DNA of 64,000 nucleotides from Tropicimonas marinistellae. Its GTDB lineage: Bacteria; Pseudomonadota; Alphaproteobacteria; Rhodobacterales; Rhodobacteraceae. Below the pieces are notes generated by a model. The model worked only from the letters and a program-made list of their open reading frames with translations. It did not search any database and had not been told where the DNA came from. Position numbers and translations under genes: made by a program. Position 1 is the first letter of the stretch; every line of letters starts with the position of its first letter. The stretch is taken from positions 1 through 64,000 of the forward strand of contig NZ_LNCI01000015.1 of NCBI RefSeq assembly GCF_001509585.1, read 5' to 3'. Below, in pieces: positions 1 through 64,000 of the stretch.

Positions 1-95
1 GGTTCCCCGAGGGTTCCGACGGCGCCCCTTCGGAGACCAGGTCCGACATCTGGCAGGATTGGGAGAGTTTCACCGGGCCTTGCCCAGCGGCATGA
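1..95 (+). pseudogene. Possible C-terminal remnant of a cytochrome c'/c556
   Basis: The open frame entering from the left edge reads FPEGSDGAPSETRSDIWQDW, then ends at TGA (93-95). The pattern FPEGS...TR...IW.DW resembles the region before the haem site in cytochrome c'/c556 proteins. The C-terminal helix with the CxxCH haem motif that should follow is absent, so the piece is probably a broken gene end. The resemblance is from memory of the family only; the upstream part lies outside the window. Confidence 0.28.
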
Positions 96-526
96 CCATC
101 GTCAGTCTTGCGAGATTGCGCCCCTCCTTCATTCATTGTCCACATCAGTGTCGAAACCGGTTCAGGACTGGCCCACGTGGACGAAATATTTCTGGCCCGC
201 CCGGTTGAGGAGCAGGCCAGAGCGCACATTGTCTCAATGCAACTGCTGCGCCGTCCGACGTGTTGGACGATCCGTCGCGCTGGGGCAGCTCAGTGTGCTC
301 AATGAAAGTAACGAGCGGGTCGTCCCCGAGTGCGAACTTACCGGAGCCAATTCCCTTCCTTAAAGAGTCGTCGAAACGACCTCTCGTCGCCCGACCCGCA
401 AGGGAGACGGCACTTTCTCACCGACATATTTTCAAGGACCGCAAGCGTGCGGATTGGGATGCCGATGAACGCGCAGAGACAGCGCCGGGCGATGGTCCGG
501 TTTATCCCGACTGGCCGGGCGGGTGT

Positions 527-793
527 TCAGACCGGCGGATTTGTGAGGTCTCGGGCTTCGATCCAGAGTGCGCCGGCGTCCCAATCTACTCCCAAGCCGC
601 CGCGGCAGGTTGCGACGATCGCTGTTGCCGCAAAATCGGCGGCGCAGGTACTCGGGAGCTCCATCATTGCGTCTCCAATGGCGCAGGCACGAGAAAAGAG
701 ATCTTCGGTGTCGCCGGCTTCGAGTTCTGCGGCCCTTATCAGGTTTTGGTTCTCTCGGAACAGCTGAAGCGTCCGGGGTCTCTCTGCCGACAA
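527..793 (-). CDS. Small hypothetical protein, possibly phage-associated
   Basis: An 88-residue protein with no domain I can name. The middle part (SRACAIGDAMMELPSTCAAD followed by an FAATAIVAT stretch) and the end (LWIEARDL) resemble short helical proteins that often sit beside small XRE regulators in alphaproteobacterial prophage remnants; this is recollection, not a search. It overlaps the broken XRE frame on the other strand (748-939) by about 45 bases, so either the true start is further in, or one of the two has decayed into the other. It lies in non-core DNA next to tRNA-Phe. It may itself be a remnant. Confidence 0.4.
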   Translation of the reverse strand: MSAERPRTLQLFRENQNLIRAAELEAGDTEDLFSRACAIGDAMMELPSTCAADFAATAIVATCRGGLGVDWDAGALWIEARDLTNPPV

Positions 794-939
794 TCAAGAG
801 ATTGGAGGCCTCTCCTGGCGACATTGGAGGTCGGGTAGACACCGCTTTGGCAATCCGTACGGCCCTGGAGACCGCCGGTGTCGAGTTTATCGCTGAGAAT
901 GGCGGTGGGCCCGGGGTCCGATTGAGAAAGGCGCCCTGA
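748..939 (+). pseudogene. Remnant of a small XRE-family (helix-turn-helix) regulator
   Basis: The frame reads EASGVSLPTIKRLE, then ALETAGVEFIAENGGGPGVR and a short basic tail. This is the C-terminal two thirds of a typical ~70-residue single-domain XRE regulator of alphaproteobacteria, with the recognition helix (SLPTIKRLE) and the conserved GVEFI.ENGGGPGVR end. The normal N-terminal part (start Met, helix 1, W-S-Q region) is missing in this frame. A W-F-S-R-N remnant can be read one frame away at about 739-765 before a TGA, which points to a frameshift. I infer a dead regulator in a decayed mobile element. Confidence 0.5.
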
Positions 940-1082
940 CACCGGCGCCGGACGGGGGCGCGCGGCGGCCGCGGCCCGGCGCGATGCCGTAGCGTTCACC
1001 TGCGATCTTTGGTGGATACCTCTTTCATGGCCGGCGACCGGGTGAACCATCCTTGGGCAATTGTAGCCCATGGCCGGCCCGG

Positions 1083-1343
1083 TCAGTCCTCGAACACCGG
1101 CTTCTGCGCCAGGAAGATCCTCGACGCCTCGCTCCACGCCATTTCCCGGTTCATGAGATGTTCGGCCATTAGAACTTCCATCTCCAGTTCCGCGAGTTCC
1201 GCTGTCGCCGCGGCGGTTTCCTGAACCTCCTTCGGACCGGCCTCTGCCACCTCGTTCGGACATTGCCGATTCCAGTGGTCGAGGATCGCCACCACGATGG
1301 CGTCCTTGGTCATACGGGTTTGTCTGGTCGGTTCGAGATCCAC
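1083..1343 (-). CDS. Hypothetical acidic helical protein
   Basis: An 86-residue protein I do not recognise. It begins at GTG (1341-1343) with a strong ribosome site AAGGGAGG nine bases upstream (1353-1360), which fixes the start over the later ATG. The sequence is rich in Glu and Ala, with a predicted long helix (EVQETAAATAELAELEMEVL) and no membrane segment or zinc motif. It stands alone between the decayed XRE region and tRNA-Phe. Intact start signals and a clean frame suggest it may still be expressed. The family and function are unknown to me. Confidence 0.5.
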   Translation of the reverse strand: MDLEPTRQTRMTKDAIVVAILDHWNRQCPNEVAEAGPKEVQETAAATAELAELEMEVLMAEHLMNREMAWSEASRIFLAQKPVFED

Positions 1344-1706
1344 GGCCGGTCGCCTCCCTTGGCTCTTCGCAGGGAATACTACGCCAATCCGGGCGAATGT
1401 TGACGCGGCCAGAAGGGAGCCGACGGTTCAACGCGCCCGGCGGGCCGCGAACGCCGACGGAGACGCGCCGCTAGGCATCGCCCGATCAAACGCTGTATTT
1501 AGCGGTACGTTCGATTTGCACGGCGCTGGGGTAGGAGCAAAGGCGTTGCGGCAAGCGATACCATTCACTACCTTTCACTACCTTGCCTCGGAACAAGGAC
1601 CATCGAAACGATAGGTACCACGCGCACCAAGGTGGACAGTTGGGCGGACAAATCCAACATTCCACATCCTAACTGCTTAATATCAAGGGAATCTTACTGT
1701 TTTTAA
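1344..1706. other. Non-coding stretch beside tRNA-Phe
   Basis: I see no gene here. There is a short direct repeat TTCACTACC (about 1563-1584). The stretch abuts the 3' end of tRNA-Phe, a common integration point for mobile elements, but I see no second copy of the tRNA 3' end within this window. Confidence 0.4.
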
Positions 1707-1781
1707 TGGTGCCCGGGGGCGGAATCGAACCACCGACACGAGGATTTTCAATCCACTGCTCTACCCCTGAGCTACCCGGGC
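1707..1781 (-). tRNA. tRNA-Phe (GAA)
   Basis: The minus strand folds as a 75-base tRNA. The acceptor stem is GCCCGGG/CCCGGGC with discriminator A and an encoded CCA (3' end at 1707). The anticodon loop TTGAAAA gives anticodon GAA. The T arm is GGTTCGATTCC. It lies about 75 bases upstream of the yacG stop-distal end, on the same strand as the hisD-yacG block, the usual order in Rhodobacterales. Confidence 0.97.
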
Positions 1782-1857
1782 ACGGGTGCGCTTCTCGCGC
1801 GGGGCTTGGGCCTTCTATACGGCGGTTTTCGCATAGTCCAGAGGGGGAAGCGCAAAT

Positions 1858-2034
1858 TCAGTGGATTTCTCGAGTGTCCGGACCATCGTTGCCGGTGTCC
1901 TCGTCAGGGACTTCCTCAGTGGCGATGGCGTAGCTGCCGTTCAGCCAGCGGGCGAGGTCGACGTCGGCGCATCGCTTCGAGCAGAAGGGGGCGTATTTCT
2001 GCGCGGGCCGTTTGCTGCAGATCGGACAGCTCAT
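1858..2034 (-). CDS. yacG: DNA gyrase inhibitor YacG
   Basis: A 58-residue zinc-binding protein of the YacG family, which binds GyrB and inhibits DNA gyrase. The zinc site is visible as C3-P-I-C6 and C18-S-K-R-C22, followed by the conserved DLARWLNG.Y segment (residues 26-35). The C-terminal tail (EEVPDED) is acidic, as in homologues. The ATG overlaps the stop of the upstream RNase E/G gene by four bases (ATGA), so it is translationally coupled as the last gene of the maf-rne-yacG run. Length is normal for the family. Confidence 0.93.
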   Translation of the reverse strand: MSCPICSKRPAQKYAPFCSKRCADVDLARWLNGSYAIATEEVPDEDTGNDGPDTREIH

Positions 2035-3074
2035 TGGAGCGCCTCCAGAACAGCCGGGTCGTGCGGCAGGCGTTCGCGCTTTCGTTGCGCCTCGAAGTGG
2101 CCGAGCGGCGTCCACCCGACCAGGGCCGTTTCCACCGGATCGTGGCGGAATGCCCCGCGCAGTGCCTGTTCGACCTGCCGGCGGTCCTTTTTCGGCAGCG
2201 GTGCAAAGTCCACGGTGATCTGGCCGCCGAGGCCGCGCAATCGCAACAGGCGCGGCAGCAGGCGCGCGGTTTCCAGATTTGCCTTCAGGCCGGTCGCAGG
2301 CGATGTCGCGGCTCCGGTATTCACATCGACGGCGACCAGGGCGCGGGTGGGTTCGATCGCGACGGAGCCGCCGCCCGGAAGGACGACGTCGCGCGCGTTG
2401 CTCCGCGCAAGGTCGTCCAGAACGCCGTGCGCCTCGAAGCATCCCGGCTCGGTGACAATCTCGTCGGGTTCGCCCCATTCCCGCCAGGCCAGCGCATGGG
2501 CATCGGGCCCGTCGAGCAGCAGCTCCGGATCGCCGCTTTCGCTGGCTGCGATCTGTTCTGCAAGGGCGCGCATCTCGGCGATGTCCTCCGTGGTTTCGCT
2601 TTCGGCAACGCCTTCTGCCTGAGAGCGCAGGATCAGCCCGAAGTCGCTCCCCGCCATGATCTCCTCGGCGAGTGCGCGCAGTCCGATGCGTGCCTCCTCG
2701 TCACGAATCTGGCGTGACAGGTTGAGGCCCGGCGAGCCCGGCGTAACAATGGCGTATTTCGATTTGAACAGAAGCTTCTGGGTGAGTGGAACGGCCTTTC
2801 CGTGCTCGGCGTATCCAGTAACCTGCACCAGCACCGATTGCCCCTCGCGCAGCCCTTTCGGCGCGCGCAGGAACCCCTTGCCGGAGTGCAGGCGGACGAA
2901 GACCCCGCCCAGCCCCTTCATTGGCCGCTCGACGGTCCCACGGCAGATCGCGCCGGGGCAGAGCGGACCATCGTCCGGCGGGTCGATGAGAACGTCCTCC
3001 AACACGCCGTCCATCACCAATGCGGCCGCCCGGCGGCTGGCAATCTGGTCGAGAAAGACACTCGTTCCCTTCAT
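2031..3074 (-). CDS. Ribonuclease E/G family protein
   Basis: A 347-residue member of the RNase E/G family, which cleaves single-stranded RNA in processing and decay. An S1-like RNA-binding part is seen early ([20 protein letters not shown], about residues 57-76). The metal-binding catalytic core is present as [10 protein letters not shown] and, further on, [12 protein letters not shown], each with its conserved Asp. It is shorter than E. coli RNase G (489 residues) and lacks the Zn-link CPxC motif and small domain; short forms of this type are usual in this operon position in Rhodobacterales. The ATG overlaps the maf stop (ATGA) and its own stop overlaps yacG. Confidence 0.9.
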
Positions 3075-3649
3075 GCGTCTCCTCCGTAGAGCGGATATCC
3101 AGCGGCCTGCAACAGACCGGCGGTCTCGGCCAACGGCAATCCGACAATGCCAGTGTAAGAGCCGCGGATCCACGGGATGAACGCCCCGGCCGGCCCCTGG
3201 ATGGAATAGCCGCCGGCCTTTCCCTTCCAGTCGCCGCTCGCCAGGTAGGCATTCACCTCGGTGTCGCTCAGCCGCTTCATCCGGACCACGCTCTCCACGT
3301 CCCGCTCCCAGAGCCGGTCGCCGAGCCGGACGGCCACAGCCGTCACTACGCGGTGGCGCCGACCGGAGAGGGCATGCAGAAAGGTCGCCGCCTCGCCGAT
3401 GTCGACCGGCTTGCCATAGATCCGGCGGCCGAGCGCAACTGTGGTATCGGCGGACAGGACGATTTCCTCCGTCGACGCCTCGACTGCGCGCGCCTTCTCA
3501 ATCGCCATGCGTCGGCAGTAGGGGCGCGGCAGTTCGCCCTTGGCTGGTGTCTCGTCGATTTCCGGCGGGCGGACCTCGTCCACCAACACACCGATCTGCG
3601 CCAACAGCTCACGGCGGCGCGGGCTGCCCGAGCCGAGGATCAGGCGCAT
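3071..3649 (-). CDS. maf: Maf family nucleoside triphosphate pyrophosphatase
   Basis: A 192-residue Maf protein. Maf proteins hydrolyse dTTP/UTP or modified nucleotides to the monophosphates. Visible motifs are the N-terminal [10 protein letters not shown] (residues 6-15, substrate binding), SADTTVALG with the catalytic Asp, and [21 protein letters not shown] near the C terminus, quoted here only in part: QGPAGAF then [11 protein letters not shown]. The gene follows infA by 11 bases and overlaps the RNase E/G gene by four bases. YhdE-type (dTTP/UTP) specificity is likely from the sequence but is inferred. Confidence 0.92.
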
Positions 3650-3660
3650 GCGCGCGCGCC

Positions 3661-3879
3661 TTACTTGAAGCGGTAGTTGATCCGACCCTTGGTCAGATCG
3701 TAGGGGGTCATCTCGACCTGTACCCGGTCGCCGGCCAGAACGCGGATGCGGTTCTTGCGCATCTTGCCTGCCGTGTGCGCGATGATCTCATGGCCGTTGT
3801 CCAGCTCGACCCGGAATGTCGCGTTCGGCAGGAGTTCCTTCACGACGCCGGGAAATTCGAGCATTTCTTCCTTGGCCAT
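3661..3879 (-). CDS. infA: Translation initiation factor IF-1
   Basis: A 72-residue IF-1, an S1/OB-fold protein that occupies the ribosomal A site during initiation. The sequence [33 protein letters not shown] and [15 protein letters not shown] is the standard alphaproteobacterial form, complete from start to the RINYRFK end. The ATG at 3879 is preferred over the ATG two codons upstream because it gives the canonical MAKE start. It is the first of a tight run with maf, rne and yacG. Confidence 0.97.
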
Positions 3880-3988
3880 GGTCACTCCATTTGAGGTTAC
3901 AGATTCCTCCCCACCGGGAAGGTGCGCGTTAAATGCGCTTATCGTGCCGGTAAATCAAGGGCGATTCGGAACGGGCACCGGTGCGTGC

Positions 3989-4576
3989 CTACAGCCGCCG
4001 GGTCCAGACCTGTAGCGCCTTGAGGCTCTCGCCGGCCTGCGCCACGTCCTTCCAGGCAAAATGTGCGACGACACCGGGGGCGGGCGCATAGCCACGAGAG
4101 CGCCAGAACGAATCGAGCGGGCGGTAGTCGGTGGGGCGGAGCGGATGATCCTCCGGGCGGATCACGGCGCAGAAGGTGGCGTACCGGCGCCCGAGCTGCC
4201 GTGCATGCGCTTCGCGCAGATCGAAAAATGCATGACCCAGCCCCCTGCCACGATAGTCGGGGAGCAGGACGCTCTCGGCACAATAATACACATCGTTGAG
4301 CGCGAGCCCGGCGCGCGCCATCGGTGCGGCAAAGTCATCCTCGTGGTCTTCCATCGGCGTGCCGGTGGCTGCACCGACCAGCCGCAGTCCGTCAAAGACG
4401 CCCACGAGGAGCGCATTCCCGCTTTGAACGTATGTCTCGAGGTATCGGCGCTCGTAATCGAGGTCGCCGTCATAGAGGTAGGGAAAATCGCGGAACACCT
4501 CTATCCGGAGCGCCGCGAGGTCGTCCAGCGCTGCCTCCAAGGCAGGGCCGGAGAGAGCGCGCAACTCCAGGCTCAC
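3989..4576 (-). CDS. GNAT family N-acetyltransferase
   Basis: A 195-residue acetyltransferase-fold protein. Motif A, the acetyl-CoA pyrophosphate loop, is seen as LLPDYRGRGLGHAFFD (about residues 107-122). The region before it (ALNDVYYCAESVLLP) carries the central beta strands, and SFWRSRGYAP is motif B-like. The GTG start overlaps the stop of the phosphatase gene as GTGA (4573-4576), so it is translationally coupled. The acceptor cannot be told. A GNAT gene between the phosphatase and infA is an addition to the order I know for this block. Confidence 0.82.
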   Translation of the reverse strand: MSLELRALSGPALEAALDDLAALRIEVFRDFPYLYDGDLDYERRYLETYVQSGNALLVGVFDGLRLVGAATGTPMEDHEDDFAAPMARAGLALNDVYYCAESVLLPDYRGRGLGHAFFDLREAHARQLGRRYATFCAVIRPEDHPLRPTDYRPLDSFWRSRGYAPAPGVVAHFAWKDVAQAGESLKALQVWTRRL

Positions 4577-5037
4577 ACGCGATCCTGCGAGTTCGGCGGG
4601 CCGAACCGCGCGACCATACGGTCGATGATCTGGTCCCGCGCCTGCCGGTATCTCCCGAGCTTCGCCTCGCGCGTCTCGCCGAGGCCCGTCGGGTCCATGA
4701 TCGGCCAATACTCCACATCGAGATGGTAGAAGCGCGTCAGTTCCAGCGCCTTGCGCTGGCTGGCTGGCGTCAGCGCCACGATCAAGTCGAAACCACCCAG
4801 GTCGTCTCCCCAATCCTGCATCTCGTCGAAACTGCGTGCGCGGTGCCGCGACAGTTCCACATCCAGCTCCTGACAGACCGCAATGCAGAATCCGTCGATC
4901 TCCAGGTCGTTCTTCACCCCGGCGGACTGGATATAGAACGCGTGCCCGTAAAAGAGCTTGGCGATGCCCTCGGCCATCGGCGACCGCACCGCGTTGTGAT
5001 CGCAAGTGAAGAGAACCGAGGCCGGAAACTCGCCCAT
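4573..5037 (-). CDS. Low-molecular-weight protein-tyrosine phosphatase-like protein
   Basis: A 154-residue member of the low-molecular-weight phosphatase / arsenate reductase fold. The P-loop CX5R(S) is visible as C12-DHNAV-R18-S, and the general-acid Asp is in YWPIMDPTG (about residues 110-118). Phosphatase action on phosphotyrosine or arsenate is known for the fold; the substrate here is not known. The gene follows UPF0262 by three bases and overlaps the GNAT start. Its fixed position behind hisD and UPF0262 is a Rhodobacterales hallmark. Confidence 0.9.
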   Translation of the reverse strand: MGEFPASVLFTCDHNAVRSPMAEGIAKLFYGHAFYIQSAGVKNDLEIDGFCIAVCQELDVELSRHRARSFDEMQDWGDDLGGFDLIVALTPASQRKALELTRFYHLDVEYWPIMDPTGLGETREAKLGRYRQARDQIIDRMVARFGPPNSQDRV

Positions 5038-5040
5038 TCG

Positions 5041-5529
5041 TCAGCCCCCGAAGTGCAACACGCAGATGAGGGTAAACAGGCGCCGCGCGGTGTCGACATC
5101 GATCTCCGCTTTTCCTTCGAGGCGCTCCCGCAAGACCCGCGCCCCCTCGTTGTGGATGCCGCGGCGTGCCATGTCGATGGCTTCGATCTGGCTCGGAGGC
5201 ATGGTTTTCACGGCCGAGAAGTAGCTTTCGCAAATCTGGAAGTAATCCTTCACGACCTGCCGGAACGGACCCAGCGACAGGTGGAATTCGCCGACCTTCT
5301 GCCTATCCTCGGTCGCGATGTCGAAGACGAGGCGCCTGTCCCTGATCGCGAGCGCGAGTCGGTAGGGACCGTCGGGGATCGGCTCGTCGTCGTGCCGCAT
5401 CGGCAGGGCAAAGGAATTGTCCTCAAGCAGGTCGAACACGGCGACCTGCCGCTCCTGCGCGATCTCCGGCGTTGGCGGCGCGAGATGGCTGTCGTCGATT
5501 TCGACGTGACAGATGCGGGCGTTGCTCAT
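5041..5529 (-). CDS. UPF0262 family protein
   Basis: A 162-residue protein of the uncharacterised UPF0262 family, found almost only in Alphaproteobacteria. The core segments FHLSLGPFRQVVKDYF.IC and IEAIDMARRGIHNEGA are family signatures. No membrane segment or catalytic motif is evident. The ATG overlaps the hisD stop by four bases (ATGA at 5526-5529), so it is coupled to hisD, and the phosphatase starts three bases after its stop. Function is unknown. Confidence 0.9.
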   Translation of the reverse strand: MSNARICHVEIDDSHLAPPTPEIAQERQVAVFDLLEDNSFALPMRHDDEPIPDGPYRLALAIRDRRLVFDIATEDRQKVGEFHLSLGPFRQVVKDYFQICESYFSAVKTMPPSQIEAIDMARRGIHNEGARVLRERLEGKAEIDVDTARRLFTLICVLHFGG

Positions 5530-6836
5530 GGCGCGTCCTCGTTCAACCGGTCGAGACGGGCGCGCACCGAAAGCCCATGCGCCTCCAAGCTCTCGGACGT
5601 AGCCAGCGTTTCGGCCGCCACGCCGATGGCCGCCAGCGCGCCGGGTGTCATGCGGGCCAGCGTCGTTCGTTTCATGAAGTCGAGCACCGACAATCCGCTG
5701 GAGAACCGGGCCGACCGCGCGGTGGGCAGCACGTGGTTCGGCCCGCCGACATAGTCGCCGATCGCCTCCGGGGTCCAACTGTCGAGGAAGATGGCGCCGG
5801 CATGGCGGATCTTCTGCGACAGCGCCTCCGGGTCGGCGACGCAGAGCTCCAGGTGCTCCGGCGCCACGCGGTCGGAGAGCGCGGCGGCCTCGTCCAGATC
5901 GCGCACCGTGATGATGGCGCCGAAGTCGCGCCAGGAGGCGCCGGCGATGGTGCGGCGCTCCAGCGTCTCCAGCCGCGCTTCGACCGCCGCCGCCACGGCC
6001 TGCCCGAACTCCGCATCCGGCGTGATCAGGATAGATTGCGCGCTTTCGTCGTGCTCCGCCTGGCTCAGCAGGTCGACCGCGATCCAGTCCGGGTCGTTTT
6101 CCGCATCGGCAATCACCAGGATCTCCGAGGGTCCGGCGATCATGTCTATCCCCACCTTGCCGAAGACCCGCCGCTTGGCGGCGGCGACATAGGCGTTGCC
6201 GGGTCCGGTGATCTTGTCCACCGGGGCGATGGTCTCGGTCCCATAGGCAAGCGCGGCGATGGCCTGTGCGCCGCCCATGCGGTAGATCGTGTCCACCCCG
6301 GCGATCCGGGCAGCCAGCAGCACGAGCGGGTTCACGACGCCATCGGGCGTGGGAACCGCGATGACGAGCCGTTCCACGCCGGCCACGCGCGCCGGGATCG
6401 CGTTCATCAGCACCGAGGACGGATAGGACGCGAGGCCGCCCGGCACATAGAGCCCGGCCGCCTCGACCGGTGTCCAGCGCCAGCCGAGCTGCGCTCCGGC
6501 GGCGTCGGTCCAGGCGGCGTCTTCGGGCATCTGGCGCGAATGATAGGCGCGGATACGGTCCGCGGCCAGCTCCAGCGCGGCGCGTTCGGCGGCTGGCACG
6601 CGGGCGCATTCGGCGTCGATCTCATCCGCCGAGAAGGCCAGGGTTCGCGGTGTCAGCGACAGCCGGTCGAAGCGCTCGGTCAGGGCGATCACCGCCGCGT
6701 CCCCGCGCGCGCGCACGTCCCCGATGATCGCCGACACGGCCGCGTCCACGTCCGGGGCATCCTCCCGCTTGGTGGTCAGGAAGGCGGCGAAGCGGGTCTC
6801 GAAATCGGGCTCGGCGGTGTTCAGGAACTGGGCCAT
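5526..6836 (-). CDS. hisD: Histidinol dehydrogenase
   Basis: A 436-residue histidinol dehydrogenase, catalysing the last two oxidations of histidine synthesis (L-histidinol to L-histidine with NAD+). It has GLYVPGGLA.YPSSVLMNA (about residues 128-147), the zinc ligands Q259 and H262 in LLSQAEHD, the catalytic pair E327-H328 in VAPEHLEL, and the late GGPNHVLPT segment. Length is standard. A ribosome site AAGGAGA lies just before the ATG. It is the first gene of the coupled run hisD-UPF0262-phosphatase-GNAT. Confidence 0.97.
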   Translation of the reverse strand: MAQFLNTAEPDFETRFAAFLTTKREDAPDVDAAVSAIIGDVRARGDAAVIALTERFDRLSLTPRTLAFSADEIDAECARVPAAERAALELAADRIRAYHSRQMPEDAAWTDAAGAQLGWRWTPVEAAGLYVPGGLASYPSSVLMNAIPARVAGVERLVIAVPTPDGVVNPLVLLAARIAGVDTIYRMGGAQAIAALAYGTETIAPVDKITGPGNAYVAAAKRRVFGKVGIDMIAGPSEILVIADAENDPDWIAVDLLSQAEHDESAQSILITPDAEFGQAVAAAVEARLETLERRTIAGASWRDFGAIITVRDLDEAAALSDRVAPEHLELCVADPEALSQKIRHAGAIFLDSWTPEAIGDYVGGPNHVLPTARSARFSSGLSVLDFMKRTTLARMTPGALAAIGVAAETLATSESLEAHGLSVRARLDRLNEDAP

Positions 6837-7977
6837 GGGGTCTCCTTGTCCCGGCCCTGATAACGCCCGCTCGCGCGGGCCTCAAGCGTGCCCTGCGCGG
6901 TGGGCCGCCCGGGCGGCTCCGGGCAGTATGCTGCCCGGATCTGCGGCAGGGAGGGGGATCCGGGGCGTATCGCATGTCTCACGCGTGAGACAGAACGCCG
7001 ATGCAACAAATTCAATGGGTTGCGGAGGCGAGTTTACGAAACATTAGGGAATGGCCTGGGGGGCGAAGTGTTTGCGCCCGGGCAGATGTGCGGGGACATA
7101 CGGGGACACAGTCGGACCTGCCCCGCTCGGAGCCAGGCCTAGATTTGCGGCGGCCGGCCTGCCTGACGGTGTTGCCGACCTTTCGGACACCTGACTGTTC
7201 GGATCGGACGACGGTTTCGGAGCGCAATGCAGCCACACGATGATAAGGTAGTGCCGGCCTCTTAGGTGCGCCGTTTGCGTTAAATCAAAGCGAGCACGGC
7301 TCCAATATCGAAACTCGGGCGCAATCACCGCCGAAAAAGGCGCACCATCCAGGCATGGCGAAAACGAAAAAATGGAAGTTCGGGAGATCCAAGCTAGTGT
7401 CATTTTGCCTTTGAATCTTTAATTCTGAACCTGTCCTTAGGCGTGTTTCGCCCTGAATTGCCCCGATTTCTCGTTCCTGTCTTGATGTTGGTGCTGTTAA
7501 TGGTGCTTTGATGCTGAATATCCTGGCTGCAAAAATGTATGTGTTTCATTTCTTAAGTGGTGGCTGTTGTGATAGATTTCGTGTCTTCTGAATCGGCAAT
7601 TTAAATTCAGCGCGCCTGGTCAGCATTGGGCGCTCTGTTGGCCGATGGCGCAATGGATGAGATATTTTATAAATACATGCCGATTGCCTACCTGATTGCG
7701 AGGTAAGGGGCGCTTTGCGAAATCAGCGGGAACCCTTGATTCCAGCCTCTCACGGCGGACCGCGGTCGCATTGACGATGATTCGAACAGGACAAATGCCA
7801 CCCCGCTCACCCTATAGATTTTGCCGGGATAAACGCGTTCTTTCGTGTATCAGCCAGCCACAGCGCCGAAAGCTACCGAGTGAGTTCTGTTCTTCAGCCG
7901 TCACATCAGTTTCTACTTCTGACAGACAAGCTCACCTGGGGAACCTCGTGTGACCTGGCAGTGCCAGAAGATCGGCG
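6837..7977. other. 1.1-kb gap between hisD and the RTX gene
   Basis: I find no convincing gene on either strand. The part near 7390-7720 is clearly more AT-rich than the surroundings and may hold the hisD promoter side or decayed foreign DNA. The short open frames here show no recognisable motif. Confidence 0.5.
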
Positions 7978-8814
7978 TTACAAAATGAAATCGTCTGCGG
8001 TGAGTGACGTGTCGCCGAACACATTGATTTTGAAGTCGGCCAGGCCATCCCCATCGATGTCACCCTTCACGATGGCGGCGTCACCCTTCAACTTATACAC
8101 CAACTCACCCTTGGCCCCACTGAAACCGGTCTCACCTTCGAAGGAGAAACTCTGGTTCCCGCGTCCGGATTTCGCATCAATCGCCGACAGATCGATGACG
8201 TCGTTACCAACCCCGAAGTCGAGGATCTGGTCGCCCTTCTTCGGTGTGTCGGCAGCGGTCTTGTAGATAAAGGAATCCGCTCCTTTGCCACCCGTTAGTT
8301 CATCTATTCCAGCGCCGCCGATCAGTTTGTCGTTACCCGCGCCTCCTTTCAACGCGTCGTTGCCACGTCCACCGTACATCGCGTCACGACCGGTCTGGCC
8401 AAAAAGAACGTCAGCGCCCCCTTGACCTTTCAGCTTATCATTTCCATCGAAACCATAGAGTTTGTCGTCTCCGCCGCTCCCGATGATTTTGTCGGCCTTT
8501 GCGAGAAGTGCGCTCTGCGCTCCCTTGAGATCGTCGCTGAGTATGGCGAGATAGACCGATATCATATCGGCCTCTGCCCCAGACATCTCAAAGTCAAGTT
8601 TTGAGCCACTCCAGTGTTTGATGCCGTTCAACGTTCCTCCTGACAAATAGGGCGGGTCAGGGTTGTCGTATTGGAACTCACCAAAGTAGGAAATCTTCCT
8701 TTCTCCCCCAATTTCCTCCTGTGTGATTCTGTTCACGTTCGCTACCGTGATCTTCCCCTCCCAGACGTCCTGGTTGATCATGTCGATCGGGGTATAAGCT
8801 TTGAAAAAGGCCAT
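7978..8814 (-). CDS. RTX calcium-binding protein, probable type I secretion substrate
   Basis: A 278-residue acidic protein. The central part (about residues 110-185) is a run of glycine-rich nonapeptide calcium repeats of the GGxGxDxLx type, such as GGDDKLYGF, GGAGNDKLI and GGKGADSFIY. It is followed by the peptidase M10-type C-terminal serralysin-like region (ILDFGVGNDVIDLSAID) and the end DFKINVFGDTSLTADDFIL. Such C termini carry the type I (HlyBD/TolC) secretion signal. The N-terminal ~100 residues are not recognised, and no signal peptide is present. The start at 8814 has GGGAGGAT six bases upstream. No type I exporter genes lie nearby, so a remote exporter must serve it. Confidence 0.88.
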   Translation of the reverse strand: MAFFKAYTPIDMINQDVWEGKITVANVNRITQEEIGGERKISYFGEFQYDNPDPPYLSGGTLNGIKHWSGSKLDFEMSGAEADMISVYLAILSDDLKGAQSALLAKADKIIGSGGDDKLYGFDGNDKLKGQGGADVLFGQTGRDAMYGGRGNDALKGGAGNDKLIGGAGIDELTGGKGADSFIYKTAADTPKKGDQILDFGVGNDVIDLSAIDAKSGRGNQSFSFEGETGFSGAKGELVYKLKGDAAIVKGDIDGDGLADFKINVFGDTSLTADDFIL

Positions 8815-9240
8815 ATCATCCTCCCTCTCAATTCTGCCCTTGCCAGGCAGGTCATGGCGCGTCTCCAAGCATTTCCTTAATAGTCAAAAATGGAGTCTGT
8901 CGCCATGACAGCGGTCAATCTGAAGCATTTAAGCATGGAGACCTGCTCCGCAGGTTGCGGGCAACAAGGACGGAGCGCTTGGTGATCCCAAGGTCCCCGA
9001 ACCGGATCGCCCCTACAACACACCCAACGTTGAGGCCGCGCGGGAAACGGCTCTTGCGATGCCAAGCTACAATGGCCGTTTCGACCCGCAAAAAGGGCTT
9101 CTGCCGGAAGATGCCCGACGTTCGTAGTGAGCAGGGTCCGATTCTGTGGCGTTGCGGTGCTGGTGGCGGCGGTCGGAGTGTCGCGTGTTGGGACGCCTTG
9201 GACTGCCTGTCGGATGCGGGGCACGGCGCGGTGGTGGAGA
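8815..9240. other. Non-coding gap downstream of the murA operon
   Basis: No gene is supported between the RTX start and the operon-end element at 9241. It would hold the RTX promoter. I see no clear -35/-10 pair. Confidence 0.4.
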
Positions 9241-9290
9241 TTGGGGGTTTCACCCCCAAACCCCCAGGATATTTGGCGACAGAAGAAGGC
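9241..9290 (-). terminator. Operon-end hairpin element of Rhodobacteraceae type
   Basis: A small perfect hairpin (TTGGGGG, loop TTTCA, CCCCCAA, 9241-9259) is followed on the plus strand by CCCCCAGGATATTTGGC and AGAAGAAGG. This G-run / GGATATTT / AGAAGAAG arrangement is a family of intergenic sequences I know from many Rhodobacteraceae operon ends. It lies 35 bases beyond the DUF2948 stop on the minus strand, so it probably ends or stabilises the murA-DUF2948 transcript. Only one copy is in the window. Confidence 0.5.
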
Positions 9291-9324
9291 TGGCGGGCGG
9301 CGTGTGGCGGATCCGGAACGGCGG

Positions 9325-9801
9325 TCAATCGCCGTGCGTCGGTGCGTGGCCGGAGGGGGCGATATAGGGCCGGGACACGTCGCGCAGGCTCACGTTCAGG
9401 CATTCCACGTCGAGGCGCACCGCGCCGTCGCCGGCCAGCACCAGTTCCACCCGGCCGGTGCCGTCCTCGCCCGGCGCGAAGGTCAGGGCGAGCAGCGACA
9501 GGACGGTGTCAGTATCGGCCCGGTCGATCCCCTGGCTGGCCACGGCGAGCACGTCTTCGATCACGAGCAGGCTTTGCACCCGCTCGTAGGGGCGCGCGCG
9601 CTTCTCGGCCTCGGCCCTGTCTTCCCAGCGGAAGCGGTTGAGGAGCAGGGCGAAGCGGCGGCGGGGCCTGTCCCATGTCATCTCGGTGATCGGAAAAACA
9701 GCGTCCTGCACGATGGCGGACAGGACCTGCAGGTCGTCCGCATCCGCCGCAGCCAGCGACACCGGGCGCTCGGCACCCTCTTCGAATGTTGCGTCAGCCA
9801 T
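9325..9801 (-). CDS. DUF2948 family protein
   Basis: A 158-residue protein of the DUF2948 family, restricted mainly to Alphaproteobacteria. Recognisable parts are the start [20 protein letters not shown], the strand [12 protein letters not shown], and [15 protein letters not shown] near the end, with a space here only for the break at LEC. It overlaps the murA end by eight bases, and this murA-DUF2948 pairing is standard in Rhodobacterales. No enzymatic motif is seen; function is unknown, possibly linked to cell-envelope synthesis by context only. Confidence 0.88.
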
Positions 9802-11065
9802 CTTCGCTCACCCGTTCGATATCCGCACCCACGGCACCCAGTTTCTCCTCGACACGTTCGTAGCCGCGGTCGAGGTGGTAGACGCGGTTTACCACGGTTT
9901 CGCCCTCCGCGCCGAGGGCTGCGAGTATGAGCGAGACGCTGGCGCGCAGGTCCGTTGCCATTACCGGCGCGCCCTTGAGCCGGTCCACGCCGGTCACCGT
10001 TGCCGTGCCGCCCTGCACGTCGATCTGCGCGCCCATCCGGACCAGCTCGGGGGCGTGCATGAAGCGGTTCTCGAAGATCCGCTCCTCCAGAACGCTGACG
10101 CCGTCGGCGGTACACATAACGGCCATCATCTGCGCCTGCAGGTCGGTGGGAAAGCCCGGGAAGATCTCGGTGACCACGTTCACCGCGTCGACCCGGCCGT
10201 TGCGGCGTTTCACGATCAGGCCGCCGGGGGTTTCGGCAACGTCGATGCCACAGGCGTCGAGTTTCTCGCAGAAGGCGCCCAGGAGGTCGATCCGGCCGCC
10301 CAGAAGCTCCACCTCGCCGCCGGCGATCGCCGGGGCGAGCATGTAGGTGCCTGTCTCGATCCGGTCGGCGACCACCGGGTGGGTTGCCCCGTGGAGCCGG
10401 TCCATCCCGCCGATGGTGATCGTGTCGGTGCCTTCGCCCGCGATCTCCGCGCCCATCTTGCGCAGGCAGGTCACAAGGTCGACGATCTCCGGCTCGCGCG
10501 CCGCGTTGCGCAGCACCGTGGTGCCCTTCGCCAGCGTCGCCGCCATCACGACGTTCTCGGTGGCGCCGACAGACGCGAAGCGCAGCGTGATGTCCGCGCC
10601 CTTTAGCCCGCGCGCGGCCCTGGCGTGCAGGTAGCCGTCCTTCAGCTCGATCTCGGCACCCATTTCCTCGAGGGCCGCGATGTGGATGTCCATCGGCCGC
10701 GCCCCGATGGCACAGCCGCCGGGCAGCGAGACCACCGCGTGACCGTGCCGCGCCAGGAGCGGCCCGAGCACGAGGTTGGAGGCCCGCATCTTCCGCACGA
10801 TGTCGTAATCGGCGACGTGGGTGTCCGCGGCATGGCTCGACATGGCAAGCACCTTGCCGTCCTGCATCGTCTGCACCTCGGCGCCGAGCGACTGGAGCAG
10901 CGTCGCCATGGTGCGGATGTCGGACAGCCGCGGCGCGTTGGTCAGCGTCAGCGGCTCCTCGCTGAGAAGCGTGGCGGGCATCAGCGTCAGGCAGGCGTTC
11001 TTCGCGCCTGAAATCGCAATCTGCCCGTTCAGGGGGCCGTTGCCCCGTACAACAATCCTATCCAT
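9794..11065 (-). CDS. murA: UDP-N-acetylglucosamine 1-carboxyvinyltransferase MurA
   Basis: A 423-residue MurA, which transfers enolpyruvate from PEP to UDP-GlcNAc, the first committed step of peptidoglycan synthesis. The N-terminal [12 protein letters not shown] (residues 20-31) and the active-site loop [13 protein letters not shown] with Cys118 are present; Cys at this position means normal fosfomycin sensitivity is expected. The C-terminal half has FPTDLQAQ and [11 protein letters not shown]. It overlaps the small gene upstream and DUF2948 downstream by eight bases each, so the three are one operon. Confidence 0.97.
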
Positions 11066-11282
11066 CCTGCCCCGTTTCCCGGCCGGTCTCCGGATCCGTC
11101 GCCACGCGCCGCGGCGTTGCGTCGTCCGCCGCGCCGGCGCGTTCGCCGTCCGTGCCGTCTGCGGCCCGACTGCGCGCCTGCGCCTTCCGGCGCTGGAGAT
11201 TGGCCTTCAATGCCTGTTTCAAACGCTGGTCCCGATCTCCGCCGGGCCCTGTCGCCTTTGTGCCGCGTCCCATGGGGCGCAC
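11058..11282 (-). CDS. Small basic protein upstream of murA
   Basis: A 74-residue charged protein. The core [20 protein letters not shown] is a basic helix conserved in short proteins found just ahead of murA in Rhodobacterales; the rest is low-complexity and probably disordered. It ends inside murA with an eight-base overlap, so murA translation may be coupled to it. The start could be the ATG at 11282 or the one three codons later. Function unknown. Confidence 0.7.
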
Positions 11283-11536
11283 TTACGCGACGGCCGTTGA
11301 CACGTCCAGCCTCCATGCGCGGGTGCCGTACCAATTTGTCGATCCGTTGCGAGAATCTGCTTGCGCTTCACATCACGGGTTGTATATCCCGGCCCACGCT
11401 TCGGCGCGGCGTCGGGCCACGGTGGTATGCACCAGCGAAATGGCAGACGACGTGGCGCCAAGACAGTCTCGCAGTGGGGGTTCCTGCACCCACCGGGGCC
11501 GGCCCGCCAACCGGGCGCGCGACGCAGGTACCGGCT

Positions 11537-11611
<75 letters not shown>

Positions 11612-11987
11612 TGACCAACATGCAGATAACAAACGATTACTCGCCGAAGGCCGCACGCGGCGGCGAACGTCTTATGCGCGTTGGGCGTCGTCGGGGCGGC
11701 GGCGCGGGCTCTGCCAGCACAAGTCTTGTGCGGTGTCCCTGCGCCAATGTGGCTCTCGGTCAGGTGCCTTGTTGGTCAAATAACCGAGGTCTGCGTGACG
11801 CTTCCTGCGCGTTGCTGCCGGTGGGTGATTTCCAGCAACGACTGCGTTGCTGTTGATCCGGTGATTGTCGTTTTGAGTTTGATCCGTCTTTTGACGTGCC
11901 ACCAGGTCACTCGCGCTGACGTCTGTTCTTTGAGGCAATCGGGCGACCCGTCGGGCCGCCCTTATGCATGCAAAATCGGAGAGCTTC
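11612..11987. other. Gap between tRNA-Thr and the DUF3604 gene
   Basis: I see no gene, integrase remnant or tRNA-end repeat here. Confidence 0.4.
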
Positions 11988-13910
11988 TCAGTCTGGCGCA
12001 TACCAGATGGGTGACGTGTAGGCGCGCTCCTGCGTCTCTGTCGGCGTCTCTTCAGGCAGTGACGCACCCATACGGAAGGCATCGTAGACCGTCCAGCGCG
12101 GGGTCGGGATTTCGATCACCCGGGCGTAGTAGAAGGCCGACTGGGCGGGATCGAAGTCGGGGTCGCTCCAGACCGTGCCCATTTCTGCCTGTCCGATCGT
12201 GTTCGTCCAGGTGGCGCGCTCCACGTCCACCGTCGACCCGATGGCCGGTAGCTTTCCATCGGCATCGGGCTGCCTGTCGCCGGACCAGACAACGTCATAG
12301 ACCTGCTCCTGGGTCTCTCCATCGGCATCCATCCAGCCCTTTACGATCTGTATGCGGTCCAGGTTTCCGCCAATCGGATCTTTCAGGGCATAGACCATGA
12401 AGGTGGGCGCCTCGGCTCCCTCTGGCGCCGCGGGCAGATCACCCCCCATGGGCGTGCCTTTTGCATATGCCGTGACAGCCGGGGTTCGAGACGTCAGATC
12501 ATCTATCGTGTAGTCCCAGCCGCCGAAGAAACGAACGCTCATGCGCGACCCGGTCGTCGCATAGACCTCCTTCCGCTCCATGGCGTCGAATATGGCCTCT
12601 CTGGTGTTCTCGGCCGCCCAGACCGCCGCGAGACCCGAGGCAACCATCTCCCAACCAAGGAGTTTAACGTCGCCGAACTGACCAACAACATGCTCTGGCC
12701 GTTGCGGATTCGGCTCTGCGCCGGAATGCTTGCCGAAGAAATTGTCCTCTTGCGCCGTGGCGAGCGACGTGTGGCTGTCCGTCGATCCCACCATGCCGAA
12801 CTTGTACGGGTTGGTGCCGAGCGACGCTTCGAGCAACAGTCCTGTCTTGAGCGCCTCGCGCGCGTACTCGCCCGCCAGCATGTCGTCGGTCTTGAGCTCA
12901 GACAAATTCAGGTTGCCCTTGTCCCATGTCTCGTAGTCGGCGAACTCGTCGTTCGGGCTGAGGAACGGGTGCGTCTCGCCATCGCCCTTGATCTGCGTGA
13001 CCTCGTAGACAGGTTCCCACAGGGCACGGGTCTCCGCATAGTCTGCGTCCAGTTCCCGACCATCAAACTGCGCGGTTTCGGGAAACATGATGCCGTTGGA
13101 CAGGTTGCCATTGTGCGCGATTGCCAGCACGTCGCCGCGTGTCATCTGTTCGTAGTTCGCCATCCATTCCCAAAGGTCGCGCGGATTTATCGAGCCAAAA
13201 GGCGCCTCGGTCGTGAACGGGTCCACCATGCCGGCCTTATCGCCCCCGTCGCGATACATCACCACGCGGTGCATGTTGCCGCCCTGAATGAGCGAGGTCC
13301 ATTCGTACCCGATGAAACTGGTGAACAGGCCGGGCTGGTATGCCTCCTCGGCCGCCGCGATTTGTCGCTGCCAGACTGAGCGGAAGGGTTTCGACCCGGC
13401 TTCTACGGCCAATGCCGGCGAAATCACCTCGCCGCGGGAAAAAGCATCGATCAGTTCCAGGGCTGCTGCCACGCCTTCATCGCCACCATTGGCAACCATG
13501 GTGGCAATGCGGTTGCCTTCGGGATCGGACATTATGCTCGGGTCCTGCGCGAAGATCATATCGAACAGCCCCATGTTGTCGGAATGATCCGCGACAACCA
13601 ACCAATCAAGCGGCCGTGACAGCCGCGCCATGAATCCGGTCGTGGCTTGCACCTCCTCACCCTTTGCAAATCGGTAGGCAGTGCGTGCATCCAGCCGGTT
13701 GCCAAAGGCGCCTGCATCAAAGGATGTCGAGGTGTGCAGGTGCGTGTCGCCCCACAGCGGGCGGTCCGGGATACCACGCTGTGCGTAGGGCGAATACGAC
13801 TTGCCCGGGAATGCGTCGGTCAGGGTAGACCCATCCGGTGAAGGCTCAAAGGCCAAAGCCGCCCCGGCACTGAGGAAAAGGACGGTCGTTATGTAAAGAT
13901 ACTGCTTCAT
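11988..13910 (-). CDS. Exported DUF3604 family protein
   Basis: A 640-residue protein with a clear signal peptide (MKQYLYITTVLFLSAGAALA). The mature part is DUF3604, a large family related to PHP-type metal-dependent hydrolases. A likely metal-binding motif is WGDTHLHTSTSFDAGAFG (about residues 53-70), with VVADHSDNMG (about 104-113), GYEWTS, and VGSTDSHT further on; these His/Asp sites match the PHP pattern. Substrate is unknown. It stands alone, with a ribosome site AGGAGTTCGCT just before the ATG. It is probably periplasmic or secreted. Confidence 0.88.
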   Translation of the reverse strand: MKQYLYITTVLFLSAGAALAFEPSPDGSTLTDAFPGKSYSPYAQRGIPDRPLWGDTHLHTSTSFDAGAFGNRLDARTAYRFAKGEEVQATTGFMARLSRPLDWLVVADHSDNMGLFDMIFAQDPSIMSDPEGNRIATMVANGGDEGVAAALELIDAFSRGEVISPALAVEAGSKPFRSVWQRQIAAAEEAYQPGLFTSFIGYEWTSLIQGGNMHRVVMYRDGGDKAGMVDPFTTEAPFGSINPRDLWEWMANYEQMTRGDVLAIAHNGNLSNGIMFPETAQFDGRELDADYAETRALWEPVYEVTQIKGDGETHPFLSPNDEFADYETWDKGNLNLSELKTDDMLAGEYAREALKTGLLLEASLGTNPYKFGMVGSTDSHTSLATAQEDNFFGKHSGAEPNPQRPEHVVGQFGDVKLLGWEMVASGLAAVWAAENTREAIFDAMERKEVYATTGSRMSVRFFGGWDYTIDDLTSRTPAVTAYAKGTPMGGDLPAAPEGAEAPTFMVYALKDPIGGNLDRIQIVKGWMDADGETQEQVYDVVWSGDRQPDADGKLPAIGSTVDVERATWTNTIGQAEMGTVWSDPDFDPAQSAFYYARVIEIPTPRWTVYDAFRMGASLPEETPTETQERAYTSPIWYAPD

Positions 13911-14166
13911 AGCGAACTCCTGCGAACTTATGTTTCAAAAGCGACAGTATCTTGCGGGGGAAAGTTTTGGCGATGGGCGAGTTGTCCCTGCGTCACCATG
14001 CGGCGGTATGTCAGGCAGTCAGCGTGCAAAACGGTCCCTGCCAGTGGGCTCCAGTGAGCATTTCAATTTGCGCGTGATCACGTGCGGTCATCCAAGGTCC
14101 GCTATTGGGCAAACCCAAGATCACGATGTTTTCATCAGATGACCGCCATGTCGGCACTGCTGCCTG
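13911..14166. other. Gap upstream of the DUF3604 gene
   Basis: Nothing recognisable is seen apart from the expected promoter region of the DUF3604 gene. Confidence 0.35.
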
Positions 14167-14295
14167 TCACTTGGGATGAAAACAGCGATTGCGGATCGGT
14201 GGTGTGGGGCGCTTGGCGCCGGCACCGACTTGCATCGCGCCGAAGCAGAAAGAGGAAACCGGCGTGCCGTCCGACGTTTTCAGTTCAGTCGTCAT
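14167..14295 (-). pseudogene. N-terminal fragment of an aldo/keto reductase
   Basis: From ATG at 14295 the frame reads MTTELKTSDGTPVSSFCFGA followed by MQVGAGA. This matches the first strand of aldo/keto reductases (the usual FGTMQFG region), including the glycine-rich turn. After about 30 residues the resemblance ends, and the frame closes at 14167. The other ~300 residues, including the Tyr/Lys catalytic pair, are not found nearby. I infer a dead 5' end left by a deletion. Confidence 0.5.
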
Positions 14296-14394
14296 TCCGG
14301 GAACCGTGCCGCGCGTCTTCTCTGCGTTGTTCAAGCCTCGGCGCATCCCCAAGGGGCGGTACCGCGTGTTACGCCCGCCGATGCAGGGCTATTC

Positions 14395-15048
14395 CTAGAG
14401 CTGGCGCAGGCGGTGGCGTTCGAGCAGGTCGAGGATCATGTCACGAGCCCGCTGGCGATGCGCGTGGTGCAGGTCGTGCGCGCGCTTCGGGTCCGCTTTC
14501 GCGATGGCCTCGTAGACGCCTTGGTGGTCCTCGTTCGACTGAACGGGCAGGGGGCGCATGAACAGCGTGACAGCTCGCGCGCGGCGCACCTGATCGCTCA
14601 TCATTGCCGTGATGGACGCGACGCGGGAGTTGCCGCCGAGACGGACGAGTTCGACGTGGAACCGGTCATCGGCGTCGGCCCAGGCCTCCAGATCCTTGAC
14701 CTCAAGCGCCGCTTTCATGTCGGTGATCGCGCTCGCCAGTTCCCCCAGTTCCGCGCCGGTGTAGTGCTGCTCGGCGGCCCGTTCCGCGGCGAGGCTCTCC
14801 AACTCCGTGAGTACGTCGTAGATCTCGCGCATGTCTTCCAGAGACACCGGCAGGATGCGCACGCCCTTGCGGGCACGCAGTTCCAGAAGCCCCTGGCTTT
14901 CCAGCGTGCGCGCCGCCTCGCGGATCGGGGTGCGGGACATTCCCAGCCGTTCCGCGAGTTCGCTCTCCAGGTGATCGGAGCCGGCAGGCAACTCGCCGGA
15001 GAAGACAAGCCGCCGCAATTCGCTGATCGCGCGCTGGGTATTCGACAC
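14395..15048 (-). CDS. GntR family (FCD-type) transcriptional regulator
   Basis: A 217-residue regulator with an N-terminal winged helix (residues 5-68; SELAERLGMSRTPIREAART is the recognition part) and an FCD ligand-binding domain (about 78-210) with likely metal-binding residues in D130-RFH and a later HH.AHRQRA. FCD-type GntR proteins usually repress acid-sugar or carboxylate catabolism and release on binding the substrate. The GTG start at 15048 has GAGAAG ahead of it. It follows the oxidoreductase gene by 20 bases and faces away from the TTT operon, so it is the probable regulator of both. Confidence 0.9.
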   Translation of the reverse strand: MSNTQRAISELRRLVFSGELPAGSDHLESELAERLGMSRTPIREAARTLESQGLLELRARKGVRILPVSLEDMREIYDVLTELESLAAERAAEQHYTGAELGELASAITDMKAALEVKDLEAWADADDRFHVELVRLGGNSRVASITAMMSDQVRRARAVTLFMRPLPVQSNEDHQGVYEAIAKADPKRAHDLHHAHRQRARDMILDLLERHRLRQL

Positions 15049-15068
15049 CTGCTTCTCTCCCAATTGCC

Positions 15069-16100
15069 TCAAGCCGTGTTCAGCGCGACTTTCCGACCTT
15101 CGCTCGCCGAGCCATAGATCGCTTTTTCGATCAGCATCACGGTCATGTAGTCCTGCGCGAGGTTTTCCAGCGGATTGCCATCCAGAAGACCCGATACCAC
15201 GTGGCTCTGCAAGGCAAACACGCAATCCCCGCCAAACCCGGTGGTGGTGTCGGGCGGCAGCAACGGAACCGTCTCCGAGGTGCCGAAACGGCGCAGTTCG
15301 ACGGCGCCGTCCCCGGTCAGCCTGATCGTGCCCTCGGTTCCTTCCACCAAGGCCTCGCCCATGGTGCGGCGCAGGTTTTCGGCGTCGTGGTCCAGGCAAC
15401 GGTTTCCGTCGAACAGCGCGCGCACGCCGCCCGGATGCTCGAACAGCACGTAGCCCGCATCCTCGCCCGCGATGGCGGGATTGACCTGACGCAGGTCTGC
15501 ATAGACGGACACCGGATCGCCCAGCAGGTAGCGGAACGTATCGACCCAGTGAACGCCCGTTTCGCGGATGAGGAACTGTTCCATCTGCTGGAAATACGGC
15601 TGACGGTCCAGATAGGCGTGCGGCCCCTGTCCATCGCCGGGACGGAGCCGGAAGGTGACCTGCAACACCTGGCCTATCGCGCCGTCGTCGATCGCCGCCT
15701 TGATCCGGCGGTACCAGGGTTGGAAGCGGAAGTTCTCGTGGATCACGATCCGGGCGCCCGCGCGCTCCGCGCTCGCGATGATCTCCCGCGCCTCGTCGAT
15801 GCCGTTGCAGAAGGGCTTCTGGCAGATGATCGTCTTGATGCCCGCCTCAAGCGCGGTGCGGATCGATGCGGCATGGACCACCGGCGGAAGAATGATGTCA
15901 AGGATGTCGGGCCTGGTTTCCGCGAGCATGAGGGCAAGGTCGCTGTAGGCCGGAAGCCCGGTCTTTCGCGCCTTGGTGATGTCCCGGTTGCACGATCCAA
16001 CCAGCTCGGCCCGGTCAATCCGCGCCCAGCTTTCATACTGGAACTGGCTGAAGTAGCCCGCGCCGACGCAGGCGACCCGCAGGGGAATGGTACCCGTCAT
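15069..16100 (-). CDS. Gfo/Idh/MocA family oxidoreductase
   Basis: A 343-residue NAD(P)-dependent oxidoreductase from ATG at 16100. The Rossmann motif VACVGAGYFSQ is at residues 8-18, the EKP-equivalent Lys motif is seen as CQKPFCNG (about 96-103), and ETGVHWVDTFRYLLG carries the His/Asp of the active site. Members oxidise sugars, inositols or their acids. It starts about 190 bases from the divergent TctC gene and is co-transcribed with the GntR gene, so it probably acts on the transported substrate. A start 23 codons upstream is possible but adds an unconserved tail. Confidence 0.88.
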   Translation of the reverse strand: MTGTIPLRVACVGAGYFSQFQYESWARIDRAELVGSCNRDITKARKTGLPAYSDLALMLAETRPDILDIILPPVVHAASIRTALEAGIKTIICQKPFCNGIDEAREIIASAERAGARIVIHENFRFQPWYRRIKAAIDDGAIGQVLQVTFRLRPGDGQGPHAYLDRQPYFQQMEQFLIRETGVHWVDTFRYLLGDPVSVYADLRQVNPAIAGEDAGYVLFEHPGGVRALFDGNRCLDHDAENLRRTMGEALVEGTEGTIRLTGDGAVELRRFGTSETVPLLPPDTTTGFGGDCVFALQSHVVSGLLDGNPLENLAQDYMTVMLIEKAIYGSASEGRKVALNTA

Positions 16101-16214
16101 GGCGCGGCCCGGGACGCCGACGCGCCTGCCTTTTCGGTTCTTTTGATCGTCTGCGGCATTGAATGCCATGCCTCCATATTCGCTGCGGCATTTCCTGCCG
16201 GTTTCAATCTGGCG

Positions 16215-16254
16215 TTGACAAGGTGAAAATTAATGCATACGCAAAAAAATGCAA
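16215..16254 (+). promoter_or_regulatory. Putative promoter and GntR operator of the TTT operon
   Basis: A perfect -35 box TTGACA (16215-16220) is followed after 17 bases by TACGCA (16238-16243), a weak -10. The inverted repeat TGCAT (16234-16238) ... ATGCA (16249-16253) overlaps the -10 and is a plausible operator for the GntR regulator. The assignment is inference from position and symmetry. Confidence 0.4.
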
Positions 16255-16287
16255 TAGTGAACGCACAACTGCCGGGAGGAGGCGTTG

Positions 16288-17295
16288 ATGAAGATTTTGC
16301 TTGGAACGGTCACGGGGGCCGCGATGCTTATTGCCGGGGCCGGTTCGATGGCCCTGGCGCAGGAATATCCCTATCGAGACATAACCACGGCGGTGGTCTG
16401 GGGTGCCGGAGGGGGCACCGACACCATCAACCGGATGATCATGGCGGAGATGGAGAAGCATCTCCCGGTGTCGATCAACGTCATCAACCAGACGGGCGGT
16501 GTCGCCGGGTCGAACGGCATGGTCTACGCGATGAACCAGGCTGACGATGGCTATACGCTCGTCGGGCTGTCCGAATCTAACGTGACGGCGGCCGTGCAGG
16601 GTGGTTGGGACAAGAAGTTCGACACCTGGTACCCGTTCATCGTCGGCGGTTCGCCAGACCTCATTTCCGTGCCCGCCAACAGCCCGTACGGCACTCTGGA
16701 AGACCTGGTCGATGCCGCCAAGGCGGACCCGGGAAGCATCCCGGCAGCGGCGTCGGGTGCGGGGTCGATTCATCACCTGAACCTGCTGGCCATCGAGAAG
16801 GGTGCCGGCGCGCAGTTCAAGTTCGTGCCCTACCAGGGCTCCGCGCCCGGTCAGGAGGCGGCGATCGCGGGCGAGGTGGCACTGGTCGTGACCTCGTTGG
16901 CGGAGCAGGCGCCGCTTATCGAGGGCGGGCAGTTGAAACCCCTCGCGATGCTTACGCCGGAAAGCGCCGAGATTGCCGGGATGACCGTGCCGTCAGCATT
17001 CGACATCTATGACGGGCTGGATGCCTACCTGCCGCTCAAGCAGGCCATCGGCTTCGCGGTGCACAATTCCGCGTCCGACGAGGTGAAGGCCAAGCTGACC
17101 GAAGCGTTCGACGCGGCGATGGCCGGCGACGCGGTGGCGGAGTGGGCCAAGGTCAACAACTACGACATCGGCGGCCAGTCCGGCGAGGAGGCGCAGGCCT
17201 TGTTCTCCACCCTTGAGAGCAACTTCGCCTACACGCTTCAGGAGCTTGGTGTCGCGACGGTCGATCCGGCATCGCTCGGCATCGAGAAGCCCTGA
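16288..17295 (+). CDS. tctC: TTT family solute-binding protein TctC
   Basis: A 335-residue periplasmic receptor of the tripartite tricarboxylate transporter (Bug/TctC) family. A signal peptide ends at about residue 24 (GSMALA/QEYPY). The mature protein has the family pattern VVWGAGGGTDTINRM, NVINQTGGVAGSNG and SGAGSIHHLNLLAIE. The ATG at 16288 has GGGAGGAGG six bases ahead. It is the first of a long plus-strand operon and should bring a carboxylate or sugar acid to TctAB. The substrate is inferred from the downstream OtnC/OtnK genes. Confidence 0.93.
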   Translation: MKILLGTVTGAAMLIAGAGSMALAQEYPYRDITTAVVWGAGGGTDTINRMIMAEMEKHLPVSINVINQTGGVAGSNGMVYAMNQADDGYTLVGLSESNVTAAVQGGWDKKFDTWYPFIVGGSPDLISVPANSPYGTLEDLVDAAKADPGSIPAAASGAGSIHHLNLLAIEKGAGAQFKFVPYQGSAPGQEAAIAGEVALVVTSLAEQAPLIEGGQLKPLAMLTPESAEIAGMTVPSAFDIYDGLDAYLPLKQAIGFAVHNSASDEVKAKLTEAFDAAMAGDAVAEWAKVNNYDIGGQSGEEAQALFSTLESNFAYTLQELGVATVDPASLGIEKP

Positions 17296-17364
17296 CGCCA
17301 AGGAAATGGAAGCGATGCGGAGGCGCCCCGTTGCGCCTCCGTTCGAGCGGGGGAGGGTCAGGAG

Positions 17365-18114
17365 TTGGAAACCACAGACGACAAGGCGGTCATGCGCGCC
17401 CGCGACTTCTGGGCGTCCCTCGTCCTCATGGCGCTCTCGGTCTTCTTCTTGTGGCGGACGTCGGAGATTCCGTTCCTCGATGCCCGGCAGGGCGGTGTGA
17501 GCGGCGTGCACTGGTACGATTCCGCGGCGATCGTGCCGCTGGGCATCTTCCTCTGCATGCTGGTTCTCTCCGGCATTCTGATGGCGATTTCCATCCGCGC
17601 GGGCGGGGCAAAGAACGCGCTGAGTTCCGTCGGGCTGGGATGGAACGCGGCAGAGGCTCTCCGCTTCGGAACGCTGGCCGTCATCTTCCTGTCCTACATA
17701 GCCGCGCTGGTGCCGCGCGTCGATTTCATCATCGCGTCGGGCCTGCTGATCACCGCGCTGATCTATGGATACCACGCCGGAAAGCCCGCCCGCATGAAGC
17801 TGGCCGCGCTGGTGGTGGCGGCCGCAGGCATCGCGGCAATGACGATGCACTACCCCCAGTCCGAATGGGATTCCCATGGTGATGACTGGGTGACGCTTGC
17901 GCTGTGGGCTGGCCTGACAGTTTGGATGCTGTGGAACAACCGCGATGACCGCGTCCTGCGGATCATACCCTGGATCGCCGTTTGCACGCCGCTGATCCTC
18001 GTTTGCGCGATGGCGTTTGGCTTTCGGCAGAATGTGCCGAACAGGGGTGGGCTGATCTTCTCGCAGATCGAGTACCACTACTACGTCACGCTGCGCCCGC
18101 TCTGGAGAGACTGA
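17365..18114 (+). CDS. tctB: TTT family small membrane subunit TctB
   Basis: A 249-residue membrane protein, the small permease subunit of the TTT system. Hydrophobic spans are seen around residues 15-32 (FWASLVLMALSVFFLW), 55-75, 95-115 and 120-140, plus later spans; it is longer than the usual ~150-residue TctB. The start is TTG at 17365 with GGGAGG eight bases ahead. It is followed by TctA after one base. Confidence 0.88.
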   Translation: METTDDKAVMRARDFWASLVLMALSVFFLWRTSEIPFLDARQGGVSGVHWYDSAAIVPLGIFLCMLVLSGILMAISIRAGGAKNALSSVGLGWNAAEALRFGTLAVIFLSYIAALVPRVDFIIASGLLITALIYGYHAGKPARMKLAALVVAAAGIAAMTMHYPQSEWDSHGDDWVTLALWAGLTVWMLWNNRDDRVLRIIPWIAVCTPLILVCAMAFGFRQNVPNRGGLIFSQIEYHYYVTLRPLWRD

Positions 18115-18115
18115 C

Positions 18116-19627
18116 GTGGATTTCGTGTTCTCCCAACTTGCCGGCTTCGGGGATGCTTTCGCGGACCTCGTGCTCGACCCTCTGACGTATCTCTACCTTG
18201 TGACATCCGTCTTTCTCGGCATCACGTTCGGCGCCTTGCCGGGATTGACCGCAACGCTCGCGGTCACAATCCTGACCGGGTTCTTCGGCAACAAGATCCC
18301 GCTCGACTATTCCCTGATCGCGTTGCTTGGCGCCTATGTCGGCGCAATCTACGGCGGTTCCTATCCGTCGATCGTGTTGAACATACCGGGCACGGCGGCA
18401 AGCGCGGCGACGGCGATGGACGGTCATCCGCTCGCCAAGGCCGGGCGCGGTGGCGAGGCGCTGGGGCTGACCACAACGGCGAGTTTCATCGGTACGCTGA
18501 TCGGAACAGTCGCGCTGCTGATCTTCGTCTGGGTGCTGCTGCTGATTTCAAAGAACATCGCCAGCCCGGAAAAGGCGCTGCTCGCGCTCTTCGGTATCTT
18601 GCTCTCCGGTACGCTGATGAGCTCGGACCTGGTGGTGAAGGGGTGGATCGCCGGCCTGATTGGCCTCGCGATGGCAATGGTCGGTCTCGATCCGCTGTTG
18701 TCGGAGCCCCGGTATACCTTTGGGTGGTCCTACATGCTGTCCGGCTTCCAGGTTGTTCCGGTCCTCATGGGAGCCTTCGCCGTGCCGCAGGTGATCGAGG
18801 GATTGCGCCGTGCGGAGATTGGAAAGATGGCGCAACTCAACGATCGGATCGTCCCGAACCTCGCGGCCGTCCGCCGTTACCTGCCGACGATAACGCGCTC
18901 CGGCGTGATCGGAACCGGCGTGGGCGCACTTCCGGGGGTGGGCGAGGACGTCGCCGGCTGGGTGAGCTATGGTGTCGGCAAGTCGGTTTCCCGCGAAGGG
19001 AAGAAATTTGGCAAGGGATCGTTGGAGGGGCTTCTGTCTGCCGAGACCGCGAACAACGCCTGCATCGGTGGTGCGCTCATCCCGCTGCTGGTGTTGGGCA
19101 TCCCCGGATCGCCGCCGGCCGCCGCGCTCATGGGGGCCCTGAAGATCAACAACGTGATCCCGGGGCCGACCATCGACCCGGCGATCATCCTGCGCGTCGT
19201 GGCGATCCTGGTTCTTGCGTCTTTCACCATGTTCCTGATGGGGTTGTTCACCGCGCGCGTATTCATCCGCATCCTGCGGATTCCGCAGACCCTGTTCCTG
19301 CCGGTGGTGATGGTATTGACGACCATCGGCTCATTCAGCGTGGGCGGAGGGATCAATGACCTGTACCTGATGCTCGGTGTCGGCTTCGTGGCCTATTTCA
19401 TGAACATGCTGGCATTCCCCATCGCGCCGCTGGTGATCGGCGTCATCCTCGGCGGGCTGTTCGACGAGACCTTCCGCCGGTCGCTGTTCCTTGCCGACGG
19501 CGACTTGTCGGTCTTCGCTTCCCGCCCCGGCGCGGCGATCCTGCTCGCGCTGAATGTCGCGCTGATCCTGAGCCAGATCCCCGTCGTCAAGCGGACGTTC
19601 GGGCGCCTTCGCGGGAGGACCGCCTGA
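18116..19627 (+). CDS. tctA: TTT family large permease subunit TctA
   Basis: A 503-residue integral membrane protein with about 12 spans. Both TctA signature repeats are present: ITFGALPGLTATLAVTIL near residue 40 and GTGVGALPGVGEDVAGW near residue 265, along with LNIPGTAASAATAMDGHPLA and LVLGIPGSPPAAALMGAL. The GTG start directly follows the tctB stop. The stop overlaps the next gene as TGATG, so the transporter is translationally coupled to the catabolic genes. Confidence 0.95.
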   Translation: MDFVFSQLAGFGDAFADLVLDPLTYLYLVTSVFLGITFGALPGLTATLAVTILTGFFGNKIPLDYSLIALLGAYVGAIYGGSYPSIVLNIPGTAASAATAMDGHPLAKAGRGGEALGLTTTASFIGTLIGTVALLIFVWVLLLISKNIASPEKALLALFGILLSGTLMSSDLVVKGWIAGLIGLAMAMVGLDPLLSEPRYTFGWSYMLSGFQVVPVLMGAFAVPQVIEGLRRAEIGKMAQLNDRIVPNLAAVRRYLPTITRSGVIGTGVGALPGVGEDVAGWVSYGVGKSVSREGKKFGKGSLEGLLSAETANNACIGGALIPLLVLGIPGSPPAAALMGALKINNVIPGPTIDPAIILRVVAILVLASFTMFLMGLFTARVFIRILRIPQTLFLPVVMVLTTIGSFSVGGGINDLYLMLGVGFVAYFMNMLAFPIAPLVIGVILGGLFDETFRRSLFLADGDLSVFASRPGAAILLALNVALILSQIPVVKRTFGRLRGRTA

Positions 19628-19917
19628 TGTATGCCGTGACGGTGAGATTCAGCATCAAGCCAAGCCACTTTGCCGAGTTCTTGCTGCTGATGGTGCACAA
19701 TGCGCGCACCTCGCTTGCGTTGGAACCTGGCTGTCGGCAGTTCGACGTCTGCACCGACCCCGATCAGCCGGACAGGGTGTTTCTCTACGAGCTTTACGAC
19801 GACCGCGCGGCCTTCGAGTCGCATCTCCAAGCCGAGCACTTCAGGGAATTCGATGCTGCGGTGGCGCCGATGATCGCTGAAAAGAGTGTAGACTGCTTTT
19901 CGGAGGTGAGATCATGA
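19627..19917 (+). CDS. Antibiotic biosynthesis monooxygenase (ABM) domain protein
   Basis: A 96-residue single-domain ABM protein of the YgiN / quinol monooxygenase type: a ferredoxin-like fold with EPGCRQFDV and FLYELYDDRAAFESHLQAEHF. Family members oxidise quinols without cofactor or act as small isomerases. Its TGATG overlap with tctA and ATGA overlap with the next gene make it part of the catabolic operon, but its step is unclear. Confidence 0.85.
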   Translation: MYAVTVRFSIKPSHFAEFLLLMVHNARTSLALEPGCRQFDVCTDPDQPDRVFLYELYDDRAAFESHLQAEHFREFDAAVAPMIAEKSVDCFSEVRS

Positions 19918-20711
19918 GCGACTGGGAAATCTACGCCATCAAATACGCGGACCGCAACGCGCGGACCCGGCGCGACAGCTTCCTTTTCGACGACAACCAT
20001 GACGCACCCCATGCGATGGATTACTTCATGTGGCTGCTGCGCCGCGGTGACGAGGTCATTCTCGTCGATACGGGCTACGACGATACGGAAGCGGCATCGC
20101 GCGGTCGCCCGATCCGGCTCGACCCGCGCGCCGCGCTCGAACCCTTGGGCGTTGTGCCGCAGGAGATCACCCAGGTGATCGTGACGCATTTGCACTACGA
20201 CCACGCGGGCGGCTTGCATCTGTTCCCCAACGCGACCTTGCACATGCAGGCGGCGGAAATGGCCTATGCCACCGGGCCGTGCATGTGTCACGACACGCTG
20301 CGCATGCCGTTTACAGCTGGCCATGTCTGCGAGGCGGTGCGGCGGCTCTACGCGGGGCAGGTGGTTTTCCATGATGGCGACGCCGAGGTGGCGGAGGGCG
20401 TCACGGTGCACCGCATCGGCGGGCATAGCCGTGGTCTCCAGGGGGTGCGTGTCAGGACCGGTTGCGGCTGGATCGTCCTCGCGTCCGACGCGGCGCATTT
20501 CTACGAGAACATCTTTGCCCGCAAACCCTTCCCGATCGTGGTCGATCTGCAGGACATGCTGGACGGTTTCGACACGTTGCTGCGCCTTGCCAGCCGGCCC
20601 GAACTGATCGTGCCCGGTCATGACCCGCTTGTCCGCGACCGCTTCCCGCGCGGCGTGGCCGACCACATCATCCGCCTCGATCCGGGCCCGCTCGGAGCCT
20701 TCGCCCGATGA
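19914..20711 (+). CDS. Metallo-beta-lactamase-fold hydrolase, lactonase-like
   Basis: A 265-residue MBL-fold hydrolase. The zinc motif HxHxDH is at H92-L-H94-Y-D96-H97 in VTHLHYDHAGG. Further ligands are in HRIGGHSRGL, LASDAAHFYEN and VPGHDPL. The layout is that of N-acyl-homoserine lactonases (AiiA/AttM). In this operon I infer a sugar-lactone ring-opening role, since acid sugars often arrive as lactones; quorum quenching is the alternative. It overlaps both neighbours by four bases. Confidence 0.88.
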   Translation: MSDWEIYAIKYADRNARTRRDSFLFDDNHDAPHAMDYFMWLLRRGDEVILVDTGYDDTEAASRGRPIRLDPRAALEPLGVVPQEITQVIVTHLHYDHAGGLHLFPNATLHMQAAEMAYATGPCMCHDTLRMPFTAGHVCEAVRRLYAGQVVFHDGDAEVAEGVTVHRIGGHSRGLQGVRVRTGCGWIVLASDAAHFYENIFARKPFPIVVDLQDMLDGFDTLLRLASRPELIVPGHDPLVRDRFPRGVADHIIRLDPGPLGAFAR

Positions 20712-21352
20712 CGGAGGAGGCCCGCCTGCGCGAAGAAATCTGTCGCATCGCGAAGTCGATGTTCGACCGTGGACTGACCTGCGGCGCGTCCGGCAACATC
20801 TCGGCGCGCCTGTCGGACGGGACGCTGCTGATGACTCCGACCGGCAGCTCCTTGGGGTTTCTCGATCCGGCGCGGATCAGCCGGCTCGACGCGGCGATGA
20901 AGCTCCTTTCGGGCGATCCGCCGACAAAGGAGATCCCGCTGCACGGCGCCTTTTATGAAACGCGCGCGCAGACCGGGGCGGTGGTGCATCTGCACTCGAC
21001 CCATTCGGTCGCCGTGTCGATGCTGCCGGATGTGGACCCCCAGAATATGCTGCCACCACTCACGCCTTACGCGATCATGCGTCTGGGAAAGGTGCAGCGT
21101 CTGCCATTCATCCTGCCGGGCGATCCCGCCATGGGCGACGCGGTCAGGGGATTGGCAGGCAAACACGCGGCCGTGGTTCTTGCGAACCACGGACCGGTGG
21201 TGGCGGGCAAGGACCTCTGGGCCGCCACCTTTGCCATCGAGGAACTGGAAGAAACCGCAAAGCTCGCGCTGCTGACACGTGGCACGGGCGCCGTCGGGTT
21301 GACGAACGCGCAGATCGCAGCGGTCGTTCGGAAATTCGACATTGATTGGTGA
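20708..21352 (+). CDS. otnC: 3-oxo-tetronate 4-phosphate decarboxylase (OtnC-like class II aldolase)
   Basis: A 214-residue class II aldolase/adducin protein. It has the phosphate-binding region SGNISARL and TPTGSSLG, the zinc ligands in HLHSTHS (about residues 97-103), and LANHGPVVAG. Together with the OtnK kinase downstream it fits OtnC, which decarboxylates 3-oxo-tetronate 4-phosphate to dihydroxyacetone phosphate. L-fuculose-phosphate aldolase-type action is the alternative. The ATG overlaps the stop of the MBL gene. Confidence 0.85.
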   Translation: MTEEARLREEICRIAKSMFDRGLTCGASGNISARLSDGTLLMTPTGSSLGFLDPARISRLDAAMKLLSGDPPTKEIPLHGAFYETRAQTGAVVHLHSTHSVAVSMLPDVDPQNMLPPLTPYAIMRLGKVQRLPFILPGDPAMGDAVRGLAGKHAAVVLANHGPVVAGKDLWAATFAIEELEETAKLALLTRGTGAVGLTNAQIAAVVRKFDIDW

Positions 21353-21367
21353 GAAAGGGATAGCCGC

Positions 21368-22489
21368 ATGACGTCAGGCGCACGCATAGCACTGATCAAA
21401 GGCGATGGAATTGGAATCGACGTCGCCGACGCTGCGATGCGGGTCGCGAACACGGCCTGCGAACGGGTTGGTGCCCCAGCTTTGCAGTTTGACGAAATCC
21501 GGGCCGGCGCTGGCTACTTCTGTGAGACGGGCCAGGACATCGAGCCCGGCGGCGAGGCGCGGGCGGGCGAGGCCGATGCGATCTTCCTCGGGGCCATCGG
21601 GCTTCCGTCCATCCGGCACGACGATGGCACCGAGATTTCGCCGCATCTCCGGCTTCGCGACCGCTATGGGTTGTACGCCGGCATTCGCCCCGTCCGGGCC
21701 TATCCCAACGCGCCGCAGCGCCTCGCCGACCCGCGCGCGGCGGCGTTGGATCTGGTTGTTCTGCGCGAAAGCACCGAGGGACTTTTCTACTCCGCGGCGG
21801 CTCACAAGCGCGCCGTTGTTGTCGGCGACGAGGAGGTTCGGGAAACGCTGCGGATCACGCGGGCAACAACCGAGAAACTCCACCGGTTCGCCTTCAGGCT
21901 GGCGGAGAAACGACGCGCGCGCGGCAAGCGTGCGCGGCTGACCTGCGTGGACAAGGCCAACGTCTTCGCCTCGATGGCGTTCTTCCGGAAGATCTTCGAT
22001 GAAGTGGCCGCAGAGCACCCCGGCACCGAGATCGGGTACAACTATGTGGATGCGCAGGCGCTCGACCTCGTCCGTCGTCCGTGGGAGTTCGATATCCTGG
22101 TGATGGAGAACATGTTCGGCGACATCATCTCCGACCTCGCGGGGGGCCTCGTGGGTGGCATGGGCATGGCGGCCTGCGCCGAGATCGGGGACGAGACGGG
22201 CCTGTTTCAACCGGCGCATGGCAGCGCGCCCGACATCATGGGCCAGGACAAGGCCAACCCGCTGGCGGCGATCCTGAGCGCGGTCTTGATGCTCGACTAC
22301 CTCGTGGAAAAGACCGGTGTCGCGGCCTATGGGACGGCGGCCAGCGCCATCGACCTGGCGGTCGAAGCGGGCTTTGAGGCCAATCGGTTGCGACCAATGG
22401 AATTCGGCGGCGACATGGGTACGCACGCGGTCACAGAAGAGGTGCTCGCCCATATCGTGGCACAGGGGATCTCCAAGTCCGTCGGTTGA
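21368..22489 (+). CDS. Isocitrate/isopropylmalate dehydrogenase family protein
   Basis: A 373-residue NAD-dependent beta-decarboxylating dehydrogenase-fold protein. It shows IALIKGDGIGIDV at the start, RLRDRYGLYAGIRPVRAYP (substrate arginines), the metal site ENMFGDIISDLAGGLVGGMG with its Asp residues, and the cofactor segment PAHGSAPDIMGQDKANP. The family includes tartrate, malate and isopropylmalate dehydrogenases. In an OtnC/OtnK operon the expected oxidation is of a C4 acid to 3-oxo-tetronate, a step normally done by LtnD or a PdxA-type enzyme. AAAGGGAT lies before the ATG. Confidence 0.88.
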   Translation: MTSGARIALIKGDGIGIDVADAAMRVANTACERVGAPALQFDEIRAGAGYFCETGQDIEPGGEARAGEADAIFLGAIGLPSIRHDDGTEISPHLRLRDRYGLYAGIRPVRAYPNAPQRLADPRAAALDLVVLRESTEGLFYSAAAHKRAVVVGDEEVRETLRITRATTEKLHRFAFRLAEKRRARGKRARLTCVDKANVFASMAFFRKIFDEVAAEHPGTEIGYNYVDAQALDLVRRPWEFDILVMENMFGDIISDLAGGLVGGMGMAACAEIGDETGLFQPAHGSAPDIMGQDKANPLAAILSAVLMLDYLVEKTGVAAYGTAASAIDLAVEAGFEANRLRPMEFGGDMGTHAVTEEVLAHIVAQGISKSVG

Positions 22490-22567
22490 TGGTTTTGCGA
22501 GGCGCATGGATCGTCGTGGGCGTGTGACGTTTGCCCCGGCGGTCTTCACTCAACTGGGAAGTGGCTC

Positions 22568-23833
22568 ATGACTTTGGTTCTGGGGGCGATTGCCGACGAT
22601 TTCACCGGCGCGACCGATCTTGCCAACACGCTGGTGAAGGAGGGGATGCGGGCCGTTCAGGTGATCGGCGTTCCTGACACTGCGACGGAGATCGGCGATG
22701 CCCAGGCAGTCGTGGTTGCACTCAAATCCCGCACGGCGCCGGTTCAACAGGCGGTGAAGCAATCGCTCGCGGCACTCGATTGGTTGCGCGAGCTGGGGGC
22801 GGCGCAGTTCCTGTTCAAGTATTGCTCGACCTTCGATTCCACGCCGGACGGGAACATTGGCCCGGTGGCGGATGCGCTGCGGCGCCGGCTCGGTGCCGAC
22901 TTCGCGCTTGTCTGCCCCGCTTTTCCGGCGAATGGGCGCACGATCTACCAAGGTCATCTGTTCGTCGGGGACACGCTGTTGTCCGAAAGCTCGATGAGGG
23001 ACCATCCGCTCACGCCAATGCGGGACTCCAGCCTGATCCGTTTGATGGCGCAGCAGGCCGCGGGGCGTGTCGGGTTGATTCCATTGAACGACGTGATGGC
23101 TGGGCCAACCGCTGTCTCGGCCCGGATCGACGTGCTGCGCAAGGAGGGCGTCACCTATGCCGTTGCCGATGCGCTCACCGATGCGCACCTGCGCCACGTG
23201 GGACACGCGGCCGACGGTCATGTGCTGATCACCGGTGGGTCGGGGATCGCAATGGGGCTGCCGGACAATCTGCGGGCGGCAGGCAAGCTGGAGACGTCGC
23301 AGCCGCCGCAGGTTGCGCCCGTGGAGGGCCGGTCCTTGGTGCTCGCCGGCAGTTGTTCCGAGGCGACGCGCGGCCAGATCGCGCGTGCACGGGAGATCTG
23401 GCCAACCCGCAAACTGGATGTGGATCGTATCGCGGAGGGCCTGGATGTGGCGGGTGAGGCGGTCTCGTGGGCCCTGGCGCAACCGGAGGATTCTCCGGTC
23501 GTGATCTATGGGTCGGCGGATCCGGACGACGTGCGGCGAACACAGGAACGCTATGGAACGGAGCGCGCCAGCGAGATGGTCGAGAGCACCCTCGGTGCCA
23601 TTGCCGTGAAGCTGCACGCCGCGGGCTATACCCGGCTTGTTGTCGCGGGAGGCGAGACCTCCGGTGCCGTCGTGTCCGCGCTTGGCGTGTCCGCCCTGCG
23701 GATCGGGCCGGAAATCGCGCCGGGCGTCCCCTGGACGGAAGCGCTCGGTGGTCGCAGGTTGGCGCTTGCTCTGAAGTCCGGGAATTTCGGAACGCGGGAT
23801 TTCTTCGAACGGGCCTTCGCCATGGTGTCGTGA
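22568..23833 (+). CDS. otnK: 3-oxo-tetronate kinase (OtnK), DUF1537 family
   Basis: A 421-residue four-carbon acid sugar kinase. The N-terminal domain has GAIADDFTGATDLANTLV (residues 6-23) and KYCSTFDSTPDGNIGP (about 79-94), and the C-terminal nucleotide-binding domain has VVAGGETSGAVVSALGV and LALKSGNFG. It phosphorylates 3-oxo-tetronates (from threonate or erythronate) at O4, feeding OtnC. It starts 78 bases after the dehydrogenase stop and is the last gene of the operon. Confidence 0.93.
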   Translation: MTLVLGAIADDFTGATDLANTLVKEGMRAVQVIGVPDTATEIGDAQAVVVALKSRTAPVQQAVKQSLAALDWLRELGAAQFLFKYCSTFDSTPDGNIGPVADALRRRLGADFALVCPAFPANGRTIYQGHLFVGDTLLSESSMRDHPLTPMRDSSLIRLMAQQAAGRVGLIPLNDVMAGPTAVSARIDVLRKEGVTYAVADALTDAHLRHVGHAADGHVLITGGSGIAMGLPDNLRAAGKLETSQPPQVAPVEGRSLVLAGSCSEATRGQIARAREIWPTRKLDVDRIAEGLDVAGEAVSWALAQPEDSPVVIYGSADPDDVRRTQERYGTERASEMVESTLGAIAVKLHAAGYTRLVVAGGETSGAVVSALGVSALRIGPEIAPGVPWTEALGGRRLALALKSGNFGTRDFFERAFAMVS

Positions 23834-24399
23834 GAACGACGATATCCCGCCATCGGTTATTTTGACCTACTAGGAACGCGCGAGCACCGGAAGCGTGGTC
23901 GATTGCGTTTGTCTGTTGGTCGAAGCCCTCGTAGGGCCAGGCGCCGGTTGGAACCGGTGCGCCGACCTTCTTGGAGAGCGTCACGGTGGATACCGCGTCC
24001 GTGATGGCGACGGGCGGCAGCGTGCCGGTTGCTGCGGCGACCTCGCAAATGGCCGCATTTGCGATTTGTGCATGTGGATGAATGCCTCGTCTGACACATC
24101 CGGTTCGACGCCCAATGCACGGCTGACCGCGGTTCGACTGAATGGGTGAGTCCCCGATTCAATCGAACCGGAAGGGGTATTGCGGTGCCGCGAGCCGTCG
24201 GTATCGCCACAGATACGAAACGATGGCGCGAAGTTGTCGATTATGTTGCGGCAACGCGGGCCAATCCGACCAAAAGATTCCACATATTAACCTAGAATTA
24301 GATTAATTAACGCAGTATCAGTATAACTAATGTGAACGTGAGATTAACGAGTGTGTGTGTTTTGTTGTGTGTGTGTACCGAGTGACGATTTTGCGAGTG

Positions 24400-24431
24400 A
24401 GTCCGGGTCCGCTTAATGGCGGGTCCGGACT
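24400..24431 (+). other. Hairpin after a GT-tract
   Basis: A 13-bp stem with two G-T wobble pairs (24400-24412 with 24419-24431, AGTCCGGGTCCGC pairing) closes on the loop TTAATG. It follows 25 bases after a GTGTGTGT...GTGTGTGT tract. The same CGC-TTAAT loop occurs in the hairpin at 28119-28149. No T-run follows, so classic termination is uncertain; it could end a small RNA. Confidence 0.5.
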
Positions 24432-24746
24432 TCGATTTGGTTGAGTTTCAAGAGATCGGTGAGCCCAAATGATGACATGTCTGGCGTTTGCAATCCTGTG
24501 TTCCGTGTTACTGGTACTATCCGGCATGCATGTTGGCCGAGCCGTCCTCCTCGCCCCAGTGGCCGCGATGCCGACAACCGACCGACGGCATCCGGCGGGT
24601 TCGGGGCGTAGGGGCTAAAACGGAGCGATGCTTTCCATGCCCTGACGGAATGGGCAATCGATATTGCAGGGTATGACTTTTTTGGAACGGATCTGGTGAG
24701 ATCCGGGTGGCTGAATTTCAATCTGCTTGTCGATGATCAAAGGAAA

Positions 24747-24776
24747 GGGGGGCTGCGCCACCAAGCGCAGCCCCCC
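24747..24776. terminator. Perfect 12-bp hairpin
   Basis: GGGGGGCTGCGC (24747-24758), loop CACCAA, GCGCAGCCCCCC (24765-24776), followed by GATTTCT. The stem is perfect and very GC-rich. It resembles a factor-independent terminator with a poor T-run. No gene is seen on either side that it would clearly serve. Confidence 0.5.
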
Positions 24777-25277
24777 GATTTCTGTTCCCACCGGGTTTTG
24801 GTCCGCCGCTTGCCGGGAGCCCAAAAGCATGGATGCATGTAGCGGCCGGGACGCCCCGATCACCTCAACATCGCTGGCCACCGCAACACAATGGCCATTC
24901 CGGACACGCAGCGCAGTTTGGGACAAAGGTCAAACGCCGGTCAGACGCGGCGGCTAAAGCCAGATGTCCTGGGAACGCGCCTGGATTTCCAGCTTTCTGG
25001 CACGACATCTCGACGCGACCGGCTCGAACGATGGGACTGGAATCAGCTCGTATTCGCACTCGCGCGCCGAAAACCGATTATACAAGATCGAACCCACACT
25101 GTCCCGAACGCGACCACACAGCGCATTCGGAAGCCCACGTTCACTGACGATTGCCGGCATCTTGCCGAGAACTTTGTTCCACTTACTCACAACACGTACC
25201 ACTCGTAAAAAACTCACGCCTCAACCGAAAAACCCACGCCTCACCCGAGGGCAACTCGATTACACACATAACACTCA

Positions 25278-25292
25278 CTAATGCGACATTAG
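25278..25292. promoter_or_regulatory. CTAAT-N5-ATTAG dyad
   Basis: CTAATGCGACATTAG is a perfect 5-bp-arm inverted repeat that also satisfies the LysR box T-N11-A. A near-copy with the same flank (ATTAGATT.T.TAAT) lies at 28269-28283. It is about 200 bases beyond the stop of the ArgP-like gene. Binding by that regulator is inferred. Confidence 0.4.
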
Positions 25293-25498
25293 ATTCTGTA
25301 ATGCGCGGCGTCCACCGTGGATTTCGAAACAATCTGTTCTGAGGCTTTTACGTGCCGAGGCTCAACGGATTAACGCGAACGAGCCCATTCATTTGCGACG
25401 GGACCGCGTTGCGAAACGGCTGGTGCGCAGCCCTTGAGCGCACCAATTCGAGGATGGCTGCGGGCAGGAAAGACCGGGCCGGACGTGCCTTCGGGGAA

Positions 25499-26416
25499 CT
25501 AGAAGAGCCGGAAGTCGTCTGGCTGGAGCTGCCGCATGGCCTCCTCGGACACGATATCCCCCAACCGCCGAAGGACCTCGCTCGACTGCGTACTGGTTTT
25601 CCAGTGAAGCGCGACCTTCACGGGACGATCCGGTATAAGTTCGATTAACTGGCCGTTCTCGATGAGGGGCAGGCCGGCCATGCCGGGAACGAGCCCCCAG
25701 GCCGTGCCGTTCAGGCAGCAAGCCACGTATCCTTCGTAGGACGGGACCAAGTGTGTCGGCGACTTGGCGGCCTCTCCGAAGCAGAGGTTCATCCACTGGT
25801 CCTGAATGGTGTCGCTCCGGTCGAACGCCAAGCAGGGCGCCTTCGCGAGAGCGGCGAGCGTGACGCCCTCCACGAAGTGTGCGTTGTAGAACTCCGGCGA
25901 GGAAACCGCGAAGTAGTCCATGGAGCCGAGCGAGATCCGCCGGCACCCCTGTACCGGCTGGTCGTTCGCGGTGACGACGGCCAGGGCTTCGCCAGACACG
26001 AGGTTCTGCTCCGTATCTTCCTGATCGGCAGGGAGAATATCGAACCTGACTTTCAACTCGCCGGCGGCGCGCTTGATGACGCTTGGAAACCAGGTCGCCA
26101 GACTGTCGTTGTTCACCGATATGCGGATCGTGGCCTCCGAGGAGTCGCTGCCGCCCGACATTGCATTGATACGTTCACTCAGTTCGTGCTGGAGGAGCGA
26201 CACCTGTTCCACATGTCTGCAGAACTGAAGGCCAGCCTCCGTGGGTACGCAAGGCCGCCCCCGAACGACGAGCACGGAGCCCACGCTTTCCTCGAGATGC
26301 TTGATTCTCTGACTGACCGCTGACTGGGTCACGTTGAGGGATTTTGCTGCAGCATCGAATCGCCCTTCGCGCACAACTGCTGCCAGTGCGACGAGTGCGT
26401 CGTAGTCATAGTCCAT
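25499..26416 (-). CDS. LysR family regulator, ArgP-like
   Basis: A 305-residue LysR regulator. The N-terminal winged helix (residues 3-60; RFDAAAKSLNVTQSAVSQRI) is followed by the co-inducer domain. The stretch VLVVRGRPCVPTEAG and the start MDYDYDALVALAAVVREGRF are typical of the ArgP/IciA group, which senses lysine/arginine and usually drives an exporter. Here the divergent gene is a fatty-acid desaturase instead. The ATG at 26416 gives the family's normal start; an ATG 21 codons upstream would translate through the operator. Two dyads lie upstream at 26435 and 26519. Confidence 0.88.
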   Translation of the reverse strand: MDYDYDALVALAAVVREGRFDAAAKSLNVTQSAVSQRIKHLEESVGSVLVVRGRPCVPTEAGLQFCRHVEQVSLLQHELSERINAMSGGSDSSEATIRISVNNDSLATWFPSVIKRAAGELKVRFDILPADQEDTEQNLVSGEALAVVTANDQPVQGCRRISLGSMDYFAVSSPEFYNAHFVEGVTLAALAKAPCLAFDRSDTIQDQWMNLCFGEAAKSPTHLVPSYEGYVACCLNGTAWGLVPGMAGLPLIENGQLIELIPDRPVKVALHWKTSTQSSEVLRRLGDIVSEEAMRQLQPDDFRLF

Positions 26417-26434
26417 GTGATTGATGCTTTTTAT

Positions 26435-26449
26435 ATTAGTTTTCCTAAT
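26435..26449. promoter_or_regulatory. ATTAG-N5-CTAAT dyad next to the LysR start
   Basis: ATTAGTTTTCCTAAT sits 19 bases upstream of the LysR ATG. Its reverse complement (ATTAGGAAAACTAAT) is nearly identical to the dyad at 26519-26533. Both fit T-N11-A. Such a paired arrangement between divergent genes is standard for LysR autoregulation. Confidence 0.55.
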
Positions 26450-26518
26450 GGATTTTAAGCCCAATTTCAGCGAGTTCAAGCGGAAACTTTCGTGCCAGCC
26501 GGGACAGCACCTGGCTGG

Positions 26519-26533
26519 ATTAGAAAACCTAAT
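26519..26533. promoter_or_regulatory. ATTAG-N5-CTAAT dyad in the LysR-desaturase intergenic region
   Basis: ATTAGAAAACCTAAT lies 100 bases upstream of the desaturase start and 70 bases from the companion dyad. It fits the LysR box T-N11-A and is the likely activation site for the desaturase gene. Confidence 0.55.
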
Positions 26534-26632
26534 ATGTGAGGTGTCTCACTTAAGCCACGGTACATAAAATAACTTTTCATTGTTTCGCAATGCGCTACAA
26601 ACGATAGGCGATCAATTAGCTGGGGGTGGGTC

Positions 26633-27580
26633 ATGTCAGGTCAGAGCGTTCGTGAGAAGTTCATGCGTCGATTTGTCGGCCTGTCGCGGTACAGTCGGTT
26701 AAAGGCCTGGGGCGTGGTTGGATGGTACGTCGCGTTGATTGTTGCCGGAATTGCGCTCGGCCACCATCTGCTGTCGCTGCCGACGAGTTGGTTAACGGTA
26801 TTAGCCATGGTTTCGCTCGCGTTCTTTATTGGAACGCGGCTACGTGGATTGAACAATATCGTGCACGAGTGCAGCCATTCCACGTTTTCGGCGCATAAAG
26901 CGGATAACGTAGTTCTTGGAAAACTGTGCTCGGCAATCTTAACCGGCTGCTTCCGTCAATATAAAGATGACCATCTCTCGCATCACGCCCATCTGGGGGA
27001 TTACGAACACGATCACGAGTTCGCCGCGATTGAGAAATTCCGCCTGCATGAACCGCTGACGCCCATGAAGACGTTGAAACTCGCATTGGCGCCGCTGCTC
27101 GGGCAGCACCTCAGGATGTACTCCGGAATCAACATGTCCGGCGATGATGGGAAGTTCTTCTTCGCGCTGAAGATCGGGTTGCTCCTGGCGATAATGGCCT
27201 TCTCGATCGTTGCTCCTCTGACTTCGCTATTTTTCGTCGTGATACCGCTGTTCTACGTCTTCCCGACGCTCAACTTCTGGACCGATTGCCTGGACCACGC
27301 CGGGTTGGTGGGATCGGATGATGAACTGACGGCATCGCGGAACATTCTCGCGCCCACGCCTATCCGGCTTCTGTTCTTCCCCCGCTACGATTGCTACCAT
27401 CTGGTGCATCACCTCTTTCCGCAGGTTCCAGCCAGCCACTTGAAATCAGTGCACGATGAACTCTGCGAGGAACCGGCGTATCGCAACCAGCCGACGGCCG
27501 CGCGCCCTGCGCATTTCGCCCTTCCGGAGCTTTTCTCGGGCGGGAATCGGAACCGGGTGGGCATGCAAGCCGAGAATTGA
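26633..27580 (+). CDS. Membrane fatty-acid desaturase family protein
   Basis: A 315-residue integral membrane di-iron protein. The three histidine boxes are visible: H78-ECS-H82, H114-LSHHAH (114-120) and H256-LVHHLFP (256-263). Membrane spans lie at about 27-48, 54-70, 180-200 and 200-215. The family inserts double bonds or hydroxyl groups into acyl chains or related lipids. It is divergent from an ArgP-like regulator, with the two operator dyads between. The actual substrate is unknown. A GGGGGTGGG ribosome site precedes the ATG. Confidence 0.9.
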   Translation: MSGQSVREKFMRRFVGLSRYSRLKAWGVVGWYVALIVAGIALGHHLLSLPTSWLTVLAMVSLAFFIGTRLRGLNNIVHECSHSTFSAHKADNVVLGKLCSAILTGCFRQYKDDHLSHHAHLGDYEHDHEFAAIEKFRLHEPLTPMKTLKLALAPLLGQHLRMYSGINMSGDDGKFFFALKIGLLLAIMAFSIVAPLTSLFFVVIPLFYVFPTLNFWTDCLDHAGLVGSDDELTASRNILAPTPIRLLFFPRYDCYHLVHHLFPQVPASHLKSVHDELCEEPAYRNQPTAARPAHFALPELFSGGNRNRVGMQAEN

Positions 27581-27598
27581 GATCGCGGATTTCCATGT

Positions 27599-27638
27599 GC
27601 GCGGCGACCATTTCGGAACGTACCGACGGTCGCCGCGC
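27599..27638 (+). terminator. Probable terminator of the desaturase gene
   Basis: GCGCGGCGACC (27599-27609) pairs perfectly with GGTCGCCGCGC (27628-27638) across an 18-base loop, starting 18 bases after the desaturase stop. There is no strong T-run (GTCTTATAAT follows), so Rho-dependent or inefficient ending is possible. Confidence 0.5.
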
Positions 27639-28118
27639 GTGCGTCTTATAATCGGATGAGTTGGCTTATGAGCCGGATGCCAGTTGTCAGCGCTGGCCGG
27701 TTCCGATCAAGCATTCATGCTTCCTGGCCTTGCCGAAGCGGTGCTGGAGAATCGCGGTGATTGCGGGGAACGCGATGACGCGGTGAGCGACAGGAACCTT
27801 CCGGATGTGGCGTGTTCCAAGCGCGTATCCGGCTGTACCAAACGTGTTATTTGGGCCGTGGAACGCACGGGCATCGCCAATTTTGGACATCTTCGTTGTT
27901 GAAGGACCGCGGCGTTCATCCGTATTGGCGGGAAACAATTAATTCCGTAGCGTAAACCAATCGCCACATTTCGGTGCCAAGAATGACACTTCATCGCCCT
28001 AGTTCAGTGGAATTAATATAACACCCACACACTAGACACACACACTCAACACCAACGCCTAAACGGGGACCCTGGACGCCAAAGCAATCGCGCTGAGGGA
28101 TCACACTACCAAGGTTCC

Positions 28119-28149
28119 GAATGGGGGTCGCTTAATGCGACCCCCATTC
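28119..28149. other. Perfect 13-bp hairpin with TTAAT loop
   Basis: GAATGGGGGTCGC, loop TTAAT, GCGACCCCCATTC. The closing CGC-TTAAT-GCG matches the hairpin at 24400-24431 closely. TCTACTTTCC follows, a weak T-containing tail. It may end a small RNA that begins in the CA-rich tract upstream. Confidence 0.55.
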
Positions 28150-28268
28150 TACTTTCCAAACACACCCATCGCGTCCAACCTTCGTCCGCCAAACGCCTTT
28201 CAACTATGCAATCCGTAGAACAGTTTTACTCTCCATCGCACCGCTGATTCTAAAGAACTTCAGAACAA

Positions 28269-28283
28269 CTAATCCAACATTAG
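28269..28283. promoter_or_regulatory. CTAAT-N5-ATTAG dyad
   Basis: CTAATCCAACATTAG, followed by ATTTTTTAAT. It matches the 25278 dyad in arms, spacing and right flank. It lies 26 bases upstream of a short open frame at 28309. Confidence 0.4.
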
Positions 28284-28308
28284 ATTTTTTAATTATGAGA
28301 ATCTACCC

Positions 28309-28521
28309 ATGCTTCTGAAACAGTTTGTTGATGGCGCTACCAAGGTGATCATCAGACGATCTCGCCAATGGCGGAACCGCCTTCTCTTCTTCTCTGCCAC
28401 GGTGTCCACCGCCGCGGTTCTGCTGGCCAGTTCGATCATCCGCTTGGCGGCGTCCGCACAGGTTCCGAAAACACGCTCCGGCTTCGCTGCCAAGCGCGCC
28501 CGGGCGCAGACCTGCGCTTGA
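28309..28521 (+). CDS. Doubtful small membrane protein
   Basis: A 70-residue frame with a single hydrophobic segment (LLFFSATVSTAAVLLASSII, about residues 25-44) between basic ends. It begins 26 bases after the CTAAT/ATTAG dyad, which would suit a controlled gene, but there is no good ribosome site, only GAGAATC seven bases ahead. I do not recognise the sequence. It could be a chance frame. Confidence 0.27.
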   Translation: MLLKQFVDGATKVIIRRSRQWRNRLLFFSATVSTAAVLLASSIIRLAASAQVPKTRSGFAAKRARAQTCA

Positions 28522-28646
28522 ACGCATGGCAGCACGCTCTCGCGGGCCGGGAGGCAACGTTGGGCGATGATACGTGGGCGGGCGCCAGCCAGTGCCCCAG
28601 GTCCGTGCTTGTCCGACTGGCCGGGGCGCCATTGCGATTGGCTGGT

Positions 28647-29420
28647 CTACGCCTGTGAGTCCGTCGCAGGATGCCCGTTCGAGACAAGCGCCTCGGGCGG
28701 CGGCTGGCGTTTCAGGAAAGGCGCGCGCTTGATGTAGAGGATCAGCGCCTGCCAGTGGATCAGCGCCAAAACGCGGGCGGCGCCGAGAGGCCGACGAAGT
28801 GCGGCGCGGGCCAGAGAGGCGTTCGTGGCCGGTCGCCGAGGTCCGGTCAGGGTGGCAATCACGCCTTCGCCGCCGTGCACATATGCAATGCGGATATCGA
28901 CCGCCGTGTCGGTCAGGCCGAAGTTGAACTGATAGTCTCCCGCAATCTGCTGGAACGGGGAGACATGCATCACTTTCCGCGCCGTCAGGCGATCCGTTCG
29001 CCGGATGGGGCGAAAGTCGTCATGGGCACAGAAGTAGCAGTGCCGCTGGCCGAACGTGCTGTTGACCTCGGCCACGAAGGCACAGGGTTTTCCGTCGCGC
29101 AGCGCGATCCAAAAACTCACCGGGTTGAACTTGAACCAAAGGAAACGCGGCTGGGTGAGCAATGCGAGCGTGGTGCCTTTCATCGGGAAGCCGCGCGCCG
29201 CGAGAATATCGCGAAACCATGCCACGCCGCGCCCGGCGCCGCGAGCGCCGCCGTGATCGCGATCGTTCAAATGCCACAGGTTGAAGCGGTTCGCCGAGAG
29301 GAGTTGAGGCGCCCCATCGAACGGAAACTCCACAAGCACGAAATCCACGCCGTATCGAAACGCGTTTTTCAGTTGTCCACGTCGGGCGTGAAACGTGTGT
29401 CCGGCGATATGGTCGATCAT
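28647..29420 (-). CDS. DUF1365 family protein
   Basis: A 257-residue DUF1365 protein beginning MIDHIAGHTFHARRG at 29420, where GAAGGA stands six bases ahead; the longer frame to 29480 adds an unconserved tail. Further family segments are FLWFKFNPVSFWIALRDG and HVSPFQQIAGDYQF. DUF1365 genes usually sit with cyclopropane-fatty-acid synthase, FAD oxidoreductase or photolyase genes, in lipid modification loci. None of those partners is adjacent here, though a desaturase lies 1 kb away. Its reaction is unknown. Confidence 0.88.
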   Translation of the reverse strand: MIDHIAGHTFHARRGQLKNAFRYGVDFVLVEFPFDGAPQLLSANRFNLWHLNDRDHGGARGAGRGVAWFRDILAARGFPMKGTTLALLTQPRFLWFKFNPVSFWIALRDGKPCAFVAEVNSTFGQRHCYFCAHDDFRPIRRTDRLTARKVMHVSPFQQIAGDYQFNFGLTDTAVDIRIAYVHGGEGVIATLTGPRRPATNASLARAALRRPLGAARVLALIHWQALILYIKRAPFLKRQPPPEALVSNGHPATDSQA

Positions 29421-29613
29421 GTTCCTTCTACGCTCGTGGTGCCTGACCGGATCGGTCTTCCTGAGATGTGAGCGGTCCATTTAACGATGTGTCCCGCCTC
29501 ACATTGGTAACGATGGACATAGGAAATGGCGCAGGCATGCCCAATACCCAGTTCCGATATGCTGAGCTCTGCGGGGAATGTCCCTTGTCTGCGGGAGCGC
29601 CACGGAAGGGGAT

Positions 29614-29689
29614 TGGCAGGGGCAGCAGGGTTCGAACCCGCGACCTACGGTTTTGGAGACCGTCGCTCTACCAGCTGAGCTATACCCCT
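29614..29689 (-). tRNA. tRNA-Trp (CCA)
   Basis: A 76-base tRNA on the minus strand. Acceptor AGGGGTA/TGCCCCT, discriminator G, encoded CCA at 29614-29616. The anticodon loop CTCCAAA gives anticodon CCA. D arm TAGCTCAGCTGGTAGAGC and T arm GCGGGTTCGAACCCTGC are standard. Confidence 0.97.
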
Positions 29690-29901
29690 AAGGCTGGCGT
29701 TTCTTAGGTACTCCCGCCGAGAGCGTCAAGCCGTTATCATGTTCCGATGGACCCGGTCAGAACACGACCGCGCGCAGGACTTGCCGATATCCGCGCTGCG
29801 TGGTTCAACTGACCACGCCGGACAACGCGGCGCATACCGCGGCGGAGCCCACCTGATCCGCACGTGCCAGCGGCAGGACGAAAGCAGCAGGGCAAAAACA
29901 G

Positions 29902-30963
29902 ATGTCGCAATCGGTCAGCTCATTTCCTTCGGAACTCGCCTTCGTTCCCTTCGTGTCCGTCCATGACATGATGCGGCTCGTCAATGCCAGCGGGCCGGAG
30001 GTCTTCATGGCCGATCTTGCTGGCTATATCGAAGCCGACTTCAAGCGCTGGCAGGAGTTCGACAAGACCCCGCGTGTGGCGTCTCACTCGCCGGAAGGCG
30101 TTATCGAGCTGATGCCAACTGCGGACGCGGAGAATTACGGGTTCAAGTACGTGAACGGGCACCCGAAGAATATGCGCGAGGGGTACCAGACAGTAACCGC
30201 CTTCGGTGTTCTCTCGTCCGTTGCGAATGGCTATCCGATATTGTTGACCGAGATGACCGTACTAACGGCCCTGCGCACCGCCGCGACTTCCGCGCTGGTC
30301 GGCCGCTATCTCTGCCCCGAGGGGTCGGAGGTCATGGCGATGATCGGAAATGGCGCGCAATGCGAGTTTCAGGCGCTGGCCTTCCGCGCAATTTGCGGCA
30401 TCAACAGGCTTCGGCTCTTTGACATCGACCCGGCGGCAACGCGGAAGGCCGCGCGGAACCTCACCGCTCAAGGGTTCGAGGTCGTCGCCTGCGAGAGTGC
30501 GGAGGTCGCCGTTGAGGGCGCACAGGTTGTCACGACCTGTACGGCCGACAAGCAATACGCGACCATCTTGACCGACAACATGGTTGGTACGGGCGTTCAC
30601 CTGAACGCCATTGGCGGCGACTGCCCGGGAAAAACGGAACTACACCGCGACATTCTCCTGCGCTCCGACATCTTCGTGGAATACACGCCGCAGACCAGAA
30701 TCGAAGGTGAGCTGCAGCAATTGCCCGAGGATCATCCCGTAACCGAGTTGTGGCAGGTCATGCGCGGTGAGGCCACCGGTCGCCGCGATGCCAGGCAGGT
30801 TACGCTTTTCGACTCGGTCGGCTTCGCGATCGAGGATTTCAGCGCGCTCCGTTTCGTACATGACAGGATCCAAGGCTCAGATTATTTCGAGAACCTGGAC
30901 TTGCTCGCCGACCCTGACGATCCGCGCGACCTCTTCGGGATGCTCCTGCGTGCCAAGACCTGA
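29902..30963 (+). CDS. Ornithine cyclodeaminase family protein
   Basis: A 353-residue protein of the ornithine cyclodeaminase / mu-crystallin family, which converts L-ornithine to L-proline and ammonia with NAD+. Residues visible include KYVNGHPKN (substrate Lys), EMTVLTALRTAATSALVGRY, the NAD motif MIGNGAQCEFQALAF (about 148-162), and GTGVHLNAIGGDCPGKTEL with the catalytic Asp. The full length and the GHP/GGDCPGK motifs favour true ornithine cyclodeaminase over the broader family. It is a single gene. Confidence 0.88.
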   Translation: MSQSVSSFPSELAFVPFVSVHDMMRLVNASGPEVFMADLAGYIEADFKRWQEFDKTPRVASHSPEGVIELMPTADAENYGFKYVNGHPKNMREGYQTVTAFGVLSSVANGYPILLTEMTVLTALRTAATSALVGRYLCPEGSEVMAMIGNGAQCEFQALAFRAICGINRLRLFDIDPAATRKAARNLTAQGFEVVACESAEVAVEGAQVVTTCTADKQYATILTDNMVGTGVHLNAIGGDCPGKTELHRDILLRSDIFVEYTPQTRIEGELQQLPEDHPVTELWQVMRGEATGRRDARQVTLFDSVGFAIEDFSALRFVHDRIQGSDYFENLDLLADPDDPRDLFGMLLRAKT

Positions 30964-31074
30964 GCGCGTCGGCGTATTGCAGCGACATCTCAGAAGCGTC
31001 GCGCCCGCGCCACGCGGCCGGTCCCGTTTTCGGTGCCGCGACAATGGCCGTGGTTCTTGGCCTGACGCTTTGAT

Positions 31075-31959
31075 ATGCGAGCCCACATGCTGAGCCCGGC
31101 CACGAATATGCCGCCACAGGACCTGCCCGACCGCGCCACTGAAGCGCTGCTTTCGCGGCCTTGGACGCACCTTTTGGACAGGGCGCTCGACAAGGCACGC
31201 ACGGTGCCCACGATGCTCAGCGGGCAGGAGCAGCAGCTCTACTACTGGCTCACGGCGTTCTGGGCGGAAGGCGCCGGGGCGATCGTCGATCTCGGGTGCT
31301 TTGCAGGCGGCTCCACGGCCCGCCTGGCACAGGGGTTGGCAGTCGCCGGGCTCGACAGCCGGGTCGCGGCCTTCGACCGGTTCACGGCCGGCGAGGACGT
31401 CAAGCACTCGGTCCTCTATCGGCAGGGTGTCGCGCCATTCGACGGCGCCGATATCCTCCCCCTTGCGAAGGACCTGTTGGCCCCTTGGAGCGAGTGGATT
31501 GACCTCCATCGCGGCGAGATCGATCAACTCGGCTGGGCAGGGGGGCCAATCGAGATCCTTGTGATGGACGCCTCCAAGGCCGCTTGCACGATGGACCGCA
31601 TGAGCGAGACGTTTCTGCCACATCTGGTTCCCGGCCGCTCGCTCGTCGTCCAGCAGGACTTCCTTCACTGGAGCCAGCCCTGGGTGCCGGCCCAGATGGA
31701 GCTTTTGTCGGAATACTTCACGCCGCTCGTTCATGTGCCGCGCGACACCATGGTGTTTCTCTGTCACGGATCGCCCCCAGCGGATTCGCTGGCGTTGGCA
31801 CGGTCAGACGACCTCTCCGATTCCGACCTTCTGGGTCTCCTGGCCGCTGCGAAGCTTCGCTATACACCGTGGGGCCTCGCGGACCGCCTGCAAGAGACGA
31901 TTGACGGGTTGCGGAACAATCCGGGCCTTCGACGCGCGCACCAGTTTCAGCGCCGCTGA
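31075..31959 (+). CDS. Class I SAM-dependent methyltransferase-like protein
   Basis: A 294-residue protein. Motif I of the SAM-binding fold is visible in AIVDLGCFAGGSTARLAQGL (about residues 69-88). VAAFDRF follows as motif II, and EILVMDASKA as a later strand with an acidic residue. The form resembles TylF/cephalosporin hydroxylase-type methyltransferases. No strong ribosome site precedes any of the three candidate starts (31075, 31087, 31108). The acceptor is unknown. It is convergent with the next gene. Confidence 0.65.
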   Translation: MRAHMLSPATNMPPQDLPDRATEALLSRPWTHLLDRALDKARTVPTMLSGQEQQLYYWLTAFWAEGAGAIVDLGCFAGGSTARLAQGLAVAGLDSRVAAFDRFTAGEDVKHSVLYRQGVAPFDGADILPLAKDLLAPWSEWIDLHRGEIDQLGWAGGPIEILVMDASKAACTMDRMSETFLPHLVPGRSLVVQQDFLHWSQPWVPAQMELLSEYFTPLVHVPRDTMVFLCHGSPPADSLALARSDDLSDSDLLGLLAAAKLRYTPWGLADRLQETIDGLRNNPGLRRAHQFQRR

Positions 31960-31972
31960 CAGGGCGAAACGC

Positions 31973-32848
31973 TCAGGACGCGCCGATCCTCCCGAGGAAT
32001 TCCCTGACTGCCGTTTCGGCCTGTTGCGTCGCCTCGGGAGAGAATTCCAGCAGGCTGAGGGGATCTTTTTCGGCCTGATCGAAACCATGTGTCGTACCCT
32101 GCAGGGTGAGCACCGAGACGTCTCGGCCCTCGCGCGCCATCCCACGGGCCACGTCGGCACAGGGTTCCTCGTCTGCAATCGTGTCGCCCTCGACCAGCAG
32201 GAACAGCGCCGGGATATCGGCGCGCCAACCGTGTCGGGCAACCTGACTGCCGGTGCCGCAATAGGGGTAGAGCAATATCATGCCCGCGACACCCGCGAAT
32301 TCGCTGCGTTCGATACTCTCTGGCCAGCGGATCAGGTTGTACGGCCGCCGCCCAGAGGCATGCAACGAAAGCATGTCGAGAATGGACCAACCACCGTGAG
32401 ATGCGCCGAGCAGAACGATATGCTCTGAATCCACCTCCGGTCGTGCCCGCGCGATATCGATGGCAACGGCAACGTCTCCGGCACGTTCGCCGCCGGTCAG
32501 CATCTGCCCGGCACAAATCAGCCGCCATAGCTGTGCATCGCCGTAGCCGCGCGGCGTATGGCTGTCGACGATTATCGCGCCCCATCCGGCCGCGTTGAAC
32601 GCGTCGGCCCAACGGTTCATATTGTCCTTCGGGCCGTCGCAGCCTGAAAACAGCAAGATCGTCGGAAATGGGCCGGGTCCGTCGGGCATCCGCACGCGCA
32701 TGTCTGGCAGCAACACCTGGGCGAGCGCGTCCGGCTCCATTTTCCGCGCCGCCCATCCCTGATAGCGCAAATAGGTATTGCACCCGATAAACAACGCGAT
32801 CAGTGCAACCGCAGCAACGGCAAGGCTCAGCATGGCGCGCTTCCGCAT
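31973..32848 (-). CDS. Dienelactone hydrolase-like alpha/beta hydrolase, membrane-anchored
   Basis: A 291-residue alpha/beta hydrolase. The N terminus is a hydrophobic anchor (residues 6-22), and FIGC23 is close to a lipobox, so it may be a lipoprotein. The nucleophile elbow GAS150HGG lies in VLLGASHGGWS, the Asp region in LFLLVEGDTIADEEPC, and the His in GTTHGFDQ. It begins four bases after the stop of the upstream membrane hydrolase gene, forming a two-gene operon. Substrate unknown. Confidence 0.83.
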   Translation of the reverse strand: MRKRAMLSLAVAAVALIALFIGCNTYLRYQGWAARKMEPDALAQVLLPDMRVRMPDGPGPFPTILLFSGCDGPKDNMNRWADAFNAAGWGAIIVDSHTPRGYGDAQLWRLICAGQMLTGGERAGDVAVAIDIARARPEVDSEHIVLLGASHGGWSILDMLSLHASGRRPYNLIRWPESIERSEFAGVAGMILLYPYCGTGSQVARHGWRADIPALFLLVEGDTIADEEPCADVARGMAREGRDVSVLTLQGTTHGFDQAEKDPLSLLEFSPEATQQAETAVREFLGRIGAS

Positions 32849-32852
32849 CGCA

Positions 32853-34529
32853 CTACCAAGGCGCCGGGCGGCGCTCGAAGATCGCCTTCAGCGCCGCCGC
32901 CCGATCGTCGTTCCAGCCCTCTGGCTGCACCACTTCGGCCCAGGCGTCGATGTAGTCGGGCGCGACGTAGAAGTGCCCGTAGCGCGGCACCTTGAGTGAG
33001 ATCGCCATGTCGAGCGCGAGGTGGAACATGGTGACGACGGGGAACCAGCGGAAATCCTCGGACACATCGAATGGCCGTTCCCCCTTCATCCAGTCCGGGC
33101 GCCGCCAGGCGGAGTCGAATGTGAACGAGACGATCGCGTCCGACCCGTAATGGAGAAAGACGAGCCTGATCGGCCCCCACGGGGAAAACCCGTCGTCCAG
33201 CGTGTCCTCCTGATTTGTGACGCGGGCGAGCGACCCGTTGCCGAACCTTGGGCGCCAGGCGGGGCTCTCCGGGTTTCGATCGTCGCGAATATGTTGCCAG
33301 GTCGGGCTCAGGAACGGCGAACCTGCCCAGAGTGCGCCGTCTATGGGGTCCGCCAGAATGTCCAGAAGCGGCAGCGTCGACTGGGAGTTGAATGCCCCCT
33401 GGCTGAGGCCGTGAACGTAGAGCTTCGGGCGGTTTTCTTTCGGCAAGGCGCTCCAGTAGGTGTAGATCGTGTCGAACAAAGCGCGTGCCTGCTCGATGCC
33501 ATTCTCTGGGTGCGCCAGAAGTGAGAGGGCACTTGTGAGGTAGGAATACTGCACCGCGACGGTCGCCACATCGCCGCCAAGCATGAAATCGAGCGTATCG
33601 TGCCCGCCCGGATCCATCCACCCGGTGCCCACCGGGACAACCACGACAATGGCGGACCGTTCGAATCCGCGGACCCTGATCAACTCGTCGAGCGCAATCT
33701 TCGCCCGCTCGTCCGGTGTGTCGGCCGCCCGTCGGCCGACATAGACCCGTACCGGGTCCCGTGCCTCCTCGCCGGCGAACTCCAAAATCTCGCTCGCCGT
33801 TGGTGCGTTGGCCACGAATGATCGGCCCCAACGGCCCATCTCCTGCCACCTGACCAGCGAATCGGGGCTTCCCGTCTTCTGCGGATCGCTCGGTTGCGGG
33901 ATGTCGGGTTCGATCAGGACGTCCGCGGCTTCGAAGGACGCATCGGCTGCCTCGAAGATCCGGCGGACAAGAACGCCGTCGATCGCGGCCCAGAAAAGCC
34001 AAAGCACCAGGCCGAAGCCCAGCACGACCCCGACCCGCGGCGGAACCAGTCGCCCCAGAAGCGCATCAAGTCGCCACAGGACGAACCCGAAGGCCCGCCC
34101 CAGCAGCAGCAACGCGACGAAGACGGCAAGCGCGATCCCTCCGACAGTCCAAGGGTGGGTGGTGTCCACCGGATCGAGGCCCATGACGTCGCGGGTCGCG
34201 TTTTGCCATCCCGTCGCGCGCCAAAGGAACGCGACGCAGATCAGCAGTGCAATTGCGGTGGCCAGCAACCGCAGAGTCCGCCGTCGCGATTGTGCCGGCA
34301 CCGGAAACCCGAGGAACCGCCACAACCAAACCCCGTACATCGCGATCCAGTATCCCAGAATGGCCACCACGCCGCCAAGCGCGCCCTGCATGGTCGGATC
34401 GCGTGGCATAAGCGATGGCGTGAGGGATACGCCGAAAAACACCGCGCCCAGAAGAACACCCACGGCCCGCAGCCCCCAGCTGCCTTCGGATTCCCGGATA
34501 CCTGCCAGAAGGCCGTCTCGATCACTCAT
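32853..34529 (-). CDS. Membrane alpha/beta-hydrolase family protein (DUF2319-type)
   Basis: A 558-residue protein with an N-terminal membrane half (spans near residues 20-38, 47-68, 80-100, 125-145 and 160-180) and a C-terminal alpha/beta-hydrolase domain. The nucleophile motif is HGLSQGAFNS, and GTGWMDPGGHDTLDFM precedes it; this matches the alpha/beta-hydrolase family IX with its transmembrane region. The start at 34529 has no strong ribosome site but gives the natural MSDRDGLL N terminus. Role unknown; it shares an operon with the DLH-like gene. Confidence 0.85.
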   Translation of the reverse strand: MSDRDGLLAGIRESEGSWGLRAVGVLLGAVFFGVSLTPSLMPRDPTMQGALGGVVAILGYWIAMYGVWLWRFLGFPVPAQSRRRTLRLLATAIALLICVAFLWRATGWQNATRDVMGLDPVDTTHPWTVGGIALAVFVALLLLGRAFGFVLWRLDALLGRLVPPRVGVVLGFGLVLWLFWAAIDGVLVRRIFEAADASFEAADVLIEPDIPQPSDPQKTGSPDSLVRWQEMGRWGRSFVANAPTASEILEFAGEEARDPVRVYVGRRAADTPDERAKIALDELIRVRGFERSAIVVVVPVGTGWMDPGGHDTLDFMLGGDVATVAVQYSYLTSALSLLAHPENGIEQARALFDTIYTYWSALPKENRPKLYVHGLSQGAFNSQSTLPLLDILADPIDGALWAGSPFLSPTWQHIRDDRNPESPAWRPRFGNGSLARVTNQEDTLDDGFSPWGPIRLVFLHYGSDAIVSFTFDSAWRRPDWMKGERPFDVSEDFRWFPVVTMFHLALDMAISLKVPRYGHFYVAPDYIDAWAEVVQPEGWNDDRAAALKAIFERRPAPW

Positions 34530-34757
34530 GCGCGCAACTCCCTGGGCTTGCCGGCTGATACCACGCTCTTGCTTTCGTCCCAAGGTTTTGCACGGCCCGT
34601 CGGGATCGCGGCAGCATGGCGCAATGTCGCGCCTGTTGCGGAGCGCGTCGCGGCTGCACGACGCTCATGCGGTGGGTGCATGTGACGCTTTTTTGACCCT
34701 CGGTGCGATTTTCCGCTTGCAGCCAATCGGAACGAGTCCTAGATAGGCACCTCCTGT

Positions 34758-34834
<77 letters not shown>

Positions 34835-34845
34835 AAATTCCTACA

Positions 34846-34895
34846 CGATATCAAAAACTTGAAATCGGCTTCGGCCGATCAAGTTTTTGATATCG
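34846..34895 (+). terminator. Long hairpin after tRNA-fMet
   Basis: CGATATCAAAAACTTG starts a 22-bp stem, interrupted by a 2-base bulge (AA), ending at GGC-TTCG-GCC, a stable UUCG tetraloop. The arms are 34846-34869 and 34874-34895. It begins 11 bases after the CCA end, so it is probably the tRNA terminator, though the lower stem is AT-rich and symmetrical and no T-run follows except GTTTT. Confidence 0.7.
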
Positions 34896-35340
34896 CGTTT
34901 TGCATCAACGCCACATCAACGTTTGACGAGTTCGCTGGTTGGGGGCGATGGGATCTTGGGTTCAGGCGGAGCCTCGTGCCTCTGTCGCCTTAGGCTTCTA
35001 TGGCCTCATCCAGCGGAAGTACGACGCTGGACGTTTCGTTCTCCCAGGTATTGTCATCACGAATCGACGTGGGCCTTGAGGAGCCTGGATCGCCTGCATG
35101 AATGGCTGTGCCGGGCGCTGCGTGCACCGACCGGCGCGGGCGTTCGTCTCCGAATTCAAGGAAGCACCCGGGATTACTCGACGCAGCCGATCGTTGGAGG
35201 GCAGGAATTCCAACGCTGCATTCCGAGACATGGATAATGTGACGGATCGCACCGACGGTTTGATCCCGGTCATGGATTGGTTGCGGCGGTCAACATACCA
35301 CCGGAGGAACCGGGATCGCAACTACTCTGGGGAGCGGACG
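34896..35340. other. Gap between tRNA-fMet and the CPBP gene
   Basis: No gene or tRNA-end repeat is seen. It carries the promoter side of the CPBP gene. Confidence 0.35.
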
Positions 35341-36177
35341 ATGTCACACGACAAGCAGATATCATCCTATACTGTGCCGTCCCGCGCGCTGTTTTTCTTC
35401 GCCCTGCTCACCTTTGCAATCACGTGGGGCGTGGTCGGAAGCTACATCCTGTTCCCGGTCTGGACCGCTTCCAGGCTGGGCGCAATCAGCGGCGGGCATC
35501 CGCTCTATTTCGTCGCCACGTGGGGTCCGGCCATCGCCGCATTCGTTCTGGTGCTGTCCCATGGCGGGATCCGGGGGCTTCGGAGGTTCCTGTCGCGGCT
35601 GTTCCTGTGGCGTTGCGATGCCATTTGGTGGCTGCTCATCCTGATCGGCATTCCGCTGGTTTACATTGCCGGATCGCTCGCCAAGGGCGGGCCGGTCCTG
35701 GCGCCTCTTCCACCGGAAGGCGCGCGCCCTGTTCTCGCGCTCATGTTGATGATGCTCTTTCTCGGTCCCATCGAGGAATTCGGCTGGCGCGGGGTCGCAC
35801 AACCGATCCTGCAGCGCCGTTTTGCGCCGTTTTGGGCAGGGGCCATCATCGGCGCAATGTGGGGGATCTGGCACCTGCCGGCCTTTTACCTTGCAGGAGT
35901 CGTCTACACCGACTGGAACTTCCTGCCCTTCTTCGTCGGCAACGTGACCCTGGCGATACTGGTCACACCGATCTTCAACAGCGCGCGCGGCAGCTTGCTG
36001 TTGCCAATGCTGTTTCACTGGCAACTGATCAACCCGTTCTGGCCCGACGCCCAGCCCTGGGACACCTGGATCCTGCTTGCCGTGACTTTGATCGTTGTCT
36101 GGTACAAGCGCGAAACGATGTTCTCGCGGAGCGATTCCGTAACCGTGGTCATCCCCGGGCACGTGCCGGGTCAGTGA
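35341..36177 (+). CDS. CPBP family intramembrane metalloprotease
   Basis: A 278-residue membrane protein with about eight spans. The CPBP (Abi/Rce1-like) motifs are E145-E146-FGWR150 and MWGIWH178LP, with a late Q/N motif in MLFHWQLINPFW. Bacterial members cleave membrane-bound substrates or take part in bacteriocin immunity. The ATG at 35341 has GGGGAG seven bases ahead. It is followed after 15 bases by an alcohol dehydrogenase-like gene. Confidence 0.87.
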   Translation: MSHDKQISSYTVPSRALFFFALLTFAITWGVVGSYILFPVWTASRLGAISGGHPLYFVATWGPAIAAFVLVLSHGGIRGLRRFLSRLFLWRCDAIWWLLILIGIPLVYIAGSLAKGGPVLAPLPPEGARPVLALMLMMLFLGPIEEFGWRGVAQPILQRRFAPFWAGAIIGAMWGIWHLPAFYLAGVVYTDWNFLPFFVGNVTLAILVTPIFNSARGSLLLPMLFHWQLINPFWPDAQPWDTWILLAVTLIVVWYKRETMFSRSDSVTVVIPGHVPGQ

Positions 36178-36192
36178 GGTAAAGGGAGGCAG

Positions 36193-37146
36193 ATGATGCG
36201 GGCTGTCGTCTATGATCGCTACGGAGGCCCGGAAGAGCTTCGTCTATCTGACATCGACATCCCAGACCCGGCGAAAGGTCAGGTACGGGTCAAGGTCTCT
36301 GCCTGCGCGGTGAACCTGTCGGACTGGGAGTACCTGGTCGGATCGCCCTTCTATGCCAGAATGGTCGGGGGAATGATGCGGCCAAAGATCCCGGTACTTG
36401 GCTCGGATATCGTCGGCGTTGTCGACAGCATCGGCCCGGGTGTTTCCGATATCGACGTCGGCCAGCGGATCATGGGGGATTTCGTCATGACCCGCGGTGG
36501 TTTTGCCGAATACGCCTGCGTGCCGGCAAGTGAAGCGGTGGCTGTGCCGCCGGGCCTCAGTGACGAAATCGCCGCCTGCCTGCCGCAGGCCGGTGGTATT
36601 GCGGTGGCGGGAACGGAAGATCTGGAAGCGGGAAACAGATTCCTGATCAATGGGGCCGGCGGTGGCTCCGGCACGATGGCGCTGCAACTGGCCAAGGCTG
36701 CCGGGTGCCATGTGACTGCGGTGGACAATGAACGGAAAATTGGCTGGCTTGAGTCGCTGGGCGCCGATCAGGTCATGGATTATCGCGAACAGAACTTCAC
36801 TGACTGCGGAGAGAAATGGGACCGCATTCTGGACATGGTCGCTACGCGTGGACCGGGCGAGATTGCCCGTGCCCTTGCCGAAGGTGGAACCTACAGGGCC
36901 GTGGGCGGACACGTGGGCGTCCTGCTCTCGTTGGTCGTGGGCGGGCGTGTCCGGTCTCGACGGCACTCCATTGGGATGCTGATGGTTCCGTCGGGTCGGG
37001 ATCTGACCGAGCGCGTTGCGCGCATGGCGTTGGAAGGCCGGATCAGCCCCCATCTGGATTCTGTGCTTCCGCTGTCGTCGGTTCCAGAGGCTCTCCGGAG
37101 AACGGGGAGTGGCGATGTGCGCGGCAAAGTGGTGATCACGATGTAA
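36193..37146 (+). CDS. Zinc-independent MDR oxidoreductase (quinone reductase-like)
   Basis: A 317-residue medium-chain dehydrogenase/reductase. The GroES-like domain holds MRAVVYDRYGGPEELRL and VNLSDWEYLVG; the NADPH-binding motif is NGAGGGSGTMALQLAKAAG (about residues 153-171). Zinc-ligating Cys/His residues of alcohol dehydrogenases are absent, so it is quinone reductase-like. GGGAGG precedes the tandem ATG ATG. It is convergent with a related gene (37222-38193), which differs in the catalytic region. Confidence 0.85.
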   Translation: MMRAVVYDRYGGPEELRLSDIDIPDPAKGQVRVKVSACAVNLSDWEYLVGSPFYARMVGGMMRPKIPVLGSDIVGVVDSIGPGVSDIDVGQRIMGDFVMTRGGFAEYACVPASEAVAVPPGLSDEIAACLPQAGGIAVAGTEDLEAGNRFLINGAGGGSGTMALQLAKAAGCHVTAVDNERKIGWLESLGADQVMDYREQNFTDCGEKWDRILDMVATRGPGEIARALAEGGTYRAVGGHVGVLLSLVVGGRVRSRRHSIGMLMVPSGRDLTERVARMALEGRISPHLDSVLPLSSVPEALRRTGSGDVRGKVVITM

Positions 37147-37221
37147 GTCTGGGAAGGCGCTCGCGACGCGCGGGCTTGATCGCCGGCAGGCTCCGGCGTG
37201 CCCAGGGACGGCGCTCCCTTG

Positions 37222-38193
37222 CTACGGAATATTGATCACGACGATGCCGGTCTTCTGGCCTGTCTCGACGTAGCGGAATGCCGCGACGATATCGTCCAGC
37301 GGATAGCTGCGGTCGAATACTCCGCTGAACTTCCGGTCCGCCATGAGTCCTGCGAGGTGCCGCACGAAACCGGGTGCGTCGTCGGGAAACGGTATTCGAA
37401 CACGCCCGCTTCCGGAGAGTCCGGACCAGGTGCTGAGAAGGATGTTCGACCAATAGGGGCCGAGATCGGTCGCAGCGTAGATCCCGCTCGTTTTCAGCAG
37501 CGGACGACAGGCTCGCCACGATGTCTTTCCCACGGCGTCGAAGACCAGATCGAAGGTTTCGCCGATGGAAGTGAAGTCCTCCGCCTCGTAATTCACGATC
37601 CGGTCTGCGCCAAGCGTCGCGGCAAGCTCCAAATGCCTAGACCCAACGACCGCTGTCACGACCGCGCCCCGCTGCCTTGCGAGCTGGACCGCGGCGGTTC
37701 CGATCGCACCGGATGCGCCGTAGATCAGGCATGTGTCGCCCGCCTCGAGCAAACCTGTGGTCGAGTTGGCGTACCATGCCCCTTCGCAGACCACCGCTGC
37801 GTCAAAGTCGGTGCCTTCCGGAATGCGGGCAATTGCCCCGTTGGCCGGCAGACAAAGGTATTCGGCATGTGCGCCGAACCGGTCTGGCGAAAGCCCGAAC
37901 ACCCTGTCGCCGGGTTGAAACTCGAGCACACCGTCGCCCAGTTCATCCACCACACCTGCGAAGTCCATACCCAACGTTTGCATTTTCGGCCGAAGAAGGC
38001 CCGTCATTGCACGGGCAAAGAACGGATGCGCCCGCAAGGTCGCCGTGTCCGTCCGGTTGACCGTCGATGCGTGAACCCGGATCCTGATTTCACCGGCGAC
38101 CGGCCGCGGAACCGGCACGTCCTGGAGTGCGAGAACGTCAGGTGGGCCGTAGCGGTGAAACACGATGGCTTTCATCGTCGGTTCATGTGACAT
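37222..38193 (-). CDS. MDR family NAD(P)-dependent reductase
   Basis: A 323-residue medium-chain reductase. MKAIVFHRYGPPDVLALQDV opens the GroES-like domain, and the cofactor motif is YGASGAIGTAAVQLARQRG (about residues 158-176). It shares the order and several motifs of the neighbouring gene (PFFAR...GLLRPKM versus PFYAR...GMMRPKI), so the two are paralogues. The start may be the ATG at 38193 or the one at 38175; neither has a strong ribosome site. Confidence 0.85.
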   Translation of the reverse strand: MSHEPTMKAIVFHRYGPPDVLALQDVPVPRPVAGEIRIRVHASTVNRTDTATLRAHPFFARAMTGLLRPKMQTLGMDFAGVVDELGDGVLEFQPGDRVFGLSPDRFGAHAEYLCLPANGAIARIPEGTDFDAAVVCEGAWYANSTTGLLEAGDTCLIYGASGAIGTAAVQLARQRGAVVTAVVGSRHLELAATLGADRIVNYEAEDFTSIGETFDLVFDAVGKTSWRACRPLLKTSGIYAATDLGPYWSNILLSTWSGLSGSGRVRIPFPDDAPGFVRHLAGLMADRKFSGVFDRSYPLDDIVAAFRYVETGQKTGIVVINIP

Positions 38194-38354
38194 GAAGCGA
38201 GTCTATCAGAGCGGGAAGCAGACGCGGATTCCCAATCTCCGAATTCCAGATATCGCGTTCAGGGTGCCGGAGCGCGGACCAGTGGCTGGTGCGTAGGTTG
38301 CGGACCGGCGGACATACCGCGAGCGTCACTTGCGCACGATCAGACCGCCAATGA

Positions 38355-38729
38355 TCAGAGCCACACAACCGCGACCACCAACAAAACCATGACCGTCGTT
38401 ATGGGCGCCCAGAGTTTTCGCTCTGCCGCTGAGCGTGTGATCCAATTCAGCACCATGACCACAATGTTTATCGCAAGTGCGACCCATCCCGTCCAAGACG
38501 GCCAGTTTGGCCATTTCCCATCTGCGGACAGCACCGCCAAGGCCAAGCCGAGCAGGATGAAGATCGAAACGGCTGCAAACACGCGCCCCGATACCGGCAG
38601 AGGGCCATCAACCTGCCCGCCTTGCGTCACCCTGCCCCAGGGGGCGCCCAGGATCAGCGCAACCTGAAAGCCGATTACGCCGACGATCACTGCGCAGTAG
38701 ATATATGCCATAAATGTCTCGCTCATCAT
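38355..38729 (-). CDS. Hypothetical four-span membrane protein
   Basis: A 124-residue protein with four hydrophobic spans (about 8-28, 50-67, 80-96 and 108-124). I recognise no family. The start is one of two tandem ATG codons (38729 or 38726), with no strong ribosome site. It is a clean frame in a stretch without other candidates, so probably real. Confidence 0.6.
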   Translation of the reverse strand: MMSETFMAYIYCAVIVGVIGFQVALILGAPWGRVTQGGQVDGPLPVSGRVFAAVSIFILLGLALAVLSADGKWPNWPSWTGWVALAINIVVMVLNWITRSAAERKLWAPITTVMVLLVVAVVWL

Positions 38730-39156
38730 GAAACGCGTCGGGCCTGTCCGACCACGAATGACAGATCATTACAGGCCCTGCTGCATTGCAAGAACGGCTT
38801 CAAGCATCGCGTCCCGACGAACCACGGCGTACGCCGCCAGATCGAATGGGAGGCTATGATCCAGGTCAGCGCGATGGGTTTCTGGACGGTCGATGAAGAC
38901 CAGCCAAGGGTACTTGGTTGGACAGCTGCAGTTCGCCACATAGGCGTGGCCCCCGTCGACGTTCACGGCAGAGCGCCTCCGTTCGAAAGCTGCTTGCTGG
39001 TGTCCCGAGGTCCAACTCTTCATGGGAAGCGAGTACTGGCCGCACCCGCTGAAGTGCCGGGTCATTGCTGGTTTCCAATGATCTGGCTCAAGACCGAAGA
39101 CTGCGGTTTCTGGTAGATTCACCGGCGACCAGATCGATGAATTGGAGGGTTCAGCG
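38730..39156. other. Gap with no supported gene
   Basis: Two overlapping short frames exist on opposite strands, but neither has a recognisable motif or a good ribosome site. The minus-strand one has a more natural composition, so a remnant is possible. Confidence 0.35.
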
Positions 39157-39447
39157 ATGACACGGACTGGGGAATACGAACAGGCCCGAAGGCGCGCCGA
39201 GTCAAAGTATGGTTTTTTCGTTCATGTCGGGGTCTTTGTCTCGGTCATGGTGCTCCTGGTGGTCATCGACTTGCTCACGTCGCCCGGCAGTGTTTGGTTC
39301 ATATGGCCGCTGATCGGCTGGGGGCTTGCAGTCGCTCTGCATGGTGCGCGCGTTTTCCTGTTGGCTGACAGGAACCCGATCCTCGACATGCTGACGGAGC
39401 GCGAGTTGAGGCATTCTGGCGCCGATAAAGAAGACGCCACCTTGTAG
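39157..39447 (+). CDS. 2TM domain-containing small protein
   Basis: A 96-residue protein with two adjacent membrane spans (about 23-42 and 51-69) between a charged N-terminal helix (YEQARRRAESKYGFFVH) and a charged tail. This is the 2TM domain pattern often fused to histidine kinases, here alone. The ATG at 39157 has GGAGG eight bases ahead, better than the in-frame ATG at 39142. Confidence 0.75.
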   Translation: MTRTGEYEQARRRAESKYGFFVHVGVFVSVMVLLVVIDLLTSPGSVWFIWPLIGWGLAVALHGARVFLLADRNPILDMLTERELRHSGADKEDATL

Positions 39448-39676
39448 AAAGAGATCCCCGGCGCGACGGCCGAGACGTGTGTGGAAAACCGGGCGCGTTA
39501 TAGCAATTTGACAGCAGATCCTCAGTCGGTGTTCGCAAGGGCGATTTCGACAAAGCTGGCGTTGACCAGCGGCTTCGTGTCTCGTGGAAGGCGCGCGCGT
39601 TTTAGTGGTCGGCGGCGGAATCTGGCCACGGGAGCCGCGATGGGGCTGAGCATTCCACGCAGAGAGTACGTCTTCC

Positions 39677-40006
39677 CTAGCCCGTCGCTGCCGAAGACAG
39701 CGCGTTTAGCACGATAACCCCCGCAATGATCAGGCCAATTCCGAGAAAGGCAAATCCGTCGAGCGTTTGACCGAATGCCACGGAACCGAGGAGTGTCACG
39801 CCCGCGATACCGCCCCCGGCCCAGACCGAATAGGCAATCCCGAGCGGCATGGTGCGCACTACGAGCGACATCACATAGAAGGCCAGCCCGAAGCAGATCA
39901 GGGTCAAGCCGGCGAAACTGAGTTTGGTGAAACCGTCCGACAGCTTTAGCGATGCGGTGGCGAGGATTTCGATAGCGATCCCGATTGCCAGCAAGACCCA
40001 GTGCAT
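39677..40006 (-). CDS. Small multidrug resistance (SMR) family transporter
   Basis: A 109-residue four-span protein of the EmrE/QacE/SugE group. The essential Glu is E13 in MHWVLLAIGIAIEILATASL. The GIAYSVWAGGGIAG loop and the final span FLGIGLIIAGVIVLNALS are typical. A perfect AAGGAGG sits before the ATG. SMR pumps expel cationic compounds or, in the Gdx group, guanidinium. It follows the CrtI-like gene after 53 bases on the same strand. Confidence 0.92.
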   Translation of the reverse strand: MHWVLLAIGIAIEILATASLKLSDGFTKLSFAGLTLICFGLAFYVMSLVVRTMPLGIAYSVWAGGGIAGVTLLGSVAFGQTLDGFAFLGIGLIIAGVIVLNALSSAATG

Positions 40007-40059
40007 GAGAAACCTCCTTGTTGGGGAGCCGATGTGCGGCCGCGCGGGGGGCAACGGCC

Positions 40060-41613
40060 TCACGTTCTGAACTTGTGAAGCACCTTCGGGTCGACGCTGG
40101 CCGCCGCCAGTAGACCGCCCCAAAGCGCCCCGGGAATGCCGGGGCTCGCGACGTCCTGCCCAGCAAGGTAGAGGCCCGGTACGGGCGTTCTGGCGCGCAG
40201 CGCGTCGGACAGCACACGATCCGGGGTCACGTCGAGCCCATAGAACGCCCCCTTGCGATGCCCAGTAAAGGACACGGTGGAAAGTGGCGTGGCCAGTTCC
40301 CGATACGTGACCAGCCTGGCGAGATCCGGGAAGTAGTGGGCAAACTGCGCCATCAGCGTTTCTTCGGCCCGCCGCTTGAAATCGGCGTAGGCGTCGCCGC
40401 GTTCTGCCGCCGGGAGATCCGCCCATTGCGCGACGGTGGACCAGTCGGCCCAGACCAGGACCTGGCCCGTGTGTTTCTTCCGGGAGCCGGGGTCATGCGC
40501 CGGGTTCTTGAGTGAACCGAAGGACGCGACCATGGATGGCGGCGGTTCATCGGGTGCCGACGTCCAGACCACATCGGTTTCGCCGGTTGGATAGATCCAG
40601 TGGTTCGCCTTGGTGGCGCCGGCGGCCTCGATGTCGCCCTCGAAGCCCAGGAACAGGGTGAAATGCGCAATGCTGGAAGGCAGCGCGCGGATTTCTGCGA
40701 TCCAGTCCTGGTGCACGCAATTCTCAGGCAGCAGGGCATCGACGGTCTCGCGCGCCCCGATGTCGGAAATCACGGATTTCGCACGGATCTCCGTTCCATC
40801 CTCGATGCGAACGCCGACCACCATATCGCTGTCGAGGAGCAACTCCGCCACCCGAACCCCGGCTCGGCTCTCTCCCCCATGCTTGGCAATGGTCGGGAGG
40901 ATGTGCTCGGCAAAGGCGGCGCTGCCCCCAACCGGATACCAGGAACCGCTCCAGAGGTAGGACGCGGATATCAGGGCGTGCATCGCGAAACTCGCCTTGC
41001 TCGGGCGGCCGCCATGATCGCCCCATTGCGCTGCCATCACGGCCGCAAGCTCAGGATGGTCGGTGAGGTCATCAATGACGTCTCTGGTCGTTCGGGCGCA
41101 CCATTTGGTTATTGCGCGCCGGTTCCACCAGTCCAGCACGTCGCCCGCGATCGTCGGCATCGCGCGGGTCGGGAAAATCTTGAGCATCGCCTCGCGGCCT
41201 TCGCGCAGCGCATGTGTCCAGGCCTCGATGGCCTCGACCTGATCCGGGAAGCGATCCTTGAGGTCTCTTTCCTGTGCTTCATACGGGCGGGAAAGGGTCA
41301 GCGGCTCGCCCGACCCGATATGCACGATATCGTAGATTGCCCCCAACGAGACGAAGTCCATGGGTGTATCAGACAACCAATCCAGCAGTTCGCGCTCGTG
41401 GTCTTCCGGTGCGAGGCCGCTCAGGTAGTGAATGCCCACATCCCAGGTGAAGCCGTCGCGGGAAAAGCTGTGCGTCAACCCGCCAAGGGTCTGATGCTGC
41501 TCCAGCAGGAGGACCTTGTGCCCGACACGGGACAAGGCGGCAGCGGCAGCCATGCCGCCCATGCCGGAACCAATGACGATCGCATCCCAATGCTCACGTT
41601 TCTTGTCGGTCAT
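40060..41613 (-). CDS. CrtI/retinol saturase-like FAD oxidoreductase
   Basis: A 517-residue flavoprotein. The FAD dinucleotide motif is IVIGSGMGGMAAAAALSRVG (about residues 12-31), followed by LLLEQHQTLGGLTHSFSRDG, and the C-terminal FAD motif is VPGLYLAGQDVASPGIPGAL. This is the phytoene desaturase / all-trans-retinol 13,14-reductase group. No crtB or other carotenoid gene is adjacent. It is coupled to the MBL gene by a four-base overlap. Confidence 0.87.
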   Translation of the reverse strand: MTDKKREHWDAIVIGSGMGGMAAAAALSRVGHKVLLLEQHQTLGGLTHSFSRDGFTWDVGIHYLSGLAPEDHERELLDWLSDTPMDFVSLGAIYDIVHIGSGEPLTLSRPYEAQERDLKDRFPDQVEAIEAWTHALREGREAMLKIFPTRAMPTIAGDVLDWWNRRAITKWCARTTRDVIDDLTDHPELAAVMAAQWGDHGGRPSKASFAMHALISASYLWSGSWYPVGGSAAFAEHILPTIAKHGGESRAGVRVAELLLDSDMVVGVRIEDGTEIRAKSVISDIGARETVDALLPENCVHQDWIAEIRALPSSIAHFTLFLGFEGDIEAAGATKANHWIYPTGETDVVWTSAPDEPPPSMVASFGSLKNPAHDPGSRKKHTGQVLVWADWSTVAQWADLPAAERGDAYADFKRRAEETLMAQFAHYFPDLARLVTYRELATPLSTVSFTGHRKGAFYGLDVTPDRVLSDALRARTPVPGLYLAGQDVASPGIPGALWGGLLAAASVDPKVLHKFRT

Positions 41614-42536
41614 GGCGCCACTCCTTTCCCCTTATTCGTTGCGTGGCCCGTTGCGCGCGCCACTGCGTCTTCGGCGGCGAAATCGTGCGACGCCACGATT
41701 TCAAGCCCCGGCAGTTTCTCCTTCAGGCGACGCACCTTTGCGAACGACGCGAGCAACGTCTCCCGGTCGCCCGTTCCGGGAACGGTTTCCTGCTCGAGCA
41801 ACGCGGCATCATACGTCAGATCGCCGACCAGCAGGATCGGAGCCCACCCCGCCTGGCGGATCAGCATCGATATAGACCCCGGTGTGTGACCGGGCGTCGG
41901 CAACAAGACCATTGAGCCATCGCCCGCGACGTCGTGGATGCCGTCGAAGCCATCGAACAGCGGGTCATCGGTCGGTGCGAACGAGATCTGCCGCCATTTC
42001 GCGGAAGGTATCTCTATATGCTCCCGGAGGATCCAATCCCGCTCCGGGTGTGGCTCCGACAAGATCGCCCATTCCCGATCGCTCACCAGCAACTCGGCCT
42101 GCGGAATCTGCGCGATCCCACCGACATGATCGAAGTGGAGATGGGAAATCACAGCCATGCGAATATCGCTGGCGGCCACGCCGGCACCCGCAAGGACATG
42201 GTCGATGCGGTCGGTTTCCTCAAGGTGCAGCCGAAAGATCCGCGGCAGAAGGAAACGACCGATGGCCTGACGAATGTAGGTCTTGCTGCGGGTGATAGCC
42301 GGGTCGATCCCGGTGTCGAACAGGACAAGCCCCTCACGATGCTCGACAAGGAAGAAATGGAGCGGCAGCGGCACCCAGCTTTGGCCGAAGAAGACCCAGA
42401 AGAGCTGGGGAAACCGGCTGCCGTAGCGGTGCTCCCTATGCTGCTCTGCCTGGCCAGAAACAAGGACCCTCAGCGAGGTGATGGGACCTTCTGGGACTAT
42501 GTTAGAGACAAATCGCTCGGTTTGGTCATTGGCCAT
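41610..42536 (-). CDS. N-acyl-homoserine lactonase-like MBL-fold hydrolase
   Basis: A 308-residue MBL-fold hydrolase. The zinc motif is H132-L-H134-F-D136-H137 in VISHLHFDHVGG; PTPGHTPGS and LLVGDLTYD give further ligands. The pattern is that of AHL lactonases, but many relatives act on other esters and lactones. It overlaps the SDR gene (TGATG) and the CrtI-like gene (ATGA), so the three proteins are made together. Confidence 0.87.
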   Translation of the reverse strand: MANDQTERFVSNIVPEGPITSLRVLVSGQAEQHREHRYGSRFPQLFWVFFGQSWVPLPLHFFLVEHREGLVLFDTGIDPAITRSKTYIRQAIGRFLLPRIFRLHLEETDRIDHVLAGAGVAASDIRMAVISHLHFDHVGGIAQIPQAELLVSDREWAILSEPHPERDWILREHIEIPSAKWRQISFAPTDDPLFDGFDGIHDVAGDGSMVLLPTPGHTPGSISMLIRQAGWAPILLVGDLTYDAALLEQETVPGTGDRETLLASFAKVRRLKEKLPGLEIVASHDFAAEDAVARATGHATNKGKGVAP

Positions 42537-43507
42537 CAGAAATCCTCCCGACTGCGTCCTGGGGGACGTTTGGTGTCGATATCGTGGTGTGTTCCTCTTC
42601 CAGAAGCCGGCCGTCTCATCATACCAAACTCGGAGTGCTTCCCCGTTCGCCGGTCGGCCGGGATTTTGCTTGCGAGCGAGCGGAAATGATCGACGAGACG
42701 GTGGGTGCCGCAAGGGGCTCCGACCATGTCCATCGCCATCGCGGTGAGAAAGAACTGCGCAGGCCCGCGGACGCGTCTGGGCGCAACCCATGTCAGGGCG
42801 CGGAGCATGAAGCGGCGCAGGGCGTCGGGCAGGTGGGTGATCTTTGCAGGTTGTCCGAGGGTCTCGAAGGTCAGTTCGGCAATCTCGACATGGCTGAAGG
42901 TCTCCGGTCCGCCGACATCGAGCCAGTCCTGTCCGGCGTCAATAGCCTCTGCGGCGGCGCTCGCGAGATCGGCGCCGTGGATCGGGTTGATCCGGTACTC
43001 TCCATTCCCAAACAGCCAGACCCGGCCCGATTTCGCCATCGAGAAGAAATCGCCCATGTCCGAGAAGAAGCCCGAGGGCGCGATCACGGTGGACGCCAGC
43101 GCCGAGTGCCGAAGCTCGCGAACGAAGGCAGACTTGGCCGCCACGAGCGCGACATCGCGCATGCTTTCGGCATTCAGAACATGAACGTAGGCGAAACGCC
43201 CGACGCCCGCGCGTTCGGCCTCGCGGAGCAGGTTCACATTGGCCTGGTAGTCCACGTCGTGGTAGCTCAGCCCGTCGGATTGCCGCGTAATGCCGAGCGC
43301 GGAAATGACGAGATCGGCACCATCCGTGACACCGACCAATGTTCCGGGTTGCGTCGCCTCGGCCTCGACGAGGCTGTCAGCCACAACGCCGCCCGCGCGG
43401 CTTGCATCCCGTACCAGGGCGATGACATAGGCACCGCGGCGGCTGAACTCGGCGCAGAGATGGCGCCCGAGATAGCCCGTTGCTCCGGCGACAAAAACAG
43501 TGTGCAT
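42536..43507 (-). CDS. Atypical SDR / NAD(P)-binding protein
   Basis: A 323-residue protein with the extended-SDR Rossmann motif FVAGATGYLGRHLCAEFSRR (residues 5-24) and an NmrA/complex I NDUFA9-like middle (VISALGITRQSDG, YVHVLNAESMRD). The classical YxxxK is not obvious, hence the atypical label. It is the first gene of the SDR-MBL-CrtI-SMR run. Substrate unknown. Confidence 0.83.
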   Translation of the reverse strand: MHTVFVAGATGYLGRHLCAEFSRRGAYVIALVRDASRAGGVVADSLVEAEATQPGTLVGVTDGADLVISALGITRQSDGLSYHDVDYQANVNLLREAERAGVGRFAYVHVLNAESMRDVALVAAKSAFVRELRHSALASTVIAPSGFFSDMGDFFSMAKSGRVWLFGNGEYRINPIHGADLASAAAEAIDAGQDWLDVGGPETFSHVEIAELTFETLGQPAKITHLPDALRRFMLRALTWVAPRRVRGPAQFFLTAMAMDMVGAPCGTHRLVDHFRSLASKIPADRRTGKHSEFGMMRRPASGRGTHHDIDTKRPPGRSREDF

Positions 43508-43549
43508 GGTTGCTCCTTTCGCGGGCGAGGTTACGGGACCCGGCCGGAT

Positions 43550-43741
43550 CTAGCGGCGCAGGCCGACCAAAGGCGCGGCGAAACGCAAGGGGGCGGGCCG
43601 TTCAGCGTCCGGCAGGCCGATGTCGCGCCGCAGATGGTTGTTCTCGATGAAGCTGTCGGGTGTTCTCTTGCGGGTGTCGCCCACCAGCAGCGCGTGCAGC
43701 GCGTCGAACCGATGGAGGCGGAAACGAAGCAGGTCAGACAT
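43550..43741 (-). CDS. Small DUF1127-like protein
   Basis: A 63-residue basic protein from ATG at 43741, with GGAG eight bases ahead. It reads LLRFRLHRFDALHALLVGDT then FIENNHLRRDIGLPDAERP. The LRRDIGL tail is the end motif of DUF1127 proteins, linked in other Alphaproteobacteria to RNA or phosphate/stress control. A second protein with the same motif lies at 54509-54712. It is 42 bases upstream of the SDR gene, on the same strand. Confidence 0.65.
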   Translation of the reverse strand: MSDLLRFRLHRFDALHALLVGDTRKRTPDSFIENNHLRRDIGLPDAERPAPLRFAAPLVGLRR

Positions 43742-43946
43742 GGTCATGACTCCAAAGGGGCAACAACCGGAGCTGTCGCTGGACGGAAAGGGTGTTCTGG
43801 CTGTGCAACGGGCGACCGGGACGCGTTGGTTCAATCAAGGTGTCGCGGTGCCCTGCGACTTGTCCCAAGGATAGCTTATCGCAGCACGTGTCGGCATGAC
43901 CGCAGGTCTCATTCGATTGACACTACGTGCCAATCGGCGCGCGGGA

Positions 43947-44969
43947 CTATGTCTGCTGCGCTTCCCGGTAGGCGGCAGGGCTCTGCCCGGTCCAACGCTT
44001 GAAGGCGCGTACGAAAGAGGATGCCTCTGAGAAGCCCAGCAGGTAGGCCGCCTCATTGACCGAGGATTTCCCGGCGGTCAGGTAGTCGCACGCCATTTTA
44101 CGACGCAGGTCGTCATGGATCTCGGCAAAGGTGACCTTCTCGTCCTTCAGGCGCCGATAGAGCGTTTGGCGGCTCATCCCGAGATCACGTGCGACCGCAT
44201 CCATTGACAATGAGCCCTTGTGCAGTTCCGGCAGGATCTGCGCTTCGACCCGCGCTCGGGTCGTCTCTTCGCGTTCGAGATCCGCCAGCAGCTTGTCTGC
44301 GTGGCGCGCGTAAAGACCGAACGCGTAGGGCTGCGAGACCAGCGTGTTCTCTTCAAGCCAGGCCGGGTTTACTCGAATGGCATTGCGTCCGGCTTCAAAA
44401 GTTGTGGGAGCCCGGAAGAACTCGTCGAAAAGCCTCTTATGCGGCGGAGCGGGAAAACTCACCTGCACCTCCAGAGCGAAGTTCCGCTCGGGCGCGGCTT
44501 TCTGGAAGGTCACAATCAAGTTGGCGAAGGTTTCTTCGATCGCCACGGGCGCGACCTCGGCGCCGGGGAAATGGTCGACCAGCCAGACGGCGTCGCCTTC
44601 GTGACGCAGTTCGAACCGGTCAGCGCCGTCACCAACTGGAAAGTCCGCCATGATGCGCGTGTACCTGTTCAGCTGCACGATCGCAGCGTCGAGCGGGCCT
44701 GCCGCATCGACAATCAGACCGACGATCGAAACCCTGTCGATGCTGGTCTCGGCGGCATGGCGCATCGCCAACCCCGTGTCCCCGGTGGCGGCCACACCGG
44801 CATCGATCAATGCAAGATAGGCATCTGCCGGGATGCGGCCGTCGGGATCGCGCAGTTCCGCCTCGCAAATCCCACTCGCCCGGAGCAGCGCAGCCTCTTT
44901 CGCGCCATGGCGGACGGCAAAATCGATGAATGACGATGCCAGACTGGCGATCAATGTTGGCCGCGCCAT
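43947..44969 (-). CDS. AraC family transcriptional regulator
   Basis: A 340-residue AraC regulator with an N-terminal ligand-binding domain of the Arabinose_bd type (residues 1-210) and a C-terminal double helix-turn-helix (about 235-335; SMDAVARDLGMSRQTLYRRL and the second helix in VNEAAYLLGFSEASSFVRAF). The ATG at 44969 has GGAG eight bases ahead. It is likely to control the minus-strand genes that follow, 43741-39677. Confidence 0.9.
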   Translation of the reverse strand: MARPTLIASLASSFIDFAVRHGAKEAALLRASGICEAELRDPDGRIPADAYLALIDAGVAATGDTGLAMRHAAETSIDRVSIVGLIVDAAGPLDAAIVQLNRYTRIMADFPVGDGADRFELRHEGDAVWLVDHFPGAEVAPVAIEETFANLIVTFQKAAPERNFALEVQVSFPAPPHKRLFDEFFRAPTTFEAGRNAIRVNPAWLEENTLVSQPYAFGLYARHADKLLADLEREETTRARVEAQILPELHKGSLSMDAVARDLGMSRQTLYRRLKDEKVTFAEIHDDLRRKMACDYLTAGKSSVNEAAYLLGFSEASSFVRAFKRWTGQSPAAYREAQQT

Positions 44970-45205
44970 GAATAACTCCAACCCAAGCGAGCCGATCAGA
45001 CGAACCGACGTCGGCGCTCCAGCGCGAATATACTCAGAAGGATGCGCTGTCGGCCAGTTTTCCTGCTCACCAACGCGCGCCGCACCGGGAGACAAACGCG
45101 GAATTCATAAGACGAACTGCAACTGATCAAAGTGGGAATGTCGGAAGTTCGCCTCCTGTTGGCCTGCGGATCCGACCTTGCAAGGTTCCGCAATCCGCGC
45201 GCGCG

Positions 45206-45451
45206 TCAGCGCCAGTTTTGAAAGGTCGACCCGGTGCCACAGAGCCGGTCACGGATCGTTGTGGCCGCGTGGCAGGTGACGCAAACCGAGAGGTAGGCCA
45301 AGAACACGGTGAAGGCTCCGGCAAGAACCTTGGCCACGACTGGAGTTGTGATGATCGAGCAGCCGGTCAGCGCGAGGATGGAAACCGTCGCGACAATCGG
45401 AACACACTCGGGAGTGTCGCGGGCGAAGGAGAGTTTCTTGGGATCGAACAT
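45206..45451 (-). CDS. Small two-span membrane protein
   Basis: An 81-residue protein beginning MFDPKKLSFARDTPECVPIV, with hydrophobic spans at about 18-32 and 38-58 (VVAKVLAGAFTVFLAYLSVC). Cys residues are present in the spans (C31, C57, C60). The ribosome site is weak (GGGAAA). It follows the MFS gene after 26 bases on the same strand and may share its transcript. Not recognised. Confidence 0.55.
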   Translation of the reverse strand: MFDPKKLSFARDTPECVPIVATVSILALTGCSIITTPVVAKVLAGAFTVFLAYLSVCVTCHAATTIRDRLCGTGSTFQNWR

Positions 45452-45477
45452 GGCGTTTCCCGTCGCTTGGAGTGAGT

Positions 45478-46710
45478 TCATGCGGATTGGGATGCAGGCG
45501 CTGCCCGACAAAGCGAAGCGTTGATCAGAAGGGCCACGATCATCAGCCCCATGGCGAGGAGGAAGGCCGCCCCGGGAACGTTCGCGACGGCATCCGCGCC
45601 GCTGAAGGCGCGGAAAGTCTGCGTCATCACGAGGGGCGAGAAGATCATCGCGACCGCTCGAACCGAGGCCAAAAGGCCCTGAACTTCGCCCTGGCTGTCA
45701 ACGGCGACAGTATTGGCGATGCGGCTTTGAAGGGCCGGCGTGACCACGGCACCAAGCGCGGAGAGCGGGGCCAGAAGCAGTATCGCAGTGCCGTTTCCGA
45801 CGACAGCCAGAAGCGCAAAGGTCAGGGTATTGAAGAGGAAGCCCCAGACGATGGTACGTGTTTCGCCTAACCGGCGCAGGACGATCCCGATCAGCCCACC
45901 TTGCACAGCGGCCATTGCGATCCCGAAGGTTGCGAGCGACAGGCCGACAGTCGCGGTGTCCCAGCCGAAGCGCGCCTGCGTGAAGTAGGCCCATGTCGAT
46001 GGAAAGACGAGGAAGGCAAACTCGTAGAGGAAGAACAGCGTCAGAAGCGGCAGAAGGCTGGGCATCTCGCGTAGCTTGGCAAACACAGAGAAGGGGTTGG
46101 AGCGCCTCAGGTCAAAGGGGCGACGGATTTCGTCGGTGACGGTCTCTTTCAACACGCTCGCGCCGAAGATCAGGTTCACGCTTGCCAAACCGGCCGCAAC
46201 CCAGAAGGGCGCACGGGTGCCGAATTCGGCCAGCAGGCCGCCGATGACCGGGCCAAATACGAAGCCGATCCCGAACGCCGCACCGAGCAGACCGAAGTTC
46301 CTCGCTTTGTCCTCGGGCGTGGAGAGATCGGAGATCAGGGCCGCGGCCGTGGATTGGGTTGCCGAGGTGATGCCTCCAACGAGGCGCGCCGCGAGCAGAA
46401 GCCAGATCGATCCAGCCAGCGCGAGAACGACGTAATCGGCGGCCAAGACGGCAAGAGACACGAGCAGGACCGGGCGGCGTCCGAACCGGTCCGACAGCGC
46501 GCCGACCGTTGGTGCGAAGAGAAACTGCATGACCGCATAGGACGTGGCCAGGATGCCGCCCCAGCCCGCGGCTTCAGCGATATCGCCGCCGGTCACATCG
46601 CGGATCAGGTCGGGCATCACGGGCAGGATCAATCCTACGCCCATGGAGTTCAGCGTCAGCGTTGCAAAGATGAACAGGACGGACAGACGGGTATCGCGGC
46701 GATCAGTCAT
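45478..46710 (-). CDS. MFS drug efflux transporter, TetA-like
   Basis: A 410-residue 12-span transporter of the major facilitator drug:H+ antiporter group. Motif A is GALSDRFGRRPVLL (about residues 76-89), and GFVFGPVIGGLLAEFG carries motif C in span 5. The order and spacing match TetA(class A/B) relatives, but drug specificity cannot be told. It overlaps the upstream DUF2141 gene by eight bases. Confidence 0.9.
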   Translation of the reverse strand: MTDRRDTRLSVLFIFATLTLNSMGVGLILPVMPDLIRDVTGGDIAEAAGWGGILATSYAVMQFLFAPTVGALSDRFGRRPVLLVSLAVLAADYVVLALAGSIWLLLAARLVGGITSATQSTAAALISDLSTPEDKARNFGLLGAAFGIGFVFGPVIGGLLAEFGTRAPFWVAAGLASVNLIFGASVLKETVTDEIRRPFDLRRSNPFSVFAKLREMPSLLPLLTLFFLYEFAFLVFPSTWAYFTQARFGWDTATVGLSLATFGIAMAAVQGGLIGIVLRRLGETRTIVWGFLFNTLTFALLAVVGNGTAILLLAPLSALGAVVTPALQSRIANTVAVDSQGEVQGLLASVRAVAMIFSPLVMTQTFRAFSGADAVANVPGAAFLLAMGLMIVALLINASLCRAAPASQSA

Positions 46711-47299
46711 GGGAAGCGTCTCCGATATCCTTGGACGGCTGAAGGGCGCCGCGAAGCCAGCGCACCAGGGCAAGCCCCACGAAGACGGCCAGCAGGGCAG
46801 GCAGTCCGACGGCGAGCATCTGAGCAAAGGCGACGAAGGCGTTCGTGCGAAGCCGGATCCGATGCTCCGACGGTTCGATGCCCGAGGAAATCACGGTGAG
46901 CGCCCAGTCGGGCCGGGCGATTTCCGACCACGCGCCCCGCGAGTAGCCGGACGGTTCCAGTGCGATGCCCGGCGCCACGGTCTCGAGCGAACCGCTCGAA
47001 TTGCGGTCGTGATAGGCGCGAAGCACGTAGGTGCCAATGAGCCCGTTCAGCGTGACTTTCGCTTCACGAGCAATGATCGTCGTGGTCAGCACTGTCTCGG
47101 GAGCACCGTCGCGATAGGCTTTGGCGGAGCCGTAGAGCTCCACGACGGCCTGTCCCAGATCATCGGCAAAGCCGTCGACAGTGACCGTCAAGTCGTCCGC
47201 CCGAGCACCTTGCGAGAGTGCGGCTGCGAGGATGAGAGCGCCAAGGGGATGAAGGAAGCGCTTTCGGGCGACTGGGGATTGTGTGTGTTCATGTATCAT
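46703..47299 (-). CDS. DUF2141 domain membrane-anchored protein
   Basis: A 198-residue protein from ATG at 47299. It has a signal peptide (LHPLGALILAAALSQGARA), a DUF2141 beta-sandwich (about residues 35-140; LTVTVDGFADDLGQAVVELY and TYVLRAYHDRNSSGSLET), and a C-terminal membrane span (FAQMLAVGLPALLAVFVGLAL). It is divergent from the LytTR gene, with a repeated motif between. A second DUF2141 protein lies at 49196. Function unknown; periplasmic or surface location is inferred. Confidence 0.83.
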   Translation of the reverse strand: MIHEHTQSPVARKRFLHPLGALILAAALSQGARADDLTVTVDGFADDLGQAVVELYGSAKAYRDGAPETVLTTTIIAREAKVTLNGLIGTYVLRAYHDRNSSGSLETVAPGIALEPSGYSRGAWSEIARPDWALTVISSGIEPSEHRIRLRTNAFVAFAQMLAVGLPALLAVFVGLALVRWLRGALQPSKDIGDASHD

Positions 47300-47379
47300 G
47301 CCCCCAAAATGACAAGCATGCGTAGCCACGCAGCATTACCTGCGCAAAGGCCAAGCTTGTTTCGCCAAAAGCGACGATG

Positions 47380-47411
47380 CTACCGTTCACGAAACGTCAA
47401 TTGCAGCGGCG
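47380..47411. promoter_or_regulatory. 32-bp motif, putative LytTR binding site (copy 1)
   Basis: A 32-bp sequence between the DUF2141 and LytTR genes that recurs at 48674-48705 with 27 of 32 bases equal. It contains two direct 9-bp units, ACCGTTCAC and AACGTCAAT, starting 11 bases apart, each fitting the LytTR half-site consensus at eight of nine positions by my count. It ends 13 bases before the LytTR start. Confidence 0.6.
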
Positions 47412-47424
47412 ATAAGGAGCGGCG

Positions 47425-48204
47425 GTGGGCAAGCAGCCCTCACTGACATCCCGGTACGCGATCGCGATTCTCGCCACCTCCGCCTTCATGATCTGGGTGG
47501 CCAAGGACGACACGGACCGGCTTCTGGATGTGGGGATCTTCTGGATCCTCGCCATCACGGCAGGCTGGTTGCAGATGCTCTTGATCTCGCGCGGGGTGCG
47601 CGCATCTTTCGGGGCCGAGGCCTGGCCCGGATGGGCGCTGCTCCTGGCGCAAACCTTCATCGGGGCCGTCCCGCTGACCTTCGAGGTGCGCTGGCTGATG
47701 CTCACAATTGTCAATCCGGAGGGCGGTCTGCCGCCGCCCTGGATGAGTTATCTGAATGTCATCGTGATCAATTTCGTCTTCTCGCTGGTCCAGTACACGC
47801 TCGTGGAGCGTTGGCCCATCCTTGCTGCAGCGCGCCCCGACGCGGAGGTTCGCGCGGAGCAGGAGAAGATCGATGCATCGAACGCGATCCCGACCATCGG
47901 GCAGTTGAAACGCCGGCCCGACGGGTTGAACGGGCGGATCCAGTACATGCAGATGGAGGATCATTACCTGCGGGTTCATACGGATGAGGGTGCGGGACTT
48001 GCTCTCTATCGTATGAGCGATGCCGTCGCAGACCTCTCCGACAGCGACGGGATGCAGGTGCATCGGTCCTGGTGGGTCGCGCGCGACGCCGTCCGAGATG
48101 TGAGGCGCGAGCGCCACAAGAAGACGCTGATTGCACATGATGGCACCGAAATCCCGGTGGGGCGGTCCTTCGAGAAGGCATTGCGCGAGGAAGGCTGGCT
48201 CTGA
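47425..48204 (+). CDS. Membrane-bound LytTR family regulator
   Basis: A 259-residue protein. The N-terminal half has four membrane spans (about 10-26, 37-53, 70-90 and 106-124). The C-terminal half is a LytTR DNA-binding domain (about 160-257; YMQMEDHYLRVHTDEG and MQVHRSWWVARDAVRDV). Such membrane LytTR proteins lack a receiver domain and respond to a membrane or partner signal. The start is GTG with AAGGAG ahead. Two copies of a candidate binding motif flank it. Confidence 0.87.
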   Translation: MGKQPSLTSRYAIAILATSAFMIWVAKDDTDRLLDVGIFWILAITAGWLQMLLISRGVRASFGAEAWPGWALLLAQTFIGAVPLTFEVRWLMLTIVNPEGGLPPPWMSYLNVIVINFVFSLVQYTLVERWPILAAARPDAEVRAEQEKIDASNAIPTIGQLKRRPDGLNGRIQYMQMEDHYLRVHTDEGAGLALYRMSDAVADLSDSDGMQVHRSWWVARDAVRDVRRERHKKTLIAHDGTEIPVGRSFEKALREEGWL

Positions 48205-48228
48205 GACGGGCGCAATCCCGGGAGTTCC

Positions 48229-48639
48229 TCACTGCGCCAGCAACCACATGATCCGGTCCGTGGAGAGGGCATAGTGGATTGCAATCAGCAGCGCCAAGGC
48301 GGCGCCGACAGCGCTCCACCCCGCCGCGTGAAATGCCAGCGCGCCACCGAAGAGGACGACCAGTTCGAGGCATAACCGGACGGCCCCGGGCACCGGAACG
48401 GGCGCGTGACCGGACCGGCTGGGATCGTCGGGGACGGCAAAGACGGTCCAGATGGCGGCGGCGCCAGCGACAGCCGCGACGGCGCAGAGAGACCCGAGAA
48501 GGCCTCTGGCAAACCCCCAGGCATAGGTGGCCAGCCCGGCCAGTGCCGCCAGTTCGAGAAGGAAGCGAAGCGCGAGGTTCCAGGCTGATATGATCGTCCC
48601 CTTTCGGCCCCAAGCATCGTAGCACGAAACCCGCTCCAC
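48229..48639 (-). CDS. YrdB (DUF2568) family membrane protein
   Basis: About 130 residues with four spans; the segment SAWNLALRFLLELAALAGLA is the DUF2568/YrdB signature. The start is uncertain. The most natural N terminus (just before SAWNLALRF) has only ATC or ATA codons (48594, 48591), preceded by AAAGGGG. The first GTG in frame is at 48639, without a good ribosome site. The in-frame ATG at 48711 would run through the LytTR motif. It is convergent with the LytTR gene. Confidence 0.7.
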   Translation of the reverse strand: MERVSCYDAWGRKGTIISAWNLALRFLLELAALAGLATYAWGFARGLLGSLCAVAAVAGAAAIWTVFAVPDDPSRSGHAPVPVPGAVRLCLELVVLFGGALAFHAAGWSAVGAALALLIAIHYALSTDRIMWLLAQ

Positions 48640-48673
48640 GCCTGCGATGTCTTTTCTCTTGGCGCTTTGAGGG

Positions 48674-48705
48674 CTGCCGTTCGCGAAACGTGAACTGCAA
48701 CGGCG
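48674..48705. promoter_or_regulatory. 32-bp motif, putative LytTR binding site (copy 2)
   Basis: The second copy of the motif at 47380-47411 (27 of 32 positions identical). It lies between the divergent YrdB gene and the plus-strand membrane-protein/DUF2141/ABC operon, about 110 bases ahead of the latter. I infer shared control by the LytTR regulator. Confidence 0.6.
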
Positions 48706-48817
48706 CAGCAATTTGCGAAGAAAACAAGGGCCCCGCGAAGGATCGCTCCCGAGAATCGGCGGCCTGGCCCTTTTTTGGCGTCATCACCAAACGCGATGGG
48801 CCCAAAGGAGCTGAACC

Positions 48818-49036
48818 ATGCATTTTGTCGTCTTCGCCGCCGAGGCCGCGACCGTCCTCTTCTTCGTCCTCTTCTGCCTGGCGCTTGCCTCGGACGGGAT
48901 CCGTGGCCGCATCTTCGACATCCACACCGACGACCCGGTCGGGCGCTGCCTGATCCGCAACGCGCAGGTCGCGTTCATGATCGGGTATCCCGTCCTCTTC
49001 GCCGCCACCTTCGCCATCGCCGTTGGGCTTCTCTGA
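48818..49036 (+). CDS. Small two-span membrane protein
   Basis: A 72-residue protein with spans at about 5-24 and 50-70, linked by DGIRGRIFDIHTDDPVGRC. AAAGGAG lies seven bases before the ATG. Not recognised. It is the first gene of the plus-strand run that reaches the ABC exporter. Confidence 0.7.
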   Translation: MHFVVFAAEAATVLFFVLFCLALASDGIRGRIFDIHTDDPVGRCLIRNAQVAFMIGYPVLFAATFAIAVGLL

Positions 49037-49049
49037 AAGGACCGGTCTC

Positions 49050-49151
49050 ATGCACAACCTCTGCCTCTACAAGTCTCTCGCATTTGGTCTCGTCTGGGTC
49101 GCTGCCCCTGCGCCGCTTTGGATCTGGGCGGTCCTCGCCTGGGCGATGTGA
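49050..49151 (+). CDS. 33-residue membrane microprotein
   Basis: MHNLCLYKSLAFGLVWVAAP, then APLWIWAVLAWAM and TGA. One strongly hydrophobic, Trp-rich span. AAAGGA lies eight bases ahead of the ATG, and it begins 13 bases after the previous stop, inside an operon. Such short proteins often accompany transporters. Too short for similarity judgement. Confidence 0.5.
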   Translation: MHNLCLYKSLAFGLVWVAAPAPLWIWAVLAWAM

Positions 49152-49195
49152 CCGCTCCACCGCCACCGATGCCTCTCACACCAGAAAGGAGAACC

Positions 49196-49624
49196 ATGCC
49201 CATGCTTCGCGCCATCATCCTGGCGGCAATTCTCGCAGGTACAACGTCAGAAGGCAGCGCCGCGGACCTCGAAATCAGCGTCACCGGTGCTGTTCCGGCC
49301 GTGGGCGAAATCCTCCTGTCTGTCTTCGATACTGCCGACAACTGGATGCGCTCCCCGGTCGCGAGCCGAACCATCGAGGTCACCAGTGCCGGCACCGCCA
49401 AGGTCCGGCTCGCTGTTCCGCCCGGCCGCTATGGGATTGCGATCATCCACGATGCGAACGGAAATGGCGTGCTCGATACGGGTCCCTTGCGCATCCCCCG
49501 CGAGGCGTTCGCCTTCTCGAACCGCGCTCAGGCTCGGTTCGGCCCGCCACTGTTCGAACGTGCCGCATTCACTCTACCACCTGAGGGCGCCGCCGTTCGC
49601 ATACCGCTCACAACCGCAAACTGA
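49196..49624 (+). CDS. DUF2141 domain exported protein
   Basis: A 142-residue protein with a signal peptide (residues 1-23, ending GSAA) and a DUF2141 domain (DLEISVTGAVPAVGEILLSV, then RYGIAIIHDANGNGVLDTG). The HDANGNG.LD loop looks like a calcium or turn motif. AAAGGAG precedes the ATG. It sits directly ahead of the ABC exporter genes and is a short relative of the membrane-anchored DUF2141 at 46703. Confidence 0.8.
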   Translation: MPMLRAIILAAILAGTTSEGSAADLEISVTGAVPAVGEILLSVFDTADNWMRSPVASRTIEVTSAGTAKVRLAVPPGRYGIAIIHDANGNGVLDTGPLRIPREAFAFSNRAQARFGPPLFERAAFTLPPEGAAVRIPLTTAN

Positions 49625-49641
49625 CCGGGAGGATTGACCCC

Positions 49642-50568
49642 GTGATCGAAGTACATGCGCTCTCGAAGCACTTTGGCAGTCTTACCGCCGTTGACGAGAT
49701 CAGCTTCACCATGCAGCCCGGCGAAGTTTTCGGTCTGCTCGGCCCGAATGGTGCCGGAAAGTCCACGACAATCGACTGTATCTCCGGTCTGATCCCGCCA
49801 AGCTCGGGCCAGATCGCAATCGCCGGGAACGACCTCATCCGTGCGCCACGCGCCGCAAAGGCGCGGCTCGGCATCGTGCCGCAGGAGATGGCCATCTACG
49901 AGGATCTCCCGGTGGTACAGAACCTGCGCTACTGGGGGTCGGCCTACGGACTGCGGGGGGCCAATCTGGCGGACCGCGTTGCCGACGTGCTCGAGGTAAT
50001 CGGGCTGGTCGACCGGGCGCATGACAAGCCGAAGGACTTCTCCGGCGGCATGAAGCGTCGCCTGAACTTCGGCTGCGGGATCGTGCATGAACCGGATGTG
50101 TTGCTGCTGGACGAGCCGACGGTCGGGGTCGATCCGCAATCGCGCGAGCGCCTTTTCGATATGGTGCGCGCCCAGATCGCCCGCGGGGCGTGCGTTCTCT
50201 ACACCACGCATCACATGGAGGAGGCTGAGACGCTCTGTAACCGGATCGCCATCGTCGACCAGGGGCGCAAGATTGCCGAGGGAACGCTGGCCGAACTGCG
50301 CGCGCAGGTGGGCGAACGCGACATCATCACCCTGACCGGGGCCTTCGCTCCCGGCCATACACTTGACGAGGCCTTGCCCGAGGGCGTTGCCGTTCTGCAA
50401 TCGGAGGACTCACGTCTGACGCTTGAGGCCGAGGACGGTCCGGCGCGTCTCGCCACGCTTCTCGATGCGCTCTCACAAACCGGCGCCGAGGTGCGCGAGA
50501 CGATAGTGCGGCGGCCGAACCTTGAAAGCCTGTTCCTGAAGCTCACCGGCGCCGAGCTGAGGGCCTGA
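49642..50568 (+). CDS. ABC exporter ATP-binding protein
   Basis: A 308-residue ATPase of the ABC-2 / drug exporter (DrrA-NodI) group. Walker A GPNGAGKST (34-42), signature SGGMKRR (134-140), Walker B VLLLDEP (153-159) and the switch His190 are intact. The C-terminal extension (about 220-308) is typical of this group. The start is GTG with GGGAGG ahead. It is followed after three bases by a permease. Confidence 0.93.
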   Translation: MIEVHALSKHFGSLTAVDEISFTMQPGEVFGLLGPNGAGKSTTIDCISGLIPPSSGQIAIAGNDLIRAPRAAKARLGIVPQEMAIYEDLPVVQNLRYWGSAYGLRGANLADRVADVLEVIGLVDRAHDKPKDFSGGMKRRLNFGCGIVHEPDVLLLDEPTVGVDPQSRERLFDMVRAQIARGACVLYTTHHMEEAETLCNRIAIVDQGRKIAEGTLAELRAQVGERDIITLTGAFAPGHTLDEALPEGVAVLQSEDSRLTLEAEDGPARLATLLDALSQTGAEVRETIVRRPNLESLFLKLTGAELRA

Positions 50569-50571
50569 GAT

Positions 50572-51822
50572 ATGACCTTCCTCACCGCATCCATCCTTAA
50601 AAACCTCCGGCGGGTCGCCGCGCAGCCTTGGTCCGTCGCCATCTGGATCGGCGTGCCTCTGCTTGTCGGGAGCCTCCTTTCCGCCGTCATGGGCGGCTTG
50701 GACGGTGACACGCCGAAGGTCCACCTGCTGATCTCGGACGAAGACGGCTCGTTCCTGTCGGGTGCGCTGGTCGACATGTTGGCGCGCGAGGAATTCGGCG
50801 ACCTCCTGATCCTCGAACCCTCGGCGACCAATTCCGGTCTGGCAATGCTCGACGAGGGCGATGCCACGGCGATGCTGGTGATCCCGGACGGGTTCCAGAG
50901 GGCTTTTCTCAGGTCGGAGCCACAGGCGCTGCGTCTGGTCGTCAATCCTTTGCAGCAGATCCTGCCCGAGATGGCCGAAGAGCTGACACGGTTGATCGCC
51001 GATTTCGGAAGCTACGTGCAACTGGCGTTTGGCCCGGAACTGGAGGTTGCGAGCCGGCTGGCGACCGATATCGAAACGGCCGGAGAGTCGGGGCCTGAGG
51101 CCGCGGCCGCGGTCGGCGACCTCGCCAGCGGTGTAGCGACCAAGCTTTTCCAGGCATTGCCGCATCTGACAACTGCGCCGGTCGAAATCGCCGTGGAAAC
51201 GACCGAGGGCGCGCGCGAGGCGAGTTTCACGTTGCTGTTCTTCCCTGGTCTCCTGATGATGTCGGTGATTTTCGCAGCGCAAGGCCTTGCCGAAGACCTG
51301 TGGCAGGAACGCGAGATGGGCACGCTGCGTCGGCTGCGCAGCACCGTTGCTCCGCTCGTGACCTTCCTTCTGGCGCGCGTTCTCGCGTCTGCCCTCGTGC
51401 TGATGCTCGTGATCCTTCCCTTGGCGCTCTTGGGCTTCGCAACGCTGGGGCTGGATTGGGCAAGCCTGCCGCTCACGCTCGCGTGGCTGGTTCTGGCTGG
51501 TCTGGTGCTCGCCGCGCTCGCCTCAATGATCCAGGTGCTGGCGCCGAGCCGTAAGGCGGGGGCACTCTTCTCCTCGCTGGTCTTCTTCCCGCTTCTGCTC
51601 GTGGGTGGCAGTTTCTTCCCGCTGGAGAGCATGCCGGATCTCCTTGCCGCGTTTGGGCGATTCACGCCGAACGGAATGATGCTGGAGCCGCTGAAGGCAT
51701 ACCTGATCGGCACCGGCGATCTCGCCGGGTTTGGCCCGGTCCTTGCCGTCGCCCTCGCCGTCACACTCGCCCTGACCGCCGCAACCGCCTGGCGCTTGCA
51801 GGCAGGGTTCGCATCCCGCTGA
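50572..51822 (+). CDS. ABC-2 type permease, first subunit
   Basis: A 416-residue permease. One N-terminal span (about 17-38) is followed by a long extracytoplasmic domain (40-205) and five or six C-terminal spans (from about 220). This is the YhgE/ABC2_membrane_3 layout of drug or lipid exporters. The loop WQEREMGTLRRLRSTVAP is the coupling region. It pairs with the next gene, 12 bases downstream. Confidence 0.9.
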   Translation: MTFLTASILKNLRRVAAQPWSVAIWIGVPLLVGSLLSAVMGGLDGDTPKVHLLISDEDGSFLSGALVDMLAREEFGDLLILEPSATNSGLAMLDEGDATAMLVIPDGFQRAFLRSEPQALRLVVNPLQQILPEMAEELTRLIADFGSYVQLAFGPELEVASRLATDIETAGESGPEAAAAVGDLASGVATKLFQALPHLTTAPVEIAVETTEGAREASFTLLFFPGLLMMSVIFAAQGLAEDLWQEREMGTLRRLRSTVAPLVTFLLARVLASALVLMLVILPLALLGFATLGLDWASLPLTLAWLVLAGLVLAALASMIQVLAPSRKAGALFSSLVFFPLLLVGGSFFPLESMPDLLAAFGRFTPNGMMLEPLKAYLIGTGDLAGFGPVLAVALAVTLALTAATAWRLQAGFASR

Positions 51823-51834
51823 CCGGAGGACATC

Positions 51835-52950
51835 ATGCACAGCATCTTCGCCAATATCTGGTTCATCGCCCGGAACGACCTGCTTTTCGCCTTGAAGGAC
51901 CGCGCCACGCTTCTTTGGCTTGTGCTCATGCCGCCGGTGTTCTTCTTTTTCATCGGAAACATGACGGCTGGCGGGTTCGGTGCGATGATGTCGGGCTCGG
52001 AGATCGTGGTCGAAGCCCCCGCCGAAAACGATCCGAAAACGGACCGGTTTCTCGACCTCCTGACCGAAGGCGGTTTCATTCTTGCCGAAGCGGGTACGAA
52101 TGCCCCGACTCTACGCCTATCCCCGTCGCCGAATGGTGCTGATGGACCGGTGGTCGCCACCTTTGTTGCCGGGGATCCGACGCCGGCCACAGAGTTCGAG
52201 GTTCTTCGGCTCCGGCGGGCGGCACTGACGCTTCAGGCGGAACTGGCCACGATCGCGGCACGTGGAGAGGCACCATCTACCGTTGCCGCGTTCGCCAAAG
52301 AGCGCCGTCCGTTGACCGTCGAGATCGAGGCGGCTGGCCGGTTGGGCCGTGTGCCGTCCGGTTTCGAGCAGACCATCCCCGGCATCCTGGTGATGTTCAC
52401 GATGTTGGTCCTGCTGACATCCGGTGGCGTGCTTCTGCTGATGGAACGCGAACAGGGGATGCTGCGGCGACTGGCCTCCGCACCTCTCTCGCGGCGCGAG
52501 ATCGTGGCCGGCAAATGGCTGGGACGGATGCTGCTCGCCCTTGCGCAGATTGGCTTTGCAATGCTTGTCGGCACTCTAGTGTTCGGCATGGACTGGGGGC
52601 CGTCGCTGCCGGCCATCCTGCTGATCCTTCTCGGCTGGGCAGCCTTCTGCGCCTCGCTGGGGCTGCTCGTCGGGTCGCTTGGCCGGTCTCAAGGCGAGGT
52701 CGCAGGCCTTGGTATGCTGCTGACGATGATCATGGCCGCTCTCGGGGGCGCGTGGTGGCCCATCGAGGTCACGCCGACCTGGATGCAAACGCTGCAAATG
52801 GTCGTTCCAACCGGCTGGACAATGGACGCAATGCACCGGTTGGTCAGCTTCGGCGATGCGCCGATCACGGCGCTTCCCCACCTTGCCGCGCTTCTGATCG
52901 CCGCCATCGCGATTGCAGGTCTCGCGGCGAAGTACTTCAGGTTCGACTGA
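51835..52950 (+). CDS. ABC-2 type permease, second subunit
   Basis: A 371-residue permease of the same layout as its neighbour: N-terminal span (about 27-47), external domain (50-175), then six spans. The coupling segment MEREQGMLRRLASAPLSRRE is conserved. With the ATPase and the first permease it forms a heteromeric exporter. The exported substrate is unknown. Confidence 0.9.
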   Translation: MHSIFANIWFIARNDLLFALKDRATLLWLVLMPPVFFFFIGNMTAGGFGAMMSGSEIVVEAPAENDPKTDRFLDLLTEGGFILAEAGTNAPTLRLSPSPNGADGPVVATFVAGDPTPATEFEVLRLRRAALTLQAELATIAARGEAPSTVAAFAKERRPLTVEIEAAGRLGRVPSGFEQTIPGILVMFTMLVLLTSGGVLLLMEREQGMLRRLASAPLSRREIVAGKWLGRMLLALAQIGFAMLVGTLVFGMDWGPSLPAILLILLGWAAFCASLGLLVGSLGRSQGEVAGLGMLLTMIMAALGGAWWPIEVTPTWMQTLQMVVPTGWTMDAMHRLVSFGDAPITALPHLAALLIAAIAIAGLAAKYFRFD

Positions 52951-53006
52951 AGTCGGACCACCGCCCCTTCCCAGCACCGATGGCACTTGGACCCGGAGAT
53001 AATTCA

Positions 53007-53537
53007 ATGACGACGCAGACCATCATTCTCTGCCTGCTCCTGCTTCCGCTTCTCGCTTCATGGGTCATCGGAGGCGCCGAACGGGTAGGTTTCGGTGGCG
53101 TTCTCGGCATCGCCCTTGCATTCGCCTTCTTTGGCTTGGGGCAACTCGCGCAGACCGAGGCGGTGATGCAGATGCTGCCGCACTTCGTCCCATTTTCGAG
53201 ACACCTTGTCATCGCGATGGGCTTGATTGCTATCGCGATTGCCCTCGGGATTCTGCATCCGGCAAGCAGACGGCTGGCCGGATTGACGGCCATGGCTGTG
53301 CTCGTCGCCGTTTTCCCGGCCACTATCTCCGCCGCAATCAACCAGATCGGCATAGGGGGGCATACCTGGGGCGGCGTCTACCTGCTGATCCGCACTCCGC
53401 TTCAGGCTCTCCTGTTCTGGTGGGCTTGGTTTTTCACGGTTCGACCCGCCAAGGCCAATGTCTCTCTGGCGATGACAAGGAGCCTTTTCTCTGTTGTAGA
53501 GAGCGGTACGTTCCGGACGGCAAGGAAGCGAACCTGA
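53007..53537 (+). CDS. DoxX-like membrane protein
   Basis: A 176-residue protein with four or five spans. The middle part (MLPHFVPFSRHLVIAMGLIA then NQIGIGGHTWGGVYLLIR) resembles the DoxX/DoxX-like group, with a C-terminal tail of about 30 polar residues. The ATG has CGGAGAT eight bases ahead. It is the last gene of the plus-strand run after the ABC exporter. The family is loosely defined. Confidence 0.7.
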   Translation: MTTQTIILCLLLLPLLASWVIGGAERVGFGGVLGIALAFAFFGLGQLAQTEAVMQMLPHFVPFSRHLVIAMGLIAIAIALGILHPASRRLAGLTAMAVLVAVFPATISAAINQIGIGGHTWGGVYLLIRTPLQALLFWWAWFFTVRPAKANVSLAMTRSLFSVVESGTFRTARKRT

Positions 53538-53636
53538 TGCGAATTGGTTGAGTGGTCTTTCATCTGGTGTCTCACTCGGCGCTTTGGGCAACAAGGCGGC
53601 CGCACGCCGGTTGACCCATTCCGACGCTTCGTCACG

Positions 53637-54347
53637 CTAGACAGGCGGCCGAGTTGCCATTGTCGCCGGGACCGCTTCAGGCCACCCAAAATCGGTCGTG
53701 CCATCGGGAAGCCCGAGAACCCGGTCGATGGTCAGGAAAGCCAGATCGAGTGCATCCTGAAGATCAACTGCCGCCTCGTCCGCCGCGGGCGTTCCACGCG
53801 CTTCGATGGCGCGCAACAGGGCATTGTCGAAGGATGAACTGAGAGTGATGATCATTTCGGCCGCGATGCCTGCGTTGGTCACCGACATCGTGTTTTCGCG
53901 GCAACCTTGTTCGATTATTCCGGTCAGGGCGGGTTTGGAAAACCGCATGACCGTTTCCTTGAACTTCGTAAGAAGGAAGTTGTTTTGATCCGCGTTCATC
54001 GCGCGGAAGAACTCGACTTGCCCGGGATAGTCGTGCTGCTTGAGATAGTCGGATCTCAGGTGAAGGAAGCTGCGAAGCCGCTCCACGGCGGACGATTCGG
54101 TATCCTCGGCAATCGCCTCCATGTTGCCGAAAACGATAGCTGCCATCCGGTCGAGAACGCCAAAGAGAAGCTCATCCTTGGACTTGAAGTGATGGTAAAA
54201 GCCACCCTTCGACACGCCTGCCATCTGCAGGATATCCGCCATGGTCGTGTCTTCGAACCCTTTGGAAAAGAACAGCGCTTGGGCACAGTCGAGTAGTTGG
54301 TTCCGCCGCGCCTCGGGCTTCATGTTGGTGCGTCTTTTCTCGCTCAC
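53637..54347 (-). CDS. TetR family transcriptional regulator
   Basis: A 236-residue TetR regulator. The helix-turn-helix is in FEDTTMADILQMAGVSKGGF through YHHFKSKDELL (about residues 31-61). The C-terminal domain has a TetR_C shape; no ligand can be told. Paired operator-like repeats lie just upstream (54366-54403). It is divergent from the small protein and hydrolase genes and probably controls them. Confidence 0.9.
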   Translation of the reverse strand: MSEKRRTNMKPEARRNQLLDCAQALFFSKGFEDTTMADILQMAGVSKGGFYHHFKSKDELLFGVLDRMAAIVFGNMEAIAEDTESSAVERLRSFLHLRSDYLKQHDYPGQVEFFRAMNADQNNFLLTKFKETVMRFSKPALTGIIEQGCRENTMSVTNAGIAAEMIITLSSSFDNALLRAIEARGTPAADEAAVDLQDALDLAFLTIDRVLGLPDGTTDFGWPEAVPATMATRPPV

Positions 54348-54365
54348 TGAGGTTTTCCTTTACAA

Positions 54366-54403
54366 ACCGACCGCCGGTCTGCATATACAGACCAACAGTC
54401 GGT
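54366..54403. promoter_or_regulatory. Paired TetR operator candidates
   Basis: ACCGACCGCCGGTCTGCA (54366-54383) and, inverted, TACAGACCAACAGTCGGT (54386-54403). Read on opposite strands the two agree as ACCGACYGYYGGTCTGYA. They start 19 bases from the TetR ATG, in the divergent promoter, so autorepression is likely. Confidence 0.65.
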
Positions 54404-54508
54404 ATATGCCGAATCGATTAACTGAACAACCCAATTCGCCGAGCGAAGCACCTTAATCCCAAGGGGTTAGGGCTGTGGCGCTCGCATTTTACGAACATGG
54501 AGAAGAGA

Positions 54509-54712
54509 ATGCTTGTTCCAACGATTTCAATTGAATGGCGACCTATTCCCCGCGTCCACAGCTGGCGTTCCGTATTCCAAACCCTGCTCTCGCGCGAAAG
54601 CGGTAGCGGTCCCGCTGCGGACCTCTCGCAAGCGCCGGGGACGCGCCATCTCAGGCGGGATATCGGAATTCTGCCCGAGACCGTGTCTCCGACCTATCTG
54701 GACCTGATGTAG
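54509..54712 (+). CDS. Small DUF1127-like protein
   Basis: A 67-residue protein from ATG at 54509, with GGAGAAG six bases ahead. Near the C terminus it carries HLRRDIGILPETVSPTYLDL, whose HLRRDIG core matches the protein at 43550-43741 and the DUF1127 tail. The rest is not recognised. It is the first gene after the TetR operators. Confidence 0.5.
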   Translation: MLVPTISIEWRPIPRVHSWRSVFQTLLSRESGSGPAADLSQAPGTRHLRRDIGILPETVSPTYLDLM

Positions 54713-54916
54713 AGAGATGGCCTTGCTACTCGAAAAGAACCTGCGGGAGATCGGTTGTGCAAGCGCGTCTCCGGACAACGCCGGTCGCGCCGAAGCCCGC
54801 CCGATTGATGGCAGAGATGCTACACTCGCATTGCGGCAGGGGCGTTGCACGCCCTCCAAACCCGAACGGGATTCAACCTCCGGACCGGAGGAAACACCTG
54901 CTCATGGAGCCCTGGA

Positions 54917-56032
54917 ATGAAACGACCTGACGTTGCATCGATTGGAGTCTTCGTGGCTCTCGCCCTTTTGACCCTGACAGTGAAACTCGCCATGACCCCG
55001 GCGATCTCCCATTCGCAAGTTGCCGACCTGCCGCCGGTCCAGACGCCCGAGGGGGTAATGGTCGACACCGGTATCGTGTCGCTTGAGCGTCTCACGCTCG
55101 GCGGGGTCGAGCAGACCGTCCTGATCCGTGGCCAGAGCGCCGACAACCCGGTCCTGCTGTTTCTTCATGGCGGACCCGGTGGCGCCATCATTCCCTGGGT
55201 ACCGCTCTTCCAGACACCAGAGCTCGAAGCGGCGTTCACAGTTGTCCATTGGGACCAGCGCGGCGCGGGCAGTTCCTACAGCGATGCGCTCACAGCGGCC
55301 GATATCACGCCGGATCAGTTCGTGCGCGACACGCTGGAGCTGACCAACCTGTTGCGCGACCGGTTCGGTCAGGATCGGATATTCCTGGCCGGGCAATCCT
55401 GGGGCAGCGCCCTTGGGTTCATGACGATCGCCGAGGACAGCACGCCGTATCATGCCTTCATCGCGATCTCGGAGCGGGTCGCATGGGAGCGGAGCCACGA
55501 GATCGGCTTTGATTGGGTCAAGATGCAAGCCAGCAGCAATGGCGACGATGACATTCTGGCGGCGTTGCAGAAGATCGAACCCTTCGATGCGCTGGATGAG
55601 GCGGATCTCATCGTGCAAAGGCAGGCGGTCGCCCAGTACGGAGGCGGCGACTATCACACCGAGGGTCTCGAGGATCGCTACCTGGACTACGCGATTTCCG
55701 GGCAAAGCCCGTACTACAGCGAAGCGGATATCCAAGCCTACATGCCCGGCCTTGAGCTCTCCAGCAAGGCCATCGAAAGCGCCGAGCTTCTCGCCGGCTA
55801 CGACCTGTTCGAGAACTTTCCCAGTGCCACCATCCCTGTGCATTTCATCACCGGCACCGAGGACTGGAACACGCCTGCCGTCCTGGCAAAAGCCTATCAC
55901 GACGCGCTGGAGGCCCCGGACAAGAGCTTCACGGCGATCGACGGTGCGGCTCATATGGTCATGTTCGACCAACCAGACGCCTGGACCGAGACGATGATCG
56001 CAATCAAGGATCGGACCCTGCTGTCCCGCTGA
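54917..56032 (+). CDS. Proline iminopeptidase-like alpha/beta hydrolase, exported
   Basis: A 371-residue alpha/beta hydrolase with an N-terminal membrane or signal segment (residues 9-26). The oxyanion motif is H84-GGPGG, then DQRGAGSS (113-120), the nucleophile is S161 in GQSWGSAL, and the late Asp/His are in GTEDWNTP and GAAHMVMF. This is the pattern of proline iminopeptidases and related S33 peptidases. It is downstream of the TetR operators. Confidence 0.88.
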   Translation: MKRPDVASIGVFVALALLTLTVKLAMTPAISHSQVADLPPVQTPEGVMVDTGIVSLERLTLGGVEQTVLIRGQSADNPVLLFLHGGPGGAIIPWVPLFQTPELEAAFTVVHWDQRGAGSSYSDALTAADITPDQFVRDTLELTNLLRDRFGQDRIFLAGQSWGSALGFMTIAEDSTPYHAFIAISERVAWERSHEIGFDWVKMQASSNGDDDILAALQKIEPFDALDEADLIVQRQAVAQYGGGDYHTEGLEDRYLDYAISGQSPYYSEADIQAYMPGLELSSKAIESAELLAGYDLFENFPSATIPVHFITGTEDWNTPAVLAKAYHDALEAPDKSFTAIDGAAHMVMFDQPDAWTETMIAIKDRTLLSR

Positions 56033-56089
56033 CGCATCCAGCACAGCGCGAATGCACGGTCCACCCGCCCAACCGCAGTGGAAACAGCC

Positions 56090-56671
56090 ATGATTAATCC
56101 CCTTGGAAAACCCGCCGGCATCGGCCTCGTCGCCCTTGGCGCAATTCTGCTGGTCCTGAACACATTCTCCGGTGACCTGTTCACCCTGTCGATGCATTGG
56201 TCGTTCTTCATCATGATCCCCGGAGCCCTGGTCATGGCACTAGGCATGATGACCGGTGATCAGACCAGGGCGCTCGCAACGCTCGGGATGGCAACACTCG
56301 TCACCGGTGCCGTCCTTGGCTACCAGGACTTGGCCAACCACTTCCAGAGCTGGGCTTACGCCTGGATCCTGACTGGCCCCGTTGCCGCCGGGGCCGCTTG
56401 GTGGCTGTTCGGGATTGTCCATGACGATCCGGCAGCCATCGCCGACGGTCGCCCGCTTGTGTTCTTTGGCTTGCTGGCATTCCTCGCTGCCGCCGCCGTC
56501 TTCGAACTTGTGATCGGCATCAGCGGATACGGAATTCTGTCGAACCTGACCTTGGGGCTGGTTGCCGGGCTGACCCTGATCGTCGCGGGTCTTGCCGTAG
56601 TTTTCAGGCCCGGCGACGGGACACGGCCGGTGGAGCGAATGGACAATCCGGAGGTCCTGGACAGTGAATAG
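56090..56671 (+). CDS. Hypothetical six-span membrane protein
   Basis: A 193-residue membrane protein with about six spans and short loops. I recognise no family. GGAAA precedes the ATG. Its end overlaps the GTG start of the CPBP gene by eight bases, so the two are coupled; it may be a partner of that protease. Confidence 0.7.
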   Translation: MINPLGKPAGIGLVALGAILLVLNTFSGDLFTLSMHWSFFIMIPGALVMALGMMTGDQTRALATLGMATLVTGAVLGYQDLANHFQSWAYAWILTGPVAAGAAWWLFGIVHDDPAAIADGRPLVFFGLLAFLAAAAVFELVIGISGYGILSNLTLGLVAGLTLIVAGLAVVFRPGDGTRPVERMDNPEVLDSE

Positions 56672-57440
56672 CGACACAGAAGCCCAATACGGATTGGGCA
56701 AGATCCTCCTCATTTGGGCGGCGGTCTCGATCCCGATGCCGATCCTCGCCTTTGGCGTGGCGCCCGCGATGGCGGAGATCGGATCCGTGGAGTGGATTCT
56801 CCTGGTTTGGTACCTGCTGATCGGCGGCATGGTCTGGCAGTTCGTCCTCTCGGTGATCTTGCTTTCACAGGAGCTCGAGCAATTCACCTGGACGGCCGTC
56901 AAGGAGCGCATCTGGCTGAAAGCGCCGCGAGACCCAAAGACAGGCGTGGCCAATTACTGGCTCTTTCTGTGGCTGATTCCGATGTTCGTCCTCTATGTGG
57001 CGCTCGAAGTATCGCCGATCGGAGTGTTCATCGGAGAGCTGATCCTCATTCCTTTCCCGGCCCTCGCAAACCTGCCTCTACTCGACCTGTCCATTCTGGC
57101 TGTGCCGGAGCTCGAAGGCGCCTGGTGGTTGGTCGGTGTTGCGCTGATCTCTTGCCTGTTCAACTACCTCCTCGGCGAGGAACTGTTGTTCCGGGGCGTG
57201 CTCCTGCCAAAGATGAACGGCGTTTTCGGCGACTGGGACTGGGTTGCGAACTCGGTGTTGTTTGCGCTGTATCACCTGCACCGACCGACCCAGATGCTTG
57301 GCTTCATCCTCGGCACAATGGCCTGGGTCTGGCCTGCCAAACGTTTTCGGAGCATCTGGTTTCCCATCATCCTGCACGGCTTCGAGGGGACCTTCGTGAT
57401 CATTGGCGCGATCTCCGTAGCGGCTGGGGTCGGGTTGTGA
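56664..57440 (+). CDS. CPBP family intramembrane metalloprotease
   Basis: A 258-residue membrane protein. The catalytic motif is E172-E173-LLFR177 in LLGEELLFRGVLLPKM, followed by VLFALYHLHRP and FPIILHGFEG. It has the N-terminal membrane spans of the Abi group. The start is GTG within the previous gene. It is a different branch from the CPBP gene at 35341. Confidence 0.88.
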   Translation: MNSDTEAQYGLGKILLIWAAVSIPMPILAFGVAPAMAEIGSVEWILLVWYLLIGGMVWQFVLSVILLSQELEQFTWTAVKERIWLKAPRDPKTGVANYWLFLWLIPMFVLYVALEVSPIGVFIGELILIPFPALANLPLLDLSILAVPELEGAWWLVGVALISCLFNYLLGEELLFRGVLLPKMNGVFGDWDWVANSVLFALYHLHRPTQMLGFILGTMAWVWPAKRFRSIWFPIILHGFEGTFVIIGAISVAAGVGL

Positions 57441-57596
57441 TGCTGTCCACACCCTTCATTCGCGGCTACGGTTTGTCCTTGGTGTCAAAAGTGAGCGGTC
57501 CAAGTCGCCGGTTACGTGGTTTAGCTTCTCCACCTGTGGCAGGCGCAGGAGCTTGCGCCGGAGCCGGTCGATCCGGTCGGGCTGGCCACGGGTAAG

Positions 57597-57815
57597 TTAA
57601 AGCATCGCCTGCAGAGTGACCGATGGGCCAGCCGCCCGGGGTGAAACGATGGCCGCCTCCCGCTCGATGGCACCAATCTTTCGCAACCGCTGAACACGGC
57701 GCAGGCAGGCGGCGGCAGAGAGTCTGACTTTGCCTGAGAGTTGCTGCCCGGTCTGCCGGCTGTCGATACTGAGCAGCTCCAGCAGCTTCCGGTCGAAATC
57801 ATCCAGCGTATCCAT
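57597..57815 (-). pseudogene. Truncated Lrp/AsnC family regulator
   Basis: A 72-residue frame from ATG at 57815: DTLDDFDRKLLELLSIDSRQ, then LSAAACLRRVQRLRKIGAI, the AsnC helix-turn-helix. It stops soon after (VSPRAAGPSVTLQAML), where the ~80-residue RAM/ligand domain should follow. I infer a 3' truncation. It might still bind DNA and act as a dominant-negative form. Confidence 0.7.
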
Positions 57816-58738
57816 GTCGGCGCCCTTCGGCTGATGGCCGAGGTTCCCCTTCCGCTGGGCGGACTTATCCCACGGCCTCTGTGACAGAGATGCCGAGCGC
57901 GGTGTCGTCGTTGAGGACGGCTGTGCGCACCCGTGCCTCGCCTGCCGACAGACGCCGGATCGGCGCGGCTGCAGGCGAAGCGTCCCAGGTGGACCGCAGC
58001 GGTCGCACACCACCAGCGATTTGCAGAATAAGGTTCGCAGCACGGGCATTCGTTCCGGGTTGGACCAAGTGTCTTCTCGGTGAAGTCGCGACGAACAGCA
58101 GATTGGATGGCGCGACGGCCATTGGTACTCCGTCAAGCGCATGCCGCCGTTCTCCACCCGTCAGAGGACCCAAATGGACCGGCACTGCATTCGCGCTCTT
58201 CGTACGCAGCCGTCGCTCTCAGTCGCGCGCGTCAGTAGTGAGCCAAGACGGATTGCATCCATTCGCATCCGATTGCATACAATGTCTTCGGACTCCTGGT
58301 TGCGGGCCAAATTGGTGGGGTCAGATCGGATCATACTCGCCCAATGCAAAGCGGATTGGCCTATGAGCTGCTTGATGAGTTCTCACGTTCCGGCATTTGT
58401 TGCCCGGGCAAGCGCGTGAGGAACGGCGACAAAGCAGAGCACCGTCTGCGCATTGGCGCGGCTATCCGAACTTTCGCAAGGTCGGAAACCGTTGGGCGCT
58501 TTGATAGGCGTGTCATCTTCGACCGAGTTGTTGCGCCTTTTGAGGCACGGCTTGCGCCGGTCAACGAACTCGCCGGACCAGTCGACGTGTTTGACGGGTT
58601 GTTGGTTGCTGGGTTTGACGCACCCAAGGTGGCGCGCTTGGATCCGAGATTTCACCGAGGATTCGTCACGGCTGCGGGGAGAACAGCCGCGACGCATAGA
58701 GAGACGAACCCTCAGCACCGACCAGGATGCCTCGGCGA
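57816..58738. other. 0.9-kb gap with no supported gene
   Basis: I see no gene I can name. At 58250-58283 there are two direct GATTGCAT units, the second forming the near-palindrome ATTGCATACAAT (58272-58283), a plausible GntR-type operator for the AbrB/GGT/TctC operon. The rest may be decayed DNA next to the truncated AsnC gene. Confidence 0.4.
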
Positions 58739-59770
58739 ATGACCCAGCAAACGAAACGGAAACTGGCATCCTTTGCAATTGCGCTGCTCGGTGTTGCAGT
58801 GTTCCGATTCCTGGGGCTACCACTTCCCTGGCTCCTTGGACCCATGTTCGCTTGCCTCTTGGCCGCATTTGCGGGGGTGCGCCTTGCTGGCGCTCCACGG
58901 ATCAGCACGGCGATGCGGACTGTACTGGGCGTCGCCGTTGGAGCGTCCCTCACGCCATCCCTCGTCGATCAGATCGGCGAGATGGTTCTTTCCATTGCCC
59001 TGATCCCGCCGTTCATTCTGTGCATCGGATTGACCGGGTATCCGTATTTTCGGCGGCTTTGGGGCTTCGACCCGGCCACGAGTTACTACGCGTCGATGCC
59101 AGGGGGATTGCAGGACATGCTCGTTTTTGGCGAAGAAGCCGGAGGTTCGCCCCGCGTTCTGAGCCTTGTCCATGCCACCAGAATCCTCGTGATCGTCACC
59201 GTGTTGCCCTTGATCCTGAGTTGGGCACTCGACGTTCCGTTGGATCGCCCACCAGGGGAACCGGCTGCCGATATTCCCGCGTTGGAGTTGGTGTTGATGG
59301 TCGTGATTGCCATTGCCGGATGGTGGGGGGCGAAAGCTGTTGGGCTCTTTGGCGCGTCCATTCTCGGACCCTTGATCCTCGCGGCGATTGCGAGTTTGAC
59401 AGGTGTTATTCACCATCGCCCGCCAGTCGAGGCGATCCTTGCGGCACAGTTTTTCATTGGGGCGACGGTCGGGGTGAAATATGTCGGTATCACCGTCGGT
59501 GAACTTCGCCGGGTCGTTCTGGCCGCGTTGGGATACGTTGCGATCCTGTCGGTTCTTTCCGCGATATTTGCGAGCATCGCCTATTGGGCTGGCTTCGCGC
59601 CAATGACCGAAGCGATCCTTGCATTTTCACCTGGTGGGCAGGCTGAGATGGCGGTGCTTGCAATCGTGGCGGGAGCCGACATTGCCTATGTCATTACCCA
59701 TCACCTCGTGCGGATGGTAACAGTCATCGTGGGGGCTCCGATTGTGCAGAGATCGAAGTCGGACCCATGA
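58739..59770 (+). CDS. AbrB family membrane transporter
   Basis: A 343-residue membrane protein with two related halves (residues 1-165 and 175-340), matching the AbrB/putative ammonia monooxygenase family. Segments include LPLPWLLGPMFACLLAAF and the second-half GPLILAAIASLTG, and the signature FSPGGQAEMAVLAIVAGAD. Such genes are common beside TTT transporters. The start may be 58739 or 58727. Confidence 0.85.
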   Translation: MTQQTKRKLASFAIALLGVAVFRFLGLPLPWLLGPMFACLLAAFAGVRLAGAPRISTAMRTVLGVAVGASLTPSLVDQIGEMVLSIALIPPFILCIGLTGYPYFRRLWGFDPATSYYASMPGGLQDMLVFGEEAGGSPRVLSLVHATRILVIVTVLPLILSWALDVPLDRPPGEPAADIPALELVLMVVIAIAGWWGAKAVGLFGASILGPLILAAIASLTGVIHHRPPVEAILAAQFFIGATVGVKYVGITVGELRRVVLAALGYVAILSVLSAIFASIAYWAGFAPMTEAILAFSPGGQAEMAVLAIVAGADIAYVITHHLVRMVTVIVGAPIVQRSKSDP

Positions 59771-59782
59771 AGCGATGAAACA

Positions 59783-61585
59783 ATGACAATGGACATACCC
59801 TTCACCACGCGGCCTGAAATCACCGGGACATTCGGCGTTGTCGCCTCGACGCACTGGATTGCCTCGGCCGTGGGGATGAAACTGCTCGAGGCTGGCGGAA
59901 CGGCATTCGATGCGGCTGTTGGCATGGGGTTCACGCTCAACGTCGTGGAGCCACATCTGAACGGGCCGCTGGGCGACATGCCAGCGCTGATCTGGCCGGA
60001 AGGCATGCCGGAGCCGACCGTGGTATGCGGGCAGGGCGTTGCGCCCGCGGATGCGACGATCGACAATTACCGTTCGCAGGGATTGGATCTCGTGCCGGGC
60101 TCGGGGCTTCTGGCCACGGTTGTTCCCGGCGCCTTTGACGCCTGGATGCTGATCTTGCGGGATCATGGGCGTTTGTCCTTGCGGGACGTTCTTGAGCCGG
60201 CCATTCATTACGCGGAACATGGTCATCCCATGCTGGCAAGCGCGGCGAACGTTATTGATGGCTTGTCCGAAGCCTTCCGAAAAGAGTGGCCCACATCTGC
60301 GGCGGTCTGGCTGCCCGGAGACAGGGCGCCCGCGCCGGGCGCCCTTTTCAGAAACCCGCAGCTCGCCCGGTTCTGGCAAAACCTCCTTGCCGAGGCAGAA
60401 ACGAAATCCGGCCGCGTTGCGCAGATCGAGGCCGCCCGGCGCGCCTTTCGAGAGGGGTTCGTCGCTGAGGCCATTGATGCGTTTCTTCGAGATGCCTGCG
60501 TCATGGATTCCACCGGAGAGCGTCGCCGCGGCGTGCTGACTGGGCAGGATATGGCGAGCTGGGAGGCGGCGTACGAGCCCGCCCTTTCGGTCGATCATCA
60601 CGGGTGGACAGTCTGGAAATGCGGTCCCTGGAGCCAGGGGCCTGTGCTGCTTCAGGCGTTGAGACTTCTCGAAGGGGACAGCATCGCTGGTTTAGATCCG
60701 CAAGGTGCGGATTTCGTCCATCTGCTGACGGAGTGTCTGAAGCTTGCATTCGCCGACCGTGAGACCTACTTCGGCGATCCGAAATTCAGCAACATCCCCA
60801 TGCAACAGCTGCTCTCGCGCGACTATGGACGGCAAAGGCGGCAGCAAGTCGAAGCGGTTGCGTCGGTTTCGCAACGTCCCGGACGGATTGCCGGTTTCGA
60901 GCGGCAGGCCGAGGCGTTTCTGCGCCGATCTACGCTGGCGATCGATTCCGCAGTCGGCGTCGGTGTCGGCGAGCCGACGATGGCGCACCTTTCCGAGAGG
61001 CAGGGTGACACGGTTCATATCGATGTAATCGACCGTTGGGGCAACATGGTCTCGGCAACGCCTTCCGGTGGATGGCTGCAATCCTCGCCCGTCGTTCCGG
61101 GCCTCGGCGTGCCGCTCAACAGCCGGGCGCAGATGTTCTGGCTGGAGGAGGGTTTGCCCACGTCCCTGGCGCCCGGCCGCCGCCCCAGAACGACATTGTC
61201 ACCGTCGATGGCTATGGGTCCGGATGGCGCCCGCCTTGCCTTTGGCACGCCCGGTGGCGACCAGCAGGATCAATGGCAACTGGCGTTCCTGATGCGGCTG
61301 ATCCATCACGGCATGAACCTTCAGCAGGCAATCGACGCGCCCCTGTTCCACACGGCGCACCTTCAGGCGAGTTTCTACCCGCGGGCGAGCCGACCCGGCC
61401 ATCTGATGATGGAGCCAGCCTTCAACGAGGCAGTTGTCGACGACCTGCGCCGTCGCGGCCATGATATCGAGGTGTCTTCACCCTGGGCCATCGGCAGATT
61501 GACGGCAACACGGCGCGATGCGGGCGGGCTGCTCGGCGCCGCGGCGACGCCGAGGCTGATGCAGGCCTATGCCATCGGAAGATAG
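59783..61585 (+). CDS. Gamma-glutamyltransferase family protein
   Basis: A 600-residue Ntn-hydrolase of the GGT family, made as a proenzyme that cleaves before its nucleophile. The N-terminal AVGMGFTLNVVEPHLNGPLG region binds substrate. The nucleophile is probably T410 in GDTVHIDVIDRWGNMVSATP, which starts the small subunit. No signal peptide is seen, so it is cytosolic, unlike E. coli GGT. Such cytosolic relatives are often cephalosporin acylase-like or act on small gamma-glutamyl or amide compounds. Confidence 0.87.
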   Translation: MTMDIPFTTRPEITGTFGVVASTHWIASAVGMKLLEAGGTAFDAAVGMGFTLNVVEPHLNGPLGDMPALIWPEGMPEPTVVCGQGVAPADATIDNYRSQGLDLVPGSGLLATVVPGAFDAWMLILRDHGRLSLRDVLEPAIHYAEHGHPMLASAANVIDGLSEAFRKEWPTSAAVWLPGDRAPAPGALFRNPQLARFWQNLLAEAETKSGRVAQIEAARRAFREGFVAEAIDAFLRDACVMDSTGERRRGVLTGQDMASWEAAYEPALSVDHHGWTVWKCGPWSQGPVLLQALRLLEGDSIAGLDPQGADFVHLLTECLKLAFADRETYFGDPKFSNIPMQQLLSRDYGRQRRQQVEAVASVSQRPGRIAGFERQAEAFLRRSTLAIDSAVGVGVGEPTMAHLSERQGDTVHIDVIDRWGNMVSATPSGGWLQSSPVVPGLGVPLNSRAQMFWLEEGLPTSLAPGRRPRTTLSPSMAMGPDGARLAFGTPGGDQQDQWQLAFLMRLIHHGMNLQQAIDAPLFHTAHLQASFYPRASRPGHLMMEPAFNEAVVDDLRRRGHDIEVSSPWAIGRLTATRRDAGGLLGAAATPRLMQAYAIGR

Positions 61586-61751
61586 ATGAGAGATTTTCAT
61601 TAATAGGCCAAAAACTAGAATTTGTTGGCATTGGATTGGAATGCCATCCTCCTGAGGCAACAAGCGGAAAGGGCAAGAAACGCGGCCCGGTCAATATCCG
61701 CGATTGCATCAAAGCCGGTTTGGCAATGGGCCGGCACATTGGGAGGACACA

Positions 61752-62849
61752 ATGACCAATCGGCGACCGGCTGCCTTCGGCGGCCTGCTTCTTTCTGCAT
61801 CCATAATCGCAGGCGCGACATCGGCAACTGGCGATGGGCTCGATCTGAGCGGCCAGACGGTAGAATTCGTCATTCCCTTCTCGGAATCCGGTGGTTCGGC
61901 GAAATGGGCGAACTTTTTTGCGCCGCTGCTGAGCGAGGCGCTGCCCGGTAATCCCACGGTGGTCGTGAAATACATGCCGGGGGCAGGGTCCACCAAGGGC
62001 GCGAACTGGTTCCAGGACCAGGAGTACGAGGATGGAACACTGGTTTTCGGCTCCTCTGGATCGACGCAGTTTCCCTACCTTCTCGGCGATCCCCGTGTGA
62101 AGTATGAGTACAGCGACTGAAATGTCGTTCTTGCTTCGGGCACGGGTGGCGTCGCTTTCCTTCCGCCCGATCTCGCTGAAAAGGTGGATGGGCTCGACGC
62201 CTCCGGGTTGGCCGATACGGATTTCATCTGGGGCAGCCAGGGGGCGACCCGGTTGGATCTCGTGCCACTTCTGGCATGGGAAATGCTTGGCATGTCGGTT
62301 GAGCCCGTGTTCGGCATCAAGGGGCGGGGCGATGGCCGGCTGATGTTCGAACGTGGTGAGGCCAATATCGACTACCAGACCTCAGCCGCCTACTTGAAGG
62401 GTGTGGTGCCGCTGGTCGAGCAGGGCGATGCCGTGCCGATGATGACCTGGGGTGCATTGGATGGCGATGGCAACGTTGTCCGCGACCCGACATTTCCCGA
62501 TGTGCCGTCCTTCAAGGAAGTCTGCGAAGCGACACCTGCCTGCGAGACGTCAGGCGAGGCCTGGGATGCTTGGAAGGCGTTCATGATCGCGGGCTTCCCG
62601 GCTCAGAAGATGGTGTTCCTGCCCAATGGTGCACCGCAGGAGGCGATCGATACGTATACCGTCGCATTCGACGCCGTACTGGCGCGGGAGGATTTTGCCG
62701 AACTGAGCGAGGCGACGCTCGGCATCTATCCGCAGATGACTGGCGAAGCGGCCAGGAAAACGCTGACGCTCGGGACTGTCGTGAACGACGACGCAAAGGC
62801 GTTCGTCCAGAACTGGCTCAAGGAACGCTACGGCGTCGAACTGAATTGA
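61752..62849 (+). pseudogene. TTT solute-binding protein (TctC) with an internal TGA
   Basis: The frame starts at ATG 61752 (GGGAGG ahead), with a signal peptide ending near SATG and the Bug/TctC start TVEFVIPFSESGGSAKWANF. At 62118-62120 it meets TGA in KYEYSD-stop-NVVLASGTGG, and then continues in the same frame without any other stop to TGA at 62849, giving the full remaining receptor (WGSQGATRLDLVPLLAWEML, ending WLKERYGVELN). A single base change from TGG (Trp) would restore 365 residues. The cause may be a recent nonsense mutation, a sequencing error or recoding. Confidence 0.88.
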
Positions 62850-62912
62850 TGGTACTGCCCGCTGCGACTGGCATCGTGGCGGGCAGAAACCGTTCACGAG
62901 AGAGATCCGTTC

Positions 62913-64000
62913 ATGGAGCTTCTGTCGACCGCCCTTCCCGCGCTGGGCGACGCTTTCGGCTTGATCCTGCACCCGCAGCAATTGGCATTCCTCGTGCTGG
63001 GTGTTCTGTTGGGCTTGTCCGTCGGGGTCTTCCCCGGTCTCGGCGGCATTGCCGGCTTGTCGCTGGTGTTACCGTTCATGTTCGGCATGGAACCCGTCTC
63101 GGGGCTTGCGCTGATGGTCGGGCTGATCGCCGTGATCCCGACATCGGACACGTTTGCCTCCGTTCTCATGGGCATCCCGGGGTCTTCGGCAAGCCAGGCG
63201 ACAGTGCTGGACGGCTTTCCACTGGCAAAGAAGGGCGAGGCGGCACGCGCGCTCTCGGCGGCATTTGTCTCCTCCCTTTTTGGCGGGTTGCTCGGTGCGA
63301 GCGTGCTCACGTTCTTCATTCTGATCGCGCGCCCGCTCGTTCTGGCGTTCGGTCTGCCAGAAATGCTGATGATCACCCTTTTGGGGCTGTCGATGGTGGC
63401 CATTCTGGCGGGACGGATTCCGCTCAAGGGCGTGGCAGCCGCCGGTCTGGGGCTCATGGTGGGAACGATTGGTGAGGCGGGTGCAGGGGGAAGCCTGCGC
63501 ATGGCAACCTATGACATCCCCTACCTGATCGACGGGCTGTCACTGGTGGTCGTGGGCCTTGGCATTTTCGCGGTGCCTGAGATCGTCGCGCTCCTGCGTC
63601 GCGATCAAGCCATCTCCCGTAGCGGCGCGCTCGGCTCAGGTTGGGTTCACGGCATTCGGCACTGGTTGGCAAATATCTTCCTGTCCATTCGCTGTTCGAT
63701 CATCGGTGTGATCGTAGGCGTCATTCCGGGGCTTGGCGGCTCGGTCGTGGACTGGATCGCTTATGGGCACACGGTGCAGTCGGCCAAGGACAAAACCGCC
63801 TTCGGCTCCGGCGACATCCGCGGCGTGATCGGCCCGGAAAGCTCGAACAACGCCAAGGAGGGCGGCGGGCTTGTACCCACGCTGATCTTCGGCATACCCG
63901 GCTCGGGTTCAATGGCGATTTTTCTGGGCGGGCTGGGGCTGGTTGGCTATGACGCCGGGCCACAAATGATCCGAAACGATCTGGATGTGACCTATACGAT
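62913..64000 (+). CDS. tctA: TTT large permease subunit TctA (partial, runs off the edge)
   Basis: An open frame from ATG at 62913 to the window end (362 residues). TctA signatures are present: SVGVFPGLGGIAGLSLVLPF, IPGSSASQATVLDGFPLAKK, and the second GVIPGLGGSVVDWIAYGHTV, PESSNNAKEGGGLVPTLIFG and IPGSGSMAIFLGG. No tctB gene lies between tctC and tctA; it may be downstream beyond the edge or fused. It pairs with the split tctC. Confidence 0.93.
   Translation, partial: MELLSTALPALGDAFGLILHPQQLAFLVLGVLLGLSVGVFPGLGGIAGLSLVLPFMFGMEPVSGLALMVGLIAVIPTSDTFASVLMGIPGSSASQATVLDGFPLAKKGEAARALSAAFVSSLFGGLLGASVLTFFILIARPLVLAFGLPEMLMITLLGLSMVAILAGRIPLKGVAAAGLGLMVGTIGEAGAGGSLRMATYDIPYLIDGLSLVVVGLGIFAVPEIVALLRRDQAISRSGALGSGWVHGIRHWLANIFLSIRCSIIGVIVGVIPGLGGSVVDWIAYGHTVQSAKDKTAFGSGDIRGVIGPESSNNAKEGGGLVPTLIFGIPGSGSMAIFLGGLGLVGYDAGPQMIRNDLDVTYT

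Follow-up and report, generated by a model that had tools for sequence, protein, structure and literature searches.

A single in-frame TGA in a tctC-type receptor gene of Tropicimonas marinistellae

The interrupted frame and its receptor family

Given that a reading frame near the end of the 64,000-nt stretch of Tropicimonas marinistellae DNA analysed here (contig NZ_LNCI01000015.1, positions 1 to 64,000; referred to as the window) is crossed by one stop codon, we asked whether this codon marks a natural gene end, an error in the sequence, a recoded position or a mutation that has broken the gene. The first-pass annotation had described a TTT-type receptor gene that is intact but for one lone TGA, and both the reading of the frame and the alignment of a homologous protein uphold this description. 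The disrupted tctC-type solute-binding receptor gene occupies 61752..62849 (coordinates here refer to the forward strand unless stated otherwise) and runs from ATG 61752 to a natural TGA stop at 62847..62849, where the homologues end as well; in the 32 listed homologues, the open frame ends at most two codons from the end of the match. Its 366 codons, natural stop counted, contain a single internal stop, the premature TGA at 62118..62120, which is codon 123 (GAC TGA AAT). The alignment of a homologous protein of 337 aa (L031) covers window 61839-62843 with 87% identity and contains a single TGA and no frameshift. The claim that the frame runs without a shift and is interrupted only at 62118-62120 is hence confirmed over its whole length by the frame itself and from 61839 onward by the alignment, which leaves out the first 29 codons. 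Ahead of the ATG lies a motif resembling a ribosome-binding site (GGGAGGA, 61741..61747), and the N-terminus looks, by eye, like a signal peptide. Translation ending at the TGA would give an N-terminal fragment of 122 aa (61752..62117), and downstream of the stop an open frame of 221 aa extends from the first possible restart, GTG 62184, to the natural end (62184..62849).

The window gene is predicted, chiefly from the fold of its close homologue, to encode a divergent TctC/Bug-type (TTT) receptor. The Bug/TctC identity proposed earlier is strengthened by this fold but needs to be qualified, as the Pfam TctC model misses the window protein and the subfamily is divergent. Specifically, neither Pfam (E up to 1) nor NCBIfam (E up to 0.01) returned a call for the window protein with an X at the stop, and the L031 protein was not matched by Pfam TctC (PF03401) either, while at E up to 1 the same model matches 13 of the 32 homologues, the best at 1.6e-9. 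A profile of the 32 homologues searched against the PDB (E up to 10) found five sequences with weak E values (0.002 to 0.13), all of them TTT receptors. Four are recognisable by their names; the fifth, 2DVZ, is given as BugE in a review table that places both 2DVZ and 5OEI among the TTT receptors (PMC5812351). The fold was predicted for the L031 protein, standing in for the window product, with a mean pLDDT of 92.7 from a 32-row alignment; it is two-lobed, and its 17 best PDB rows, which come from 11 entries and have Foldseek E values of 1.1e-13 to 1.1e-9, are TTT receptors, for all but three rows by title or by the review table (2DVZ, 5OEI). These three rows are the Ideonella terephthalate-binding protein, which we take to belong to the TTT receptor family. 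The solved TTT receptors BugD (2F5X), Bug27 (2QPQ), MatC (6HKE) and TphC (7NDR) have a fold like that of the L031 homologue, although solved receptors and homologue share 12-18% identity. TTT receptor genes also adjoin a tctA-type permease gene, as the window gene does, but the window gene is interrupted. The genome contains 10 other TctC-family receptors, recognised by PF03401, and no second member of the window gene’s own subfamily was found in it. Apart from the interrupted gene, the window itself has a TctC-family receptor gene at 16429-17166 that is recognised by Pfam and has no internal stop.

Codon 123 and the rest of the gene among relatives

The first-pass annotation had suggested asking homologues whether a Trp is conserved at the interrupted codon, and this is what they display: among 109 homologous loci (L002-L110, drawn from two overlapping collections, with some genomes counted twice), column 123 holds Trp in 106, Phe in two, Tyr in one and a stop in none. 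Since the homologues run straight through this column, the TGA at 62118 is neither a chance occurrence nor the natural end of a shorter gene, and the latter possibility, which had been raised together with the original claim, is ruled out. The loci with names nearest to the window gene are mostly from Alphaproteobacteria, many of them presumably Rhodobacterales judging by name. A plasmid search with window 58700-63998 gave 144 records, of which the 20 shown have about 71-73% identity and three reach 80-90%; none of the 144 covers 80% of the query.

The stop is not shared by any of the related genomes searched either. The L031 protein was searched against 394 family genomes at E up to 1e-40, which gave matches in 108 of them (the window’s own genome included) and 127 match rows by hand count; no internal TGA is present in the other 126 rows. 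Lesions of other kinds do occur: the homologue of genome G280 (L165, G280:C217:3000-5000) is interrupted by a TAG in the column that corresponds to window codon 289, and that of G298 (L166, G298:C18:165800-167700) is split over two frames, with the switch around query residues 189-195. A second copy in G086 is cut by a contig end and is not broken. Because the window TGA, the G280 TAG and the G298 frame break all lie at differing places, the lesions are private and scattered, which is the pattern expected of occasional gene loss. This receptor family shows occasional independent lesions, which may be biological or technical.

Apart from its stop, the window gene bears little sign of decay. Conservation was assessed in the 97 of 109 homologues with at least 65% identity, leaving out column 123. 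A conservation of at least 97% is reached by 125 columns, and the window gene deviates at one of them (Ile to Val at 242), which is within the range of the intact homologues (0.92 deviations on average); among the 186 columns that reach at least 90%, it deviates at three. Further stops, frameshifts and wider loss of conserved residues were not found, the gene showing one stop and one deviation in 125 columns, which means that any functional loss is recent. Under the assumption that selection is gone, the neutral divergence since any loss has a 95% upper bound of about 1.7% (1.4-2.0% across four thresholds). Decay as scant as this would therefore fit either a very recent loss or no loss at all, and would be unexpected in an old pseudogene. 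The part behind the stop, compared with ten homologues, has pN of 0.10-0.16 and pS of 0.60-0.83, like pairs of intact homologues, and NG86 dN/dS of 0.07-0.14 against nine of the ten, the tenth being saturated; given that synonymous differences are near saturation, the constraint seen here is mostly older than any recent mutation, and the comparison dates nothing.

Competing explanations for the TGA

The split gene is a correct but ordinary finding: most likely a mutation has recently broken the gene, or else the sequence contains an error, rather than a new decoding trick being at work. Among the individual explanations, we regard it as probable that a recent nonsense substitution at the conserved Trp codon 123 has produced a null or leaky tctC-type allele; both the reality of the TGA base and the null or strongly reduced state of the allele are inferred here. 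Under this explanation, the Trp codon would have changed to TGA recently, in the sequenced strain, and translation would mostly halt after 122 residues, leaving a fragment in which two thirds of the protein are missing and which would bind no substrate, so that the adjoining permease would have no receptor of its own. Misreading of UGA by tRNA-Trp at its ordinary low level would restore at most a little full-length receptor; a trace of it is likely, since a study with E. coli reporters found UGA to be the leakiest stop, mostly misread as Trp (PMC11126739). There are parallels for such a state. According to a review of these transporters, four of six genomes without a full tctC have a truncated tctC near tctA (PMC5812351), which resembles the present locus in combining a broken receptor gene with a seemingly intact permease gene, although the passage in question mentions these cases without their lesions. 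In-frame stops are described as widespread in bacterial genes and as persisting briefly (PMC7918605), and the genes treated there have one nonsense codon with constraint on both sides, as in the window gene. However, the stops kept in that work are common to at least two species, a choice that excludes artefacts, whereas the window stop occurs in a single genome.

This last point leads to the possibility of a sequencing or assembly error, or of a mutation acquired in laboratory culture, with the gene of the natural population intact. We consider this clearly less probable than a recent substitution, but it retains an appreciable chance. The assembly is a draft of 41 contigs, the stop is absent from the other genomes among the 394 family genomes searched, and the almost undecayed state of the rest of the gene is equally expected from an assembly error. 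Against it, no other true internal stop appeared in the genome’s matches to three families: none in 150 scored ABC-ATPase matches (of 251 first-look candidates), none in the 10 TctC matches, and among 12 TctA matches one TAG at match residue 506, where that gene ends naturally. As far as these tests, which span a small part of the genome, can tell, no richness in errors is visible in the assembly. ABC-ATPase domains are poor in Trp, and the result for this family therefore informs about assembly quality more than about readthrough at Trp codons. A codon-usage survey for split genes in 476 kb gave 34 places, with the known one listed by forcing; this survey is weak, because the known case has a negative 25-codon margin and similar cases would escape it. 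The five places with the highest 25-codon margin among the 33 others turned out, by Pfam, to be ordinary neighbouring genes.

It is tempting to speculate that the gene still works through functional UGA readthrough, in which the near-cognate tRNA-Trp(CCA) would insert Trp and the stop would lower or tune the receptor level. That the gene is conserved both before and after the stop is compatible with functional readthrough as well, the part behind the stop looks constrained, and Trp at column 123 is the very residue that tRNA-Trp would insert. Moreover, TGA is the most error-prone stop in E. coli and is mostly misread as Trp, with 14 of 40 TGA reporters above threshold (PMC11126739), and Belinky et al. 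argue against regarding many of the genes with in-frame stops as pseudogenes, since these may undergo readthrough, readthrough being frequent at conserved in-frame stops (PMC7918605). Nevertheless, we judge functional readthrough to be improbable. The Trp match is weak evidence, since a TGA that arises from a Trp codon by one change necessarily falls at a Trp, the stop is shared by none of the 109 loci or the relatives searched, and the constraint is mostly of older date than any recent mutation. RNA folding behind the stop is unremarkable, with z of 0.24 in the 60 nt that follow it and of -1.83 and -1.75 in two stretches of 100 nt. The tRNA itself (29614..29689, reverse strand) is the sole tRNA-Trp among the 32 of 38 tRNAs read and has the anticodon CCA. 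In E. coli, UGA is read by a tRNA-Trp with a 4-bp anticodon stem, and changes at A9 and G24 of tRNA-Trp are linked to UGA reading (PMC13092985); that system shares with the window gene a TGA at a Trp column, but the tRNA-Trp here has a complete 5-bp stem and, by our own position count, keeps both A9 and G24. Nothing particular to the window gene points to selection for readthrough. A more specific idea, namely that the UGA is a standing low-level switch at which condition-dependent misreading as Trp yields a little full-length receptor and throttles the transporter without abolishing it, while selection preserves the gene, seems less probable still. Should readthrough be demonstrated, the locus would offer a case from nature in which a leaky UGA tunes a transporter.

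Two further explanations have very little to recommend them. One, put forward alongside readthrough in the first-pass annotation, is that the gene makes two polypeptides, an N-terminal one of 122 aa and, by a restart at GTG 62184, a second one of 221 aa; like readthrough, it found no positive support specific to the window gene. The open frame from GTG 62184 to 62849 does exist, but its product would lack the N-terminal third including the putative export signal, no strong ribosome-site-like motif was seen ahead of the GTG, and a single open frame holds both parts in the 109 homologous loci, so that we give this reading hardly any credence. The other is dedicated recoding of UGA, by selenocysteine, by a UGA-reading suppressor tRNA or by genome-wide reassignment, for which only the identity of the codon speaks and which we think has an equally slight chance. 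Genome-wide reassignment is rejected, as TGA terminates the window gene itself and is the commonest stop of gene-like frames (276 of 398 in the 476 kb sampled). Selenocysteine and suppressor-tRNA recoding are rejected too: SelA has no match in the genome, no tRNA-Sec scored above the cut-off (150 of 849 first-look candidates scored), and no UCA anticodon is present in the 32 of 38 tRNA matches read. Five tRNA-Sec matches below the threshold coincide with places of tRNA-Ser (three), tRNA-Gly and tRNA-Cys. For practical purposes, an annotation should show a single disrupted tctC-type gene here instead of two small genes, and uptake of this transporter’s substrate by the strain should not be assumed.

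The surrounding transport locus

The neighbours of the receptor gene had been labelled AbrB, GGT and TctA and described as intact, and their frames are indeed open and carry the corresponding domains. The label AbrB calls for an amendment, as the gene at 58727..59770 has an open frame but is assigned by Pfam to the AbrB-duplication membrane proteins (PF05145) and does not encode a DNA-binding regulator. It is followed by an open gene for a gamma-glutamyltranspeptidase-family protein (PF01019, under the NCBIfam equivalog cut-off) at 59783..61585, and, behind the tctC-type gene, by the start of a TctA-type permease gene (PF01970, E 9.1e-92), whose first 362 codons are in the window (62913..64000). 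The permease frame continues past the window and is open for 670 aa, reaching contig position 64925; judged by its length, this permease may be a TctA-TctB fusion. In the congeneric genomes G004 and G005, a single TGA was reported inside the TctA matches. Downstream of the permease lie a gene above the NCBIfam cut-off for 4-oxalomesaconate tautomerase and then a thiamine-diphosphate enzyme gene, completing the order AbrB-duplication, gamma-glutamyltranspeptidase family, TctC type, TctA type, 4-oxalomesaconate-tautomerase-like and thiamine-diphosphate enzyme (window 58727-64000 and L111 1914-6730).

Across the homologous loci, the constant neighbour is the permease, a relative of which (more than 45% identity) is present in 107 of 109. 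The tautomerase-like gene accompanies at least 67 of the 109, the AbrB gene at least 20 and the transpeptidase gene at least seven, all three counts being minimum values, as the flanks of many loci are short. The recurrence of a tautomerase-like gene near TctC and TctA in these 67 loci hints that the substrate could be a carboxylic acid or a compound of aromatic breakdown. Only a few genes further downstream, a gene for a TAXI-type TRAP receptor and one for a fused TRAP permease are found (L111 10707-14010; contig 71706-75009), which brings two tripartite transporter types close together.
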